DNA of 64,000 nucleotides, taken from NCBI RefSeq assembly GCF_034258515.1, contig NZ_CP139438.1, forward strand, positions 310,001 through 374,000. Direction: 5' to 3'. A program made the position numbers and the translations under genes. The DNA is from Pseudarthrobacter oxydans. Its GTDB lineage: Bacteria > Actinomycetota > Actinomycetes > Actinomycetales > Micrococcaceae. Below, piece after piece: positions 1 through 64,000 of the stretch; the first letter of the stretch is position 1, and every line of letters begins with the position of its first letter. A model generated the notes under the pieces. That model saw only the letters and a program-made list of their open reading frames with translations, was not told where the DNA came from and did no database searches.

Positions 1-1217
1 GTGCGGATGAATCAGTGGTGGACGCGATCATCTCTGCGGATTCCGCCCGCCGCGCGGCGCTGATCCGCTTCGAGAACCTCCGTGCCGAGCAGAACGCTTT
101 CGGCAAGAAGGTGGCACAGACCAAGGGCGACGAAAAGAAGGCGCTGCTGGCCGAGGTCAAGGAGCTGGCCAACTCGGTCAAGGCCGCCTCCGCCGAGGCC
201 GATGCCGCCCAGACGAAGCAGGAAGAACTGCTGCGCACCATCCCCAACCTGGTTGAGGACGGCGTTCCCGAGGGCGGCGAGGATGACTACGTGGTGGTCA
301 AGACCGTCGGCACGCCCCGCGAATTCCCGGACTTCGAGCCGAAGGACCACCTGGAAATCGGCGAGCTTATCGGCGCGATCGACATGGAGCGCGGCGCCAA
401 GGTTTCCGGCGCCCGCTTCTACTTCCTGCGCGGGGTGGGTGCCCGGCTGGAGATGGCGCTGCTGCAGATGGCCATGGACCAGGCCATCGAGGCCGGTTTC
501 GTCCCCATGATCACGCCCACCCTGGTGCGCCCGGAGACCATGCAGGGCACCGGCTTTGACGTAAAGCACGACGCCGAGATCTACCGTCTCGCCGAAGACG
601 ACCTCTACCTGGTGGGCACCTCCGAGGTTGCCCTCGCCGGGTACCACGCGGACGAAATCCTGGACTTTGCCGCCGGCCCCATCCGCTACGCCGGCCAGAG
701 CTCCTGCTACCGCCGCGAAGCCGGGTCGCACGGCAAGGACACCCGCGGCATCATCCGCGTCCACCAGTTCAACAAGGTGGAGATGTTCATCTACACCACC
801 GTTGAAGAGGCCGCCGCCGAGCACCAGCGGCTGCTGGCGTGGGAAGAGGAGATGCTGGCCAAGTGCGAGCTGCCGTACCGGGTGATTGACACCGCGGCCG
901 GCGACCTCGGCATGTCCGCCGCCCGGAAGTACGACTGCGAAGCGTGGGTTCCCACCCAGGGCGCCTACCGCGAGCTGACCTCCACCTCCAACTGCACCAC
1001 CTTCCAGGCCCGCCGGCTGAACATCCGCGAACGCGCGGTGAACGCCGAGGGCGTCGCGAAGGGCACCCGGGCCGTAGCCACCTTGAATGGAACCCTGGCC
1101 ACCACCCGCTGGATCGTGGCGCTGCTGGAGCACCACCAGAACGCGGACGGCTCGGTCAACGTGCCCAAGGCCCTGCAGAAGTACCTGGGCGGCCTCGAGG
1201 TCCTCCCGGTCCTCTAG
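1..1217 (+). CDS. serS: Seryl-tRNA synthetase (5' end outside the window)
   Basis: Charges tRNA-Ser and tRNA-Sec with serine in the cytoplasm. The frame is open from base 3, with ADESVVDA ahead of the first in-window GTG at 15, so that GTG is internal and the true start lies upstream. A coiled-coil tRNA-binding arm occupies the first ~100 visible residues. Class II motif 2 is seen as [15 protein letters not shown] and motif 3 as [11 protein letters not shown] near the C-terminus. The serine-binding region [14 protein letters not shown] is present. The gene ends 23 bases before a strong palindromic terminator. Identification is secure; only the missing N-terminus is open. Confidence 0.97.
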
Positions 1218-1240
1218 CTTCGCCTGCTTCCCGGGGCATC

Positions 1241-1305
1241 GCACCCTCTGACGGACTTTGCACCAGGGCATTCCCGGGTGCAAAGTCCGTCAGAGGGTTC
1301 TTTTT
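1241..1305. terminator. Large palindrome / bidirectional terminator after serS (palindrome copy A)
   Basis: Perfect 21-bp inverted repeat, arms 1244-1264 and 1277-1297, with a 12-nt loop. On the + strand it is followed by TTCTTTTT, so it can terminate serS. The stop codon of the convergent minus-strand gene (1290-1292) lies inside the right arm. A diverged ungapped copy lies at 2362-2419, on the other side of that gene. Confidence 0.85.
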
Positions 1306-2285
1306 GCCCTGGTGCCGCTGTTAGGCAGCCCGGCATTCCGCAGCACAGCGCCCAGCCTGGCTGCATCCGAAGCAGTCGCCCAGTCCCAGCGCACCACACT
1401 GAACCCGGCCGCACGGAGTTTGTCTTCGCGCTTCTTTTCAGCCAGGACGGCTTGGCGGGACGTCTGGTCGCCCAAGTACTCATCGCGCAGGTACTTCGCG
1501 TCGCCGTCGAACTCGCCAATAAGTTTGAACTGCGGCCAGAAGAAGTCGGTCCGGGCAATGAAGTGGCCTCCCGCGCGGAAGTTTGCCTGCAACAGGGGCG
1601 CGGGAAAACCCAGGAGGTGCATCTGTGCCCGGCTGAGTGATTCGCCGGCTGATCCGGAGTTGGCAACGGCGAAATTGAGCACCTGGGTGACCCATCGCCG
1701 GCGTGCGCCCGACTCCAGGCGCGCGGCGTGCCCCAGCAACTCGTCCTTGCTCACCCGGGGGCCTGAAGTACGACGCATGCCGATAGCATGATCGGCCAGC
1801 ACTGTTCCGGCCGCAAAGTTCTCTCTTGCGATGACCGCCACCACCGTCTCGGGCAATGGCGTTATCTGTAGCCCTCCGAACGCGATGGTTGGTCCCCGGG
1901 AAGCATGCCGGGCGACACCATAGGAGGTGAGTCCCTCAAGTCCGCACAATCCGGATGGCATTCGAGCAGCGGACGTAGTGGGGAGGCTCCGGCCCCTATG
2001 GCCCCGTGATGCACCTGCAAGGTGGACATGATCGGGGACAGCGAGCATCTCCAGGTTCCACAGGACAGCGGCTGTGTTGAGGCAGAACTTTGACGAAGGC
2101 AGTTCAAGGTTCACGGCAAGGATTGTCTGCCGGTACCTTTCCCATGGTGGCAGTGAGATCCACTCATCTTTGGCCGCGTACACTCCCTTGCGGACACGGA
2201 CCAGTTCGCCGCGGGCATACCGCCTGCGGAGCGAGCGCGAGTCTCCGGTACTGCGGTGCAATGCGGCGGCATCAATCAGCTGCAT
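1290..2285 (-). CDS. AbiEi-like N-terminal domain / DUF559 endonuclease-fold protein
   Basis: Protein of 331 residues. The N-terminus (SRSLRRRYARGELVRVRKGVYA) resembles the winged-helix domain found in AbiEi-type antitoxins and many actinobacterial proteins. The C-terminal third carries a DUF559/Vsr-like nuclease core: LIGEFDGDAKYL, then KREDKLRAAGFSVVRWDW, consistent with the D/E...EK-type active site of this fold. The start is the ATG at 2285, where homology to the family begins; GGAGG precedes it very closely, so the start is moderately sure. It has no partner toxin gene beside it, so toxin-antitoxin function is not supported. It sits alone between two related palindromes (1241-1298 and 2362-2419), and its last codons are encoded by palindrome A. 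The biological role of this family is not established. Confidence 0.75.
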   Translation of the reverse strand: MQLIDAAALHRSTGDSRSLRRRYARGELVRVRKGVYAAKDEWISLPPWERYRQTILAVNLELPSSKFCLNTAAVLWNLEMLAVPDHVHLAGASRGHRGRSLPTTSAARMPSGLCGLEGLTSYGVARHASRGPTIAFGGLQITPLPETVVAVIARENFAAGTVLADHAIGMRRTSGPRVSKDELLGHAARLESGARRRWVTQVLNFAVANSGSAGESLSRAQMHLLGFPAPLLQANFRAGGHFIARTDFFWPQFKLIGEFDGDAKYLRDEYLGDQTSRQAVLAEKKREDKLRAAGFSVVRWDWATASDAARLGAVLRNAGLPNSGTRAKRTL

Positions 2286-2361
2286 GCCTCCATGGTCGCC
2301 GCGCCACCGAGGGAAGGGCAGGACGGTTCTGCCCCATGTGGACAACGGCGGCACCCGAGCC

Positions 2362-2419
2362 GCACCGGGAAACGGTCTATGCACCGGGGCGTGCGCGGGT
2401 GCTTTGTCCGTGGGAGGGT
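2362..2419. repeat. Diverged copy of the serS-end palindrome (palindrome copy B)
   Basis: Aligns without gaps to 1241-1298 in the same orientation, with about 42 of 58 positions identical by hand count. Shared blocks include TGCACC, CGGGTGC, GTCCGT and GAGGGT. The inverted repeat is degenerate (three mismatches in 14 bp) and no T-run follows. It lies upstream of both the DUF559-type gene and the HAD gene, so it is not at a gene end. Confidence 0.7.
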
Positions 2420-2543
2420 GCACGCCTCAGAACACGGAGGTTAACACTCACACCGGGGACAACCTGTGGGTATTAACCAACTGTTCAATAACTCTGTGGC
2501 GCGCGTCCTAGCGGCGTTTCGGGGCGTCTGGTTCACTATTGGA

Positions 2544-3398
2544 ATGACAACGCTGACTGAAACCTCAGTCGCCGGCAACGATGACCGGCGAGATAACAAC
2601 AACAACGGCCGCAAGCTGATGGTCGCACTGGACGTGGACGGCACGCTGGTGGACCACGACGGCCACATGTCCCAGGGTGTCCGGGAATCGGCGCAGGCCG
2701 TAGTGGCAGCCGGGCACGAGGTGATGATCGCCACGGGCCGTTCGCTCAAGGCCACCTTGCCCATCATCGAGAAAATCGGGATTGAGCGCGGCTACGCCGT
2801 CTGCTGCAACGGCGGCGTGACGCTGCGGCTCCATCCGGCACTGGACGGCGGCTACGAGGTCATCCACAAGGCCACGTTCGACCCCGCACCCGCACTCCGG
2901 GCACTGCGCGAGCGGCTTCCTTCTGCCAAGTATGCGCTGGAGGATGCGGACGGAAACTTCCTGTCCACCGAGCGCTTCCAGGACCCGAGTTTCGGCGTCG
3001 AGGCCATCGGCGTCGATTTCCACACCATGCTTGAAGCCACGGCAGTGCGCGTGGTGGTCTTCAGCACCGAAAACACCCCGGAAGAGTTCAATGAGGCCAT
3101 TGAACACGTGGGCCTCGCCGGCGTCACCTACTCCGTGGGCTGGACCGCGTGGCTGGACATCGCCGCCGCCGGCGTGACCAAAGCCAGCGCGCTGGAAAAC
3201 CTCCGCGGCAGGCTCGGCATCGAACGGCATCTCACGGTGGCCATCGGCGACGGCCGCAACGACATCGAGATGCTCACCTGGGCAGGACGCGGAGTGGCCA
3301 TGGGCCAGGCGCCGGAGGAAGTCATCGCCGTCGCCAACGAGGTCACCCACTCAGTGTTCGACGACGGCGCGGCCCACGTGCTGCGCAGCCTGCTGTAG
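2544..3398 (+). CDS. HAD-superfamily hydrolase (Cof-type phosphatase)
   Basis: Cytosolic phosphatase of the HAD superfamily with a C2-type cap. Motif I is ALDVDGTLVD with both aspartates, motif II is IATGRS, and motif III/IV is TVAIGDGRNDIEML near residue 235. Length of 284 residues is usual for Cof/YbiV-like sugar-phosphate phosphatases. The ATG at 2544 was chosen because homology starts shortly after it; an in-frame GTG at 2466 would add 26 residues of poor coding character. The substrate cannot be read from sequence. A histidine phosphatase gene follows about 150 bases downstream on the same strand. Confidence 0.85.
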   Translation: MTTLTETSVAGNDDRRDNNNNGRKLMVALDVDGTLVDHDGHMSQGVRESAQAVVAAGHEVMIATGRSLKATLPIIEKIGIERGYAVCCNGGVTLRLHPALDGGYEVIHKATFDPAPALRALRERLPSAKYALEDADGNFLSTERFQDPSFGVEAIGVDFHTMLEATAVRVVVFSTENTPEEFNEAIEHVGLAGVTYSVGWTAWLDIAAAGVTKASALENLRGRLGIERHLTVAIGDGRNDIEMLTWAGRGVAMGQAPEEVIAVANEVTHSVFDDGAAHVLRSLL

Positions 3399-3545
3399 CT
3401 GCGGCAAACCTCCCGAGATTCCGGTTCAGCTGGCAGCCTTACGCGGGCTTCGCCTATGCGGCAGCCGGGCTGCGCAGCTGGCTGGACCGCGCAACTGACT
3501 GTCCCCGCGTCCGGCGGAAGCCCGCCGTCGGGCAGAATGGAAAGC

Positions 3546-4130
3546 ATGACCCTCACCACCTTCGCCCTCATCCGCCACGGCCAGACAGACTGGAATGCGC
3601 AGCGCCGCCTGCAGGGATCCACGGACATTCCACTGAACGACGTCGGCCGGGCCCAGGCGCGTGATGCCGTTGACGTTTTGTCGGCGTACGAATGGGACGC
3701 CATTGTGTCCTCGCCGCTGAGCCGCGCTGCCGAAACCGCAGATGTGATAGCCGGCGGACTCGGGCTGGGCGAGGTCCGCCGCCTGCCGGAGCTCACGGAG
3801 CGGAGCTTCGGACCGGCGGAGGGAATGCAGGCGGGCCCGGAACTGGAGGCACTCCGCATCCCCGGGGGCTTCCGCGGCGCCGAAAGCGAGGACGAGGCAG
3901 CTGACCGCGGTCTCGCCGCCCTGGAGGCACTGGCCAAGGAGTACAGCGGCAGCCGTGTTCTCGTCGTCGCGCACGGAACACTGCTCCGGGTGAGCCTCAG
4001 CCGGGCCGTAGGGACCGCTTTGGCCAGCATCGACAACGCTGTGCTGAACCTGGCGCACCACCACGCGATCGACGGCTGGCAGCTCGAATACTTCAACGGC
4101 GAGCCGGTGATGGCGGCTAGCCAGGCCTGA
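3546..4130 (+). CDS. Histidine phosphatase family protein (phosphoglycerate mutase-like)
   Basis: Branch-1 histidine phosphatase with the catalytic RHG motif in ALIRHGQTDWN and the second catalytic histidine in VLVVAHGTLLR. Length is 194 residues, typical of cobC/PhoE-like broad-range phosphatases rather than glycolytic GpmA (about 250). ATG 3546 is preferred; ATG 3537 (Met-Glu-Ser) is in frame. A -10-like CAGAAT ends seven bases before 3546, so this may be a leaderless start. The substrate is unknown. Confidence 0.85.
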   Translation: MTLTTFALIRHGQTDWNAQRRLQGSTDIPLNDVGRAQARDAVDVLSAYEWDAIVSSPLSRAAETADVIAGGLGLGEVRRLPELTERSFGPAEGMQAGPELEALRIPGGFRGAESEDEAADRGLAALEALAKEYSGSRVLVVAHGTLLRVSLSRAVGTALASIDNAVLNLAHHHAIDGWQLEYFNGEPVMAASQA

Positions 4131-4144
4131 GGGGGCCGCAGCCC

Positions 4145-4744
4145 CTACCGGACCGCGAGGATCAAGCCCAGCAGCCGGGCCGCCGCAGGCCGGGCCGCGT
4201 GCTCCTCGTTCCACTGGGCCCGTGCCACCGCCTTGCTGACCGCCTGCGTGGTGATTCCGAGTTCCTGGGCCACAGCCTTCTGCTGGCCCCGCACGCCGGG
4301 CGTCAGCAGGTCAAGCACCCGCCACTCGGCACCGGAGCGGTCGCGCACGATATGCCCCAGCAGCCGCAGCACGGCCTCGGCGTCGTGCGCCACGTCAGCC
4401 AGCGGCCCCTCCACTGCAACCGGAACCCGGTCCTTGCTGCTCCGCAGGCGGTCCACGGCGCGCCGGGCATACACCAGCCCGTGGCCCGAAGCGTCCTTGA
4501 TCTGGTTGGGCAACGGTTCGTTGACGGGCCCTACGCCGATGCCCACGTACCAGGAGCCGTCCCGGAGCGCGATCAGGGCCGCCTCCACCGCCTGGTGCGG
4601 GCAGTCCACAATGCCCTGGACCTCGTCCTCGACGGACCGGTCAAAATCAAGGCGCGCAGGAATGTGCCGCAGGTCCCTGAGCAGCTGCGGCACCCGGTCG
4701 CCATCGCGCCGGCTATCGGTCTGGTTGATTGTCAGCGTGAACAT
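4145..4744 (-). CDS. SatD-like protein with C-terminal helix-turn-helix
   Basis: Protein of 199 residues. The N-terminal part ([11 protein letters not shown], then SVEDEVQGI and [17 protein letters not shown]) resembles the SatD family, whose members carry a DEFQ-type signature. The C-terminal part [20 protein letters not shown] is a clear helix-turn-helix, so it is probably a DNA-binding regulator. ATG 4744 is chosen because homology begins there; an upstream in-frame start at 4810 is less convincing. It is transcribed divergently from the phosphoketolase gene, so it may regulate that gene or itself. This is inference only. Confidence 0.6.
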
Positions 4745-4878
4745 CTGAATCCAAAGACTACCCGCAGGTAGCAGCGCCAAGGCAAGCGGGGTTGCCTCGG
4801 GCTGGCCCATCTGGTGCGATGGGGGAACGGCTGCACCTGGCGGATCAAAGGGTGGGCGAACGCGACGTGAGGATGGTT

Positions 4879-7275
4879 ATGGCCGGCAGCATGGGGCAGG
4901 GCGAACTTGAACTTGTGGACCGCTGGTGGCGCGCCGCCAACTACCTTTCCGTCGGGCAGATCTATCTCCGCTCCAACCCGCTCCTGCGCGAACCGCTGCA
5001 GGCCGAACACACCAAATCCCGGCTGCTGGGCCACTGGGGCACCACCCCCGGCCTGAACTTCGTCTATGCCCACCTGAACCGCATCATCCGCCGCGACTCC
5101 GCCGAGATGCTTTTTGTGGCGGGTCCCGGCCACGGCGGCCCCGCCGTCGTCGCCAATGCCTGGCTGGAAGGCACCTACTCCGAGGTCTACGGCCACGTGG
5201 GCAACGATGGCGACGGCATGGCCGAACTCTTCCGCCAGTTTTCCTACCCGGGCGGCATCCCCAGCCACGCGGCGCCGGAAAGCCCCGGCTCCATCAGCGA
5301 GGGCGGCGAACTCGGGTATTCCCTCGCCCACGCGTACGGCTCGGTCCTGGACAACCCCCAGCTGGTCACCGCCGTCGTGATTGGTGACGGCGAAGCGGAA
5401 ACCGGCCCGCTGGCCGCCAGCTGGCACTCCCACAACTTCCTGGACCCGGCCACTGACGGTGCGGTGCTGCCCATCCTGCACCTGAACGGGTACAAAATCG
5501 CCAACCCCACCATCCTGGCCCGGATGCCCGAAGAGCAGCTGGAGCAGTTGCTGCGCGGTTACGGGCATGAGCCCTACTTCGTGACAGTGGAAGACCCGGA
5601 CAACACGGAGCAGGCGCACCGCGACTTCGCGGATGCGCTGGAACGCTGCATGGCCGGCATCCGCGCCATCCAGGACTCACGGCGGTCTCCCCGGGCCGGA
5701 CAGGACGGGGCGGATGCCGCTGCCCGTTGGCCCATGATCGTGCTGCGCTCGCCGAAAGGCTGGACCGGACCGCGCGTAGTGGACGGGCTGCAGGTTGAGG
5801 GGACGTGGCGCAGCCACCAGGTCCCGCTCTCCGAAGTCCGCACCAACGGGGAGCACCTGAAGCAGCTGGAAGGGTGGCTGCAGTCCTACCGCCCCGAGGA
5901 GCTGTTCGACGGCGACGGCAGGCTCCGGCCCGAGGTCGCCGAGGCCGCGCCCACGGGCGCTTTCCGGATGAGCGCAACGCCGCACGCCAACGGCGGACTG
6001 CTGCGGAAGGCGCTAAGGCTGCCTGCCTACCGGGACTACGCCGTCGAAGTCCCGGAGCCGGGGACCGAGCGCGTCAGCCCGATGGTCACGCTGGGCTCGT
6101 GGATGCGGGACGTCATCTCGCGGAACATGGAAACGTTCCGGCTCTTTGGCCCGGACGAGACCGCCTCCAACCGGCTGCAGGACGTCTACGAGGTCACGGA
6201 CAAAGTATGGCAGTACAGGATTGACGACGCCGACGAGCACCTTGCGCGGTCCGGCCGCGTGATGGAGGTGCTCAGCGAACACCTGTGCCAGGGCTGGCTG
6301 GAAGGCTACCTCCTGACCGGACGCCACGGGGTCTTCAACTGTTACGAGGCCTTCATCCACATCGTCGACTCCATGTTCAACCAGCATGCCAAGTGGCTGA
6401 AGGTGCACCGGCAGCTGCCGTGGCGCCAGCCGGTGGCATCGCTGAACTACCTGCTGTCCTCCCACGTGTGGCAGCAGGACCACAACGGCTTCTCGCACCA
6501 GGACCCGGGCTTTATTGACCATGCCGTGAACAAGAAGGCGGAGGTCATCCGGGTATACCTGCCGCCGGACGCCAACACCCTGCTGTACGTCATGGACCAA
6601 TGCCTGGCCTCCACCGACTACGTGAACATTGTGGTCAGCGGAAAGCAGCCCTCGCCCACCTGGCTGGGCCCCGCCGACGCCGCCAACCACTGCCGCCGGG
6701 GGCTGGGGATCTGGGCGTTCGCGGGGTCCGAGGTGCCCGGCGAGGAGCCCGACGTCGTGATGGCCTGCGCGGGTGACGTGCCCACCGTGGAGACCGTTGC
6801 GGCAGCCGAACTGCTCCGGGAAGGCGCGCCCGGACTGAAGGTCCGGGTGGTCAACGTGGTGGACCTGATGCGGCTGCAGGACGTGAGCGAGCACCCGCAC
6901 GGGCTTCCGGCCCGGGATTTCGACGGGATCTTCACGGCGGACAAGCCCATCATCTTCGCCTACCACGGCTACCCCGCGCTGATCCACCGGCTTGCCTACC
7001 GCCGCTCCAACCAGGACGGCCTGCACGTGCGCGGCTACAAGGAAGAGGGGACCACCACCACGCCGTTCGACATGGCCATGCTGAACGGGATCGACCGGTT
7101 CCAGCTGGCCATCGACGCGATCGACCGCGTGCCCGGGCTGGCCGAGAGGCATTCCCTCCTCCGGCAGCACCTCCAGGACCGGCGGATGAGGGCCCGGGAA
7201 CACACCCGGCTGCACGGGGAGGACCCGGAGGAGATCCGCAACTGGACCCTTGGCGGCGTGGGTCCCGCTAGCTGA
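4879..7275 (+). CDS. xfp: Xylulose-5-phosphate/fructose-6-phosphate phosphoketolase
   Basis: Thiamine-diphosphate enzyme that splits xylulose-5-P (or fructose-6-P) with phosphate to acetyl-phosphate and glyceraldehyde-3-P (or erythrose-4-P). The protein is 798 residues, the normal family length. Characteristic motifs are GPGHGGP near residue 80, the ThDP-binding [19 protein letters not shown], and the conserved [17 protein letters not shown] in the middle domain. The start ATG 4879 has GTGAGG six bases upstream; earlier in-frame starts lack support. No acetate kinase or phosphotransacetylase gene adjoins it. The 3' end overlaps the convergent DUF429 gene by 8 bases. Confidence 0.95.
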
Positions 7276-8020
7276 CGAGTTCCGCCAGCCCGCAGGAGGG
7301 CAGGTGGATCCACCCCTCGTCGAGGGCGGCTGCGGCGTGCGCGCCGTCAGGGGGCGCGGTAAGCCCGACGGCGGCCGCGCGGGCGGTGAGGGATGCGACG
7401 ACGGCGTCGAACAGGTCGTCCGAGGCTGCAAGCCTGTCCTCCTGCCCGGCCAGGTCCAGCCAGGGGGCCTGCTGCCGCAGGTTCGCGAGGAGTATGGAAA
7501 GCCGCTCGGTTTCCGGGGTCCCCCGTCCTTTGTAGCCGCGGGCGACCAGTCCCCACAGTTTCAGGGAAGCAGCCGGATAGACCTCCGCGAGGCGTCCCGA
7601 TCCGTCCCTGGGCTGGGGGCCGTGGAGCGCCGCGATCTTTGCCTGGATCACCGCGCACCGCATGGCCGGGTGCGCCAGCCGGTCCGCGGAGACGCTGAGG
7701 GGGATCAGTCCGGTCCGGCGGGTGACGAACCTGTCCGTGTCACGGTAGGCAAGCAGCCGCCGGCCTTCGATGCCGTCATGCGCAAGCACGGGGTCGGCGT
7801 CGAAGGTAAGGTGCCCGGTGAGGAACGGGATCAGGGCCCGAGGCCACCCCACCGGGCAGTCGATCCCCGTCATGGCGGCGCCGCCAAACAGTTCCACGAT
7901 CTCCTGGTCGCCCACATCCAGCGCCAGGTGCACCAGGCCGGCGGAATCCTTGCCCCATTCGAGGACCGCCACGGCGGTTTTCCTGGTGGCCGCGGCCAGG
8001 TCGACGCCTAAAGTCCGCAT
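7268..8020 (-). CDS. DUF429 domain protein
   Basis: Protein of 250 residues with the DUF429 pattern: an RNase H-like start [11 protein letters not shown], the acidic [10 protein letters not shown], and the R/T-rich [13 protein letters not shown]. The fold suggests a nuclease- or ATPase-like domain, but biochemical function is not established. ATG 8020 has GAGGG at good distance; the GTG at 8032 is an alternative. It follows the carboxylesterase gene on the same strand with an 8-base gap, so the two are probably co-transcribed. Confidence 0.75.
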
Positions 8021-8028
8021 CGGAACCC

Positions 8029-9357
8029 TCACGCTGCCCGGTAGCGCAGCGTTCCCGGGATGGTGCCGTGTTTGCCGAGGTCATCGCCGCGGGCGAACCG
8101 TGCCCAGAGCGCCCGCAGCTCGCGTCCTGCCGCGTTGACCTCATCCCAGCTGGCGCCGGCAATCAGGCCCACGCCGTCCCACGTGTTCCGGTTGCCGAAA
8201 AGCAGCGGGAGGTCAACAGTGTGGGCAGCGCCGAAGATGTTTCCCGGGGCATGCCAGCTCAGGACGTAGCGGTGGGCCTTCCCGCCAGCCCGGGCATGGC
8301 GCCGGGCGAACCTCCGCGCCGCCTTCGCATAGACGGTCTCGGTGACCACCCAGTCAATGGCGCGGACGGCGGCAGACCCCACCAGCGGGACGCGCGCCAG
8401 CCGGCTGAGGTAGGGGCTGCGGGGCAGGAACAGCCGTGCTTCCTCGGACGTATGCCCGATCAGCACCTCAACGCCGGGCGCGGCGCGGTTCCAGGCGGCT
8501 TCAATATCCGGCTCCGCCGGCAGCGGCGCGTGGCCATACTGGGTTCCGAAAGGCATGGCGGCCAGCATGCCGAATTTCCGGGCTACCTGGGCAACGTGGT
8601 CCTCCCGCTCAACGATGTCCATGGCGGGGGTGTCCTCGTCCACGGCCTCGGCAACGATGCCCATGGCATGGTTCATTTTCGCCCTGCCGCGGGAGATTCC
8701 CAGCGGGGCGCTTTGGATGATGGCCCGCTGGAAGAGGGACGGTGCTTCGGCTGTGGCCATGAGGTGCGCGATCGCGTCACCTCCGGCCGACTGGCCGAAG
8801 GCCGTCACCCGGCCGGGGTCGCCGCCGAACGCGGCAATGTTCCGCTGCACCCAGCGGAATGCCTCAAGCTGGTCCAGGAGGCCCAGGTTCCCCGGCCGGC
8901 CGGTGCGGGTCGCCAGGAAGCCGAACAGCCCCAGGCGGTACGTCACAGAGACCACCACCACCCGGTTCTCGGACACCAGCGCCGCGGGGTCGAAGATGGC
9001 GAGGTCGCCCGAGCCGGTGGTGTAGGAGCCGCCGTGGATCCAGACCATCACGGGGAGCTGTTCGCCGGAGGCAAGGCCGGCGGGCATGGTGATGGAAAGG
9101 TTCTGGCAGTCCTCGCTCCCCGGCAGCTCCCCGTAGCGGGTGCCCAGGACGTCATCGAGGAACGGCACCGGCCCCTGCGGGCAGGCGGGCGCGGGGGAGG
9201 TGGCGGCAAACGGAACCGTCCAGCCAGGCGCCGGGGCGGGAGGCTGGAAACGTCCGGCGGTGGCGTAAGGGATCCCGGTTGCGCGGACGACGTCCCCGTC
9301 CCGCCAGCCGGTGACAGGACCGCAGGGCGGGTTGAAGACTGGCGCTGAGCTCACCAA
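8029..9357 (-). CDS. Type-B carboxylesterase/lipase
   Basis: Serine ester hydrolase of the alpha/beta fold, 442 residues. The oxyanion-hole region is VMVWIHGGSY, the nucleophile elbow is GQSAGG (Ser190), and SEDCQNLSI is the usual family signature before the oxyanion loop. No signal peptide is visible, so it acts in the cytoplasm. The C-terminal region has the short form seen in actinobacteria rather than the ~500-residue form. GTG or ATG alternatives close to the start cannot be excluded. Substrate range is unknown. It likely forms a two-gene unit with the DUF429 gene. Confidence 0.85.
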   Translation of the reverse strand: MVSSAPVFNPPCGPVTGWRDGDVVRATGIPYATAGRFQPPAPAPGWTVPFAATSPAPACPQGPVPFLDDVLGTRYGELPGSEDCQNLSITMPAGLASGEQLPVMVWIHGGSYTTGSGDLAIFDPAALVSENRVVVVSVTYRLGLFGFLATRTGRPGNLGLLDQLEAFRWVQRNIAAFGGDPGRVTAFGQSAGGDAIAHLMATAEAPSLFQRAIIQSAPLGISRGRAKMNHAMGIVAEAVDEDTPAMDIVEREDHVAQVARKFGMLAAMPFGTQYGHAPLPAEPDIEAAWNRAAPGVEVLIGHTSEEARLFLPRSPYLSRLARVPLVGSAAVRAIDWVVTETVYAKAARRFARRHARAGGKAHRYVLSWHAPGNIFGAAHTVDLPLLFGNRNTWDGVGLIAGASWDEVNAAGRELRALWARFARGDDLGKHGTIPGTLRYRAA

Positions 9358-9371
9358 TTCACCTTAAACCA

Positions 9372-9434
9372 CAACGCGGGGTCACTTCCGGCCCAATTCT
9401 GGCGAAGAATTCGGCGCGGAGTGACCCCGCGTTG
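9372..9434. repeat. Nested palindrome between ppa and the esterase gene
   Basis: Outer 15-bp perfect arms at 9372-9386 and 9420-9434. A second inverted repeat, AATTCT/AGAATT (9395-9400 and 9406-9411), sits in the centre. It lies just after the ppa stop in the direction of ppa transcription, so it may terminate or protect that mRNA. There is no clear T-run. Confidence 0.7.
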
Positions 9435-9444
9435 CTTCAGGAAA

Positions 9445-9933
9445 TCAGTGCTTGGTGGGCACGTAACGCTTGATGGAAGCTTCCAGCTCGGCCTCGGCGG
9501 CAGCGCGGTCGCCCCAGCCCTCGGCCTTGACCCACTTGCCCGGCTCCAGGTCCTTGTAGCGGGTGAAGAAGTGCTCGATCTCCTTGATCAGGAAGTCGTT
9601 GACGTCGCTGACCTCCTGGATGTGGTCGAAGCGGGCGTCCACCGGCACGCAGAGGATCTTGGCGTCTCCGCCGCCGTCGTCCGTCATGTTGAAGACGCCG
9701 ATGGGGCGGGACTCAACGATGACGCCCGGGTGCAGGTCGAAGTCCTGCAGCAGCACCAGCGCATCCAACGGGTCGCCATCCTCGCCGAGGGTGTTCTCGA
9801 AGTATCCGTAGTGCGTGGGGTACTGCATGGAGGTGAAGAGGACGCGGTCCAGGCGGACGCGGCCGGTCTCGTGGTCAACTTCATACTTGACGCGTGATCC
9901 CTTGGGGATCTCGATGGTCACGTCATGCTTCAT
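9445..9933 (-). CDS. ppa: Inorganic pyrophosphatase (family I)
   Basis: Hydrolyses pyrophosphate to phosphate in the cytoplasm, driving biosynthesis. It has 162 residues, the bacterial hexameric length. The signature is visible as the metal-binding [10 protein letters not shown], with GSRVKYEVD at the N-terminus. Start ATG 9933 has GAGGAG seven bases upstream. It is divergent from dacB; the intergenic region has A/T-rich candidates such as TATTAT and TATAGC around 10010-10026. Confidence 0.96.
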
Positions 9934-10087
9934 GGAATGCTCCTCGGCAATTGCAGGGGGTTCGCGGCACTTCTGACGGGCAACAAAAAGCACTGTCGGT
10001 GCCGCCGACTATTATTGAGGATATAGCGAGAGGCCCTGGAATCAGGAACTTGTGGGGAAATTTCAGGACTTGAGGACCGGCACCAGC

Positions 10088-11638
10088 ATGACCAAGACAA
10101 TCGGCACGGACCGGCAGTACGGCCGTGTCCGGCAGGCAGCGCTGAGGGGCGTCACCGGTCTGCGGAGGTCCTGGCTGCTGGTCCTGCTGGCGGCCCTCCT
10201 GGTTGCCCTTTCCGTCCCGGCGGCCCTGCTGGTGGCCCCCGGCTTCCTGGGTCCCGAGGCCCCTGCCCCCGCTCCGCCCGCGCCCGCATGGCAGCAGGCT
10301 CCCGCCACGCTCTCTGCCCGGCCGGGCCTGGCCACACTCGACCCTTCGGCGGACGTCCCGGCCCGGGCCGCCGTCACGGCGCAGCTGGATCCGCTGTTAA
10401 AGGCCGACGGCGGCGGAACGTTCACCGCGCTGGTCCAGGATGCGCTGACCGGCGAGGTCCTGTTTGACCGCGGCGGATCGGAAGGCCGCGTTCCGGCGTC
10501 CAACATGAAACTGCTCACTGCCGTCGCCGCCCTGCGGTCCCTGGGGCCCGGGCACCGTTTCAGCACAACTGTTGTTGCCGGGCCGGTGCCCGGGCAGGTG
10601 GTGCTGGTGGGCGGCGGGGACGTGCTCCTGGGGCCTGGCGAGTCGAACCCCGAACGGGCAATGGGACGCGCCGGCCTGGCATCCCTGGCTGCCGGCACGG
10701 TGGAGGCGCTGAAGGCTGACGGCGCGGCGGGGGAGCTCAAGGTCCTCGTGGACGACTCCCTTTTCTCCGGACCCGCGCTGAACCCGGCCTGGGACAGCGG
10801 GGATGTGGCCGCCGGCGAAGTGGCACCCTTGTTCCCCCTGGCCCTGAACTCAGCCCGGTACGATCCCGCTGTCACCACCGGTGCACGCCCGCAGGACTCC
10901 GCCATGGCTGCCGCCGAGGAGTTTGCCGCCCGGCTGCGGACGGCAGGCGCCGCCGCGGGACTCACTGTGGCAGCCGCCGTCGAACGTTCACCCCAGCCGG
11001 CGGGAGCAGGCGCCGCGGCAGCCCGCGCGGCGGCAACGGCCGCTCCCGGGGAGGATTCCAGTGAACCGAGGCTGCTGGCGGAGGTGCAGTCCGCCACCGT
11101 GGCCGAACAGGTGGACGTGATGCTGCAGGACTCTGACAACTACCTGGCGGAAGCATTGGGCCGGCTCACGGCACTGGCGGACGGGCTGCCCGGCAGCAAC
11201 GACGGCGCCACGGCGGCAGTCCGTGCGCAGATCTCCGCAGCCGGCCTCGCCACGGATGCCCTGAAGCTGGTGGACGTCTGTGGACTGGCTATGGGCAACC
11301 AGGTCTCGGCCCGGCAGTTTACCGAGGCGGTGCGGGCCATCACCTCGGGCACGGACCCCAGGCTGCGGGCCGCGCTGGACGGATTCCCGGTGGCCGGCCT
11401 GACCGGAACCCTGGACACCCGCTACGGCGGCGATGCCACTGCCGGCGGTGCCGGGCTGGTGCGGGCCAAGACCGGCACGCTGAACACAGTGCTCGCATTG
11501 AGCGGCTATGTGGTTGACGCGGACGGCAGGCTGCTGGTCTTTTCCTTCATCGGCAACGGGCTCACCCCCGGGGCTGCGGGCAACAAGGAAGCCCTGGACC
11601 GCGCCGCCACCGCGCTCGCAGGCTGCGGCTGCCGGTAG
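10088..11638 (+). CDS. dacB: D-alanyl-D-alanine carboxypeptidase/endopeptidase (PBP4 type)
   Basis: Cell-wall enzyme that trims peptidoglycan stem peptides or cuts cross-links outside the membrane. One N-terminal membrane segment (about residues 29-50, LLVLLAALLVALSVPAALL) anchors or exports it. The active-site motifs are in order: SNMK (Ser138-Lys141), SDN in DSDNYLAEALG, and KTG in RAKTGTLNTV. Start ATG 10088 was chosen over GTG 10052. A Pro/Ala-rich linker follows the membrane segment. It is divergent from ppa, as commonly seen in this lineage. Confidence 0.92.
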   Translation: MTKTIGTDRQYGRVRQAALRGVTGLRRSWLLVLLAALLVALSVPAALLVAPGFLGPEAPAPAPPAPAWQQAPATLSARPGLATLDPSADVPARAAVTAQLDPLLKADGGGTFTALVQDALTGEVLFDRGGSEGRVPASNMKLLTAVAALRSLGPGHRFSTTVVAGPVPGQVVLVGGGDVLLGPGESNPERAMGRAGLASLAAGTVEALKADGAAGELKVLVDDSLFSGPALNPAWDSGDVAAGEVAPLFPLALNSARYDPAVTTGARPQDSAMAAAEEFAARLRTAGAAAGLTVAAAVERSPQPAGAGAAAARAAATAAPGEDSSEPRLLAEVQSATVAEQVDVMLQDSDNYLAEALGRLTALADGLPGSNDGATAAVRAQISAAGLATDALKLVDVCGLAMGNQVSARQFTEAVRAITSGTDPRLRAALDGFPVAGLTGTLDTRYGGDATAGGAGLVRAKTGTLNTVLALSGYVVDADGRLLVFSFIGNGLTPGAAGNKEALDRAATALAGCGCR

Positions 11639-11723
11639 CAGCAAGTAGGATTCGCGGCGCGCTTTCCGCATCCTGTGGACCGCCTGTGCAAGTGCGTCCG
11701 TGGCCGGCCGGGTGCCCCGAAGG

Positions 11724-11741
11724 GTTCGCCGGTCAGCGAAC
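11724..11741. promoter_or_regulatory. Palindrome GTTCGC-N6-GCGAAC upstream of the DUF2342 gene
   Basis: An 18-bp dyad 30-60 bases before the candidate starts of the next gene. It looks like an operator. It resembles the ClgR half-site (CGC/GCG), but the spacing is one base longer than the consensus I recall, so no regulator is assigned. Confidence 0.4.
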
Positions 11742-11772
11742 TTAAGGACTATCCACAGCATGCTGTGTTCTG

Positions 11773-12915
11773 ATGGGAACCATGGAGCCCACTGCACGCG
11801 AGTCGTCAACCCAGACGTTGTCCGCCACGGCACAGTCCTTGATCAACTGGGACCTCGCCGCCTCCACCGCCGCACGCCTGGCCCCGGCCGGGCCCGTGCT
11901 CAGCGAGGCCGCCATGGGTGAGGCCGTGGACAGCCTGCGCCGCCTGGCGGATGTGTCCGTTGAGCACGTCCACCAGATCACCGGGCTGGAGGCGGCACGC
12001 GACCTCCGGGACTCCTCCGTGCTGGTGGTGGACCGGGCGTCATGGGCCAAGGCAAACACGCAGAGCTTCGCGGTGATGCTCAAGCCTGCCATGGAAAAGA
12101 TGCTGGAAAGCCGGCGCGGCACGCTGAGCCCCGGCGCCGCCAGCGTCAGCGGGGCCATCACCGGGAGCCAGCTCGGCGCCGTCCTGGCATTCCTGGCCAG
12201 CAAGGTCCTGGGGCAGTACGATCCCTTCGCCGCACTCGCGGAAGGCTCCACCGCCCCTGCCGGCGGCAGGCTCCTCCTTGTTGCCCCGAACATCGTGGCC
12301 GTGGAGCGCGAACTCAACGTCGCGCCTGAGGATTTCCGCCTCTGGGTGTGCCTGCACGAGCAGACCCACCGCGTGCAGTTCGCAGCCGCCCCCTGGCTGC
12401 GGCACCACATGCTTGAGCAGATCGACGAACTCAGCGTTCACCTGCTGGGCAACGTCGACTCCCTGATGGAGCGGGCCACCGCCGCCGCACGCTCCCTCAA
12501 GGACCGCACCGCCTCCGGAAACACCCCCGGCCGCGGTGCCATCCTGGACCTCCTCCAGGACCCGGAGGAAAAGGCGGCCATCTCCCACCTCACCGCCGTG
12601 ATGAGCCTCCTCGAAGGCCACGCGAACGTGGTGATGGATGCCGTGGACGCCAGCATCATCCCGTCCGTAAAGACCATCCGGCAGCGGTTCAACGACCGCG
12701 GCAAGGACCGCGGCGTGATCGAAAAGTTCATCCGCAGCCTCCTTGGCCTGGACGCCAAAATGCGCCAATACTCGGACGGCGCCAGGTTTGTGCGGGCCGT
12801 GGTGGATGTGGCCGGCATGGAAGGCTTTAACAAGGTGTGGGAGTCCGCAGACCACCTGCCCACCGAGCCGGAGATCCACGACGCCAAGTTGTGGCTTGAC
12901 CGGATGGGACTCTGA
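11773..12915 (+). CDS. Zinc-dependent metalloprotease-like protein (DUF2342)
   Basis: Zincin-fold protein of about 380 residues with the motif LHEQTHRVQF (HExxH) near residue 195 and a downstream EQIDELS helix that may supply the third ligand. The family is often annotated as coenzyme F420 biosynthesis-associated, but no F420 gene is nearby, so that role is not supported here. ATG 11773 and ATG 11782 are both possible starts. It is followed directly by tilS with no gap, a pairing typical of actinobacteria that suggests one transcript. Confidence 0.8.
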   Translation: MGTMEPTARESSTQTLSATAQSLINWDLAASTAARLAPAGPVLSEAAMGEAVDSLRRLADVSVEHVHQITGLEAARDLRDSSVLVVDRASWAKANTQSFAVMLKPAMEKMLESRRGTLSPGAASVSGAITGSQLGAVLAFLASKVLGQYDPFAALAEGSTAPAGGRLLLVAPNIVAVERELNVAPEDFRLWVCLHEQTHRVQFAAAPWLRHHMLEQIDELSVHLLGNVDSLMERATAAARSLKDRTASGNTPGRGAILDLLQDPEEKAAISHLTAVMSLLEGHANVVMDAVDASIIPSVKTIRQRFNDRGKDRGVIEKFIRSLLGLDAKMRQYSDGARFVRAVVDVAGMEGFNKVWESADHLPTEPEIHDAKLWLDRMGL

Positions 12916-14106
12916 TTGCCTCGCAGCGAGTCACCTGACGCAGCATCCGGCGGCCCGGGCGGCGACAGCACCGGCGGGAGGAGCGGCTTCCAGAGCGGAC
13001 GACGACGGCCCGGGAGGCTGGCGCCCGTCGTCGGCAAGGCGCGTAAGGCGCTCCAGGACGCCTTGGCGCAGGCGGGTTACCCGCGGCATGTCCTGGTGGC
13101 CTGCAGCGGCGGGCCGGACTCCCTGGCGCTGGCCGCCGTCGCCGCCTACTTTGCCCGGCGCGGGCACGTGGACGGCCACCCGGTCACGGTGGGAGCGGTG
13201 GTGGTGGACCACCAGCTGCAGGAAGGGTCCGCAGGCGTGGCTGCGGAAACCGCGCGGACACTGCGGGACCTGGGGCTGGCGCCCGTGGAGATCCGTGCCG
13301 TGACGGTGGCAACGGCCGGCATGGGTCCGGAGGCAGCGGCCCGGGAAGCCCGGCATGAAGCGCTTGAAGCCGCCGCCGCCGGCCAGGGCGCCGGAGCCAT
13401 CCTGCTGGGCCACACGCTGGACGACCAGGCGGAACAGGTGCTCCTTGGCCTGGCCCGCGGCTCCGGCACGCGCTCCCTTGCCGGCATGAGGCCGGAGCGG
13501 GGACTCCTGCTGCGGCCGTTCCTGGGGCTCCGCCGGGCGGATACGGAGGAGATCTGCGAGGTGGAGCAGCTGCAGCCCTGGCACGATCCCACCAACTCGG
13601 ACCCGGCCTTCGCGCGTTCCCGTACCCGGGTGGAAGTGCTCCCTCACCTTGAGGAAAAACTGGGCCCCGGCGTCGCCGAATCCCTCGCCCGGACCGCTTC
13701 AATCCTCCAGCTGGACGCCGACTACCTTGAGGACGTGGCGGAAACCACGTTCTCGGCGCTCGTTGAACGGGACGGCGCCGAAGTGAGCCTCCCGGAGGAG
13801 GCCTTGCGCGCCCTCGCCCCGGCCATCAGGTACCGCGTCATCGCCAAGGCGGCGGCCGACGTCGGCGGGCAGCAGCCCGGCTACCAGCGCCTTTTGGCGG
13901 CGGAGGCGCTGCTGCGGAGGCAGGGCTCGGCCGGGCCGGTGGAGCTGCCCGGCGGGGTGAGCGCCTACCGCCTGTCCCTCGCGGAGCTGGAGGCGGCGGG
14001 AACCGTAGGCGGCCCGGCCGCAACCGATAACGCCAACCCCGTTCCCCGCGAAGCGGCCCGCTGTGGGAAGCTAGTATTCCGGCCTCAAAAACCGCCCGCA
14101 AAATAG
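12916..14106 (+). CDS. tilS: tRNA(Ile)-lysidine synthetase
   Basis: ATP-dependent enzyme that converts the wobble C34 of the AUA-reading tRNA-Ile to lysidine. The PP-loop SGGPDS is near residue 61, and the family motif HTLDDQAEQVLLGLARGSG follows. The frame opens with a TTG immediately after the upstream stop, and the first ~35 residues are Gly/Ser/Arg-rich and poorly conserved, so the true start may be further in. Length after that is close to the short actinobacterial form. Function is certain, start is not. Confidence 0.9.
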   Translation: MPRSESPDAASGGPGGDSTGGRSGFQSGRRRPGRLAPVVGKARKALQDALAQAGYPRHVLVACSGGPDSLALAAVAAYFARRGHVDGHPVTVGAVVVDHQLQEGSAGVAAETARTLRDLGLAPVEIRAVTVATAGMGPEAAAREARHEALEAAAAGQGAGAILLGHTLDDQAEQVLLGLARGSGTRSLAGMRPERGLLLRPFLGLRRADTEEICEVEQLQPWHDPTNSDPAFARSRTRVEVLPHLEEKLGPGVAESLARTASILQLDADYLEDVAETTFSALVERDGAEVSLPEEALRALAPAIRYRVIAKAAADVGGQQPGYQRLLAAEALLRRQGSAGPVELPGGVSAYRLSLAELEAAGTVGGPAATDNANPVPREAARCGKLVFRPQKPPAK

Positions 14107-14136
14107 TCGCACCCCGCATCTACACAGGAGCCATTG

Positions 14137-14688
14137 GTGGATTCAAACGACGTCCAGGCAGACCTCAAGCACGTTCTCTACACCAAGGAACAGATCCAGC
14201 AGCGCATCACGGAGCTGGCTGAGCAGATCGACAAGGACTATGAGGGCCGCGAAATCCTCATCGTGGGCGTGCTCAAGGGTGCGGTGATGGTCATGGCGGA
14301 CCTGGCCCGGGCGCTGCACAGCCACATCTCCATGGACTGGATGGCGGTGTCCTCCTACGGCTCAGGCACCCAGTCCTCCGGAGTGGTCCGGATCCTGAAG
14401 GACCTGGACACGGACCTGATGGGCAAGGACGTGCTGATCGTCGAGGACATCATCGATTCCGGCCTCACCCTGTCCTGGCTCAAGACCAACCTGGAATCCC
14501 GCGGCACCGCCTCCGTGGAGATCTGCACCGCTTTCCGCAAGCCCACTGCCGCGAAGGTGGAGATCGACGTCAAGTACGTCGGCTACGACATCCCCAACGA
14601 GTTCGTGGTGGGCTACGGCCTGGACTACGCGGAGAAGTACCGCAACCTGGACTTCGTGGGCACCCTGGCCCCGCACGTCTACGAGTAG
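14137..14688 (+). CDS. hpt: Hypoxanthine phosphoribosyltransferase
   Basis: Purine salvage enzyme that makes IMP/GMP from hypoxanthine/guanine and PRPP. The 183-residue protein carries the PRPP-binding loop VLIVEDIIDSGLTL and the dimer/loop motif SSYGSGTQSSG. GTG 14137 is preferred because GGAG ends six bases upstream; the in-frame TTG at 14134 is too close. It sits 30 bases after tilS and is probably co-transcribed. The tilS-hpt-ftsH order is conserved in many Gram-positive bacteria. Confidence 0.95.
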   Translation: MDSNDVQADLKHVLYTKEQIQQRITELAEQIDKDYEGREILIVGVLKGAVMVMADLARALHSHISMDWMAVSSYGSGTQSSGVVRILKDLDTDLMGKDVLIVEDIIDSGLTLSWLKTNLESRGTASVEICTAFRKPTAAKVEIDVKYVGYDIPNEFVVGYGLDYAEKYRNLDFVGTLAPHVYE

Positions 14689-14821
14689 GCCCCCGGCACG
14701 CCGCCGTCGGAAATAGTCCGGTGACACCACGCCCCCTGGAGCAGGTCCTCCGCCGCCCCGGCGCCACTACGCCCACAGGGAACTTTTGCCGTCCATCATG
14801 CGTGATCTACTCCGGACGGTG

Positions 14822-14827
14822 TATAGC
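14822..14827 (+). promoter_or_regulatory. Candidate -10 box upstream of ftsH
   Basis: TATAGC in the 222-base hpt-ftsH gap, about 84 bases before the ftsH start. No good -35 is visible. Nothing else recognisable was seen in the gap. Confidence 0.3.
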
Positions 14828-14910
14828 TAGAAGCTGACGCAGCACCATCACGCGCGCAGACTACTCGCCGTGCAGCACTACCGGAAGGGACGGGGCCAGC
14901 CCCCGAACAG

Positions 14911-16974
14911 ATGAAAGCTAAGAACTTCTTCAAAGGCCCGGGCATCTGGATCGTCGTCGTGGTCGGTCTGCTCCTGGTGGCCTTTGCAACGCTGGCCCCA
15001 GGCGGTGCGGCACGGATCGACACTGACAAGGGCCTGGAACTGCTCTCCGGAAACCAGGTGGAGCAGGCCAAAATCTTCGACGGCGAAAACCGCGTGGACC
15101 TGACTTTGAAGGACAACCTGCAGCTTGACGGGCAGGACAAGGGCAAGAGCGTCCAGTTCTTCTTCGTGGACGCCCGTGCGCAGGACGTGGTCAAGGCGGT
15201 AACCGACGCCAAGCCTGCCCAGGGCTACACGGACCAGCCCATCGAGAGCAACTGGTTCTCCGGCCTGCTCTCCCTCCTGATTCCCGTCATCCTCCTCGGC
15301 GCCCTGTTCTGGTTCCTCATGACCCGCATGCAGGGCGGCGGCTCCAAGATCATGCAGTTCGGCAAGTCCAAGGCCAAGATGGTCAGCAAGGACATGCCGC
15401 AGGTGACGTTCGCCGACGTCGCAGGATCCGACGAGGCAGTGGAGGAACTCCAGGAAATCAAGGAATTCCTGCAGGAGCCCGCCAAGTTCCAGGCCGTTGG
15501 CGCCAAGATCCCCAAGGGCGTGCTGCTCTACGGCCCTCCCGGTACCGGCAAGACCCTCCTGGCCCGCGCCGTCGCGGGTGAGGCCGGCGTCCCCTTCTTC
15601 TCCATCTCCGGCTCCGACTTCGTGGAAATGTTCGTCGGCGTGGGCGCCTCCCGCGTCCGCGACCTCTTCGAGCAGGCCAAAACCAACTCCCCGGCCATCA
15701 TCTTCGTCGACGAGATCGACGCCGTGGGCCGTCACCGCGGCGCGGGCATCGGCGGGGGCAACGACGAACGCGAGCAGACCCTCAACCAGCTGCTGGTGGA
15801 GATGGACGGCTTCGACGTCAAGACCAACGTCATCCTCATCGCCGCCACCAACCGGCCCGACGTGCTGGACCCCGCACTGCTGCGTCCGGGACGCTTCGAC
15901 CGCCAGATCGGCGTGGACGCACCGGACATGATCGGCCGCGACCAGATCCTGCAGGTACATGCCAAAGGCAAGCCGATGGCACCGGGCGTGGACCTCAAGG
16001 CCGTGGCCAAGAAGACCCCCGGCTACACGGGCGCGGACCTGGCCAACGTCCTGAACGAAGCCGCGCTGCTCACCGCCCGCTCCAACGCGAACCTCATCGA
16101 CGACCGCGCGCTGGATGAAGCCATTGACCGCGTCATGGCCGGCCCGCAGAAGCGCAGCCGCGTCATGAAGGAACACGAGCGGAAGATCACCGCCTACCAC
16201 GAAGGCGGGCACGCCCTCGTCGCGGCCGCACTGCGGAACTCCGCCCCGGTCACCAAGATCACCATCCTTCCCCGTGGCCGCGCCCTGGGCTACACCATGG
16301 TGGTCCCGGACAACGACAAGTACTCCGTGACCCGCAACGAACTGCTTGACCAGATGGCCTATGCCATGGGCGGCCGCGTGGCCGAGGAGATCGTGTTCCA
16401 CGACCCCTCCACCGGCGCGTCCAATGACATCGAAAAGGCCACCGGCACCGCGCGGAAGATGGTCACCGAATACGGCATGAGCGAGCGGGTTGGCGCTGTC
16501 CGGCTGGGCCAGGGCGGCGGCGAACCGTTCCTGGGCCGCGATGCCGGCCACGAGCGCAACTATTCGGACCAGATCGCCTACGTGGTGGATGAGGAAGTGC
16601 GCCGCCTCATCGACCAGGCCCATGACGAGGCCTACGCCATCCTCACCGAGAACCGGGACGTCCTGGACCGGCTGGCCCTGGAACTGCTGGAACGCGAAAC
16701 GCTGAACCAGGCCGAGATCGCCGACATCTTCAGGGACATCCGCAAGCGCGACTTCCGCGAGGTGTGGCTGTCCAAGGAGAGCCGCCCGGTCCAGATGGCG
16801 GGCCCCGTGGAGTCCCGCCAGGAAAGGGCGGAACGCGAGGCCCAGGAAGAGGCCAAGAAGGCGCGCCTGGACGAGCCTTTGGACGCGCAGCCGCCGCACC
16901 CGCAGGGTGTTCCCGAGGATGCACCGTTCCGGGGCGGGGTAACGGACGCGGGGCCTGACGCCCTACGCGGCTAA
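14911..16974 (+). CDS. ftsH: ATP-dependent zinc metalloprotease FtsH
   Basis: Membrane-bound AAA+ protease that extracts and degrades membrane and short-lived cytosolic proteins as a hexamer. Two membrane segments (about residues 11-29 and 117-137) flank an extracytoplasmic loop. Walker A is GPPGTGKT (208-215), Walker B is IIFVDEID, and the SRH region is present. The protease motif is HEGGH (430-434), the actinobacterial variant of HEAGH. The length of 687 and the Glu/Arg-rich hydrophilic C-terminal tail are normal. The stop codon TAA is shared with the -10 box of folE. Confidence 0.97.
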
Positions 16975-16977
16975 GCT
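16972..16977 (+). promoter_or_regulatory. Candidate -10 box of folE overlapping the ftsH stop codon
   Basis: TAAGCT begins with the ftsH stop TAA and ends seven bases before the folE GTG, which fits a leaderless or very short-leader start. No clear -35 was seen. Confidence 0.5.
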
Positions 16978-16984
16978 TTCTTAC

Positions 16985-17629
16985 GTGACCCACTTCGACG
17001 ACGACGACGTTTCCGCCTCCGCCGGCTACCCGGCGGAGGGCGGCGCCCACCACTCAAAGCACAACAAAGTGGACCGGCCCCGGATCGAGGCAGCTGTCCG
17101 TGAAATTCTCCTGGCCATTGGAGAGGACCCGGACCGCGGCGGCCTCGTAGACACCCCCAGGCGTGTGGCCAAGGCCTACGCCGAGGTGTTTGCAGGGCTG
17201 CACCATGACCCCGCGGACGTCCTGTCCACCACCTTTGACCTGGACCATGAGGAACTGGTCCTCGTCAAGGACATCCCCTTCTATTCCACGTGTGAGCACC
17301 ACCTGGTGCCGTTCCACGGCGTGGCCCATGTGGGCTACATCCCGTCGCATGAGGGCAAGGTGACGGGCCTTAGCAAGCTGGCCCGGCTCGTGGACATCTA
17401 CGCCCGCCGCCCGCAGGTGCAGGAGCGCCTCACCACTGAAATCGTCGAAGCGATGGTCCGCCACCTCAAGCCGCGCGGCGCCATCGTCGTTGTTGAATGC
17501 GAACACATGTGCATGTCCATGCGCGGTATCCGCAAGCCCGGAGCGAAGACCGTCACCAGTGCGGTCCGCGGGCAGCTTCATGACCCGGCCACCCGCGCCG
17601 AAGCCATGAGCCTCATCCTCGGAAGGTAA
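16985..17629 (+). CDS. folE: GTP cyclohydrolase I
   Basis: Converts GTP to 7,8-dihydroneopterin triphosphate, the first step of folate synthesis. It has 214 residues. Zinc ligands are visible in [12 protein letters not shown] and in [12 protein letters not shown], both family hallmarks. The N-terminal ~25 residues are Asp/Ser-rich and variable. The start is GTG 16985, with TAAGCT just upstream. First gene of the run folE-folP-folB-folK. Confidence 0.97.
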
Positions 17630-17639
17630 TCAACAGACC

Positions 17640-18560
17640 ATGGATTCACTAGCTGCAGCGCCGGGAACCGGCCCCGCAACCTCGCCACTGCCCGTCCTGC
17701 GCAAACCGCGCCCGGCAGCCCGGTTCGAAGACCTGCCCACCGGCCGCACCCTGGTGATGGGCATCCTGAACGTCACTCCGGATTCCTTCAGCGACGGCGG
17801 CAGCCACCCCACGGCGGACACCGCCATCGCGGCAGGGCTCCGCATGTTCTACGCGGGCGCGGACATCATCGATGTCGGAGGCGAATCCACCCGGCCCGGC
17901 GCCGAGGACGTCAGCCCGGAGGAAGAACAGCGGCGTGTTGTTCCCGTCATCGAGGCGCTGGTGAAGGCCGGCGCCCTGGTCAGCATCGACACCACCCATG
18001 CCTCCACGGCCGCTGCCGCCCTGAAGGCCGGCGCCGCCATCATCAACGACGTCTCCGGGCTCACCATCGAACCGGAAATGGCCGAGCTCGCGGCCTCCTC
18101 CAAAGCGCCTTACATCCTTACGCACCGCCGCGGCGACGCCCGCACCATGAACTCGCTGGCCGAATACAAGGACGTGGCGGCGGAAGTGGCAGCCGAGCTC
18201 GCCGGGGTGCGGGACAAGCTCTACGCCGCAGGCGTCAGCCAGGAACAGATCATCATCGATCCGGGCCTGGGGTTTGCCAAGAACGACGCCCAGAACTGGG
18301 AGCTCCTGCAGAACCTGGACCAGCTGGAAGGCCTGGGCCACCGGATCCTCGTTGGTGCGTCCCGCAAGCGGTTCCTCGGCACCCTGCTCACCGTGGCCGG
18401 CAAGTCCGCCGCCCCCGAGGAACGTGACGGGGCCACCGCCGCCATCACAGCCATCAGCGCCTACCGCGGCGCCTGGGCCGTCCGCGTGCACGACGTCGGC
18501 CCCAGCCTTGACGCCGTCAAGGTGGCCGCGCGCATGGCCGCACCCCGCGCCGGCAGTTAA
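17640..18560 (+). CDS. folP: Dihydropteroate synthase
   Basis: Joins para-aminobenzoate to hydroxymethyl-dihydropterin pyrophosphate; the sulfonamide target. TIM-barrel motifs are GILNVTPDSFSDGG near residue 40, DVGGESTRPGAE, SIDTTHA, DPGLGFAKN and GASRKRFLG. It has 306 residues with a ~35-residue N-terminal extension before the conserved core. It lies 10 bases after folE and 8 bases before folB. Confidence 0.96.
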   Translation: MDSLAAAPGTGPATSPLPVLRKPRPAARFEDLPTGRTLVMGILNVTPDSFSDGGSHPTADTAIAAGLRMFYAGADIIDVGGESTRPGAEDVSPEEEQRRVVPVIEALVKAGALVSIDTTHASTAAAALKAGAAIINDVSGLTIEPEMAELAASSKAPYILTHRRGDARTMNSLAEYKDVAAEVAAELAGVRDKLYAAGVSQEQIIIDPGLGFAKNDAQNWELLQNLDQLEGLGHRILVGASRKRFLGTLLTVAGKSAAPEERDGATAAITAISAYRGAWAVRVHDVGPSLDAVKVAARMAAPRAGS

Positions 18561-18568
18561 GCGCACCC

Positions 18569-18961
18569 ATGGACAGGATTACGCTGAGCGGCGTGACCGC
18601 CGTCGGCCATCACGGCGTGTTTGATTTTGAGCGCCGTGAGGGCCAGCCTTTTGTTGTGGACGCCGTCTTGTACCTGGACTTCGCCAAGGCGGCCGAGTCG
18701 GACGACGTCCGGGACACCGCGCACTACGGCGAGGTGGCGCAGCGTATTACCGAGTGGATCGCGGGCGAGCCGCTGAACCTGATCGAGGCGCTGGCGGTGC
18801 GGATCGCGGAGGGCCTGCTGGCCGAATTCCGGCTCCAGGCCGTGGACATCACCGTGCACAAACCGCAGGCTCCCATCGAGGTTCCCTTCGGCGATGTGTC
18901 AGTCAGCGTCCACCGCACCCGGAATGCCGCGGAAAGGCAAGCCCAGGGGGAGGGGCCATGA
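18569..18961 (+). CDS. folB: Dihydroneopterin aldolase
   Basis: Cleaves dihydroneopterin to 6-hydroxymethyl-dihydropterin and glycolaldehyde. It has 130 residues. The family start ITLSGVTAVGHHGVFDFER and the C-terminal ITVHKPQAPIEVPFGDVSV with the conserved lysine are visible. It overlaps folK by four bases (ATGA), which implies translational coupling. Confidence 0.95.
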   Translation: MDRITLSGVTAVGHHGVFDFERREGQPFVVDAVLYLDFAKAAESDDVRDTAHYGEVAQRITEWIAGEPLNLIEALAVRIAEGLLAEFRLQAVDITVHKPQAPIEVPFGDVSVSVHRTRNAAERQAQGEGP

Positions 18962-19503
18962 ACAGCGGTTATACCAAGGCGGTCCTTGCGCTCGGCAGCA
19001 ACCTGGGCGAGCGCAACGATACCCTTAGCGCGGCCGTCGCGGACCTCGTAGACCCGCCGGAGGTGCGGCTGCTGGCGGTCTCGCCGGTGGTGCAGACGAA
19101 GGCCGTAGGCGGGCCGGCCGGGCAGCCCGACTTCCTGAACATGGTCATCACGGTTGAAACCAGCCTCACCCCGCGGCAGTTGCTGGAGCACTGCCAGGCG
19201 GTGGAAAACAAGCACCACCGCGTCCGGGAGGTGCGCTGGGGGCCGCGGACGCTCGACGTCGACATCATCACCTACGGCGACGTCCGCAGCGAGGACCCTG
19301 CCCTGACCCTGCCGCATCCCCTCGCGGCCAGCCGGGCGTTCGTCCTCTATCCGTGGTCCCTTATTGAACCCGCCGCCGTCCTGGACGGTGAACGGATCAG
19401 CACCCTTGCCGCCAAGGCAGGCGACTTCAACGACCTCGTCCCCTTTGACGGCTTTGGCGACTTCGACGGAATGCCCACGGCCGGGGCGGTGGAGGAACTA
19501 TGA
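18958..19503 (+). CDS. folK: 6-hydroxymethyl-7,8-dihydropterin pyrophosphokinase
   Basis: Transfers pyrophosphate from ATP to hydroxymethyl-dihydropterin. It has 181 residues. Motifs are LALGSNLGER at the N-terminus, RWGPRTLDVDII in the middle and PHPLAASRAFVLYP towards the C-terminus. The start ATG 18958 overlaps the folB stop; longer upstream starts lie inside folB in another frame. It overlaps the next gene by four bases. Confidence 0.95.
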   Translation: MNSGYTKAVLALGSNLGERNDTLSAAVADLVDPPEVRLLAVSPVVQTKAVGGPAGQPDFLNMVITVETSLTPRQLLEHCQAVENKHHRVREVRWGPRTLDVDIITYGDVRSEDPALTLPHPLAASRAFVLYPWSLIEPAAVLDGERISTLAAKAGDFNDLVPFDGFGDFDGMPTAGAVEEL

Positions 19504-20072
19504 AGCCCATCAACCCGCTGCGCCTGCTGCTCATCGGCTTCATCCTGGCCGTGGCGGGCTGGTCCGCGACCGTGGTGACCAGCCGGTACGGCATGTCCAC
19601 CCCCGTCCTGCCGCCCACGGCACTGGCAACCATGGGCGTGATCGTGGCCATCACGCTGATCCTCGGGATCAGGGTCCTCAGGTGGCGCAACAGCATCAGC
19701 GCCAACGGCGCCAAGAACGGCGGCAAGGGCGGCGCCGCCCGTAAGCGGCCGGTGCTGGATCCGCTCCTCGCCGCCCGCACCCTGGTACTCGCGCAGGCCT
19801 GCGCCTACGCCGGGACGGTGCTGCTGGGCTGGCACGTGGGCATCTTCCTGGACCAGCTGCGCATCTGGAGCCTGCGCAGCGACCAGGCCATCACCTGGCT
19901 CGCGCTTGCCATGGCCGGCGGGGGACTGGTGATGATCGTGGTGGGCCTGCTGGTGGAACGGTTCTGCAGGATCCCGCCGGAGGACGGCGAAACCAAAGGC
20001 CTCGACGGGAAGCCCGGCCGTGCCGTTGGCGAGGCGTCCGGGGAAGGCGAATATGCATACCGGGGCGATTGA
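19500..20072 (+). CDS. DUF3180 membrane protein
   Basis: Protein of 190 residues with four predicted membrane helices (about residues 8-25, 37-55, 92-110 and 130-150), matching the DUF3180 family that follows folK in actinobacteria. The function is unknown. It overlaps folK by four bases and the next gene by 20, so it is part of the same operon. A basic Gly/Lys-rich cytoplasmic loop (NGAKNGGKGGAARKR) separates helix pairs. Confidence 0.8.
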   Translation: MKPINPLRLLLIGFILAVAGWSATVVTSRYGMSTPVLPPTALATMGVIVAITLILGIRVLRWRNSISANGAKNGGKGGAARKRPVLDPLLAARTLVLAQACAYAGTVLLGWHVGIFLDQLRIWSLRSDQAITWLALAMAGGGLVMIVVGLLVERFCRIPPEDGETKGLDGKPGRAVGEASGEGEYAYRGD

Positions 20073-20565
20073 TCCTCCCGGCATCACCTGGCAGCGGGTG
20101 TCCCCCAAATATGTCACCGTGAGGGTGGTGCAGTGGGCCCTTGGAAACCTGGCCGCCGTGCTGGTCCTCTCCCTGCCGCTGGTCCTCGTCCTCGCGGAGG
20201 CGTGGGCCTGGCCGCCGCTGTGGCTTGCCGCCACCGTGCCGGCCGCCATGCTGGTGGTGGCCCTCTGGCGGCTCGCGCTCATCCCGCGGCAGGTCCGCGC
20301 CATCGGTTACGCGGAACGGGACGATGACCTCCTGATCCGGACCGGCATCTTCTTCCAGCGGACCATGGCCGTCCCCTACGGCCGGATGCAGTACGTGGAC
20401 ATCGGAGTGGGCCCGGTGGAGCGCTCTCTTGGACTGTGCACGCTCAAGCTCCACACCGCAGCGCCGGGGACCAACGCCCAGATCCCCGGCCTGCCCGCCG
20501 CCGAAGGCGCACGGCTCCGCGAGCAGCTGGCGGCGCGCGGGGAAGCCAGGCTGGCAGGACTGTGA
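20053..20565 (+). CDS. Bacterial PH domain membrane protein (YdbS-like)
   Basis: Protein of 170 residues with two membrane helices (about 26-44 and 51-72) followed by one bacterial PH (DUF304/bPH2) domain: RTGIFFQRTMAVPYGRMQYVDI, then LHTAAPGTNAQIPGL. Start ATG 20053 has GGAAGG upstream. The partner gene immediately downstream is YdbT-like and overlaps by four bases. These pairs are membrane proteins of unresolved function. Confidence 0.82.
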   Translation: MHTGAIDPPGITWQRVSPKYVTVRVVQWALGNLAAVLVLSLPLVLVLAEAWAWPPLWLAATVPAAMLVVALWRLALIPRQVRAIGYAERDDDLLIRTGIFFQRTMAVPYGRMQYVDIGVGPVERSLGLCTLKLHTAAPGTNAQIPGLPAAEGARLREQLAARGEARLAGL

Positions 20566-22142
20566 CGGCAGAGGGACCTCCGCAGTGGCCCGGCGCCCCG
20601 GCCACTGCGGCCGGCAACAACGCCCCTGAACCGCTTTCGGGCACCGCGCCCGACGGCGAATGGCTGCGCGTGCACCCGGCGTCGCCGTTTGTCCGCGGCT
20701 GGGTTGCCCTGGCCGCCATTGGCTTCTTCCTCGGCCGTGACGTCTTTGAACGCGCGCTGCAGGGCCGGCCCGTTGTTGAGGAAGACCTCGCCGGCCGGGC
20801 CCCCTTGCTGCTGGTGGGCGGCGGCGCAGTGCTGCTGGCCTCGGTGCTGGGGTTCATCCTCACCTGGTACTTCACCAAGTACCAGGTGTCCGGCGGCTAC
20901 GTCCGCGTCAATACCGGGTTCCTGTTCCGGCAGCAGCGCCAGGCACGGCTGGACCGGGTCCAGGCCATCGACATCGTTCAGCCGCTGCTGGCCCGGATCT
21001 TCGGCCTGGCAGAACTCAAGTTCGAGGTGGCGGACGCCGGAGAGTCGGCGGTGCGGCTCGCCTACCTGAAGATCGACGACGCCCGGCAGCTGCGTGCCAC
21101 CATCCTCGCCCGGGCGGCCGGTGTCATCACGGGCCCGGACCGCCCCGGCGAGCCCGCCCCCGAGGCGCCGGAATATCCGGTGCTTTCCGTGCCGCCGTCG
21201 CGCCTTGTAGGTTCCCTGCTGCTCAGCGAGCAGAGCTTCTTCGTGGTGCTTGGTGGCATCGTTTCCGTGGTGCTCTCGGCCATCACCGAACACCAGGGGT
21301 TCTACTTTTACCTCATTCCGGCCGCCGTGGGGCTCGCCGCGAGCTACTGGGGACTGTTCAACAAGGGCTACAACTTCAGCGCCGCGATCTCACCGGACGG
21401 CATCCGCCTGCGCTACGGCCTGCTGGACACCCAGGCGCAGACGCTGCCGCCGGGACGCATCCAGGCGTTGAAAATCACCCAGCCGCCGTTATGGCGGCCG
21501 CTCGGCTGGTACCGGATGCAGGTCAACGTGGCCGGTTACGGCATCGTGGAGAACGCCGGCGAGGGCTCGGCCCGGACCACGCTGCTGCCCGTGGGCAGGC
21601 TTGGCGACGTGATGGCCATGCTGGCGCTGGTGCTGCCGGACCCCGGCACCGCGCACCCCGCTGCAGTCTTCGGCGCCGGCCTCACCAGCCTGGATTCCGA
21701 CGGCGGCTTCGTCACCACTCCGCGCAGCGCACGCTGGCTTGCCCCCTTGGGCTGGCGGCGGAACGGTTTCACGGCCACGGACACGGCCCTGCTTCTCCGC
21801 TCCGGCCGCTGGTGGCGCCAGCTGGTGGTGGTTCCGCACCAGCGCACCCAGTCCATGGCCCTGCACCAGGGCCCGCTGGCGCGCCGGTTCGGCGTGGCAG
21901 ACCTGGTGCTGCACACCACGCCCGGTCCCGTTGCGCCCCGGCTCACGCAGGCCGGCACTGCCCAGGCGCTGGCGCTGTTCGATGAACAGTCCGCACGCGC
22001 CCGGCTGGCCAGGAAGCGGCAGACTACGGAACAGTGGCTCCGGCAGGTAGTCCCGGATGCTCCGGCGGGGGAGCCCGGCCCGACAGTGGAACCGGCCGAA
22101 ACCCGGACGCCCCAACAACAGGAAGGCGGGCAGCATGGCTAA
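20562..22142 (+). CDS. Multi-PH-domain membrane protein (YdbT-like)
   Basis: Protein of 526 residues with repeated DUF304/bPH2 domains separated by pairs of membrane helices. PH-domain signatures are seen at VNTGFLFRQQRQARLDRVQAI, at LRYGLLDTQAQTLPPGRIQALK, and a third near LRSGRWWRQLVVVPHQRTQS. The start is GTG 20562, overlapping the previous stop as GTGA; an earlier in-frame ATG lies inside the upstream gene. It forms a pair with the YdbS-like gene. Role unknown. Confidence 0.82.
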   Translation: MTAEGPPQWPGAPATAAGNNAPEPLSGTAPDGEWLRVHPASPFVRGWVALAAIGFFLGRDVFERALQGRPVVEEDLAGRAPLLLVGGGAVLLASVLGFILTWYFTKYQVSGGYVRVNTGFLFRQQRQARLDRVQAIDIVQPLLARIFGLAELKFEVADAGESAVRLAYLKIDDARQLRATILARAAGVITGPDRPGEPAPEAPEYPVLSVPPSRLVGSLLLSEQSFFVVLGGIVSVVLSAITEHQGFYFYLIPAAVGLAASYWGLFNKGYNFSAAISPDGIRLRYGLLDTQAQTLPPGRIQALKITQPPLWRPLGWYRMQVNVAGYGIVENAGEGSARTTLLPVGRLGDVMAMLALVLPDPGTAHPAAVFGAGLTSLDSDGGFVTTPRSARWLAPLGWRRNGFTATDTALLLRSGRWWRQLVVVPHQRTQSMALHQGPLARRFGVADLVLHTTPGPVAPRLTQAGTAQALALFDEQSARARLARKRQTTEQWLRQVVPDAPAGEPGPTVEPAETRTPQQQEGGQHG

Positions 22143-23028
22143 GCCCGGACGCCTCGGCGTCGGAATCATTGGTGCCGGCAAAGTGGGGGCGGTGCTCGGT
22201 GCCGCCCTGCGCGCTGCCGAACATGCCGTCGTCGGGGTCTCAGCTGTCTCCGAGGCGAGCCGTGAACGGGCGGAGGCGCTGCTTCCCGGCGTGCCTGTCC
22301 TGGAGGTCCAGGACATTGTGGAGCGCGCGGAACTCGTCCTCCTGGCCGTGCCCGACGACGCCCTGCCGGGCCTGGTGGACGGGCTGGCAAAGCTCGGCGC
22401 CTGGCAGCCGGGCCAGCTGGTTGCCCACACCTCCGGCCGGTTCGGAGTGGGGGTCCTGCACCCGGTGCGCGCTGCCGGCGCTGTCCCGCTCGCCCTGCAT
22501 CCGGCCATGACGTTCACGGGGATGAGCCTGGACCTGACCCGGCTGCTGGACTGCACGTTCGGAGTGACGGCAGATGCCGCCATGCTCCCCATCGCCCAGG
22601 CGCTGGTGGTGGAGATGGGTGCGGAACCGGTGGCCATCGCCGAGGCGGACCGGACGCTGTACCACGCGGCCCTGGCCCACAGTTCGAACCACCTGGTGAC
22701 CCTCGTGGCCCAGGCATCCGAGCTGCTGCGCTCGGTGGGAGTGGAGCTGCCGGAACGCATGCTCGGCCCGCTCCTGCGGGCCACGCTGGAGAATGCACTG
22801 GCGTCAGGGGAGTCCGCCCTGACCGGGCCGGTAGCCCGCGGCGACGTGGGAACCGTCTCCGCGCACGCGGCCGCGCTGCGGGAGTTCGACGGCGGCGGCC
22901 ACGGCGACGTGCTCGAGGCCTACCTTGCGATGGCCCGGGCCACAGCCCTGCGCGCCGAAGGGCGCGGGCTGCTGAAAGCCGAACAGCTGGAGGGACTCCG
23001 CCAAGCCCTCGAACCGAAGGAGGACTGA
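22135..23028 (+). CDS. DUF2520 / Rossmann-like oxidoreductase-type protein
   Basis: Protein of 297 residues with an N-terminal NAD(P)-binding Rossmann motif [14 protein letters not shown] and a C-terminal all-helical DUF2520 domain ([19 protein letters not shown]). The layout resembles ketopantoate reductase and pyrroline-5-carboxylate reductase. Its constant position before panC suggests a link with pantothenate synthesis, perhaps substituting for panE; this is inference. Start ATG 22135 overlaps the previous gene by 8 bases. Confidence 0.8.
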
Positions 23029-23030
23029 AG

Positions 23031-23948
23031 ATGCCCATCAAGCTCGTCACCACGGTGGCAGGCCTCCATGCTGAGGGAGCCCGGCTCCTTGCCTCCAAGC
23101 ACGGAGCCTCACAGGGTCTGGTGCCCACGATGGGTGCGCTGCACCAGGGCCATGCCGCCCTGGCGCGTACCGCCGTCGAACAGAATGACGTGGTGGTGGC
23201 CACGGTCTTCGTCAACCCGCTGCAGTTCGGTGACGCCGTGGACCTGGACCGCTACCCCCGCACCCTGGACGCCGACCTTGCGCTGCTGGAAGCCGAAGGC
23301 GTGGACCTGGTGTTTGCGCCATCAGTCGATGAGGTCTACCCCGGCGGCGAACCGCTGGTGCGCGTGACGTCCGGTCGGCTCGGGGAAAAGTGGGAGGGGG
23401 CGTCCCGGCCGGGGCATTTCGACGGTGCCCTGACCGTGGTGGCCAAACTGCTCCACTACGGGATGCCGGCCGCAGGGCTGCCGGACGGCGGCGCGGCACG
23501 TGCCGGCCTGCCCGCCTACCGTGCCTACTTCGGCCAGAAGGACGCCCAACAGCTGGCGCTGGTCAGGCGCATGGTGGCTGACCTCAATTTTCCGGTGGAG
23601 ATTGTGGGGGTGCCCACGGTGCGCGCCGTGGACGGGCTGGCGCTGTCCAGCCGCAACCGCTTCCTGTCGGACGAGGAGCGGGAGGCGGCGCTGGTGCTTT
23701 TCAGGGCCCTCCGCCTGCTTGAGGAACGGGCGCATGCCCGGCAACCGCTGGATCTGGAGTCCGCCCAGGCGATGGTGGAGTCGCAGCCCCTGGTGGCCTT
23801 GGACTACTTCGACGTTGTGGACCCGGGCACCCTGGAGCCGCTGGCCGAGAACTGCCGGGAGACCCCGTTCCGGGGGGAGGCCCTGGCGCTCATTGCGGCC
23901 AAGGTCGGGCCGGTCCGGCTGATCGACAACGCGCCGCTACATTCCTGA
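23031..23948 (+). CDS. panC: Pantothenate synthetase
   Basis: ATP-dependent condensation of pantoate with beta-alanine. It has 305 residues. The nucleotide-binding motifs [10 protein letters not shown] and FVNPLQFG, the [10 protein letters not shown] segment and [11 protein letters not shown] are all present. It starts two bases after the upstream stop and closes the folE-panC superoperon. In related genomes I recall lysS following soon after; here lysS lies 25.6 kb away. Confidence 0.96.
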
Positions 23949-23995
23949 CCCGGCGCCCTGGCCGGTACCCCTGCCGTCGCCGGTGCCAGGCCGGC

Positions 23996-24019
23996 GTTGA
24001 TAGGGGGTGTTGATAGGGG
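23996..24019 (+). repeat. 11-bp direct repeat after panC
   Basis: GTTGATAGGGG occurs twice, 13 bases apart (23996-24006 and 24009-24019), just after a GC-rich dyad CGCCGG/CCGGCG (23978-23996). It lies upstream of a -10-like TATGCT at 24053-24058 that could serve the next gene. The repeat may be a regulator site; no protein can be named. Confidence 0.4.
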
Positions 24020-24120
24020 AGCGGAGGCCTGTTGGGCCGGCAACTGATCCGATATGCTCAAATTATTGCCCCGGACCCTGGCATCGGCCCATCACGGCTA
24101 TCCAGGAGGACCAAGTAAAA

Positions 24121-24387
24121 ATGGGCAAAAGTCTCGCTACCCCCATCCGCGGGCTCGTGGACCGGACCCGGTATCCCGCAGCACCTGACGCAAGCCCCCT
24201 TGCAGAGCAGTCGCTGGACATCATCTCGTCCATCCTCGAAGACACTTCGCCCGGGCTGGCGGAAATAAAGCTCCGGCTCCGTCGCTGCCTGGCCGCTTAT
24301 CCGCGGCGCCCGGAGCTGGCGTTGCTCGCCCACCTGATGGAGACATCCAGCCTGGTGAACCCGATGGGCGGCGAAACGCTGCCGTGA
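24121..24387 (+). CDS. Small protein, paralogue of the gene at 25971-26234
   Basis: Protein of 88 residues without a family I can name. The C-terminal half, SPGLAEIKLRLRRCLAAYP then PELALLAHLM, matches the minus-strand gene at 25971-26234 (SPGEELARARLRRCVARHP, PEQALLEQLM), so the two are homologues. The start ATG 24121 has AGGAGG 11 bases upstream. It is soluble and probably helical. It precedes two GAF-ANTAR genes on the same strand, which suggests a shared signalling role. Function unknown. Confidence 0.7.
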   Translation: MGKSLATPIRGLVDRTRYPAAPDASPLAEQSLDIISSILEDTSPGLAEIKLRLRRCLAAYPRRPELALLAHLMETSSLVNPMGGETLP

Positions 24388-24504
24388 TCTTGCGGCTGAA
24401 CTGACCGGCGACGGTGGGTATCCTTAGGTGACCACACCACCGTTCCGGTTCAGCCAGCAGCCAACCCGGCGACAGCGGAATGAATCAGGAAACAGGGGCT
24501 CACC

Positions 24505-25200
24505 ATGGACATTGCACCCGGGCTGGCGGGTGAAGAGGACCTGTGTGGCCCCTATCTGGAGAAACTGCCCGTTACCGGCGCCGCCGTATCCCTTTTCGGC
24601 GGCGCGACAGCTGAATCCCTGATCTGTGCCAGTGACGCTTTGGCTGCAAGGCTTGATGAACTGCAGTTCAGCCTGGGCGAGGGGCCCCGCTGGCGCGCGG
24701 TCCGGACCCGGCTGCCTGTGCTGGTTCCTGACGCACAAGGTGTTCCGCACCCGGAATGGCCGATGTTCCACAGGGCGATTAACGGGACGGACGCGGCTGC
24801 CCTGTTTGTCTTCCCGCTGACTATCGGCGCTGCGGACCTGGGCGTTGTTGAGCTTTATCACTCCGCCGCGGGAACGCTGAACAGGTCCCACCAGGCAACG
24901 GCGGCCACACTTGCCGGCCAGACGTCCTGGTACCTTTTGCGGAAGATCCTGACGATCGGCTCTCCGGACACGGACCCTGCCCTCGATCCACCCCTGATGT
25001 CGCGCCGTGAAATCCACCAGGCAACGGGCATGGTCCTTGCCCAGTCCGGCGCGACCGCGGCGGACTCATTGCTGTTGCTGCGCGCCTACGCGTTCGCCCA
25101 TGACCTCACGCTGAGGGAGACGGCCCAGGCAGTGCTCGAAGGCCGCCTGAAGTTCGAGCCCGGCCATGGCGGCGGTCCTGGTGCCCGGCCCCTGCAGTAA
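24505..25200 (+). CDS. GAF-ANTAR regulator 1
   Basis: Protein of 231 residues. Residues ~20-150 form a GAF-like sensory domain (SLGEGPRWRAVRTRLPVLVPD). The C-terminal ~55 residues are an ANTAR domain (REIHQATGMVLAQSG, then LRAYAFAHDLTLRETAQAVLEG). ANTAR proteins bind paired RNA hairpins and act as antiterminators when activated. No kinase gene adjoins, so the GAF domain itself is the likely input. GGGG lies close to the ATG as a weak RBS. The ligand and RNA target are unknown. Confidence 0.82.
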   Translation: MDIAPGLAGEEDLCGPYLEKLPVTGAAVSLFGGATAESLICASDALAARLDELQFSLGEGPRWRAVRTRLPVLVPDAQGVPHPEWPMFHRAINGTDAAALFVFPLTIGAADLGVVELYHSAAGTLNRSHQATAATLAGQTSWYLLRKILTIGSPDTDPALDPPLMSRREIHQATGMVLAQSGATAADSLLLLRAYAFAHDLTLRETAQAVLEGRLKFEPGHGGGPGARPLQ

Positions 25201-25203
25201 AAT
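25198..25203 (+). promoter_or_regulatory. Candidate -10 box of the second ANTAR gene, overlapping the first gene's stop
   Basis: TAAAAT starts with the stop codon TAA of the upstream gene and ends six bases before ATG 25210. This fits a leaderless transcript independent of the upstream gene. Confidence 0.5.
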
Positions 25204-25209
25204 AGCGAC

Positions 25210-25920
25210 ATGGCAACGACAACCCGCGCTGAGCGCGTCAGTGGGGCGTTCGTGAAGATCGCGGACACACTGGTTGCGGACTATGACGTCCTTGACCTGC
25301 TCCACACCCTGGTCGAGGAATCCGTGGGGCTCCTCGACATCGCGGCGGCGGGCCTGGTCCTGGCCGACCCCAGCGGGGAACTCCAGGTTTTGGCTTCAAC
25401 CAGCGAGGAGAGCCAGTTGGTGGAAGTGCTCCAGTTGCGGGCCGGGGAAGGACCGTGCGTAGAGTGCTACGCAACCGGTAACCCGGTGACCGTTGAGGAC
25501 ATTCAGGTCCTTGACCGGTGGCCCCAATTCAAGGCGGCGGCGCTGTCCCAGGGGTTTCGTTCCGTACACGCCGTTCCCATGCGGATACACGGCCGGACTA
25601 TCGGTGCCATGGGCCTCTTCGGTTCTGCGCCCGGTTCCCTGACTGCGGAGGATTCCGCCATTGGCCAGGCGCTGGCCGACGTCGCCACCATCAGCCTCAT
25701 GCACGAACGCACCATCAGGGAAGCCGTCCTGGTGAACGAGCAGCTGCAGCGTGCGCTCAACAGCCGAATCTTGATTGAGCAGGCCAAGGGAGTCATCGCC
25801 CACACGGCCGGTGTGGACATGAACGAGGCCTTCTCGCTGCTCCGGAACCACGCCCGTGCACATAATGAAGGACTCCACGAGACCGCCAGCCGGATCGTGG
25901 ACCGCAGCCTCACGCTTTAG
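25210..25920 (+). CDS. GAF-ANTAR regulator 2
   Basis: Protein of 236 residues with a well-formed GAF domain (residues ~25-165; DIAAAGLVLADPSGELQVLAST, AGEGPCVECYATGNPV, VHAVPMRIHGRTIGAMGLF) and an ANTAR domain at the C-terminus (LNSRILIEQAKGVIAH, then FSLLRNHARAHNEGLHETASRIV). It is closer to the canonical actinobacterial GAF-ANTAR family than its upstream neighbour. Expected to be a signal-dependent RNA-binding antiterminator. It starts nine bases after the first ANTAR gene and has its own -10-like box. Confidence 0.88.
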   Translation: MATTTRAERVSGAFVKIADTLVADYDVLDLLHTLVEESVGLLDIAAAGLVLADPSGELQVLASTSEESQLVEVLQLRAGEGPCVECYATGNPVTVEDIQVLDRWPQFKAAALSQGFRSVHAVPMRIHGRTIGAMGLFGSAPGSLTAEDSAIGQALADVATISLMHERTIREAVLVNEQLQRALNSRILIEQAKGVIAHTAGVDMNEAFSLLRNHARAHNEGLHETASRIVDRSLTL

Positions 25921-25970
25921 CCGGGCCTGCTAATCCGAATCGTGCCTGCGCCCGGAACGGTGCCTGGCAG

Positions 25971-26234
25971 TCAGAGTGGCAGGTGCCCGCGGTACATGAG
26001 CTGCTCCAGCAGTGCCTGCTCCGGCTCGCCTGGATGCCGTGCGACGCAGCGGCGGAGCCGGGCCCGTGCCAGCTCTTCGCCGGGTGACTTGCCGCAGAGC
26101 ACTTCGTCGATGACTTCCTGGGCCTGCCACCGGAGGGACTCGATGGCAAACTGCCGGATCTCATCCGGCGTGTCAACGGCCATCCAGGAGTCCGGATCCG
26201 AGGGCACGGCTGGGAACATCCGCTCTGCTGACAT
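25971..26234 (-). CDS. Small protein, paralogue of the gene at 24121-24387
   Basis: Protein of 87 residues on the opposite strand, convergent with the second ANTAR gene. Its C-terminal half matches the 24121-24387 protein (SPG, RLRRC, P-PE-ALL-LM). The N-terminal half is acidic and different (DTPDEIRQFAIESLRWQAQEVIDEVL). The ATG at 26234 has AGGAGG five bases upstream. Function unknown; the two homologues enclose the two ANTAR genes. Confidence 0.7.
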   Translation of the reverse strand: MSAERMFPAVPSDPDSWMAVDTPDEIRQFAIESLRWQAQEVIDEVLCGKSPGEELARARLRRCVARHPGEPEQALLEQLMYRGHLPL

Positions 26235-26358
26235 TGGGGCCTCCTTGCACCAACCCGAGGGGGCCGGTCAGGGCCTCCACGGCGTCAAAAAGCATGTTGG
26301 AAAAACACTACAACGGGAAAGACCGGTCTGTCTCCCTCCGCAGTAGACTGAAGATCCT

Positions 26359-26979
26359 ATGAGTCCAGAGGCAGAAGTCCCTCCGACCCCCGTGCCGGCA
26401 CCGGTGGCGTCAACTGAGGGCAATGCAAATTCCGTGGACCGGATCATGGCGGTGGCCTATGAGCTTTTTTCCCAGCGGGGCGTGCGGGATGTTGGCGTCA
26501 ATGAGCTTATTGAACGGTCCGGGGTAGCCAAGGCGACCTTCTACCGGCACTTCCCTTCCAAGGATTCGCTGGTCCTGGCCTTCCTGGAGCAGCGGGACAG
26601 GCAATGGACAGTGGGCGCCATCGTCTCGGAGGCCCGCCGCCGGGGAAGCACGCCCGCCGATCAGCTGCTGGCCATCTTCGACGTGTTTGGCGACTGGTTC
26701 CTCCGGGAGGACTTTGAAGCCTGCTCCTTCATCAACATCCTGCTCGAGATGGGCCCGGCCCATCCACTGGGGCAGGCAAGCATCGACTACCTGGCAAAGA
26801 TCCGCGGGCACGTGCAGGCCTTGGCCGAAGAAGCGGGGCTGCAGCGGCCGGAGGAGTTTGCCCGGTCCTGGCACATCCTCATGAAGGGCTCGATCATCTC
26901 AGCCACCGAAGGGGACATGCAGGCCGCCAAGCGCGCGCAGCAGATGGCCGGCTGGCTGATCCAGCACCACAGGGGCTAG
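26359..26979 (+). CDS. TetR/AcrR family transcriptional regulator
   Basis: Protein of 206 residues. The N-terminal helix-turn-helix is at ~residues 30-75 (IMAVAYELFSQRGVRDVGVNEL, then VAKATFYRHFPSKDSLVLAFL). The C-terminal ligand domain is unspecific. TAGACT at 26344-26349 lies nine bases before the ATG. Its stop overlaps that of the convergent lacI gene in the tetranucleotide CTAG. No obvious target transporter adjoins it, so its regulon is unclear. Confidence 0.85.
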   Translation: MSPEAEVPPTPVPAPVASTEGNANSVDRIMAVAYELFSQRGVRDVGVNELIERSGVAKATFYRHFPSKDSLVLAFLEQRDRQWTVGAIVSEARRRGSTPADQLLAIFDVFGDWFLREDFEACSFINILLEMGPAHPLGQASIDYLAKIRGHVQALAEEAGLQRPEEFARSWHILMKGSIISATEGDMQAAKRAQQMAGWLIQHHRG

Positions 26980-28004
26980 AAGCTGAGCTCCGGCGTCCGG
27001 GGAGCGGAAGTGCTGGACCGCACCACTAACCGGGTCTCCATCAGCTCATCGGCCGGCCCGGCAGTCTCCGCATCATCCTGCACCAGCGCCAGCAGGCGCT
27101 CCACCGCCCGCATTCCCTGGTCACGGGGAAACTGGTCGATGGTGGTCAGGCCGAGGATTTCGCCCATCTCGTGGCCGTCCACGCCAATGACGGACAGCTC
27201 GTCGGGGATCCGCAGCCCGAGGTCGCGGGCCGCCAGCATTGCGCCGAAGGCCATTTCATCGGAGGCGCAGAAGATCGCGGTCGGCCGTTCCTCGGCGTCC
27301 GCCAGCAGGTGCTTTGTCTCCTTGTACGCGCCGTTCGCCGAGTAGTCGGAGATCAGGGACCACGCCTCGTGGACCGGCAGTCCTGCCGCGGCCATGGCTT
27401 CCTCGTATCCGGCGCGGCGGCCGCTGGAGATCTCGAAATTCCTTCCATACTCCTGCTCGCCGCCGAGGTGGGCCACCCGGGAGTGTCCAAGGCTGATCAG
27501 GTGGTTTGTTGCGCGGCGGCCCACCTCCACATCGTCGATCCGGAGGGTGGGAATCCCCGGAAGCGGGCCGCCCACGCCCACCACCGGGATTCCGGCAGCG
27601 AGGATCTGTTCGGTCTCGTGGGCGTTGAGCTGCAGCGAGACTGCCAGGACGCCGTCGAGCCGTTTGCGCAGCAGGAAATCCCCCAGCACCGATTCCCGGT
27701 ACCGGTCGCCCTGGAAGTCGTAAAGGGTGAGATCGTAACCGGCATCCATCAGGGCGGAATTGGCGCCCTCCAGCAGCGTGGCGAAGTACCACCGGTTGAC
27801 GAAGGGCAGCACCACGCCAATGTTGTGGCTGCGGCCGCTCGCCAGGCTTGAGGCGTGGTAGGACATGACGAAGCCAAGCTCGCTGGCTGCCTCGGTCACG
27901 GCCTGCCTGGCCCGGCTTGAAACACTGCCCTTGCCGCTCAACGCACGCGACGCCGTCGCCTGTGAAACCCCCGCCAGACGCGCTACGTCCCTAATTCCTG
28001 CCAC
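26976..28004 (-). CDS. LacI family transcriptional regulator of the maltodextrin locus
   Basis: Protein of about 342 residues. The LacI DNA-binding head is IRDVARLAGVSQATASRALSGKG, followed by a periplasmic-binding-like sugar domain (IGVVLPFVNRWYFATLLEGA; VIGVDGHEMGEILGLTTI). GTG 28004 is chosen because the family normally begins a few residues before IRDVA; GTG 28049 would add 15. It overlaps the 3' end of the glucosidase gene by 22 bases on the same strand, so the two are co-transcribed. Two LacI-type operators lie in the divergent gap at 29.7-29.9 kb and are its likely targets. Confidence 0.88.
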   Translation of the reverse strand: MAGIRDVARLAGVSQATASRALSGKGSVSSRARQAVTEAASELGFVMSYHASSLASGRSHNIGVVLPFVNRWYFATLLEGANSALMDAGYDLTLYDFQGDRYRESVLGDFLLRKRLDGVLAVSLQLNAHETEQILAAGIPVVGVGGPLPGIPTLRIDDVEVGRRATNHLISLGHSRVAHLGGEQEYGRNFEISSGRRAGYEEAMAAAGLPVHEAWSLISDYSANGAYKETKHLLADAEERPTAIFCASDEMAFGAMLAARDLGLRIPDELSVIGVDGHEMGEILGLTTIDQFPRDQGMRAVERLLALVQDDAETAGPADELMETRLVVRSSTSAPRTPELSF

Positions 28005-29743
28005 TGACCCTCTGCTGTTCCGCTTGGCGCCATGCGCAGCCAAATGCACTGCGCAGGACCCAGCTTACGCTGGTCAGCAGCGTCCCCATCCGTGCTAAGC
28101 AGGATGTCCAAGCGTGGCAGGTCAACCGGCTCTGCGCCCATATTCATCATCACCAGCACGCCGTTGTTGGCAAACATGATGCAGTCTGGCGACGTGAAAC
28201 CGTCAACCCAGGCCAGGGAGCCGGCGCCGAGCTTCAGGCCACGGCGAAGCCCCAGTGCACGGGTGTACAGGGACAGGGCGGAGGACCCGTCCTGCCGCTG
28301 CGCGTCCCGGGACAATGCTGCCCAGCCCTCAGGCTGCGGCAGCCAGGACTCACCTGTGCTGTTGAAGCCGAATGCCGGTGCGGCCGCCTGCCACGGCAGG
28401 GGTACCCGGCAGCCGTCGCGGCCAATGCGTTCTCCGGCGGTCCGCCGGAACGAGGGGTCCTGGCGGAACGTGTGGTCCATGGTGGTGTGGTCCGGCAGGC
28501 CCAGCTCCTCACCCTGGTACAGGTAGACGCCGCCGGGCAGCGCGAGCATAAGCATCGACGCGGCAACCGCACGGCGCAGGCCAAGCTCAGCGTCCGGCTG
28601 GACGTCTTCCGCGCCCAGGCCGTCACCGGGCCGGGCAGGGGGCTCGACGATGCCGAAGCGCGTGGCGTGCCGGACGACGTCGTGGTTCGAAAGCACCCAC
28701 GTGGTGGGCGCGCCCACGGAATCGAACATCCGCAGTGAGCTTTCAATGACCGCACGCAGCCTGGCGGGATCCCACGGCGTGCCCAGGTACGCGAAGTTGA
28801 AGGCCTGGTGCATCTGGTCCGGCAGGACCCAGTTGGTCAGCCGGGACAGGGGGTCGATGCTTGCTTCGGCGCAGAGGATGCGCTCGCCGTCGAACTCGGC
28901 AAGGACCTCGCGCCACCGCCGGTAGATGTCGTGGATTTCCGGCTGGCCGAACATCGGCGCCAGGTGGCCCGGGAAGTCTTCGGTGCTGACGCCGTCTGGC
29001 CGTCCATGCCAGTCCGGCAATCCGTCCGCCTTGACCAGGGCGTGGGCCACGTCCACCCGGAAGCCGGCAACGCCGCGGCTGAGCCAGAAACGCAGGATGC
29101 GCTCAAATTCGGCATGCACGGCGGGGTTGTCCCAGTTGAAGTCGGGCTGGGAGGAATCGAAGAGGTGCACGTACCACTGGCCCGGCTCGCCGGACGGCTC
29201 CGTAATGCGGGTCCAGGCCGGTCCGCCGAAGTGGGACTGCCAGTTGTTGGGCGGCAGTTCCCCGGTGTCACCGCGGCCGTCCCGGAAGACGAACATGTCC
29301 CGTTCGGGGCTTCCCGGACCTGCCGCCAATGCGGCCTGGAACAGCGCGTGGTCCGAGGAGCAATGGTTTGGCACCAGGTCGATGATGACCCGGATGCCCA
29401 GGGAATCCGCCCGGGCAACCAGGGCGTCGAAGTCACCAAGGGTGCCGAACACGGGATCGACGTCGCAGTAATCGGCAACGTCGTAGCCGCCGTCCCGCTG
29501 CGGCGAGACATAGAAGGGCGACAGCCAGACGGCGTCGATGTCGAGCTCCGCCAACTGGTGAAGCTCGGCTGTGATGCCCGGAAGATCACCTTGTCCATCG
29601 CCGTTCAGGTCCCGGAACGAGCGCGGGTAGATCTGGTAAATCACCGAGGACCGCCACCACTCGGAGCCTTCGTCTGCCGGGTGGACGGGTACCAGGCGGG
29701 CGGCGGAGAGGTCAGGCTCTACGGGGAGAAGTGTGTTCGTCAT
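27983..29743 (-). CDS. Alpha-glucosidase (GH13, oligo-1,6-glucosidase type)
   Basis: Cytoplasmic glycoside hydrolase of 586 residues acting on maltodextrin-derived oligosaccharides. GH13 regions are clear: IIDLVPNHCS, GFRVDVAHA (nucleophile Asp231), ILCAEASI (acid/base Glu293) and LSNHDVV (Asp355). No signal peptide. ATG 29743 was chosen because the upstream in-frame extension to 29824 crosses the operator. It is divergent from malE and upstream of lacI. Exact bond specificity cannot be read. Confidence 0.9.
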   Translation of the reverse strand: MTNTLLPVEPDLSAARLVPVHPADEGSEWWRSSVIYQIYPRSFRDLNGDGQGDLPGITAELHQLAELDIDAVWLSPFYVSPQRDGGYDVADYCDVDPVFGTLGDFDALVARADSLGIRVIIDLVPNHCSSDHALFQAALAAGPGSPERDMFVFRDGRGDTGELPPNNWQSHFGGPAWTRITEPSGEPGQWYVHLFDSSQPDFNWDNPAVHAEFERILRFWLSRGVAGFRVDVAHALVKADGLPDWHGRPDGVSTEDFPGHLAPMFGQPEIHDIYRRWREVLAEFDGERILCAEASIDPLSRLTNWVLPDQMHQAFNFAYLGTPWDPARLRAVIESSLRMFDSVGAPTTWVLSNHDVVRHATRFGIVEPPARPGDGLGAEDVQPDAELGLRRAVAASMLMLALPGGVYLYQGEELGLPDHTTMDHTFRQDPSFRRTAGERIGRDGCRVPLPWQAAAPAFGFNSTGESWLPQPEGWAALSRDAQRQDGSSALSLYTRALGLRRGLKLGAGSLAWVDGFTSPDCIMFANNGVLVMMNMGAEPVDLPRLDILLSTDGDAADQRKLGPAQCIWLRMAPSGTAEGQWQELGT

Positions 29744-29774
29744 CGGGCCATCGTAGCCGCAATGACCCCAAGAA

Positions 29775-29788
29775 TGGAACGGCTTCCA
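29775..29788. promoter_or_regulatory. LacI-type operator upstream of the glucosidase gene
   Basis: TGGAACGGCTTCCA has TGGAA/TTCCA arms and lies 32 bases upstream of the glucosidase start. It matches the general LacI-family operator form with a central CG. Confidence 0.7.
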
Positions 29789-29895
29789 AGAAGTTGATAC
29801 CGATGCTTCCCGTGACAGGGGCACGTCTTTAGCCGCCTACCGTGTAGCAACGGTGCATGTGACGCCATTTTCGTGAAGGGCTGGACAATAAAAAA

Positions 29896-29909
29896 TGGAA
29901 GCGCTTACA
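29896..29909. promoter_or_regulatory. LacI-type operator upstream of malE
   Basis: TGGAAGCGCTTACA has the central AAGCGCTT typical of LacI/MalR-family operators. It lies about 70 bases before the malE start and just after an A-rich run that could be part of the promoter. Confidence 0.8.
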
Positions 29910-29976
29910 GTTGGGTGACGCAAATCACCAGCCGGCTCCCTTCCGCGGAGAAACGGCACGCTTTCAAAGGAGAAAA

Positions 29977-31257
29977 ATGAGTAGGATTCAGGGTGCTCTC
30001 GCGGTTACCGCTACCGCGGTGCTGCTGCTTACGGGGTGCGGAAACGGTGCCGAACCAAAGCAGGCAGCCTCATCAGCACCGGCCGCGGCGGGGTCCACCG
30101 CCGCCCCCGAGCGGGCGGATGCCGACCTGGTGATCTGGACGGACAACCTGAAGGCCGATTCGATCCGCGCATTCGCCGAGGATTTTGCGGCTGACAACGG
30201 CATCAGCGTGGCCGTCCAGGTCATCTCGGGCGAGTTCCAGACTGCCCTTGTGACGGCAAATGCTGCAGGCAATGGCCCCGATGTTTTCACCGGAGCGCAC
30301 GACATGATCGGCAATCTCGTCCAGAACGGCTCCATTGATCCGCTGCAGATTGCCCCGGACCAGCTCAAGGGCTACGCCGAGACGGCAGTGAAGGCTGTGA
30401 CCTATAACGAGTCGGTGTACGCACTGCCGTATGGAATCGAAACCCTCGGCCTGTTCCGCAACACAGACCTCGTCCCTGAGGCGCCCCTGACCTTGGAGGA
30501 TGCCTTCGCCAAGGGACAGGAGGCTGTGGCCGCCAAGAAGGCGGAAGTTCCTTTCAGCTTGCCGCAAGGGAACAGCGGCGACGCCTACCACATGCAGCCG
30601 TTGTACACGTCAATGGGCGGTTACCTCTTCGGTTCGACACCACAGGGTGACCTTGATCCGTCTGACCTGGGTGTGGGTGGTGAAGGCTCTGTCGCTGCTG
30701 CCAAGAAGATTCACGCCCTTGGGGAAGCGGGCAGCGGCATCCTGAAGCGCTCCATCAGCGTTGACAATTCGATCTCTTTGTTCGCTGACGGCAAGGCGCC
30801 GTACCTTGTTGCCGGTCCTTGGGCCCTGAACCAGGTTGAAAAAGCGGGAATCCCCTTCGAGGTGACACCCATTCCCGGTTTCGAGGGACAGGCCGCTGCC
30901 CAGCCCTTCGCCGGCGTTCAGGGCTTCTACGTCGCTTCGAAAGGAAAGAACGAAGCCTTCGCCCACGAGTTCGTGGAGAACGCGATGAACACCGAAGCGG
31001 GCATGACGCAGATGTTCGAAGGCGCAAAGCTGCCGCCGACCATGACCACGGTCCGGGAAAAAATCGCAGGCCAAAACCCCGCCATTGAGACGTTTGCCTC
31101 CGCAGCGGAGTCCGCCCAGCCCATGCCGGCCATTCCTGAAATGGCTGCCGTCTTCGCCCCCCTCGGCCAGGCTTTTGCGGCCCTCGTGGGCGGCGCTGAC
31201 CCGGAAAGCACGATGCGCTCCGTGCGGGAAACCATCGCTGCTGCAATCGGCAAGTAG
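29977..31257 (+). CDS. malE: Maltose/maltodextrin ABC transporter substrate-binding lipoprotein
   Basis: Extracytoplasmic solute-binding protein of 426 residues. The signal peptide ends in the lipobox LLTGC with Cys21 as the lipidated residue. The mature protein has MalE-like segments (VIWTDNLKADSIRAFAEDFA; YNESVYALPYGIETLGLFRN; LVAGPWALNQVEKAGI). Start ATG 29977 follows AAAGGAG. First gene of malEFG plus a GH13 enzyme. A strong intercistronic stem-loop follows its stop. Confidence 0.9.
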   Translation: MSRIQGALAVTATAVLLLTGCGNGAEPKQAASSAPAAAGSTAAPERADADLVIWTDNLKADSIRAFAEDFAADNGISVAVQVISGEFQTALVTANAAGNGPDVFTGAHDMIGNLVQNGSIDPLQIAPDQLKGYAETAVKAVTYNESVYALPYGIETLGLFRNTDLVPEAPLTLEDAFAKGQEAVAAKKAEVPFSLPQGNSGDAYHMQPLYTSMGGYLFGSTPQGDLDPSDLGVGGEGSVAAAKKIHALGEAGSGILKRSISVDNSISLFADGKAPYLVAGPWALNQVEKAGIPFEVTPIPGFEGQAAAQPFAGVQGFYVASKGKNEAFAHEFVENAMNTEAGMTQMFEGAKLPPTMTTVREKIAGQNPAIETFASAAESAQPMPAIPEMAAVFAPLGQAFAALVGGADPESTMRSVRETIAAAIGK

Positions 31258-31263
31258 CAAACA

Positions 31264-31304
31264 GGCCCAGGTGGCCGTTGCACAAGTCTTCGGCCCCCTG
31301 GGCC
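31264..31304 (+). promoter_or_regulatory. Intercistronic stem-loop between malE and malF
   Basis: Arms GGCCCAGG (31264-31271) and CCTGGGCC (31297-31304) pair, extended inward by GGCCG/CGGCC with one mismatch, leaving a 13-nt loop. No T-run follows. The position fits an mRNA stabiliser or partial attenuator that keeps malE expression above malFG. Confidence 0.65.
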
Positions 31305-31337
31305 CTGCTGCCCAGATTGACCTCCAGGAGAACCCCC

Positions 31338-32954
31338 ATGATCAAAACACTCACGCGCCTGCAGCGTCCCTCGTCGGCTGCAGCAAACGATCCCGGCACC
31401 CGTCGCGACATCACGACCAAACCGGTGTCCCTCTTTGCCAAAATCCTTGCACTGGGTACCGTTGCCGGCTCAGCCGCAGCACTTACCCCGGCCCTTATCG
31501 CTACAGGAAAGTGGGGCTTCCTCGCGGCGGTCTGGGGCATCGCCGGCATCCTGCTGCTGACATATATCACCGGCCGCGGTGTGCCTGCCAAGTACCTTGT
31601 GCCCGGCGCGCTCCTCCTGGTGGTCTTCCTGGTGTACCCCATCGTGATGACGTTCCAGATGTCCACAACCAACTTCGGTGACGGAACCAGGACGTCAAAG
31701 GAAGAAACCGTCTCGCAAATCATCGGCGCTTCAGTCGTTCAAAGCCCTGATTCGCCGCGCTACAACCTCTCCGTGGCGACTGAAGGAAATCCCGCGACCG
31801 GACCGTACGCTTTTCTGCTTGTGGAGCCCAAAAGCGGATCAGTGTTCCTTGGCACCCCCGGAGACGGGCTGCGGGAGCTTGAACCGGCCGACGTCACCGT
31901 CAGCGGCGGGTTCGTCACTGCGGCCGAGGGCTACCAGCTCCTGACGCCCCAAGAGGTCAACAGCGCCAGCGACGCGCTGAAAAATCTTGCGGTGCCCACT
32001 GACCGTGGCGCCATCCGGCAGCTGGGCATCCGCCAGGCCTTCGAGGGCGCCTCGCCGCTCACATACGACGAAGCCCGCGATGTCATCTCAAACACGGTGA
32101 CCGGCGTGGACTACGCACCCGTCCTGCAGGGCGACAAGGAGTACTTCGTCGACGGAGAAGGAAAGCGGCTGTCCGACCAGTCCTGGCTGGCAGATGTGGG
32201 GTTCGCCAACTATCAGCGCATCTTCACAGACACAAGAATCAGCTCCGATTTCCTGCAGATCTTCGCATGGACCTTCATCTTCGCAACGGTCTCGGTCGCG
32301 GGAACTTTCCTGCTTGGGCTCGGCCTCGCTGCCGCGCTCAACGATCCGCGGATCAAAGGCCAGCGCTTCTACCGGGCCATCCTCATCCTCCCCTACGCCA
32401 TCCCGGGGTTTATCGCCCTGCTGGTCTGGTCCAGCTTCTGGAACAAAGACTTCGGCCTGATCAACAACGCCTTGGGCCTGGACCTGAACTGGCTCGGCGA
32501 CCCCTTCCTGGCCAAGGCAGCCATCCTCCTGACCAATTTCTGGATGGGATTCCCCTACATGTTCCTGGTGTGCACCGGAGCCCTCCAGGCGATCCCCGCA
32601 GACCTGAAGGAAGCATCACGTATTGACGGCGCCAGCGGATTCCTGGGCTTCCGGAAAATCACGTTCCCACTGCTCCTGGTCACTGTCGCCCCCTTGCTGG
32701 TATCGACCTTCGCCTTCAATTTCAACAACTTCAACGCCATCTACCTGTTGACCGAAGGCGGGCCCTTCGATCCCGCCAACCCGACGGCGGGAGCAACTGA
32801 CATCCTGATCAGCTACACCTACCGCCTGGCCTTCGGAGGGCAGGGCGCACAGCTTGGCTTTGCCGCAACCGTGTCAGTGCTGCTGTTCGTCATCACCGGC
32901 ATCATCGCCGCAATTCAGTTCCGTTTCACGCGCACCCTGGAAGAGGTGAACTGA
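31338..32954 (+). CDS. malF: Maltose/maltodextrin ABC transporter permease
   Basis: Integral membrane subunit of 538 residues. Several N-terminal helices precede a large extracytoplasmic P2-like loop (about residues 110-280), as in E. coli MalF, followed by the binding-protein-dependent transport domain. The EAA loop that contacts the ATPase is EASRIDGASGFLGFRKITFPLL. Start ATG 31338 has CCAGGAG upstream. It overlaps malG by one base (TGATG). Confidence 0.92.
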   Translation: MIKTLTRLQRPSSAAANDPGTRRDITTKPVSLFAKILALGTVAGSAAALTPALIATGKWGFLAAVWGIAGILLLTYITGRGVPAKYLVPGALLLVVFLVYPIVMTFQMSTTNFGDGTRTSKEETVSQIIGASVVQSPDSPRYNLSVATEGNPATGPYAFLLVEPKSGSVFLGTPGDGLRELEPADVTVSGGFVTAAEGYQLLTPQEVNSASDALKNLAVPTDRGAIRQLGIRQAFEGASPLTYDEARDVISNTVTGVDYAPVLQGDKEYFVDGEGKRLSDQSWLADVGFANYQRIFTDTRISSDFLQIFAWTFIFATVSVAGTFLLGLGLAAALNDPRIKGQRFYRAILILPYAIPGFIALLVWSSFWNKDFGLINNALGLDLNWLGDPFLAKAAILLTNFWMGFPYMFLVCTGALQAIPADLKEASRIDGASGFLGFRKITFPLLLVTVAPLLVSTFAFNFNNFNAIYLLTEGGPFDPANPTAGATDILISYTYRLAFGGQGAQLGFAATVSVLLFVITGIIAAIQFRFTRTLEEVN

Positions 32955-33883
32955 TGTCGTCTGCCCAGACACGTCTCGCTCCGGTACCCCAGCAGGAACC
33001 GCAAAAGACTCCGGAGTCCCGCCGCAGGCACCCGAGAAACCGATGGTTCACAGAAGTTGGATGGCGTCACCTTGTGGCAATCGCGGCGGTGTCCGTAGCC
33101 CTGCTCCCCGTGCTGTTCATTGTCTCGGCCGCGCTGAACCCGCTGGGCACGGTGGCGTCCACCAGCCTGATTCCCCGTGAAGTGAGCTTCGTGCATTTCG
33201 AAGCCCTCTTCACGGACCCCAACCGCCCTTACCTCCGCTGGTTTGCCAACACGCTGATCATCAGTACTGTCGTCACACTTGGCCAGATTCTGTGCAGCGC
33301 CCTGGCAGCATACGCCTTTTCGCGCTTCCGCTTCAGCGGCCGGCGAATTGGCTTGCTCAGCCTTCTCCTCATCCAGATGTTCCCCCAGTTCCTCGCCGTA
33401 GTGGCGCTGTACCTCATGTTCACTTCCATCGGTGACGTCATTCCCCAGCTGGGCCTCAACACGCTCCTGGGCTACGGACTCCTGCTCATGGGTGGCGCAC
33501 TCTCGCAGGTGTGGCTCATCAAGGGATTCTTCGACTCGGTGCCGAAGGAGCTGGACGAGGCAGCAATCATGGACGGAGCGGGCCACGCCACCGTGTTCTT
33601 CCGCGTCATCTTCCCCCTGATAACCCCGATCCTGGCAGTCACCGGCCTGCTGTCCTTCATCGGCGTGCTGGGCGAATTTGTCCTGGCATCAATCTTCCTC
33701 ACCGATAACGACGTCAAGACCCTGGCTGTCGGACTGTACGCCACCATCGACGCTGACCGGTCCGGGAACCTCGGCGTGTTCGCCGCAGGAGCCCTCCTCA
33801 CCAGCCTGCCCGTGGTCCTTCTCTTCCAGTTCCTGCAAAAGTTCATCACCGGAGGACTCACCGCCGGGGCGGTCAAGGGATGA
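32954..33883 (+). CDS. malG: Maltose/maltodextrin ABC transporter permease
   Basis: Integral membrane partner of MalF, 309 residues, six predicted helices. The EAA loop is ELDEAAIMDGAGHATVFFRVIFPL. The N-terminal ~35 residues are basic and cytoplasmic. It overlaps the next gene by four bases (ATGA). No ATPase gene (malK/msiK) lies in this cluster, so a shared ATPase encoded elsewhere is expected, as is usual in actinobacteria. Confidence 0.92.
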   Translation: MSSAQTRLAPVPQQEPQKTPESRRRHPRNRWFTEVGWRHLVAIAAVSVALLPVLFIVSAALNPLGTVASTSLIPREVSFVHFEALFTDPNRPYLRWFANTLIISTVVTLGQILCSALAAYAFSRFRFSGRRIGLLSLLLIQMFPQFLAVVALYLMFTSIGDVIPQLGLNTLLGYGLLLMGGALSQVWLIKGFFDSVPKELDEAAIMDGAGHATVFFRVIFPLITPILAVTGLLSFIGVLGEFVLASIFLTDNDVKTLAVGLYATIDADRSGNLGVFAAGALLTSLPVVLLFQFLQKFITGGLTAGAVKG

Positions 33884-35709
33884 GCGCCACGCAGCTGTGG
33901 GACCATCCACACCATGACGGTTCCGCAATGTACGTTTCCAACCCCACTCCTGAACTGGGGGACGCAGTCACGGTGTTCCTTCGGGTTCCCCGCGCCAGCG
34001 GCGTAACGAAGGCCCTGCTGCGCGTATGCATAGACGGCGAACAGGCGCTGCTTGAGACGAGCATCGATCGTCAAAACGCGGACGAGTTCTGGCTGAAGGC
34101 TGATTTCCCGCTGGAGAACCCGGTGGTGAACTACCGCTGGCTGCTCGACGGATCCCCGAGCGGGTACCAGTGGTTCAACGGGACTGGCCTGCACACCCGC
34201 GACGTAACGGACGCCTGCGACTTCCGCATCACCGCCTACTCCCCGCCCCCCGCCTGGGCAAACAGTGCCGTCCTCTACCAGATCTTCCCGGACCGGTTTG
34301 CAAAATCAGTGGACCGGCCGGCACCGGACTGGGCCATCCCCGAGGACTGGGGAAACAAAGTGATCGGGCGGGGACCCGAAACTCCGTACCAATACTTCGG
34401 CGGAGACCTCGACGGAATCACCACCCGCCTGGAACACATTGCCTCCTTGGGGGCCGACACCGTGTATCTGACACCGATATTTCCCGCCCGTTCAAACCAC
34501 CGGTACGACGCATCCAGTTTCGACCAGGTGGATCCCTTGCTTGGCGGGGATGCAGCTCTGCGCCGCCTCTCCGGGGCCCTGCATGACCGCGGCATGCGCC
34601 TGCTTGGTGACCTGACGACCAACCACTGCGGGGACGCCCACGAATGGTTCAGGACAGCGGTTGAAGATCCGCAAAGCGTCGAAGCGGGATTCTTCCTCTT
34701 CACCAACCACCCTGATGAGTACGTGTGCTGGTTCGGGCATAAATCGCTGCCGAAGTTCAACCACAGCGATCCGGAATTGCGTCGGCGCCTGTACGAGGGC
34801 GAGGATTCCGTCGTGGCCCGCTGGCTGGGACCGCACGGATTCGACGGCTGGCGCATCGACGTCGCCAACATGACGGGGCGGCACGGCACGACCGACCTCA
34901 ACCACATGGTGTCCACCACGCTGCGCCGGACCATGGCTGAAGCCGATCCGGAGGCGCTGCTGCTGGCCGAACACAGTCACGACGCATCACAGGACCTGCA
35001 GGTGGATGGCTGGCATGGCGTGATGAATTACGCCGGTTTCACGCGCCCGGTATGGCAATGGCTGAAGCCGCCAACCGCCGTACCGCTGGAGCCAGGGCCG
35101 TTCGTGTCCATCCCCCGGCTCTCCGGGAAAGACGTGGTCGGCTCAATGCGGGACTTCGCCGCGGCCGTACCCTGGCGCGCGGCCGCGCACGCCCTCAACC
35201 TTGTTGGGTCCCACGACACGTTCCGGGTGAGCACCCTGCTCGGGGACCCGCGGCTGGTCACGGTGGCATTTGGACTGTTGGCCACGATGCCAGGGATCCC
35301 CATGCTGTGGGCGGGAGATGAGATCGGACAGGAGGGCGTGAACGGTGAAGATGGCCGCCGCCCCTTCCCCTGGGACAAACCGGATGAATGGGATCATGGC
35401 AGGCTGGCCACCACCCGTGCTCTTTTCCAAACGCGGAAACAGTCGGAAGCCCTTCGACACGGCGGACTGCGGTGGCTGGCAATCGGAGATGATGCTTTTG
35501 CCTTCCTTCGTGAATCAGCCAACGAAACGGTGCTGATCCACGCCTCCCGGGCCGACCATGCCGCCATCAGGGTTCCCGCCCAGGTCGTCGGAACCAGCCT
35601 GCGCGGCCTGGCAGGAACCCCGGACCTTCACGCTGCGGCAGATGGAATGGTCACCCTGCCCGGCGCAGGGCCGGGCTTTGCCATGTGGAGCTGTGACCCG
35701 TCCGCTTAA
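33880..35709 (+). CDS. GH13 alpha-amylase family enzyme (neopullulanase/cyclomaltodextrinase-like)
   Basis: Intracellular glycoside hydrolase of 609 residues. The N-terminal ~120 residues form a beta-rich Ig-like module similar to CBM34/CBM48 of neopullulanases. The catalytic barrel follows: GWRIDVANM (nucleophile Asp327), LLAEHSHD (acid/base Glu364) and LVGSHDTFR (Asp446). No signal peptide is seen, in line with hydrolysis of imported maltodextrins. Translationally coupled to malG. It complements the glucosidase on the divergent strand. Confidence 0.88.
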   Translation: MSATQLWDHPHHDGSAMYVSNPTPELGDAVTVFLRVPRASGVTKALLRVCIDGEQALLETSIDRQNADEFWLKADFPLENPVVNYRWLLDGSPSGYQWFNGTGLHTRDVTDACDFRITAYSPPPAWANSAVLYQIFPDRFAKSVDRPAPDWAIPEDWGNKVIGRGPETPYQYFGGDLDGITTRLEHIASLGADTVYLTPIFPARSNHRYDASSFDQVDPLLGGDAALRRLSGALHDRGMRLLGDLTTNHCGDAHEWFRTAVEDPQSVEAGFFLFTNHPDEYVCWFGHKSLPKFNHSDPELRRRLYEGEDSVVARWLGPHGFDGWRIDVANMTGRHGTTDLNHMVSTTLRRTMAEADPEALLLAEHSHDASQDLQVDGWHGVMNYAGFTRPVWQWLKPPTAVPLEPGPFVSIPRLSGKDVVGSMRDFAAAVPWRAAAHALNLVGSHDTFRVSTLLGDPRLVTVAFGLLATMPGIPMLWAGDEIGQEGVNGEDGRRPFPWDKPDEWDHGRLATTRALFQTRKQSEALRHGGLRWLAIGDDAFAFLRESANETVLIHASRADHAAIRVPAQVVGTSLRGLAGTPDLHAAADGMVTLPGAGPGFAMWSCDPSA

Positions 35710-35742
35710 GGGCACTGCGCCGCGGCAGAGAAAATGCTCAGC

Positions 35743-35771
35743 TTGCTTATCACTTTCGGTGTTCCTAGGCT
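35743..35771 (+). promoter_or_regulatory. Candidate promoter of the DJ-1/PfpI gene
   Basis: -35 TTGCTT (35743-35748) and -10 TAGGCT (35766-35771) with a 17-base spacer. This separates the gene from the mal operon. Confidence 0.6.
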
Positions 35772-35803
35772 GGAAACTGTCAGGCAATAGCTTCCGGGGC
35801 GTG

Positions 35804-35828
35804 GTCCGGTGCCCACAAGGCGCCGGAC
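35804..35828 (+). promoter_or_regulatory. Hairpin in the leader of the DJ-1/PfpI gene
   Basis: GTCCGGTGCC and GGCGCCGGAC form a 10-bp stem with one T-G pair and a CACAA loop. It lies between the predicted transcription start and the RBS GAGGAGGAA. Confidence 0.45.
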
Positions 35829-35850
35829 CGGCCTCAGTCGAGGAGGAACA

Positions 35851-36417
35851 ATGTCAGAACAGAGCATCGCAGGCAAGAAGGTCGCATTCCTGTTGACGGA
35901 CGGCGTCGAGCAGGTTGAACTCACCAGCCCGTGGCAGGCAGTCAAGGACGCCGGCGGCCAGCCCACCCTGGTGGCCCCGAAGAGCGGCAAGCTGCAGGGT
36001 TTCAAGGGCACGGAGAAGGGCGACACGTTCGACGTCGACCTGACCGTTGCCGAGGCCAACGCCGGTGACTTTGACGCCCTGGTGCTTCCCGGCGGCGTCG
36101 TCAACGCCGACCACCTCCGCGTGGACAAGGATGCCCAGAGCTTCACCCGCAGCTTCTTTGAACAGCACAAGCCGGTGGCCTCCATCTGCCACGGGCCCTG
36201 GCTCCTCATTGAAGCCGGCGTGCTCCGCGGACGGAACGTTACCTCGTACCACACGCTCCAGACCGACCTGAAGAACGCGGGCGCCAACTGGACGGACGAG
36301 GAAGTGGTGGTGGACCAGGGCCTGGTGACCAGCCGCAAGCCGGACGACCTGCCCGCCTTCAACGCCAAACTGGTTGAGGAAATCGCGGAAGGCCGGCACG
36401 CGGGCCAGACCGCCTAG
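35851..36417 (+). CDS. DJ-1/PfpI family type 1 glutamine amidotransferase-like protein
   Basis: Cytoplasmic protein of 188 residues of the PfpI/YhbO branch. The nucleophile elbow is SICHGPW with Cys113, and the preceding glutamate is in LTDGVEQVEL. Family members are stress proteins reported as glyoxalase/deglycase or peptidase-like; which activity applies here is unknown. Start ATG 35851 has a near-perfect RBS (GAGGAGGAA). It has its own promoter. Confidence 0.88.
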   Translation: MSEQSIAGKKVAFLLTDGVEQVELTSPWQAVKDAGGQPTLVAPKSGKLQGFKGTEKGDTFDVDLTVAEANAGDFDALVLPGGVVNADHLRVDKDAQSFTRSFFEQHKPVASICHGPWLLIEAGVLRGRNVTSYHTLQTDLKNAGANWTDEEVVVDQGLVTSRKPDDLPAFNAKLVEEIAEGRHAGQTA

Positions 36418-36437
36418 TTCCGGATCCAACCCCGGCA

Positions 36438-36550
36438 GTTCCCTCAGGCTTCAGAAAAAGTTCCGGTGCGGAGGAATTACTCCACCCGGTAGAGTGTTGG
36501 CACCTGCAGCGGCCATGTTCGCGCATCATCCATACACTCCCTGAGGGAAC
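36438..36550 (+). promoter_or_regulatory. Long-range inverted repeat covering the MFS ribosome binding site
   Basis: GTTCCCTCAGG (36438-36448) is the exact reverse complement of CCTGAGGGAAC (36540-36550). The latter includes the GAGGGA ribosome binding site of the MFS gene. A -10-like TAGAGT (36490-36495) lies between the arms, so only transcripts started upstream carry both arms. Confidence 0.5.
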
Positions 36551-36554
36551 ACCC

Positions 36555-38030
36555 ATGTCTACCGAAGTTTCTCCAAACGCCAAAGGGCAGTCAGTCCAGA
36601 CCGATGGAACCAGGCCTGCCGCGCCGGAGAAGATGTCCCGTGAATCGGTGACCATCATCAGCACGCTGCTGGTGGCCACCTTCGTGGTGATCCTCAACGA
36701 GACGATCATGAACGTAGCCCTGCAGCGGCTCATGGTGGACCTCCGGGTGGATGCGCCCACAGTCCAGTGGCTCTCCACCGGCTTCATGCTCACCATGGCC
36801 GTTGTCATCCCCACCACGGGGTTCATCCTGCAGAGCCTCTCCACGCGCGCCGTCTTCCTGCTCGCCATGGGGCTCTTTGCCGGCGGCACCGCGCTCGCCG
36901 CGGCAGCTCCCGGATTTGAGGTCCTGCTGCTGGCGCGCATCGTCCAGGCGGGCGGCACGGCCATCATGCTGCCGCTGCTGATGACCACCATCCTCACCCT
37001 GGTCCCGCTGGCCAGGCGCGGGGCCGTAATGGGCAACGTCAGCATCGCCATTTCCGTGGCTCCGGCCATGGGCCCCACGGTGTCCGGGCTGATCCTTGAG
37101 CATTTCACCTGGCGTTTTATGTTCGTGTTCGTCCTCCCGGTGGCCCTCGTGGCGCTCGCCATCGGCGCGAAGTACCTGACCAACGTGGGGGAGACGGAGA
37201 AGACCAGGCTCGACTTCCTCTCGGTCCTCCTGACCGTCCCCGCGTTCGGCGGGCTGGTTTACGGGCTCAGCCAGATCGGCGGCGGCCACGGCGGCCAGAC
37301 CGGTCCGGGAGCGCCCGCCATCGCCGCGCTGGTGATCGGCGTCGCCAGCCTCGCCGTGTTCGTGCTTCGCCAGGTGCGGCTGCAGAAGGCCGAAGCCCCG
37401 CTGCTGGACCTACGCGCCTTCAACTTCCGCATGTTCACTGTCTCGGTCCTGCTGATGGTGGTGGCCATGATGGCGCTGTTCGGCGGCGTGATCCTGCTGC
37501 CGCTCTACCTGCAGGAAATCCGCGGCCTCGGCTCCCTTGAGACAGGACTGGCCCTGCTGCCCGGTGGCCTTGCCATGGGCCTGCTCGGCCCGGTCATCGG
37601 CCGGTTGTTCGACAAAGTGGGGCCGCTGCCGCTGACCGTCACGGGTTCCATCCTGATGGTTTTGTCCCTGTGGCAGTTTTCCATGCTCGACGCCGGCACG
37701 TCCGTTGCGTGGATCGTCACCTTGCACGTGGGGCTGAGTTTTGGCCTGGCACTGCTGTTCACACCGGCGTTCACCACCGGCCTGAACCCGCTGCCGCCGC
37801 ACCTCTACTCGCACGGGTCCGCGATCATGAGCACCACGCAGCAGGTGGCGGGCGCAGCCGGCACAGCCCTGCTGGTGTCGATCTTCGCGGTGGTCTCGGC
37901 AGCGTCCGGCCTCGTGGCGGGGATGAGCGCCGCGTTCCTGACGGCAACCGTCATAGCCTTTGCCGCCGTCGTACTTTCCGCGATGATGCGCAAGGCCGAA
38001 GGTGCCGGGCCGGGTCACGCCGCCCACTAA
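36555..38030 (+). CDS. MFS transporter, DHA2-type drug efflux permease
   Basis: Integral membrane exporter of 491 residues with about 14 hydrophobic segments. The N-terminal region VVILNETIMNVALQRLMVDL and the RIVQAGGTAIMLPLLMT segment are typical of EmrB/QacA-like DHA2 drug:H+ antiporters. A Glu/Met-rich cytoplasmic tail is short. Start ATG 36555 has GAGGGAAC upstream, within an inverted repeat. The substrate cannot be predicted. Confidence 0.88.
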   Translation: MSTEVSPNAKGQSVQTDGTRPAAPEKMSRESVTIISTLLVATFVVILNETIMNVALQRLMVDLRVDAPTVQWLSTGFMLTMAVVIPTTGFILQSLSTRAVFLLAMGLFAGGTALAAAAPGFEVLLLARIVQAGGTAIMLPLLMTTILTLVPLARRGAVMGNVSIAISVAPAMGPTVSGLILEHFTWRFMFVFVLPVALVALAIGAKYLTNVGETEKTRLDFLSVLLTVPAFGGLVYGLSQIGGGHGGQTGPGAPAIAALVIGVASLAVFVLRQVRLQKAEAPLLDLRAFNFRMFTVSVLLMVVAMMALFGGVILLPLYLQEIRGLGSLETGLALLPGGLAMGLLGPVIGRLFDKVGPLPLTVTGSILMVLSLWQFSMLDAGTSVAWIVTLHVGLSFGLALLFTPAFTTGLNPLPPHLYSHGSAIMSTTQQVAGAAGTALLVSIFAVVSAASGLVAGMSAAFLTATVIAFAAVVLSAMMRKAEGAGPGHAAH

Positions 38031-38054
38031 CCCGCCGCCGGCCTGCCCAACTGA

Positions 38055-38102
38055 GTAGCGCCAAGTGTCGTTTTGACCGCTCAAAACGACACTTGGCGCT
38101 AC
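38055..38102. repeat. 22-bp perfect palindrome at a convergent gene junction
   Basis: Perfect arms 38055-38076 and 38081-38102 with a 4-nt CCGC loop. The centre reads TGTCGTTTTGA-CCGC-TCAAAACGACA. It lies between the MFS stop and the stop of the convergent hydrolase gene, so it can act as a bidirectional terminator. A related core occurs in the palindrome at 63933-63990. Confidence 0.8.
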
Positions 38103-38111
38103 CTACTTGGG

Positions 38112-38948
38112 CTAGCCGGCGAAGAAGTCCGCGAGCACCTTGATGAGCCTGTCCGGGGCCTTGATGACGCCGTCGTGGCCCAGACCCGGGAGGATCGTGT
38201 AGCTGGAGCCGGAGAGGACGTCGTGGATCTGGCCGCAGGCCACGCCGAAGTACGCGGGGCTCTTTTCGCCCACCACGATCAGGGTTTCCAGCGGCAGCGC
38301 CAGGAACGGCTCGGCCGGCATGTCCGCCGCGATGATGGCCTTGATTTCCCGGACGCCGGTGCGCATCAGCTCGCGCTGCTGCCTGCCCTCGGTGGTGCCG
38401 GCCGTGAGCTTGTTGGCGAGCGTCAGCATCGACAGCGGCATGCGGGACGAAAACGAGCCCCCGGCTTCAAGCCCGCGCTGCAGGACGGCGAGGGCGCGGT
38501 CATCGTCGCCGGCGGCAGCTGCCCGCTCGTACTCGGCCGTCCAGTCAGCCTTGACGCTGTGGTTCACGGAGACCGCGGGGTCGTACACGGCCAGCCGCTC
38601 CACCGGCAGGGTCCGCGCCGCGTGCAGGGCAACGGCCCCGCCGAAGCTGTGGCCGAAGACGTCCGTGCTCGCGGTGTGTTTCATGACCGTGTCCAGGTCG
38701 CGGATGTCCACGTCCAGCGTGTAGTCCTCCGGCTGGGGCGATGACGAACCGCGGCCGCGCCGGTTGAACGTGTGCACCGGACGGCCCAGGGCCGCGCTGA
38801 GCTTCTGCGCAAACTTCGTGTAGTCCGCTGCGGTCACCATGGAAGGCGGGACAATAACAACGCCCGAACCGGCGGAAGCGAGTTCCGTGCCCGTGGAGAA
38901 GAGCTCCAGCGTGCCGCCGTCGGGGGTCCTGATGTTCTCACGCGTCAT
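38112..38948 (-). CDS. Alpha/beta hydrolase (copy 1)
   Basis: Protein of 278 residues with the alpha/beta-hydrolase fold. The nucleophile elbow is FGHSFGG near residue 100, the oxyanion region is VIVPPSM, and the histidine is likely in LGHDGVI. It is related to the gene at 48680-49537: both have FNRRGRGSSS/YDRRGRGSSS followed by QPxDY. A -10-like TAGGCT (38960-38955) ends six bases before the ATG, so the start may be leaderless. The tetR gene lies upstream on the same strand. Substrate unknown. Confidence 0.82.
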   Translation of the reverse strand: MTRENIRTPDGGTLELFSTGTELASAGSGVVIVPPSMVTAADYTKFAQKLSAALGRPVHTFNRRGRGSSSPQPEDYTLDVDIRDLDTVMKHTASTDVFGHSFGGAVALHAARTLPVERLAVYDPAVSVNHSVKADWTAEYERAAAAGDDDRALAVLQRGLEAGGSFSSRMPLSMLTLANKLTAGTTEGRQQRELMRTGVREIKAIIAADMPAEPFLALPLETLIVVGEKSPAYFGVACGQIHDVLSGSSYTILPGLGHDGVIKAPDRLIKVLADFFAG

Positions 38949-39036
38949 GTTCCGAGCCTAGCTGAGCAACCTGAAGGCAAGCATCACGCGCGCTGCACCC
39001 CTGGAGACATTTTCGCCTCGGCCTGCGCCGGGATGG

Positions 39037-39705
39037 TCAGCCCAGTTGTCCTATGAGCACTGCGCTCTGCTCCCGGATGGCAGGGAGTTCTTCGGCCAGC
39101 CCGCAGAGGATGAGCCCCGCGTCGGCCGCCTGGAGCGGAGATTCCGAGGTTGCCAGTCCGTCTGCCCGCAGGTTGACCAGGGATTCGACGAGGCGGAACG
39201 CCAGGTCTCCCGGGTTCCCCGAAGCTGCGGCAGGACCCGCCGGGGACACGGCCGCGCCCAGTTCCCCGTACAGGTTCCGCAGTTCCTGCCGGTCCGCCAG
39301 GAACCGCGCGAACCGGCCGCCGCGGGTTTCGGGCAGGTGGTACAGGATTCCGAGGTTCCAGCGGGAGCTGCACAGTTGCGTGCCGTCATAAAGGGCGACG
39401 GCGTGAAGCCGGCCTCCCGGTGTCCCCTCACCGGGGGGCAGGTCGGCCACCGCGCGGGCAAACTTCAGGCCGCCCAGCACGGTCCCCTCCAGCAGGTCCT
39501 CGAGGATGTCGTCCTTGGTTTTGAAGTGGTGGTACAGGGACGACTGCCTGATCCCCACAGCGTCGGCAATGGACCGGGTGGATGTGTTGGCGAAGCCGTG
39601 CGTCGTGAAAAGCTCGGCCGCCGCATCCAGGATTTCGTCCCGTGCAGTCGCCCCTGGCCTGGAGGGCTGTTGGCTGCGGGGGCGTCCCGGTCCGGCTGAA
39701 GTCAC
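39037..39705 (-). CDS. TetR family regulator, divergent from the carboxylase operon
   Basis: Protein of 222 residues. The helix-turn-helix is at ~residues 22-65 (ILDAAAELFTTHGFANTSTRSI, then IRQSSLYHHFKTKDDILEDLL). GTG 39705 is chosen; the longer frame to 39828 covers the divergent leader and has no family similarity. Its position makes it the likely regulator of the permease-carboxylase operon. The ligand is not known. Confidence 0.82.
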   Translation of the reverse strand: MTSAGPGRPRSQQPSRPGATARDEILDAAAELFTTHGFANTSTRSIADAVGIRQSSLYHHFKTKDDILEDLLEGTVLGGLKFARAVADLPPGEGTPGGRLHAVALYDGTQLCSSRWNLGILYHLPETRGGRFARFLADRQELRNLYGELGAAVSPAGPAAASGNPGDLAFRLVESLVNLRADGLATSESPLQAADAGLILCGLAEELPAIREQSAVLIGQLG

Positions 39706-39763
39706 GGCATCATTCTTGCACCCGGGCGGGCACGCCTTCGCCACTCCGGGCGGAGGTGAGGAG

Positions 39764-39863
39764 GCGGAAATACCGTGGAAACAAGATGTCCATGCGCCTT
39801 TTACAGAGGCGAAACTCGTTGGGGACATCGCGCTGGAAAACTATCAAGTGACCGGTATTCCGC
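39764..39863 (+). promoter_or_regulatory. Nested inverted-repeat leader upstream of the urea/guanidine operon
   Basis: Three nested arm pairs are visible. GCGGAAATACCG (39764-39775) pairs with CGGTATTCCGC (39853-39863) with one base bulged. GATGTCC (39785-39791) pairs with GGACATC (39823-39829). CGCCT (39795-39799) pairs with AGGCG (39807-39811). It ends 61 bases before the permease start. It could be a structured leader RNA or a pair of TetR operators. No guanidine-riboswitch consensus was recognised. Confidence 0.45.
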
Positions 39864-39924
39864 AGCTTTCGGCCGAGTGCTGCAGAACCGGCGGCCCCCG
39901 CCATTCCAGCCCCCGGAGAATCCG

Positions 39925-41427
39925 ATGACCTCAACCATTGCTCCCGCCGTCCACGCGGACGACGCGGATCTGACGTCCCTTGGCTACGAACCCACCCTCC
40001 ACCGGAAACTCGGCCGCTACGCTTCCTTTGCCGCCGGCTTTTCCTTCGTCTCGATCCTGACCACCATCTTCCAGCTGTTCGCCTTCGGCTACTCGTTCGC
40101 GGGGCCGGCCTTCTTCTGGACCTGGCCGGTGGTACTGGTGGGCCAGCTCCTCGTTGCCCTCAACTTCGCGGAACTCGCCGCCCGCTACCCGCTGTCCGGA
40201 GCCGTGTACCAGTGGGCCCGCCGCGTCGGGGGAGAGGGAGTGGGCTGGTTCGCCGGCTGGTTCATGGCCATTGCCCAGGTGGTCACAGCCGCCGCCGCCG
40301 CGATCGCCCTGCAGGTGGTGCTGCCCCAGCTCTGGGACGGCTTCCAGATAGTTGGCGGTGACCCCGCGCTCAACACCGTCAGCGGAGCGGCCAACGCCGT
40401 CATCCTCGGTGCCGTCCTCCTGGTGGCCACCACCATCATCAACTCGCTCGGCGTCAAGCTGATGGCGCACGTCAACTCGGTGGGCGTCACCTGCGAGATC
40501 GTCGGCGTCGTGGCCGTCATCCTCGCCCTCATCAGCGCAGCCCAGCGCGGACCTGAGGTTGTTGCGGACACCACCGTGCTCCAGACATCCGAGCTCGGCG
40601 CCGTGGGAGCCTTCCTGGTGTCCGGCCTGATGGCCGCCTACGTGATGGTGGGCTTCAACTCCGCCGGCGAACTCTCGGAAGAAACCAAGGACCCGCGCCG
40701 GACAGCGCCGCGCACCATTCTTTCCGCCCTGCTCATCTCGGGCATCGGCGGCGCCCTGATGATCATCACGGCCCTGATGGCCGCCCCAAGCCTCGACGAC
40801 GGCCGCCTCGCCACCGAGGGCCTGCCCTACGTCCTCACCGCCGTCCTGGGCACATTCTGGGGCAAGGTCCTGCTGGTGGACGTGGCCATCGCCATCTTCG
40901 TCTGCACCCTGGCCATCCAGACCGCCGGTTCCCGGCTGGTGTTCTCCATGGCCCGCGACGGCAAGCTGCCCGCGTCCGCCCTGCTGTCGACAGTCCACCC
41001 CACCCGGGGTACGCCCATGTGGCCGTCGATTGCCATCGGCGCCCTGGCCGTCGGCGTCCTTGCCATCAACGTTGGCAACGCCGCCCTGTTCACCACCCTC
41101 TGCAGCGTCTGCATCGTCATGGTCTACATCGCCTACCTCCTGGTCACCGTGCCGCAGCTCCTCAACAGGCTCCGCGGCGACTGGAACCGGGTGGGGCAGG
41201 CGCTGCCTGAAGGACTGTTCTCGCTGGGCCGCTGGGGACTCCCGGTGAACATCCTCGCCGTCCTCTACGGCGCCGTCATGGTGGTCAACCTTGCCTGGCC
41301 GCGTCCGGAGGTCTACGACCCCTCCGGCGAAAACGGACTCCTCCTATACTCAGCGCCGCTGATGGTCGCCGTCGTCCTGCTCCTGGGGATGTGGGTCCGA
41401 CGCCGGAACCTGGCTTCGAAGGCCTGA
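39925..41427 (+). CDS. APC-superfamily amino acid/urea-type permease
   Basis: Integral membrane transporter of 500 residues with about 12 hydrophobic segments. Early motifs YPLSGAVYQWARRVGGEGVGW and the later FNSAGELSEETKDPRRTAP are typical of the APC amino acid/choline/GABA permease branch. Start ATG 39925 has GGAGAA upstream. It heads the operon with DUF1989 genes, the carboxylase and allophanate hydrolase, so the cargo is probably urea, guanidine or a related guanidino compound; this is inference from context. Confidence 0.85.
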   Translation: MTSTIAPAVHADDADLTSLGYEPTLHRKLGRYASFAAGFSFVSILTTIFQLFAFGYSFAGPAFFWTWPVVLVGQLLVALNFAELAARYPLSGAVYQWARRVGGEGVGWFAGWFMAIAQVVTAAAAAIALQVVLPQLWDGFQIVGGDPALNTVSGAANAVILGAVLLVATTIINSLGVKLMAHVNSVGVTCEIVGVVAVILALISAAQRGPEVVADTTVLQTSELGAVGAFLVSGLMAAYVMVGFNSAGELSEETKDPRRTAPRTILSALLISGIGGALMIITALMAAPSLDDGRLATEGLPYVLTAVLGTFWGKVLLVDVAIAIFVCTLAIQTAGSRLVFSMARDGKLPASALLSTVHPTRGTPMWPSIAIGALAVGVLAINVGNAALFTTLCSVCIVMVYIAYLLVTVPQLLNRLRGDWNRVGQALPEGLFSLGRWGLPVNILAVLYGAVMVVNLAWPRPEVYDPSGENGLLLYSAPLMVAVVLLLGMWVRRRNLASKA

Positions 41428-41517
41428 CGCGCCGGAGCTCCACCCCGGCTTGCGGAACAACAGCTCCGGGAACAACCACGCGCAACGAACCGCGCTCCAG
41501 AACAACACGGGATAGAC

Positions 41518-42402
41518 ATGACTCAAGTAACCGAAAGCCCGGCATCGGCCGGCACCGCCACCACGGAAGGCGCCCGCGCCCACGCCAGGGAGCAGCACGG
41601 CAGGACCGTTGACACGATGCGGTTTGTGCCCGCCGCCTCCGCGCCCGACCGCCTGACCGCCGGCCTCACCGGGGACGCCGCCGCCCAGCCCACCTGGGCC
41701 GAATCCCTCGCCTTCGGGCGCTACACCACCATGACCCTGGCCCGGGGCACCAGGATCAGGCTCACGGACACCTCCGGCGACGCCTGCGTGCACGCCCTCC
41801 TCTACCGCGCCGGAGCCCTGCACGAGCGGCTCAACATCGCGGACACCGTCAAGGTGCCCTGGCAGGCCTACCCCTCAACAGGCCACCCGCTGCTTTCCGA
41901 CGCCGGCCGCCTGATGGCCACGATCGTCGCCGATGCCTCCTCCCGCCACGACGCCCTGACGGGCGCCACCACCCTGGCGGGCAACACGGCACGGTACGGT
42001 GCGGGCACCGCCCACAGTGCGTCCCCTGCCGCCCGCGAGCTGCTTACCCTTGGAGCGCTCAAGAACGGGCTTGGCCCGCGTGACGTGGCGCCGTCGCTGA
42101 CCCTCTTCAAGGGCATCACCGTGGACCCTGCCGGCAGCATCACCTTCACCGGGAGCGCCGGGCCGGGCGCCGCCGTCGAACTCCTGCTCCAGCTGGACAC
42201 CGTGCTGGTACTGGCCAACACCGCCCACCCCCTGGACCCGCGCCCTGACTTCACCGGGACTGCCGTCGACATCGTGGCCTGGCATGCGCCGCTGGACCTG
42301 GCGGCACTGGAATCCGGAGCACTCACCGGGCCCCTGGCTCCCGAACACCTGCAGGCACTGCACAACACCGAACACGATCTGACCGCGAGGAACGCCCGAT
42401 GA
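41518..42402 (+). CDS. Urea carboxylase-associated protein 1 (DUF1989; carboxyguanidine deiminase subunit type)
   Basis: Protein of 294 residues of the DUF1989 family (UAAP1). The core has FGRYTTMTLARGTRIRLTDTSGDACVHALLY and HPLLSDAGRLMATIVAD, and the C-terminal part LTLFKGITVD. Members paired with a second DUF1989 protein have been shown in guanidine-degrading bacteria to deiminate carboxyguanidine to allophanate. The next gene overlaps by four bases. Whether this pair works on carboxyguanidine or another compound is not decidable here. Confidence 0.82.
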   Translation: MTQVTESPASAGTATTEGARAHAREQHGRTVDTMRFVPAASAPDRLTAGLTGDAAAQPTWAESLAFGRYTTMTLARGTRIRLTDTSGDACVHALLYRAGALHERLNIADTVKVPWQAYPSTGHPLLSDAGRLMATIVADASSRHDALTGATTLAGNTARYGAGTAHSASPAARELLTLGALKNGLGPRDVAPSLTLFKGITVDPAGSITFTGSAGPGAAVELLLQLDTVLVLANTAHPLDPRPDFTGTAVDIVAWHAPLDLAALESGALTGPLAPEHLQALHNTEHDLTARNAR

Positions 42403-43076
42403 ACACCGCCACCTCCGCCGCTCCCGCAGCAGGCGCCCGCGACATTGCCCTGGCTCCCGGCGACGTGGTCCTCGACGAGCTCGTCGAGGCCCGCGGCCCC
42501 TGGTCCGCCGTCGTCTCCGCCGGCGACGTGCTGACCATTGTGGACCTGGAAGGCAACCAGGCCGTGGACTGCCTCCTGTACGCGGCGGACGACACCTCCG
42601 TGCGGTACTCCGCCGCCGTCACCATTGCGCAGCAGCAGTCGATTGTCCTGACCACGGGTTCCGTCCTGCGGGCGGAAACCGGCGCGCCCCTGATGACAGT
42701 CGTCGCGGACGAGGTGGGCGTTCATGACACCATCGGCGGCGCCTGCTCACAGGAATCGAACACCCTCCGCTATGGCCAGCACACCCGCGAACAGCACGCC
42801 TGCGTGGAGAACTTCCTGATCGAGGGCTCGCGCTGGGGCCTGGGCAAACGGGACCTGGTGTCCAACATCAACTGGTTCATGAACGTCCCGGTGGACCCGG
42901 ACGGCGCCCTGGGCATCGTGGACGGGCTGTCCGCGCCCGGGAAGCGCGTGGCGCTGCGGGCCGAGGTGGACACCCTGGTACTGGTGTCCAACTGCCCGCA
43001 GGTCAACAACCCCTGCAACGGCTTCAACCCCACCCCTGTCCGCATGATCGTCACCCGGCCGGAGGCTGCACTGTGA
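42399..43076 (+). CDS. Urea carboxylase-associated protein 2 (DUF1989; carboxyguanidine deiminase subunit type)
   Basis: Protein of 225 residues, partner of the preceding DUF1989 gene. Visible conserved parts are DLEGNQAVDCLLYAADDTSVRY, CSQESNTLRYGQHT and VSNINWFMNVPVDPDG, followed by VLVSNCPQVNNPCNGFNPTP with cysteines that may bind metal. It overlaps both neighbours by four bases, so the operon is tightly coupled. Family knowledge suggests a two-subunit deiminase acting between the carboxylase and allophanate hydrolase. Confidence 0.82.
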   Translation: MNTATSAAPAAGARDIALAPGDVVLDELVEARGPWSAVVSAGDVLTIVDLEGNQAVDCLLYAADDTSVRYSAAVTIAQQQSIVLTTGSVLRAETGAPLMTVVADEVGVHDTIGGACSQESNTLRYGQHTREQHACVENFLIEGSRWGLGKRDLVSNINWFMNVPVDPDGALGIVDGLSAPGKRVALRAEVDTLVLVSNCPQVNNPCNGFNPTPVRMIVTRPEAAL

Positions 43077-46000
43077 ACTCCATTGACACGTCGAACACCT
43101 TCGACACCCTCCTGATCGCCAACCGCGGCGAAATCGCCTGCCGCATCATCGAATCCGCGAAGAAGCTGGGCCTCCGCACCGTCGCCGTGTTCTCCGAAGC
43201 GGACCGCGGCGCCAAGCACGTCCGGCTCGCCGACGAGGCTGTACTGCTGGGGCCCGCGCCGGCCAAGGAGTCCTACCTCCGGGTGGACGCCATCCTGGCG
43301 GCGGCAAAGGAAACCGGCGCCGGCGCCATCCATCCCGGCTACGGCTTCCTCTCCGAGGACGCCGCCTTCGCCGAGGCCGTGGAAGCGGCGGGACTGGTCT
43401 TCGTGGGCCCCACCGCCGAGCAGCTGCGCATCTTCGGCACCAAGCACACAGCGCGCGACGCCGCGCGGGCAGCCGGGGTGCCGATGATCGCCGGTTCAGG
43501 GCTGCTTGGGGACGTGGACGACGCCGTTGCGGCCAGCACCGCGATTGGCTTCCCGCTGATGCTCAAGGCCACCGGAGGTGGCGGCGGGATCGGCATGACG
43601 GTCTGCCGCAACGAGGCCGAGCTCGTGGACAGCTTCCCCCGCGTGGCCCGCCTGGCCGGGGCCAGCTTTGGCACCGCAGGGGTTTTCGCCGAGCGGTACG
43701 TGGAGAACGCCCGGCACGTCGAGGTGCAGATCTTTGGCGACGGCGAGGGCCGTGTGGTCAGCCTGGGCGACCGCGACTGCTCCCTGCAGCGCCGCCACCA
43801 GAAGGTCCTCGAGGAGGCACCCGCGCCGGACCTGCCGGAGGAGCTGCGCGAAGAACTCCACCGCAGCTCGCGGGCCCTCTGCGCCTCCCTCAACTACCGC
43901 TCCGCCGGCACCGTCGAGTTCGTCTACGACTCCGCCCGCAAGGAAGCGTCCTTCCTGGAAGTGAACGCCCGGCTCCAGGTGGAGCACCCCGTCACCGAAG
44001 CCGTCACCGGGGTGGACCTGGTGGAATGGATGCTCCGCCTTGCCCAGGGCGGCGGCCAGGCCGCCACCGTCCTTGAAGGAGTGCCGGACAGCCTGCCCGT
44101 GACCGGCCACGCCGTGGAAGCGCGCGTGTATGCCGAGGATCCGGCCCGCGGCTTCCAGCCCAGCGCCGGAACCGTCACCAACGCCGCCTACCCCGCAACG
44201 GCGGACGTCCGGGTGGACGCCTGGGCCGAAACCGGCACCGAAGTGTCCACCAACTACGATCCGCTCCTGGGCAAGATCATCACTTCCGGCACTGACCGCA
44301 CCGAAGCTTTCGACCGGCTGGCCGCCGCGCTCGCCGGCACCAGGATCGACGGCATCGAGACCAACTTAGGGCTGCTCCGCGCCGCCACCGCCCTGGACGT
44401 GGTCCGCAGCGTCGAGCACTCCACGAGCACCCTGGACAACGTGGGCGACCCCGAACCGCGCATCACCGTGGGCCGCCCCGGGCTGCAGACCAGCGTGCAG
44501 GACTGGCCCGGCCGGACCGGACTGTGGCAGATCGGCGTCCCGCCGAGCGGGCCCATGGACGATCTGTCCTTCCGGCTCGGCAACACCGCCCTGGGCAACC
44601 CGGAAGGTGCGCCCGGCCTGGAATTCACCATGACCGGCCCCAGCCTGGCCTTCACGCACGCCACCACTGTCTGCGTCACCGGCGCGGAGGTGGCAGTGAC
44701 GGTTGACGGGCAGGAGGTGCCCGCCTGGACGCCGGTGACGGTCCCCGCGGGAGGTACGCTCGACGTCGGCACGGCCGGCGGCAAAGGCCTGCGCGGCTAC
44801 ATCCTGTTCCAGGGCGGCCTGGACATTCCGCAGTACCTGGGCAGCGCCTCCACCTTCACGCTCGGCCAGTTCGGCGGGCACGCCGGACGGGTCCTGCGCG
44901 CCGGCGACGTGCTTCGCGCCGTTGCCCCGTCCGCCGGCGCACCTGAAGAAGCCCCCGCAGCAGCAGTGCCCCTCGACAGCCGTCCCGCCCTTAGCTCCAC
45001 TTGGGAACTCGCCGTGACGGAAGGCCCGCACGGTGCCCCGGAGTTCTTCCAGCGCGAAGACATCGAAGAGCTGTATGCATCCGAGTACGAGGTCCACTTC
45101 AACTCCGCCCGCACCGGCGTCCGGCTGACCGGCCCCAAGCCGCGCTGGGCCAGGACCGACGGCGGCGAGGCCGGACTGCACCCGTCCAACATCCATGACA
45201 CCGCGTACTCGGTGGGTGCCCTGGACTTCACCGGCGACACCCCCATCCTGCTCGGCCCGGACGGCCCCAGCCTGGGCGGGTTCGTCTGCCCGGTCACCGT
45301 GGTGACCGCCGATCGCTGGAAGCTCGGCCAGCTCCGGCCGGGGGACAAGGTCCGGTTCGTTCCCGTCCGCGTCAGCCAGGCGCCGTCGGCCAGGGATCTC
45401 GGCCCGGGCCGGCAGCTGGTGCTGCCCGGCGACGCCGGCTGGTCCGGGGACCTATCGAAGGCCACTGCCGCTGCCGCCAGCCTGCCTGCCCCGCGCGGGG
45501 ATGGCGACGACGGCGTGCTGGGCCGGGTGCCGGAAGGTCCCGGCCGTCCCGCGGTCACCTACCGCCGCTCCGGCGACGACAACCTGCTTGTGGAGTACGG
45601 CGAAATGGTCCTGGACCTCGGCCTCCGCGCCCGGGTGCACGCCCTGCACCAGCACCTCGAACAGCTCCGGGTTCCGGGCATCGTGGACCTCACCCCGGGC
45701 ATCCGCTCCCTGCAGGTCAAGGTGGATCCCGCGGTCCTGTCCACGAAGCGCCTGCTGGGACTGGTCCGGGAGATCGAGGCGGCACTGCCGGCGAGTTCCG
45801 AGCTGGTGGTTCCCAGCCGCACCGTCCGGCTGCCGCTGTCCTGGGACGACCCCGCCACCCGCGAGGCAATCGAACGCTACATGGCGGGCGTCCGCGACGA
45901 CGCCCCCTGGTGCCCCTGGAACATCGAATTCATCCGGCGGATCAACGGCCTGGACTCGGTCAATGACGTCTTCGACACCGTGTTCAACGCCGAGTACCTG

Positions 46001-46828
46001 GTCCTCGGGCTGGGCGACGTCTACCTTGGCGCGCCGGTGGCCACGCCGCTGGATCCCCGGCACCGCCTGGTCACCACCAAGTACAACCCCGCCCGCACCT
46101 GGACCCCGGAAAACGCGGTGGGCATCGGCGGCGCGTACATGTGCATCTACGGCATGGAAGGACCTGGCGGCTACCAGTTCGTAGGCCGCACCACCCAGGT
46201 CTGGTCGCGCTACGCGGAGTCCGCCCCGTTCGAGCCCGGTTCGCCGTGGCTGCTGCGCTTCTTCGACCGGATCTCCTGGTACCCGGTCAGCCCCGAGGAA
46301 CTCCTGGATCTCCGTGCGGACATGGCCGCCGGCCGCGGCCGCGGAGTGGAGATCGAGGACGGAACCTTTTCGCTGGCCGAGCACGAGGTGTTCCTCGAGG
46401 AAAACCGAGAGTCCATCGCGGCGTTCCGGGAAAAGCAGGGCGAGGCATTCGCCGTGGAACGGCAGGCATGGGCCGACGCCGGCGAGTTCGACCGCGCTGA
46501 CGCCCTGGCCGCTGTCATCTCACCGGTGGCAGATGAGGTGACTGTTCCCGACGGCGGGTCCCTCGTGGCCGCGCCGTTCGCCGCGAGCGTCTGGAAGGTT
46601 GACGTGGCGGAAGGCGACCGGGTGGTGCAGGGCCAGGCGCTGGTCTCGCTGGAGGCGATGAAAATGGAAACCGTCCTGGAAGCTCCCTGTGACGGCGTTG
46701 TGCTCCGCGTCCTGCCGGCCGCCGGTTCGCAGGTGGTGGCGGGAGAGGCAGTGGTGGTCCTCGGCAGCGCGGATGCGGAGTCCGTGTCCGTTACCGAAGC
46801 ACAGGAACTGGAAGAGGCAACAGTATGA
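43073..46828 (+). CDS. uca: Urea carboxylase / guanidine carboxylase (biotin-dependent)
   Basis: ATP- and biotin-dependent carboxylase of 1251 residues producing allophanate from urea, or carboxyguanidine from guanidine. Order of domains: biotin carboxylase (residues 1-450; LIANRGEIACRII, ATGGGGGIGM, EVNARLQVEHPVTE), a KipA/AHS2-like part (LQTSVQDWPGRTGLWQIGVP), a KipI/AHS1-like part (YGEMVLDLGLRARVHALHQH, GLGDVYLGAP), and a C-terminal biotin carrier domain with EAMKME (biotinyl Lys1197). The length is right for the bacterial enzyme lacking the fused hydrolase. The partner DUF1989 pair favours the guanidine route, but the residue that discriminates the substrates was not resolved here. Confidence 0.92.
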   Translation: MNSIDTSNTFDTLLIANRGEIACRIIESAKKLGLRTVAVFSEADRGAKHVRLADEAVLLGPAPAKESYLRVDAILAAAKETGAGAIHPGYGFLSEDAAFAEAVEAAGLVFVGPTAEQLRIFGTKHTARDAARAAGVPMIAGSGLLGDVDDAVAASTAIGFPLMLKATGGGGGIGMTVCRNEAELVDSFPRVARLAGASFGTAGVFAERYVENARHVEVQIFGDGEGRVVSLGDRDCSLQRRHQKVLEEAPAPDLPEELREELHRSSRALCASLNYRSAGTVEFVYDSARKEASFLEVNARLQVEHPVTEAVTGVDLVEWMLRLAQGGGQAATVLEGVPDSLPVTGHAVEARVYAEDPARGFQPSAGTVTNAAYPATADVRVDAWAETGTEVSTNYDPLLGKIITSGTDRTEAFDRLAAALAGTRIDGIETNLGLLRAATALDVVRSVEHSTSTLDNVGDPEPRITVGRPGLQTSVQDWPGRTGLWQIGVPPSGPMDDLSFRLGNTALGNPEGAPGLEFTMTGPSLAFTHATTVCVTGAEVAVTVDGQEVPAWTPVTVPAGGTLDVGTAGGKGLRGYILFQGGLDIPQYLGSASTFTLGQFGGHAGRVLRAGDVLRAVAPSAGAPEEAPAAAVPLDSRPALSSTWELAVTEGPHGAPEFFQREDIEELYASEYEVHFNSARTGVRLTGPKPRWARTDGGEAGLHPSNIHDTAYSVGALDFTGDTPILLGPDGPSLGGFVCPVTVVTADRWKLGQLRPGDKVRFVPVRVSQAPSARDLGPGRQLVLPGDAGWSGDLSKATAAAASLPAPRGDGDDGVLGRVPEGPGRPAVTYRRSGDDNLLVEYGEMVLDLGLRARVHALHQHLEQLRVPGIVDLTPGIRSLQVKVDPAVLSTKRLLGLVREIEAALPASSELVVPSRTVRLPLSWDDPATREAIERYMAGVRDDAPWCPWNIEFIRRINGLDSVNDVFDTVFNAEYLVLGLGDVYLGAPVATPLDPRHRLVTTKYNPARTWTPENAVGIGGAYMCIYGMEGPGGYQFVGRTTQVWSRYAESAPFEPGSPWLLRFFDRISWYPVSPEELLDLRADMAAGRGRGVEIEDGTFSLAEHEVFLEENRESIAAFREKQGEAFAVERQAWADAGEFDRADALAAVISPVADEVTVPDGGSLVAAPFAASVWKVDVAEGDRVVQGQALVSLEAMKMETVLEAPCDGVVLRVLPAAGSQVVAGEAVVVLGSADAESVSVTEAQELEEATV

Positions 46829-48690
46829 GCACCGTAACCTCCGGCCCGGCCGGCACGCGGGTCAAGGCGGCGCTGGCCGCGCTGGATGCAGTGGACCGTC
46901 CGGAAATCTGGATCACCCTGCGCAGTGCGGATGACCTCCTGGCGGAGGCCGCCGCCATCGACGCGGCGGTGTCGGGTGGAGCCCGACTGCCGCTGGCCGG
47001 GCTCCTGCTCGCCGTCAAGAACAACGTTGACGTCGCGGGAATCCCCACGACGGCCGCATGCCCCGGGTTCGCCTACGTGCCGGAGAGGGACGCCGAAGCG
47101 GTGGCCCGCCTCCGTGCCGGCGGCGCCCTGGTGCTGGGCGCCACCAACCTGGACCAGTTCGCCACCGGCCTGGTGGGCACCCGCAGCCCGCACGGGGCGG
47201 TCCGGGATTCCCGCCGACCGGACTACATTTCAGGCGGCTCCAGCTCCGGCTCGGCAGTCGCTGTGGCCCTTGGCCTGGTGGATATCGCCATCGGAACGGA
47301 CACCGCCGGCTCGGGCCGCGTGCCCGCCGGGCTGCAGGGGATCGTGGGCATCAAGCCGACGCTGGATGTTGTGTCCACCGCCGGCGTCGTGCCCGCATGC
47401 CGGTCCTGGGACGCCGTCACCATCTTCGCCCGCCACCTCTCGACGGCGGAGCTCGCCATGGGCGTGATGGCGGGAGGAGCCCGGTCCTGGCCGGCGGACA
47501 TCCGGCTGGCGGCACCGGAAAAGCCGCGGGTCGCCTATCCCGCAACCCTGCCGGCGCTGCCGGACGCCTGGGCAGCCGAATTCCACCGCAATGTGGACCG
47601 GCTCAAGGGACTGGGCGTGGAGGCGGAGGCGATCGAATTCGATGCCTTCCTCGAGGCCGCCCGGCTGCTGTACGACGGCGGGCTGGTGGCGGAGCGCCAC
47701 GCCGCTGTCGGCAGTTTCCTGGAAAAGTACGACGGCGGCGCAGGCAACCAGGCGGGCATCGACCCCACCGTGGAACGCATCATCCGGGCGGCCGGCAGAG
47801 TGCCGGCCCACCGGTACGTGGCTGACACGGCCAAGCTGGAAGCGTTGAAGCAGCAGGCGATGGCGCGGCTGGAAGGGTTTGACGCCCTGCTGATCCCCAC
47901 CGCCCCGTTCCACCCCACCCTTGCCGATGTGGCCGCGGACCCGGTGGGAGTGAACTCGCTGATGGGGACGTACACGAACTTCTGCAACCTGTTTGACCTC
48001 AGTGCTGTTGCGGTGCCGGCCGGCACGGTGGACGGCGCGCAGTTCGGGCTGACCGTGGTGGCACGGACGTTCGAGGACGCCGTTGCCGCGGACATCGCCC
48101 GGCTCCTTGAGGTGACCCCCGAAGCGCCTGCCCTCTTCGCTCGTGCCCTTCACGAGCCTGGCGCGGCGCCGGCGGCTGCCGGCGAAGCTGCCCACCCGTC
48201 GTCGTCCGTTCCCTGGCCGGTGGCTGCAGGCGCAACCGCCGTGCCGCTGGTGGTGGTCGGCGCGCACCGGAAGGGGCAGCCCCTGGCCCGCCAGCTGGAG
48301 GAGCTCGGCGCCGCCTGGGACGGCCCCGTCCGTACCGCGGCCCGCTACCGGATGGTGTCCCTGGACACCGAACCGCCGAAGCCAGGGGTGTACCGTGCGG
48401 AGGACGGCGGAGCCGAGCTTGTGGGGGAACGGTGGCTCGTGTCCCAAGCCGGACTTGGGGCGTTCCTGGCTGCCCTGTCAGAACCCATGCTGCTCGGATC
48501 AATCCAACTGGCCGACGGTTCCCGGGCTGTGGGGTTCGCCTGCGATGCGGTGGCCGCCGCACAGGGGGAGGACATCACGCTCTACGGCGACTGGCTGGCC
48601 GCCAAGGACCATCTGTCCAGGCGCAAGAGCGTGGGGCAGGACCTCGGGGACGCCGCGCTGGCGGGGTCCACCGCGGTGCCTAGCCCTTGA
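46825..48690 (+). CDS. atzF: Allophanate hydrolase
   Basis: Hydrolyses allophanate to ammonia and CO2. The protein has 621 residues. The amidase-signature triad is visible as Lys65 (LAVKNN), Ser139 (GGSSSG) and Ser163 (TDTAGSGR), with the same 74/24 spacing as known AtzF. The C-terminal ~150 residues form the separate AtzF C-terminal domain, which decarboxylates the product N-carboxycarbamate in characterised enzymes. It overlaps the carboxylase by four bases and the convergent hydrolase gene by 11. Confidence 0.93.
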   Translation: MSTVTSGPAGTRVKAALAALDAVDRPEIWITLRSADDLLAEAAAIDAAVSGGARLPLAGLLLAVKNNVDVAGIPTTAACPGFAYVPERDAEAVARLRAGGALVLGATNLDQFATGLVGTRSPHGAVRDSRRPDYISGGSSSGSAVAVALGLVDIAIGTDTAGSGRVPAGLQGIVGIKPTLDVVSTAGVVPACRSWDAVTIFARHLSTAELAMGVMAGGARSWPADIRLAAPEKPRVAYPATLPALPDAWAAEFHRNVDRLKGLGVEAEAIEFDAFLEAARLLYDGGLVAERHAAVGSFLEKYDGGAGNQAGIDPTVERIIRAAGRVPAHRYVADTAKLEALKQQAMARLEGFDALLIPTAPFHPTLADVAADPVGVNSLMGTYTNFCNLFDLSAVAVPAGTVDGAQFGLTVVARTFEDAVAADIARLLEVTPEAPALFARALHEPGAAPAAAGEAAHPSSSVPWPVAAGATAVPLVVVGAHRKGQPLARQLEELGAAWDGPVRTAARYRMVSLDTEPPKPGVYRAEDGGAELVGERWLVSQAGLGAFLAALSEPMLLGSIQLADGSRAVGFACDAVAAAQGEDITLYGDWLAAKDHLSRRKSVGQDLGDAALAGSTAVPSP

Positions 48691-49537
48691 AGTACGTGGA
48701 AATGTCGGTGACCAGTTCGCCCACGGCAGCCGGGATGGAACCGTGGAAGCACTTGGGGGAGAGCTCGTAGGTGCTGCCGGGGACCGCAGCGTGCAGCCGC
48801 TCGGCCGTTGCCTTGTAATAGCCGGGACTCTTGCCGCCCGCCATGAAGTGGGTGTTGGCAGGAAGCACGCTGAAGTCCCTGGCATGGTCCGCCTCCTTGT
48901 AGGCGGCCCGGAGCTCGCCCACCCCGCTGGGCATGACTTCCTGGAACATCCGGTTCACCTTGGTCCGCGACAGCACGGCCATCAGCCCGGCAAGGACGGG
49001 CTCGGGGATCCTCGCCAAAGCCGAACCCGGTTTGGTGGCCTTCTTCATGTGGGCCAGGGCATGGCCCACCTTGCCGTTGTTCACGGCGTCCTCGAACCCG
49101 TCCAGCCAGCCGGTGTCGATGCTGCCGTCGATGTTCACGGCGGCGTCGTACACCGCAAGCTTGTCCGGCACGTACGCGGTGCCGGTGAACTCCTGGACCG
49201 CGTTGAGGGCCACGGATCCGCTCAGGCTGTGGCCCAGGATGTTCCTAGCGCCCGTGGCGTCCAGGACCGTGCGCACATCCGCGATCTCGGTGGCCATGGA
49301 GTAGTCCGCTGGCTGTTCCGACGAGCTTCCGCGCCCGCGGCGGTCATACACGTCAACGGCCCACCCGTCGCCGAGGCCCTTCGCCAGGGCCACGGAAAAG
49401 GGCCGATAGATCAGGGCGGTGAGGAAGGCCCCGCCGATCAGCAGCACCCGGCGGTCTCCCGGCGCATCTTCGGTGCCGTAGCTGTACAAAGCCAGCCGGC
49501 CGCCGTCGTGCGTTGGAAGTACCTGTTCTTTCACCAC
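48680..49537 (-). CDS. Alpha/beta hydrolase (copy 2)
   Basis: Protein of about 285 residues with the nucleophile elbow LGHSLSG and the shared YDRRGRGSSSEQPADY segment. Related to the gene at 38112-38948, and together they bracket the carboxylase operon. Two adjacent GTG codons are possible starts (49537 and 49534); the second has TAGGAT ending exactly six bases upstream. The histidine is probably in KCFHGSIP. Substrate unknown. It is divergent from lysS. Confidence 0.8.
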   Translation of the reverse strand: MVKEQVLPTHDGGRLALYSYGTEDAPGDRRVLLIGGAFLTALIYRPFSVALAKGLGDGWAVDVYDRRGRGSSSEQPADYSMATEIADVRTVLDATGARNILGHSLSGSVALNAVQEFTGTAYVPDKLAVYDAAVNIDGSIDTGWLDGFEDAVNNGKVGHALAHMKKATKPGSALARIPEPVLAGLMAVLSRTKVNRMFQEVMPSGVGELRAAYKEADHARDFSVLPANTHFMAGGKSPGYYKATAERLHAAVPGSTYELSPKCFHGSIPAAVGELVTDISTYFKG

Positions 49538-49540
49538 CCC

Positions 49541-49546
49541 ATCCTA
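49541..49546 (-). promoter_or_regulatory. Candidate leaderless -10 box of the hydrolase gene
   Basis: TAGGAT on the minus strand, six bases before GTG 49534. Confidence 0.45.
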
Positions 49547-49594
49547 GGCAGGCGCCTGCGGGGCAGCCGCGAAGCCGGGCTGTCCAACTCCCGG

Positions 49595-49600
49595 TAAACT
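49595..49600 (+). promoter_or_regulatory. Candidate -10 box of lysS
   Basis: TAAACT eight bases before the lysS GTG. Spacing suggests a leaderless or very short-leader mRNA. Confidence 0.45.
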
Positions 49601-49608
49601 TGGGGATT

Positions 49609-51141
49609 GTGACTTCCCAAAACACCCCCGCGCCCAAGAACGCCCCAGAGCCCCTCGACGCCAGCGAGCAGATGCGGATCCGCATGGAGAAGCGCGCCAA
49701 ACTGATCGAGCGCGGCACCGAGGCGTACCCGGTGGGCGTGGAGCGGACGCACTCCCTCGCCGAAATCCGCGAGAAGTACGCCCACCTTGAGGCGGACGAC
49801 ACCACGGGGGACACCGTGGGAGTCACCGGCCGCGTGGTGTTTATCCGCAACACCGGCAAGCTGTGCTTCGCCACCCTCCAGGAGGGCGGCACCGACGGCA
49901 AGGGAACCCGGCTCCAGGCCATGCTGAGCCTCGCCAACGTGGGCGAAGAGGCGCTCGCGGACTGGAAGGCCCTGGTTGACCTCGGCGACCACGTGTTCAT
50001 CAAGGGCGAGGTCATCTCCTCCCGCCGCGGCGAACTGTCCGTCATGGCAGAGTCCTGGTCCATGGCCTCCAAGGCGCTCCGCCCGCTGCCGGTGCTGCAC
50101 GCGGAACTGAACGAAGAGACCCGTGTCCGCCAGCGCTACGTGGACCTGATGGTCCGCGACGAAGCCCGCGAAATGGTCTACACCCGCGCCGCCATCACCC
50201 GCTCCATCCGCGAAACACTCTTCCGCCACAGCTACGTGGAGGTGGAGACCCCCATCCTCAACCTGGTCCACGGCGGCGCGCTGGCGCGTCCGTTCGAGAC
50301 CCACATGAACGCCTTCGACCAGAAGATGACCCTGCGCATCGCCACCGAGCTCTACCTCAAGCGCGCTGTAGTGGGCGGGATCGACCGCGTCTACGACATG
50401 GGCCGCGTGTTCCGCAACGAGGGCGTGGACTCCACCCACAGCCCGGAGTTCACCACCCTTGAGTGCTACGAGGCGTGGGCTGACCAGTTCGTGATGGCCG
50501 AGCGCATCAAGGAGATCATCCTCGACGCCGCCGACGCCGTGGGTGCCGGACGTGTCCTCCAGACGGACGCCGGGGAGATTAACCTCGACGGCGAGTGGGC
50601 CTGGCTTGCCGTGTACCCGGGGCTTTCCGACGCCGTTGGCCAGGAAGTCACGCCGGATACTCCGCTGGAGGTGCTCCGCGACATCGCCGCAAAGCACGAG
50701 GTCAAGGTGGACCCGAAGTGGGATGCCGAGAAGCTCGCTGTTGAGTTGTTCGGCGAGATCGTGGAGCCCACGCTGCTGAACCCCACCTTCGTCTACGATT
50801 ACCCGCCGTCCGCCCAGCCGCTGGCCCGTCCGCACCGCGAGGACGGCCGCCTGATCGAAGCCTGGGACCTCATCATCGGCGGAATGGAACGCGGCACCGC
50901 CTTCTCCGAGCTGATCGACCCCGTTATCCAGCGCGAACGCCTGACCGAGCAGTCACGCCATGCGGCCGCCGGGGACGACGAGGCAATGCAGCTGGACGAG
51001 GACTTCCTGCGTGCCCTTGAGTACGGTGCTCCGCCGATGGGCGGAATCGGACTGGGGATCGACCGGCTCGTCATGTTGTTCACGGGCGCCGGAATCCGCG
51101 AAACGATTCTGTTCCCGTTGCTCAAGCCGGAAGGGCACTGA
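49609..51141 (+). CDS. lysS: Lysyl-tRNA synthetase (class II)
   Basis: Charges tRNA-Lys with lysine. It has 510 residues, normal for the class II enzyme. An OB-fold anticodon-binding domain occupies ~50-160 (VTGRVVFIRNTGKLCFATLQ). Motif 2 is YDMGRVFRNEGVDSTHSPEFT and motif 3 is GIGLGIDRLVMLFTGAGIRET. GTG 49609 is the start; the longer upstream frame crosses the promoter. A small membrane protein gene follows two bases after the stop. Confidence 0.96.
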   Translation: MTSQNTPAPKNAPEPLDASEQMRIRMEKRAKLIERGTEAYPVGVERTHSLAEIREKYAHLEADDTTGDTVGVTGRVVFIRNTGKLCFATLQEGGTDGKGTRLQAMLSLANVGEEALADWKALVDLGDHVFIKGEVISSRRGELSVMAESWSMASKALRPLPVLHAELNEETRVRQRYVDLMVRDEAREMVYTRAAITRSIRETLFRHSYVEVETPILNLVHGGALARPFETHMNAFDQKMTLRIATELYLKRAVVGGIDRVYDMGRVFRNEGVDSTHSPEFTTLECYEAWADQFVMAERIKEIILDAADAVGAGRVLQTDAGEINLDGEWAWLAVYPGLSDAVGQEVTPDTPLEVLRDIAAKHEVKVDPKWDAEKLAVELFGEIVEPTLLNPTFVYDYPPSAQPLARPHREDGRLIEAWDLIIGGMERGTAFSELIDPVIQRERLTEQSRHAAAGDDEAMQLDEDFLRALEYGAPPMGGIGLGIDRLVMLFTGAGIRETILFPLLKPEGH

Positions 51142-51143
51142 CC

Positions 51144-51320
51144 GTGGAATATGTAGCTGTCCTTCTTCCGTCCGTGGTGGTGGGCCTGCTTTTCTGGTTT
51201 GCCATGAAGTCGATTTTCAATGCGGACAAAGCGGAACGCCAGGCGGAAGCCCAGGCCCAGGCCGAAGCCGAAGCTAAGGCGGCATCCCCCGCGGACCGGA
51301 CGGACCCGGAATCGAATTGA
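51144..51320 (+). CDS. Small single-pass membrane protein after lysS
   Basis: A 58-residue frame starting with GTG two bases after the lysS stop. One membrane segment (about residues 4-21, VAVLLPSVVVGLLFWFAM) is followed by a charged Ala/Glu/Gln-rich cytoplasmic coiled-coil-like tail (DKAERQAEAQAQAEAEAKAA) ending in ESN. Codon use matches its neighbours, and coupling to lysS is likely. I recall similar small proteins in this position in related genera. Function unknown. Confidence 0.7.
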   Translation: MEYVAVLLPSVVVGLLFWFAMKSIFNADKAERQAEAQAQAEAEAKAASPADRTDPESN

Positions 51321-51368
51321 TAAACCCCCGGCTTTTCCCTCCAATATCCCCCGGAACCATTTGCCGCT

Positions 51369-51398
51369 TTGACGCGTTGCCATAAAGGGAGTCATACT
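51369..51398 (+). promoter_or_regulatory. Candidate promoter of lsr2
   Basis: -35 TTGACG (51369-51374) and -10 CATACT (51393-51398), 18-base spacer, in an A/T-richer stretch. The leader is about 50 bases. Confidence 0.6.
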
Positions 51399-51455
51399 TT
51401 TAAGGAAACATCCTGCTTTTCTGCACACCGAACCCTTTCCAAAAGGAAGTCTTAA

Positions 51456-51785
51456 ATGGCACAGAAAGTAAACATCATCCTCGTTGATGATCTGGATGGG
51501 GGATCCGCAGACGAGAATGTGAAGTTTGGCCTTGACGGGACGAACTACGAGATCGATCTTTCGGCGGCAAACGCCGCTGAACTTCGTTCTTCGCTGGAAC
51601 GTTTTGTTGCAGCCGCACGGAAAACTTCCGGCGGCCGCCCGGCCCGGGCCAAGGCGGCATCGGGGGGACGCAGCCACGACTCTGCACAGATTAGGCAATG
51701 GGCCCGCGAAAACGGCTACACGGTTAACAGCCGCGGCCGAATTCAGGCTGAAATCCAGGAAGCCTACCAAAAGGCCCATTCCTAG
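51456..51785 (+). CDS. lsr2: Lsr2 nucleoid-associated protein
   Basis: Histone-like protein of 109 residues that bridges AT-rich DNA and silences foreign genes, functionally like H-NS. The N-terminal dimerisation domain (KVNIILVDDLDGGSADENVKF) and the C-terminal DNA-binding domain (IRQWARENGYTVNSRGRIQAEI) with its RGR AT-hook-like motif are intact. AAAAGGAAG precedes the ATG. A strong terminator follows. It is monocistronic. Confidence 0.96.
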   Translation: MAQKVNIILVDDLDGGSADENVKFGLDGTNYEIDLSAANAAELRSSLERFVAAARKTSGGRPARAKAASGGRSHDSAQIRQWARENGYTVNSRGRIQAEIQEAYQKAHS

Positions 51786-51800
51786 TTCGTGCCTCGGATA

Positions 51801-51838
51801 AAAAGGCCCTGCTTCCCGAACGGGAAGCAGGGCCTTTT
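51801..51838 (+). terminator. Rho-independent terminator of lsr2
   Basis: Perfect 18-bp arms 51801-51818 and 51821-51838. The outer ends are AAAA/TTTT, so it can work in both directions. Confidence 0.85.
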
Positions 51839-51887
51839 CCTGTTCCGGGCCTTTGCGTTCCGGGCCGGGAATGGGCGGCTGCCGCTA

Positions 51888-52505
51888 TTACTCGGGCAGC
51901 GACGGTTCATGCGGGTGCCGCGGAGGATTGCCGCGCAGGAAACCTGCGGCGGCAATTTGTTCGGCTACATAGAACACGAACGGCGGGATGTCACCGGTCT
52001 TCGCCAGGACCGCCCCGGATCCCAGTGTGGCGAGAGCGAGGGCGGCCGCTTCCTTTTCCCTGTCCGGAAGGCTTGCCAGCGCTCCGGACAGGGACCCTAG
52101 GGCAAGCACGTGCAGCCACGCGTAGCTGAGGAACGGCCAGCCCGGAAGCCGGCGTGCAGCGAAGCGCTCCAGGTCGGAGGCGCGCAGGGCGAGCTGGGAA
52201 ACAAACAGGGGCGCCCCCGCGGCAAGGGCGGCGGTGGCTGCGGCCACCAGCGTCCTGGCCCGGCCGGCAGGGAGGGCAAGGGCCAGGCGTGCGAAGGCGG
52301 CGGGCATCGCCGCGGTTCCGGCCGCGGCGACGTGCTGTCCCACGATCCATGAGCGCTGCCCTTTGCGGAGCATCGTGAGCCGCCGGGCGGGATCGGGTTC
52401 GAGGTAGACGCCGGGCACCGGACTGATGCCCGCAAGCCAGACAATGCCGGCCGCCACGGCAACTTCCGCCGGACGACGGACGCGTTTCAGATCCACCTGC
52501 GACAT
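51888..52505 (-). CDS. Hypothetical multi-pass membrane protein
   Basis: Protein of 205 residues with about four to five hydrophobic stretches (around 15-30, 55-75, 85-105, 125-145 and 160-185). No catalytic motif was recognised and I cannot name the family. The start ATG 52505 has GGGAGGTAA upstream. It is divergent from clpC and convergent with lsr2. Annotators may call it a hypothetical protein. Confidence 0.65.
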   Translation of the reverse strand: MSQVDLKRVRRPAEVAVAAGIVWLAGISPVPGVYLEPDPARRLTMLRKGQRSWIVGQHVAAAGTAAMPAAFARLALALPAGRARTLVAAATAALAAGAPLFVSQLALRASDLERFAARRLPGWPFLSYAWLHVLALGSLSGALASLPDREKEAAALALATLGSGAVLAKTGDIPPFVFYVAEQIAAAGFLRGNPPRHPHEPSLPE

Positions 52506-52635
52506 CTCATTACCTCCCTGGACCCCTTCTCAGGATATTCCCGAACCACCACGGTTTCCCCTGTGGCGAACACGCTCCACAAGCAGGGGCCAGCCACGTA
52601 GCATCAAAGTACGTCGTAGCTAGGAGTGTGGCGAA

Positions 52636-55128
<2,493 letters not shown>

Positions 55129-55139
55129 TCTCGACAGCC

Positions 55140-55175
55140 AAAGCCCCGCCACTCCGCAAGGAGCGGCGGGGCTTT
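55140..55175 (+). terminator. Rho-independent terminator of clpC
   Basis: 16-bp stem (55140-55155 and 55160-55175) with one mismatch and a GCAA loop. The 3' arm ends in CTTT. Confidence 0.8.
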
Positions 55176-55242
55176 CGCTTTGCCCTCGGTCCCGTCAAAG
55201 TGTTGGCATCCGGCGGTCACCCGTGGCTAAGTCGCTGCGGCA

Positions 55243-55306
55243 CCGGAGTCATTTGCCGCTTGCTGCTCCTCCGTCGCGTTGACGCAAGCTACACAAATGA
55301 CCCCGG
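55243..55306 (-). repeat. Structured hairpin element, copy 1 (minus-strand sense)
   Basis: Read on the minus strand: outer stem GTCATTTG/CAAATGAC, extended by about five pairs including one G-T. Then an asymmetric internal loop TGTA/GG, a six-bp inner stem GCTTGC/GCAAGC, and a 20-nt apical loop GTCAACGCGACGGAGGAGCA. The same layout and loop occur in copy 2 on the other strand. Confidence 0.7.
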
Positions 55307-55343
55307 CCCCTCCGCTTCGCGTGAGGCGCGCCTATGCACGAGG

Positions 55344-55421
55344 CGACGGACATCAGGCATTTATGTAGGCGCCGTCAAAGCGAGGAACGAGCAGGCGCCG
55401 GGAAATGTCTGATGGTCGTCG
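55344..55421 (+). repeat. Structured hairpin element, copy 2 (plus-strand sense)
   Basis: Read on the plus strand: 19-position outer stem (55344-55362 with 55403-55421; two G-T pairs, one mismatch) ending in CATTT/AAATG. Then internal loop ATGTA/GGG, inner stem GGCGCC/GGCGCC (55368-55373 and 55394-55399), and a 20-nt apical loop GTCAAAGCGAGGAACGAGCA. The loop matches copy 1 at 16 of 20 positions. Confidence 0.7.
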
Positions 55422-55528
55422 CCGGAGCGGACCCGGGCGCCCTGCCCCCCTTTGAACTTGAGCGCCGGCGTCGTTCCGCGGGTAGGTAGCGGTTTGTGAT
55501 GTGGGACACGGTCGGGTTGAATCGGGGC

Positions 55529-57652
55529 ATGGCTAACTTGGAACCGGCGATCCCGGATGAGCGACCTTTGACCCCTTTTCATGATTTGGACCATTATTTG
55601 TCAATCCCGCGGGTAAGTGGCCTCGCCCTGAGCCCGGACGGCACCCGGCTGGTCACTACCGTGGCCACCCTGAACGGGAAAGGCACCGAATTCGGTACCG
55701 CCCTGTGGGAGCTGGATCCCGCGGGGCAAAAGCACGCCCGGCGGATCACCCGCAGCGCCAAGGGTGAGGCGGGGGCGGCGTTCGCTGCCAATGGGGACGT
55801 CTATTTCACCTCCGCGCGGCCGGACCCGGACAGCCCCGAGGAGGAGCCCGTCAAGGCGCTCTGGCTGCTTCCCGCGGACGGCGGCGAAGCCCGCGTGGTG
55901 TTGAACCGGGCCGGCGGAGTGGGCGCCGTGCTGACGGCCCGGAACGCCGACGCCGCCTTCGTGACCGCGGAGGTCCTGGCCGGTTCCGCCGACGAAGAGG
56001 AGGACGCCGAACGCCGAAAATCGCGGAAGGACCGCAAGGTCTCCGCCATCCTGCACAGTGAATATCCGGTCCGGTACTGGGACGCGGACCTGGGACCGGG
56101 CCAGCCCCGGATCTTCGCGGTTGAGCCCGGCGAAGCACAGGACGGCGGCAAACCGGCAACCGTCGATGCCACCGCGCCGCTGGTCCTGCGGAACCTCACG
56201 CCGGATGCCGGACCCAGGCTGCGGGAGGCGGAAACCGTGGTCAGCCCCGATGGCAAAACCATCTACACGAGCTACACCAAGCCGCTGGCCAAGGCCGACA
56301 GCAGGTCCATCCTGGTGGCCGTGGACGTGGCCTCCGGCAGCACCAAGGTGCTCCTGGACGAGGAGGGCATGAGCTTTTTCCCGGGTCCCGTCAGCCCCGA
56401 CGGCAGCACCCTGGCAGTTGTCAGCGAAAGCGACACCACGCCGCAGGAGGCCCCGCAGGTCAAGCTCCACCTGCTGGACGTAGCCGGGGAAGGCGGAGAC
56501 GCCCCGGGCGGCCTGGTGCCGCTGGCTCACGACTGGGACCGGTGGCCCAAGCCCGCTGCCTGGCTTCCGGACGGGTCCGCCCTCCTGGTCACCGCGGACG
56601 ACGACGGCGCGTCGCCGGTCTTCCGGATCAGCGTCCCCGCCGGCGCGGCTGAAGTAAGTGTCGCCCGGGTGACGCAGGACGCTGCGGCCTACTCCGACGT
56701 CGTGGTTTCGCCGGACGGACGCAGCGCCTACGCCCTGCGGAGCTCCTACGAGTTCCCGCCTGAAGCGGTACGGCTGGACCTGCGGACGGGCGAGGCCACG
56801 CGGCTGCCCGCCCCCGCGGAGCGGCCGGTGCGCCCCGGCAGGCTGGAACGCATCGCTGCGACGGCGGCGGACGGGTCCCGTGTCCCGGCCTACCTCGCGC
56901 TGCCGGAGGGCGCGTCAGCGGAGTCTCCGGCGCCCATGCTCCTGTGGATCCATGGTGGACCGCTCGGGTCCTGGAACGCCTGGACCTGGCGGTGGAACCC
57001 GTGGCTGATGACTGCCAGGGGCTATGCGGTCCTCCTGCCCGACCCTGCGCTCTCCACCGGGTACGGCCAGGCCCACATCCAGCGCGGGTGGGGAGCCTGG
57101 GGCAAAGCACCGTACGCGGACCTGATGGCCGTCACGGACGCCGCGGTCCAGCGGCCCGACCTCGACGCCGGCCGGACCGCCGCCATGGGAGGGTCCTTCG
57201 GCGGCTACATGGCCAACTGGGTGGCAGGGCAGACGGACCGGTTCAGGGCAATCGTGACGCACGCGAGCCTGTGGGCGCTGGACCAGTTCGGCCCCACCAC
57301 GGACGCCTCGCAGTACTGGCTTAAGGAAATGACAGAAGAGATGGCGCTGGACAACTCACCGCACCTTCACGTCGAAAACATCGGCACGCCCATGCTGGTG
57401 ATCCACGGGGACAAGGACTACCGGGTGCCCATCGGCGAGGGGCTGCGGCTTTGGTACGAGCTGCTGTCCAAGTCAAAGCTCGCCGCGGACCAGGACGGGC
57501 AGACGCCGCATCGGTTCCTGTATTTTCCGGACGAGAACCACTGGGTGCTCCAGCCGCAGCATGCAAAGGTCTGGTACCAGGTTGTGGAGTCATTCCTGGC
57601 CAGGAATGTCCTAGGCCAGGACGTGCCACTGCCCGCCGAACTCGGGCTGTAG
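55529..57652 (+). CDS. S9 family peptidase (acylaminoacyl-peptidase/prolyl oligopeptidase type)
   Basis: Cytoplasmic serine peptidase of 707 residues. The N-terminal ~430 residues form a beta-propeller with repeated LSPDGTRL-, VSPDGKT-, VSPDGST- and VSPDGRS-type blades. The C-terminal catalytic domain has GGSFGGYMA (Ser556), the Asp in HGDKDYRVP and the His in PDENHWVL. ATG 55529 is preferred; ATG 55496 is in frame upstream. No signal peptide. A hairpin terminator lies about 70 bases after the stop. Confidence 0.9.
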   Translation: MANLEPAIPDERPLTPFHDLDHYLSIPRVSGLALSPDGTRLVTTVATLNGKGTEFGTALWELDPAGQKHARRITRSAKGEAGAAFAANGDVYFTSARPDPDSPEEEPVKALWLLPADGGEARVVLNRAGGVGAVLTARNADAAFVTAEVLAGSADEEEDAERRKSRKDRKVSAILHSEYPVRYWDADLGPGQPRIFAVEPGEAQDGGKPATVDATAPLVLRNLTPDAGPRLREAETVVSPDGKTIYTSYTKPLAKADSRSILVAVDVASGSTKVLLDEEGMSFFPGPVSPDGSTLAVVSESDTTPQEAPQVKLHLLDVAGEGGDAPGGLVPLAHDWDRWPKPAAWLPDGSALLVTADDDGASPVFRISVPAGAAEVSVARVTQDAAAYSDVVVSPDGRSAYALRSSYEFPPEAVRLDLRTGEATRLPAPAERPVRPGRLERIAATAADGSRVPAYLALPEGASAESPAPMLLWIHGGPLGSWNAWTWRWNPWLMTARGYAVLLPDPALSTGYGQAHIQRGWGAWGKAPYADLMAVTDAAVQRPDLDAGRTAAMGGSFGGYMANWVAGQTDRFRAIVTHASLWALDQFGPTTDASQYWLKEMTEEMALDNSPHLHVENIGTPMLVIHGDKDYRVPIGEGLRLWYELLSKSKLAADQDGQTPHRFLYFPDENHWVLQPQHAKVWYQVVESFLARNVLGQDVPLPAELGL

Positions 57653-57680
57653 CCTTTCCGGCGGGGTTTAGGGAACGCCC

Positions 57681-57731
57681 TTTTCGGGCAAAGCCACTAT
57701 TCAGGCAATGCCCCTATTCAGGCAAAGCACC
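57681..57731 (+). repeat. Three 17-bp degenerate tandem repeats
   Basis: Units at 57681-57697, 57698-57714 and 57715-57731 share the form TATTCAGGCAAAGCACC; the last two have CTATTCAGGCAA in common. The third unit runs into the terminator stem. Confidence 0.6.
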
Positions 57732-57766
57732 GCCCGCTCCCAAAAAGGGCGCGGGCGGGGCTTTGC
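57722..57766 (+). terminator. Terminator-like hairpin after the S9 peptidase gene
   Basis: 16-bp arms 57722-57737 and 57751-57766 with one mismatch. The 3' arm ends in GCTTTGC, and TTTT follows at 57774. Confidence 0.6.
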
Positions 57767-58111
57767 AAAGGCCTTTTGCTGGCTGTGCCCTCATCGTCGA
57801 AAAGAAATGGCGGCCCGGATAAGGAAAGCCGGCGGCAGTTTCCGGCCGGATGGAAAGCCGTACAGCCAAAAGATTGCCGGCCCCGCACAGGGAAAGGAAG
57901 TACAAAAGGGCGGCAAGCTGACAGATGCGGAGTCCCGCAATTCCTTCGGGAGCAGTCCGGGTGGCATTCCCGGCCGCGTGACTAACCCACCAGGCGCCCG
58001 GCTGCGCGGCATTTGTGCGGGCCCCGGAAAAACCCGGCGGCACTGTCAAACGGACAGGGCCGAAATACCCGTAAAGAAGGGCGCGGTGGGACTGCCTTCG
58101 TGACCGCGAAC
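57767..58111. other. Gene-free stretch between the S9 peptidase and argA-like genes
   Basis: No convincing gene. The stretch looks richer in A-runs (for example AAAAGAAATGG, AAAAGATTG, TACAAAAGGG) than its neighbours. Short dyads are present, such as GTGC/GCAC with CCGG/CCGG around 58014-58045 and TGTC/GACA after it. Open frames here have no recognisable family and poor codon character. Confidence 0.4.
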
Positions 58112-58117
58112 TAGGAT
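58112..58117 (+). promoter_or_regulatory. Candidate leaderless -10 box of the argA-like gene
   Basis: TAGGAT ends six bases before GTG 58124. Confidence 0.5.
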
Positions 58118-58123
58118 TGCCCT

Positions 58124-58633
58124 GTGACTGACTCCTTTCATATTCGCCCTGCCCGCACCGGTGACGTCCCCGCCATCAAGAAGCTGGTGGCGCCGCTGGC
58201 GGAGCAGCGGATCCTCATGGCCAAGGAGACGGTGGCCTACTACGAAAGCCTGCAGGAGTTTCGGATCGCTGAATCCAGCGACGGCGAGGTCATTGGCTGC
58301 GGGGCGCTGCACGTCATGTGGGAAGACCTTGCCGAAGTCCGCACGCTCGCTGCTTCCCAGGACTGGCGCGGCAAGGGAGTAGGGCACGTGCTGGTGGAAA
58401 GCCTCCTGGATGAAGCCCGGGCCCTTGGCGTCTCCCGTGTTTTCTGCCTGACATTCGAGGTGGACTTCTTCAAGCGCCACGGGTTCGACGTCATGGCCGA
58501 CCAGTCAGCAGTTGATCCCGTGGTTTATTCGGAACTCCTCCGCTCGCATGATGAGGGTGTTGCCGAGTTCCTGGACCTCGCGCGGGTCAAGCCCAACACC
58601 CTGGGCAACACACGCATGATCAAAGTGCTGTAG
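58124..58633 (+). CDS. argA: Amino-acid N-acetyltransferase (N-acetylglutamate synthase type)
   Basis: GNAT-fold acetyltransferase of 169 residues. It matches the short actinobacterial N-acetylglutamate synthase: IRPARTGDVPAIKKLVAPLA at the N-terminus, CGALHVMWEDLAEVRTLAAS, and the acetyl-CoA loop DWRGKGVGHVLVESLL. These enzymes make N-acetylglutamate for arginine synthesis and lack the kinase-like domain of E. coli ArgA. Start GTG 58124. It stands alone, bounded by terminators, away from other arg genes. Confidence 0.82.
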   Translation: MTDSFHIRPARTGDVPAIKKLVAPLAEQRILMAKETVAYYESLQEFRIAESSDGEVIGCGALHVMWEDLAEVRTLAASQDWRGKGVGHVLVESLLDEARALGVSRVFCLTFEVDFFKRHGFDVMADQSAVDPVVYSELLRSHDEGVAEFLDLARVKPNTLGNTRMIKVL

Positions 58634-58710
58634 CAGCCACCTGATCTGTGAGGACTTGTTTTATTCGATTTGATGGATAAACTGGCTGAGGCCGGGATGG
58701 GGGGCCCACA

Positions 58711-58743
58711 GAAAGGGACAGTCATTTGGGGGCTGTCCCTTTC
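58711..58743 (+). terminator. Terminator-like hairpin between argA-like gene and dhaK
   Basis: 11-bp perfect arms GAAAGGGACAG (58711-58721) and CTGTCCCTTTC (58733-58743) with an 11-nt loop. Confidence 0.75.
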
Positions 58744-58854
58744 CTGCGTCTGCCGCCGGGCCGGATTGCCGGGCGGGGATCCCTACCGCCATCCGGCCTG
58801 CCGGTAGTAGGGTCAAAGTGACATTCTCCAGGCAGTAGAACCAGGAGCGCCGCC

Positions 58855-59856
58855 ATGAAAAAACTCATTAACGATCCCCGGGCCGTAGTAGATGAATCAG
58901 TGCAGGGCTTTGGCCTGGCCCACGCCGACTTGGTTACCGTCAGCTCAGATCCAACGTTCATCACGCGCAAAGACGCGCCTGTGAACGGCAAGGTGGGCCT
59001 GGTCTCCGGAGGCGGCAGCGGGCACGAGCCGTTGCACGCCGGCTTTGTGGGGCGGGGAATGCTCGACGCCGCCGTGCCGGGGGCGGTGTTCACCTCGCCG
59101 ACGCCGGACCAGATCCTTCCGGCGACCCTCGCGGTGAACTCGGGGGCCGGCGTCGTCCATATCGTGAAGAACTACACCGGCGACGTCCTGAACTTTGAGA
59201 CGGCAGCCGAACTGGCGGAAGCCGAGGGCGTCAGCATCCGCACGGTCCTGGTGAACGACGACGTCGCGGTCGAGGACTCCCTGTACACCGCAGGCCGCCG
59301 CGGCGTAGGCGGGACGGTGCTGGTGGAGAAGATTGCCGGTGCCGCCGCCGAAAGGGGCGATGACCTGGAGGCTGTGGCCGCCATCGGCGAACGGGTCAAC
59401 GCCAATGTCCGCACCATGGGCGTGGCCCTGTCCGCCTGCACCGTCCCGCACGCAGGCTCGCCCAGCTTTGACCTGGCCGAGGACGAGATTGAAATCGGCA
59501 TCGGCATCCACGGAGAGCCCGGGCGCCACCGCATCCCCATGGAGAATGCCGACGGCATTACGGACCGGCTGCTGGAACCCGTACTGGCCGATCTGGGTAT
59601 CACGTCGGGGGATAAAGTCCTGCTGTTCGTCAACGGCATGGGCGGCACGCCGCTGAGTGAGCTGTACATCGTCTACCGGCGGGCTGCGCAGGTCCTGTCC
59701 GAGCGGGGCGCCGCCGTGGAGCGTTCACTGGTGGGCAACTACATCACTTCCCTGGAGATGCAGGGCTGCTCCATCTCAGTACTGAGGCTGGATGACGAGC
59801 TAACGGACTTGTGGGACGCACCGGTGCACACGGCAGCACTGCGCTGGGGCGTGTAG
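58855..59856 (+). CDS. dhaK: Dihydroxyacetone kinase subunit DhaK
   Basis: Binds dihydroxyacetone covalently for phosphorylation by DhaL-ADP. It has 333 residues. [16 protein letters not shown] lies near residues 51-66, and the substrate-binding histidine is His219 in [20 protein letters not shown]. First gene of dhaKLM; dhaL begins three bases after its stop. No glycerol dehydrogenase or regulator gene adjoins. Confidence 0.95.
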
Positions 59857-59858
59857 CA

Positions 59859-60491
59859 GTGCCCCTGGACGTCACCTGGGCGGTGAAGTGGCTGACGCTG
59901 TCCGCGCAGGCAATGGCAGAAAACCGGGTCTACCTGATTGAACTCGACCGCGCCATCGGCGATTCGGACCACGGGGAAAACATGGACCGGGGTTTCCAGG
60001 CCGTCCTGTCGAAGCTGGCGGAGGCGCCCCCGGAGACACCCGGGGCTGCCTTGAAACTTACCGCGATGACCCTGATGTCCAAGGTCGGCGGGGCTGCCGG
60101 CCCTCTGTACGGCACGGCCTTCCTCCGGGCGGCCACGTCCCTGGGGGACTCCGCGGAAATCGATCCGGCCGCGTGGGCAAACGCCCTGGCCGCAGCCCGG
60201 GACGGCATTGTGGCCCGCGGGAAGGCCGAATCCGGGGACAAGACAATGGTGGATGCCTGGACTCCGGCGGCGGAGGCAGCGCAAAAGGCTGCGCTGAACG
60301 GCGGTTCGGATGTCCTGGCGGTCCTGGTTGCAGCAGCCGAGGCCGCCGAAGCCGGTGCCGTCGCCACCGATCCCATGGTGGCGCGCAAAGGCCGCGCGAG
60401 TTACCTCGGGGAGCGCAGCGCCGGTCACCGGGACCCCGGCGCCGCCTCCTCAGCGCTGATTCTCCGCGCCGCGGTGGGGGCAGCTGCATGA
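59859..60491 (+). CDS. dhaL: Dihydroxyacetone kinase subunit DhaL
   Basis: ADP-binding subunit of 210 residues that transfers phosphate from DhaM to dihydroxyacetone on DhaK. The Mg-ADP-binding aspartates are in ELDRAIGDSDHGENMDRG. GSGD-type loops appear as ESGDKTMVDAWTPA and GRASYLGERSAGHRDPGA. The GTG 59859 start is chosen because the conserved helix begins just after it. It overlaps dhaM by four bases. Confidence 0.94.
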   Translation: MPLDVTWAVKWLTLSAQAMAENRVYLIELDRAIGDSDHGENMDRGFQAVLSKLAEAPPETPGAALKLTAMTLMSKVGGAAGPLYGTAFLRAATSLGDSAEIDPAAWANALAAARDGIVARGKAESGDKTMVDAWTPAAEAAQKAALNGGSDVLAVLVAAAEAAEAGAVATDPMVARKGRASYLGERSAGHRDPGAASSALILRAAVGAAA

Positions 60492-61180
60492 CCGTGAGCC
60501 TTGTGGTGGTCTCCCACAGCGGGAAGATTGCCGACGGCGCTGCCGAGCTTGCCGCCCAGATGGCACCCGACGTCGTGGTCCTGACCGCCGGAGGCACCTC
60601 GGACGGCAGGATCGGCACCAGCCTCGAAAAGGTCCTGGCCGCGCTGGACAAGGCTGGCAGCGGGGGCACTGTGATCCTCACCGACCTGGGGTCCGCGGTG
60701 ATGACTGCCGAGTCCGCGCTGGAGTTCGCGGAAAACGCCGAAGACATGGTGCTGGCCGACGCGCCGCTCGTGGAGGGACTCGTGGCGGCAGCCGTTGCGG
60801 CCCAAGGCGGTGCGGATATGCAGGCAGTCAAGCAGGCGGCGGAAGCTGCTGGTGGTCCGGTCCGCGACCAGGAACAACCGCCCCTCAGCAGCGTTGAGGA
60901 AGGACGCGTCACCGGAGGGGGCCCGGACTTCACCGGGGACTTTGAGCTGGTCAACCTGGCGGGGATGCACGCGCGCCCGGCGGCGAAGATCGCCGGCGGC
61001 CTGTCCGCAATGGATGCCGAGGTGACCGTGAACGGGGTGGACGGGGCATCCATGACAGGACTGATGACGCTCGCCGCGGGGAAGGGGTCCGTGCTGCATG
61101 TGGAAGCCTGGGGTGCCGACGCGGAGCGGGCCGTGAACTATGTTGGCGGGCTGGTGCAGGCCGGGTTCGGGGAACCCTGA
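60488..61180 (+). CDS. dhaM: PTS-dependent dihydroxyacetone kinase phosphotransferase subunit DhaM
   Basis: Phosphocarrier of 230 residues. The N-terminal EIIA-mannose-like domain has the phosphorylated histidine in VVSHSGK (His10). An HPr-like domain follows from about residue 150, with the active histidine in NLAGMHARPAAK (His161). The enzyme I-like domain of E. coli DhaM is absent, so a separate enzyme I must supply phosphate. A flexible linker (residues ~120-150) joins the domains. Confidence 0.93.
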   Translation: MTVSLVVVSHSGKIADGAAELAAQMAPDVVVLTAGGTSDGRIGTSLEKVLAALDKAGSGGTVILTDLGSAVMTAESALEFAENAEDMVLADAPLVEGLVAAAVAAQGGADMQAVKQAAEAAGGPVRDQEQPPLSSVEEGRVTGGGPDFTGDFELVNLAGMHARPAAKIAGGLSAMDAEVTVNGVDGASMTGLMTLAAGKGSVLHVEAWGADAERAVNYVGGLVQAGFGEP

Positions 61181-61274
61181 AGCTGGCCGCACCCGGAATC
61201 CGGGCCGGCCCAAATCAGCGCATGGCGGTGTGTTCTTGAGGACCATGGCCGCTCCTGGCAATATGCTCGATGCC

Positions 61275-61451
61275 ATGGAAATGCCCCAGCCCGAAGACAG
61301 CTCCGCGGATATCGAAGTACTGGACGGGCAGACGTCCGTCGAGGAGCTGCTGGCCGACCTGGGGTTTGAGTGGCGGCACGGCAGCCCCGCCCAGGAGCCG
61401 GCACCGGCCACCGCTGTCGGCAACGCCTTCGGCCAGCCGGCACTGTTCTAA
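61275..61451 (+). CDS. Small acidic hypothetical protein
   Basis: Protein of 58 residues (MEMPQPEDSSADIEVLDGQ, then SVEELLADLGFEWRHG, ending FGQPALF). The start is uncertain: ATG 61275 has TATGCT seven bases upstream (possible leaderless start), while ATG 61263 and 61245 are in frame. I cannot name a family. It is soluble, acidic, and lies 94 bases after dhaM. Confidence 0.5.
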   Translation: MEMPQPEDSSADIEVLDGQTSVEELLADLGFEWRHGSPAQEPAPATAVGNAFGQPALF

Positions 61452-61495
61452 CGGCCGTTCTCCCGGGCCTTTTCGAAGGATCGGCCGTCCGGGAG

Positions 61496-61984
61496 TCAGC
61501 CGCTCTGGTGCAGCCCTTCGGCATCCAGCACCAGCGACGCCGTAATGAACCGGCCGCAATGCTCCCCGAACGGATACTCGCCCCGCGGGCGGAATTCCAG
61601 CGTATGCACCGGCAGGGCAGCCCCGTCCGGGCCCGTTCCTGCAGCGGTCGCCGTCATCGGTGATTCGGTCAGGGTGTCCAGGAACAGCGTGGCAAGTTTC
61701 GTCCCGTCGGGGGAAGCCGTGGCCGAGCAGACCCCGTCGGTGCAGCCCTGGTCGATCGACGCGCTTCCGGGCCGGAGCTCCACGTTATCCTCCCTGCAGG
61801 TGCCGTCCTGGCAGGCCTTCAAGTGGAGGGCTGCAACCTGCGGGGCGTAGCTTGCCGGCACGGTTACCGAAACGGCAGTGGCCTGGGCGATGGCAGGGCA
61901 CGGGGCGGCGCCGGGGCCCGGGCCGCAAGCCGTGGCGAGTCCCGCCGTCGTCATCAGTGCCAAAAGCAGCCCATGCTTGCGCAT
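61496..61984 (-). CDS. Hypothetical lipoprotein
   Basis: Secreted protein of 162 residues. The signal peptide MRKHGLLLALMTTAGLATAC ends in a lipobox with Cys20 as the lipidated residue. Four further cysteines (CQDGTC, CTDGVC) could form two disulfides. No family recognised. ATG 61984 was chosen because the lipoprotein signal begins exactly there. Downstream of mutY on the same strand. Confidence 0.7.
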   Translation of the reverse strand: MRKHGLLLALMTTAGLATACGPGPGAAPCPAIAQATAVSVTVPASYAPQVAALHLKACQDGTCREDNVELRPGSASIDQGCTDGVCSATASPDGTKLATLFLDTLTESPMTATAAGTGPDGAALPVHTLEFRPRGEYPFGEHCGRFITASLVLDAEGLHQSG

Positions 61985-62139
61985 ACTTCCAGCGTAGGCG
62001 CGGGGGGCCGCGGCGCCCCGCGCCGGGGCCAACTGATGCCCGCATTGTTATTCCCGGGCGGCGCTGGCTGCCAAAAGGAGACCAGGCGCGGCGAGTTCTG
62101 CACCCGCCGCCGTTCTGCCAGCCCCGGAATGCGGTGCGC

Positions 62140-63261
62140 TCAGGCAGGCAGCCGGTAGCCGCCGTCGTGCATCTCCGCCAGACCGTCCGCGAGCAACCCT
62201 GCCAGCGCCCGCTCCAGCTGCTCCGGAGCGGAATTAAGCCTGTGCAAGGCCGCGAGCGGGACGCCCATACCCGCCGGCGCGAAACCCAGGTCGGCGGGTT
62301 CCCGATAGAACATCTCGGCCGGCACCGGAGCCTCCGCCAGCCTCAGCACAGCCACCACGGCGCCTCGGACCTGGCGGTCCGTCCCGTGCCAGGCCTGGCC
62401 CTTGGGGACGTACGACGGCGGCGGCTCACCTGCCGCCCGCCAGGCGCAGAGGTCGTTGACCGGGCACGCGGCGCACTTGGGTGTCCGCGCCGTACACACG
62501 AGCGCCCCCAGTTCCATGACGGCCGCGTTCCACCGGACTGAAGAATGGTCCGCGGCCGGCAGGAGCGAAGCGGCAAGGCGCATCTCCGCCGCCGTGAGGG
62601 CCGGGGCCGGGAGGGCTGTGCCGGAGACCAGCCGGGCATGCACCCGCCGGATGTTGGTGTCCACCACGGTTTCCCTCCGCCCGTACGCGAAGGCAGCCAC
62701 AGCGGCAGCGGTGTAGCTGCCCACCCCCGGAAGGGCCAGGAGTTCCGTGTAGCTGTCCGGGACCTTGCCGTTATGGTCCCGGGTTATGGCCGCCGCCGCC
62801 GCATGCAGCCGAAGCGCGCGGCGCGGATACCCGAGCCGGCCCCAGGAGCGCACGGCTTCACCGGCAGGTTCTCCGGCGAGGCCTGACGGGGTGGGCCAGC
62901 GCCTCAACCACTCTTGCCAGACAGGGAGCACCCGCACCACCGGCGTCTGCTGCAGCATGATCTCGCTGACCAGGATGCCCCAGGGGGAGCAGCCGGGCTC
63001 ACGCCAGGGCAGGTCGCGGGCGGTTTCGGCGAACCAGCCGTTGATGCGTTCGTGCAGCGTGTTGAGTCCTGCCGTGCCGCCGGCGGGGTGGCCAGAGCCG
63101 GCGGAAAAGGCGGCAGTGGGGGATGCAGTGTCGATGCCAACACTGTAATGGATGCGTCCGGGCAGGCCGAAAACGGGATGTGACCAGAACGTTGGCGGCG
63201 CGGCGGCGTGGTGGGTAGCAGAAGCGGGGCAGTTCCCTAGCCTAGAAGTATGGGCAGGCAA
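62140..63261 (-). CDS. mutY: A/G-specific adenine glycosylase
   Basis: Removes adenine mispaired with 8-oxoguanine. Conserved parts: WFAETARDLPWRE, LVSEIMLQQTPVVRV, the helix-hairpin-helix LPGVGSYTAAAVAAFAYG with the catalytic Asp in VVDTNIRRV, and the 4Fe-4S cluster ligands CTARTPKCAACPVNDLC. The C-terminal MutT-like part is short. Homology begins near 63054, but between there and the TTG at 63261 the frame has no ATG or GTG, and the TTG overlaps the divergent gene by 12 bases. The true start is therefore unresolved. Confidence 0.88.
   Translation of the reverse strand: MPAHTSRLGNCPASATHHAAAPPTFWSHPVFGLPGRIHYSVGIDTASPTAAFSAGSGHPAGGTAGLNTLHERINGWFAETARDLPWREPGCSPWGILVSEIMLQQTPVVRVLPVWQEWLRRWPTPSGLAGEPAGEAVRSWGRLGYPRRALRLHAAAAAITRDHNGKVPDSYTELLALPGVGSYTAAAVAAFAYGRRETVVDTNIRRVHARLVSGTALPAPALTAAEMRLAASLLPAADHSSVRWNAAVMELGALVCTARTPKCAACPVNDLCAWRAAGEPPPSYVPKGQAWHGTDRQVRGAVVAVLRLAEAPVPAEMFYREPADLGFAPAGMGVPLAALHRLNSAPEQLERALAGLLADGLAEMHDGGYRLPA
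63238..63243 (+). promoter_or_regulatory. Candidate leaderless -10 box
   Basis: TAGCCT ends six bases before ATG 63250 of the next gene. Confidence 0.4.
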
Positions 63262-63930
63262 GGCAATTCATCAACACGTGGCGGGGCGCCGGCATCCGGT
63301 TCCACTGCCGTCCGCAAGCCAAGCGCGGCGGTTTACCGCCGCCGTCGGCTGTTTGTGGGCGGGGCGCTCCTGTTGGTCATCGCACTGGTGACTGGATTCG
63401 CGGTTGCCGGGGCGTTCAGCGGCAAGTCGGAGCAGGTTTCCTCCACCGACCCCGCAGCCGCAGCGTCCGCCGGTCCCGCGGCGTCACCTTCCGCGTCCGC
63501 CACCGAACCTGCCGCGACGCCCACGCCGTCGGCCACTCCAACATGCAACCAGAACCTGGTGACGGTGTCAGCCTCGACGGACAAGGCAGCCTACGGGCCG
63601 GAAGAGAACCCGATGCTCACGCTCAAGGTGACCAACGGCGGCACCATGCCTTGTGAGGTCAACATCGGCACGTCGCAGATGGAGTTCCTGGTGACCAGCG
63701 GCGCGGACCGGATCTTTTCCTCCCGTGACTGCCAGGCAAAGAGCGAGGACCTGCTGAAGGTGATCGCGCCCGGTGCCAGCGAGACGGCCAACTTCCCGTG
63801 GTCCCGCAACCGGAGCGTGGAGGGCTGCCAGCCTGTCGAAGCAAAGCCGGGCGGCGGCGGGGCGTACTACATCTTCACGGCGAAGCTCGGCTCCAAGGCC
63901 AGCCCCAAGGCCGTTTTCCAGCTGCTTTAG
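63250..63930 (+). CDS. Membrane-anchored secreted protein of unknown function
   Basis: Protein of 226 residues. A basic N-terminus (about 34 residues) precedes one membrane helix (VGGALLLVIALVTGFAVAGAF). An Ala/Ser/Pro/Thr-rich linker (residues ~60-97) leads to a beta-sandwich-like extracytoplasmic domain (LVTVSASTDKAAYGPEENPM, LTLKVTNGGTMPCEVNIGT). The domain resembles intracellular-proteinase-inhibitor or adhesin-like folds, but no function can be assigned. Three cysteines are outside the cell. Divergent from mutY. Confidence 0.7.
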   Translation: MGRQGNSSTRGGAPASGSTAVRKPSAAVYRRRRLFVGGALLLVIALVTGFAVAGAFSGKSEQVSSTDPAAAASAGPAASPSASATEPAATPTPSATPTCNQNLVTVSASTDKAAYGPEENPMLTLKVTNGGTMPCEVNIGTSQMEFLVTSGADRIFSSRDCQAKSEDLLKVIAPGASETANFPWSRNRSVEGCQPVEAKPGGGGAYYIFTAKLGSKASPKAVFQLL

Positions 63931-63932
63931 CA

Positions 63933-63990
63933 TCGAGTGCTCCGCAGTTGTCCTTTTGAGCCTCCAAAACGACAACTGCGGAGCACTCGA
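63933..63990. repeat. Large palindrome at the window end
   Basis: Perfect 20-bp arms 63933-63952 and 63971-63990. After one mismatch the stem continues with CTTTTG/CAAAAC-type pairs to a short loop. It starts two bases after the preceding stop codon, so it probably terminates that gene. Its centre resembles the palindrome at 38055-38102. Confidence 0.75.
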
Positions 63991-64000
63991 CGGCGGTTGT

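Follow-up and report, generated by a model that had tools for sequence, protein, structure and literature searches.

REPs have been divided into two superfamilies, a GTAG type that is accompanied by RAYT transposases and a CGTC type that is not, and both are found close behind ORFs (PMC3733652, in the parts of that paper available to us). In the same partial sources, accounts of REP repeats centre on Proteobacteria and on Y1 transposases (PMC3733652, PMC6006769), Actinobacteridae are credited with no Y1 genes other than those of subclass 1.1 (PMC6006769), and Actinobacteria do not appear among the phyla given for CGTC REPs (PMC3733652). Here we describe an elaborate hairpin family that is carried by nearly a whole actinobacterial genus without a Y1-type enzyme. 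It is a real family with a constrained fold, and it most likely lives as a single-stranded DNA hairpin. Such a family, with identified loci, sites that lack a copy and a precisely defined motif, makes the spread of transposase-less REPs testable. No description of the family was found among open-licence PMC papers; one REP-prediction paper tabulates Arthrobacter livingstonensis with many predicted repeats, which may or may not include it (PMC12306157, as far as the available excerpt goes).

The starting point was a window of 64,000 nt, corresponding to positions 310001-374000 of the 4.44-Mb single-contig genome of Pseudarthrobacter oxydans. A pair of hairpins lies there between a clpC-type gene on the left (ORF at 52636..55128, plus strand; named clpC in an earlier sequence-only reading, and matched by Clp ATPase models only below their cut-offs) and an S9-type peptidase gene on the right (ORF at 55496..57652, plus strand, start taken as 55532; best NCBIfam match Dpp5, below cut-off). 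A terminator-like inverted repeat, recognized by eye at 55139..55174 on the plus strand, follows the clpC-type stop codon and precedes the first hairpin, and by eye it is also seen in homologous gaps devoid of hairpins. Unit 1, of sub-type A, occupies 55238..55309 on the minus strand, with outer limits set by eye and a 64-nt match to our covariance model R1 at 55242-55306 (60.1 bits). Its inner stem P2 (GCTTGC/GCAAGC, arms 55284-55289 and 55258-55263), together with loop J2 and the tip, spans 55258..55289, and the loop GTCAACGCGACGGAGGAGCA (55264-55283, minus strand) holds a mini-hairpin, GC-GA-C[GGA]G-GA-GC. Unit 2, of sub-type A', extends over 55342..55423 on the plus strand (R1 match 55352-55415, 60.7 bits), and has an outer stem of about 20 bp by eye (55342-55362 / 55403-55423), a P2 of GGCGCC/GGCGCC (55368..55399, plus strand; arms 55368-55373 and 55394-55399) and a loop GTCAAAGCGAGGAACGAGCA (55374-55393, plus strand) with the mini-hairpin GC-GA-G[GAA]C-GA-GC at 55380-55392. 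The loop strand of unit 1 folds with -20.7 kcal/mol (z -2.5; 3 of 200 shuffles equally stable) and that of unit 2 with -31.1 kcal/mol (z -4.4; none of 200).

Two hairpins on opposite strands are thus located where the sequence-only reading had placed them, their R1 matches being about 46 nt apart. Four of the six P2 base pairs differ between the units while all six remain paired, and the outer-stem G.T pairs of both hairpins are indeed on the loop strand. The loop, given as 20 nt long, was correct in position and letters but is not open, being folded into a bulge and a mini-hairpin that has a covarying closing pair, two G/A mismatches and, as its cap, a GNA triloop; likewise, the outer stem exists but is longer than had been proposed.

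The unit is, judging from the aligned copies, a hairpin kept on one strand and made up of P1, J1, P2, J2 and a tip, P3; it is non-coding and roughly 70-110 nt long. P1 is a long and variable outer stem (median 19 bp in 146 copies), followed by J1, a small asymmetric internal loop that mostly reads GGCA/AGA, GGAA/GGA, TGTA/GG, GAAA/GT or GGCA/CGA, and by P2, a stem of 6 bp. J2 is again asymmetric, usually with GTCAAA opposite A, more rarely GTCAGA opposite A, or else GTCTAA or GTCCAA opposite GA. P3 either has two G/A mismatches capped by a GNA triloop or is a longer hairpin, tips of 30 to 67 nt replacing the triloop in 19 of 146 copies. Of 100 distinct copies with a short tip, 50 are closed by C-G, 48 by G-C, one by T.G and one by A/A, pair 8-18 is C-G in 94, G-C in five and something else in one, and the triloop is GNA in 99 and the mismatch GA/GA in 98, the search pattern for part of the set having fixed the GA letters and the outer triloop letters, not the closing pair. 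In four loci (L304 1260-1380, L307 3645-3764, L276 5291-5408 and L141 4012-4132) the tip is a longer hairpin of similar sequence containing CCGAGCTTGCGAGG, which resembles a small element inserted in the tip in place of the triloop; related CTTG/CCTG tips occur in genomes G064, G494 and G380.

Compensatory change in the P1/P2 stems is strong, and in the alignments the fold is under clear constraint. In a first register of 30 copies, standard pairs make up 93.8% of 690 cells, and covariation is 0.473 against 0.133 in shuffled alignments (0 of 500 as high), and in a second register of 19 copies the corresponding values are 93.4% of 437 cells and 0.629 against 0.175 (0 of 500), the shuffles leaving the relatedness among copies in place. 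When partner columns are slid by 1-3 positions, pairing falls to 27-52% and 33-47%, respectively. The tip helix alone, in 22 core sequences, gives 0.427 versus 0.082 (0 of 500 shuffles as high); the count of pair changes on both sides was equalled in 86 of 500 shuffles.

The closest described kind of element is the CGTC REP (Di Nocera et al. 2013, PMC3733652), although most of its features, as given in the accessible parts of that paper, are not found in the hairpin family. Both are short intergenic palindromes with stem G.T pairs that lie close behind ORFs and have no dedicated transposase. Moreover, CGTC stands 5' of the tip in 142 of 146 copies (CGTA in the other four), and the tips of eight CGTC REPs from a Novosphingobium plasmid resemble by eye the family tip in having G/A mismatches and a GNA triloop. 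In CGTC REPs the tag is unpaired and at one end; in the hairpin family, however, the C of this motif is the last base of P2, and the motif is not terminal but sits inside the long hairpin formed by P1, J1 and P2. The CGTC REP is described with an 8-9 bp stem starting with AT, a loop of 4-5 and a CCA tail, none of which the family has, while the family's short-tip P3 has two pairs, GA/GA, and one pair plus the triloop, preceded by AAA opposite A. CGTC REP dimers mostly carry their tags outside (HH), whereas close pairs of the hairpin family have the motif sides inside, (-,+) in 44 cases against (+,-) in one; the three Novosphingobium pairs are all (+,-), eight copies being too few for a comparison of orientation. 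Copy number, 1-30 per genome in the hairpin family, is a further difference. A model of the family core, R3, gave 33 matches up to E 10 on 100 kb containing the eight CGTC REPs, none of them a REP; this is a weak test, because R3 is a small model that recovers only three of seven distant relatives at E<0.05. The BIMEs and REPs of E. coli, with PMC2817692 as a partial source, likewise lie between operon genes and behind stop codons, but differ in sequence and fold, have far more copies and are accompanied by TnpA_REP. The family works like a transposase-less REP, and membership in neither REP superfamily has been established.

The sequence-only reading had expected that a family would reveal itself by further copies with stem covariation. 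Model R1, a covariance model of 64 nt built from 24 dissimilar copies (set A2), finds nine copies in the P. oxydans genome and, at E<=1e-3, 1-28 copies per genome in 98 of 101 genomes of the genus; neither a lack of further copies nor stem changes breaking the pairing, the two outcomes named as speaking against a family, was seen when looked for. With laxer filters and E<=0.01, all 30 genomes of one to three contigs were positive, with 2-30 copies. Two genomes of P. oxydans have nine copies each, which correspond by eye from scores and order only.

Searches with the loop pattern gave a compatible picture. In the P. oxydans genome, five sites match without mismatch, all with P2 paired in six of six positions, and allowing one mismatch leaves five matches versus none for a backward-read control; at two mismatches specificity is lost (6 matches versus 12 for the control). 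With one mismatch allowed, the pattern was present in 51 of 99 related genomes, and six matches, with one mismatch each, were obtained from 38 genomes outside the genus, while every one of the exact matches listed is in a genome of the genus. A scan of named genomes yielded at least 117 stretches with the pattern; among the titled records up to L115, the 6/6-paired copies belong to Arthrobacter, Pseudarthrobacter or Paenarthrobacter. None of the 6/6-paired copies was within the 42 stretches of viral DNA with the pattern, and a search of phages and plasmids with the window pair returned no match; a type-B hairpin query gave three short matches, without annotation, in two very large replicons of Arthrobacter sp. 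StoSoilB13. In Rfam, nothing matches the hairpins in the window (E up to 5), and in six loci searched at gathering scores the sole matches were to a glycine riboswitch and to an L31 leader, both away from the hairpins.

Beyond the genus, a few relatives are, by these model matches, present in other actinobacterial families. Across the order (198 genomes), R1 at E<=0.01 picked out 14 genomes, namely six of the genus, G064 (two matches, best E 1.3e-9) and seven weak ones. The latter (E 5.6e-4 to 9e-3) were taken as chance, since in six of the seven the alignments inspected lacked J2, whole stems or several pairs. Across the class (394 genomes, strict filters), six genomes had matches at E<=1e-5, i.e. 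three of the genus, G064, G333 and G380, and a second model was positive in seven of the 394. The distant copies keep the layout and, in several, the exact J1/J2 letters, on stems that are entirely unlike. Of 22 genomes from the family of G333, four are positive with five matches in total, located behind rpmE (with prfA next), infB, atpD (with atpC next), ilvB (with the gene for the small subunit next) and a gene resembling a protease; each of the five has its loop strand antisense to the immediately upstream gene. In G064, one match lies in a convergent gap beside gcvP and the other is sense. As a separate observation, gcvP of G064 and rpmE of G333 have a hairpin at the 3' end and a known RNA switch at the 5' end, these being the glycine riboswitch (L249 1566-1662) and the L31-Actinobacteria leader (L335 1194-1241) mentioned above.

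Copies are dispersed in gene gaps, singly or as inverted pairs, according to the called genes around 180 of them, 168 of which have two clear neighbours. Certain gaps recur: those behind gcvT, glyA and ABC-F genes, those around clpC/S9/GNAT, and a small number besides. The 3'-side neighbour presents its stop codon to the hairpin in 123 of 177 cases, 72 of them at a distance of no more than 60 nt. Where a stop codon lies within 80 nt, the 3' side of the match faces it in 84 matches and the 5' side in 18, or 19 versus 6 when counted by distinct genes (sign test, p 0.015). Of 131 hairpins in tandem gaps, 86 have an antisense loop strand; for single copies in such gaps the ratio is 38 antisense to 10 sense, but only 11 to 5 by distinct gene pairs. 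The inverted arrangement of the window recurs as well: among 53 pairs of neighbouring hairpins less than 600 bp apart, 44 are (-,+), six (+,+), two (-,-) and one (+,-), and by distinct gaps and order (n=22) the counts are 15, 4, 2 and 1, respectively. Many copies are single, unpaired with another hairpin. A possible bias with respect to the replication strand was set aside, as it assumed that contigs start at the origin and was confounded with gene strand.

Copies are also gained, lost and swapped among species at one and the same gap, as read from aligned gap sequences. The gap behind the S9 peptidase gene was compared in 30 genomes with that gene, both gene ends being found in 28; seven of these gaps are short and hairpin-free (19-46 bp), 14 contain model matches (113-474 bp) and seven are longer without a match, two of which (L308 and L315) were read as remnants of a hairpin pair. 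Two close relatives (L306 and L309) carry different sub-types on opposite strands in this same gap. On the peptidase tree, the seven gap states, assigned by eye, take no fewer than 14 changes, against a mean of 16.8 when shuffled (3 of 200 shuffles equally low). By eye, L311 and L307 show apparent losses in the clpC-S9 gap that leave the ends of the outer stem. In L255 the hairpins behind glyA and gcvT are near-identical, and in L256 two neighbouring gaps hold the same inverted pair, which suggests copying inside a genome. In this comparison of presence and absence at the level of species, no target duplication was established and no active transposition was seen, and no mobilising gene for the family was found.

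A comparison of G.T with A.C pairs, made separately for copies in each orientation, is a general approach to finding the strand of a palindrome on which selection acts. On the loop strand, 136 distinct outer stems contain 208 G.T, 65 A.C and 2,101 Watson-Crick pairs, and this excess of G.T over A.C marks the loop strand as the apparent folding strand, as the sequence-only reading had proposed. By orientation, the G.T:A.C ratio is 96:35 in antisense, 67:7 in sense, 34:18 in convergent and 4:1 in divergent copies. By distinct gaps, G.T exceeds A.C in 11 antisense cases versus 3 (p 0.057), in 9 sense cases versus 0 (p 0.004) and in 9 of the rest versus 3 (p 0.15). The loop strand therefore seems, on these counts, to fold even where it is not transcribed, the antisense class being borderline by distinct gaps. 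The excess of G.T in antisense copies suggests a folding strand that is independent of transcription, which favours single-stranded DNA. Between the earlier alternatives of a structured RNA and a single-stranded DNA hairpin, placement and strand statistics favour DNA, short of proof.

Our preferred reading, to which we give a probability of about 0.52, is an actinobacterial REP-like element family that an enzyme other than a Y1 (RAYT-type) transposase would copy in the form of a single-stranded DNA hairpin. A protein may recognise the folded strand via J1, J2 and P3, and the stem, once placed, would mostly be tolerated and perhaps be useful as a 3' hairpin of the preceding gene. This REP-like reading is favoured by the presence in 98 of 101 genomes, the covariation, the tip pair with its GNA triloop, the dispersal, the conservation of J1/J2 in distant copies, and the placement close behind ORFs, as described for REPs (PMC3733652, in the part available). 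It is weakened by the results on mobilising genes, target duplication and active transposition, by the nine and nine copies within one species, by the lack of matches on phages and the restriction of plasmid matches to two very large Arthrobacter replicons, and by the modest counts by distinct gaps for the antisense G.T excess (11:3, p 0.057) and for single tandem copies (11:5). That copies keep appearing in the same few gaps (gcv operon, clpC/S9/GNAT) would fit a function in cis as well. A wider form of the preferred reading, which we regard as less likely than not, would have a class of single-stranded hairpins in Actinomycetes, beyond one genus, copied behind genes with a strand preference by a non-Y1 enzyme that reads the two asymmetric loops and the G/A-mismatch, GNA-capped tip. 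That the hairpins are classical REPIN or REP doublets moved by a RAYT (Y1) enzyme, the surmise of the sequence-only reading, is very improbable. REPINs and GTAG REPs, in the available parts of their descriptions (PMC3116915, PMC6006769, PMC8266576), are likewise inverted doublets with a spacer, form single-strand hairpins with unpaired features, and are dispersed and non-autonomous; the family shares with them inverted pairs, an intergenic position behind genes and, in some sub-types, GTAG. But they have GTAG and a Y1 enzyme, and membership fails on both counts. Y1_Tnp (PF01797) is unmatched in the P. oxydans genome and matched in only one of 101 genomes of the genus (positive in 5 of 14 control genomes), yet 98 of the 101 have hairpins. 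GTAG beside the inner stem, taken earlier as a REP mark, is unconserved, other sub-types having GGCA-G, GGAA-G or GAAA-G; a GTAG/GTGG tetranucleotide at the foot is absent, and (T)GTA-G is found inside the hairpin, where the 5' letters of J1 are GGCA, GGAA, TGTA, GAAA or others. The sole genome of the genus with Y1_Tnp, G032 (two matches; L333, L334), has just two hairpin copies.

Among explanations without mobile DNA, a structured RNA, in which the loop strand would serve as a regulatory or protein-binding motif of transcripts (antisense ones that enter a gene at its 3' end, or leaders of the following gene), deserves the most attention, even if we hold it unlikely. The elaborate conserved internal loops, compensatory change and loop-strand G.T pairs are what such an RNA would show, the G.T excess is strongest in sense copies (67:7), and hairpins recur in gaps of the gcv operon and near clpC; against this stand the antisense loop strand in 86 of 131 tandem-gap hairpins, the switch of orientation and sub-type within one gap among close relatives and the lack of an Rfam match. 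That the mRNA strand is the active one, as a terminator or 3'-protecting hairpin of the preceding gene, with the loop letters as leftovers, is improbable. Of the copies with a 3'-side neighbour, 72 of 177 start 0-60 nt after a stop codon and the mRNA strand of the two window hairpins folds well too (-16.2 and -23.3 kcal/mol), but wobbles point to the opposite strand (96:35 among antisense copies), where alone the GNA triloop and G/A mismatches make sense, and a separate terminator-like repeat already precedes the hairpins in the window. Somewhat more doubtful still is covariation without function. Long palindromes are corrected by template switching, and replication could thereby keep long quasi-palindromes paired in the absence of selection, as would suit stems whose sequence varies freely and losses that by eye resemble palindrome deletions (L311, L307). 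Template switching does not account for J1, J2 and G/A mismatches that stay unpaired (GA/GA in 98 of 100, with letters fixed by the pattern for part of the set), for the G.T/A.C asymmetry, or for distant genomes that retain J1/J2 with unrelated stems.

A few further arrangements were noted around individual copies. In G105, locus L295 (2793-3534) contains a tandem array of four long-tip hairpins, all pointing one way and spaced by about 217 nt. A second short repeat, approximately AAGTGAGAGAGCGTCGG and sometimes in tandem, lies 5' of the hairpin at 6174 in L243 (G000:C1:3801000-3811000) and also in the 5' flanks of copies at L049, L253, L257, L286 and L294; the exact string GTGAGAGAGCG occurs three times in L243 and zero times in the window and five other P. 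oxydans loci. Finally, L247 (G000:C1:850000-859000), which is separate from the gcv operon at 3.80 Mb, has by eye another gcvT-like gene, once more with a hairpin behind it, and an L-serine ammonia-lyase-like gene comes next.
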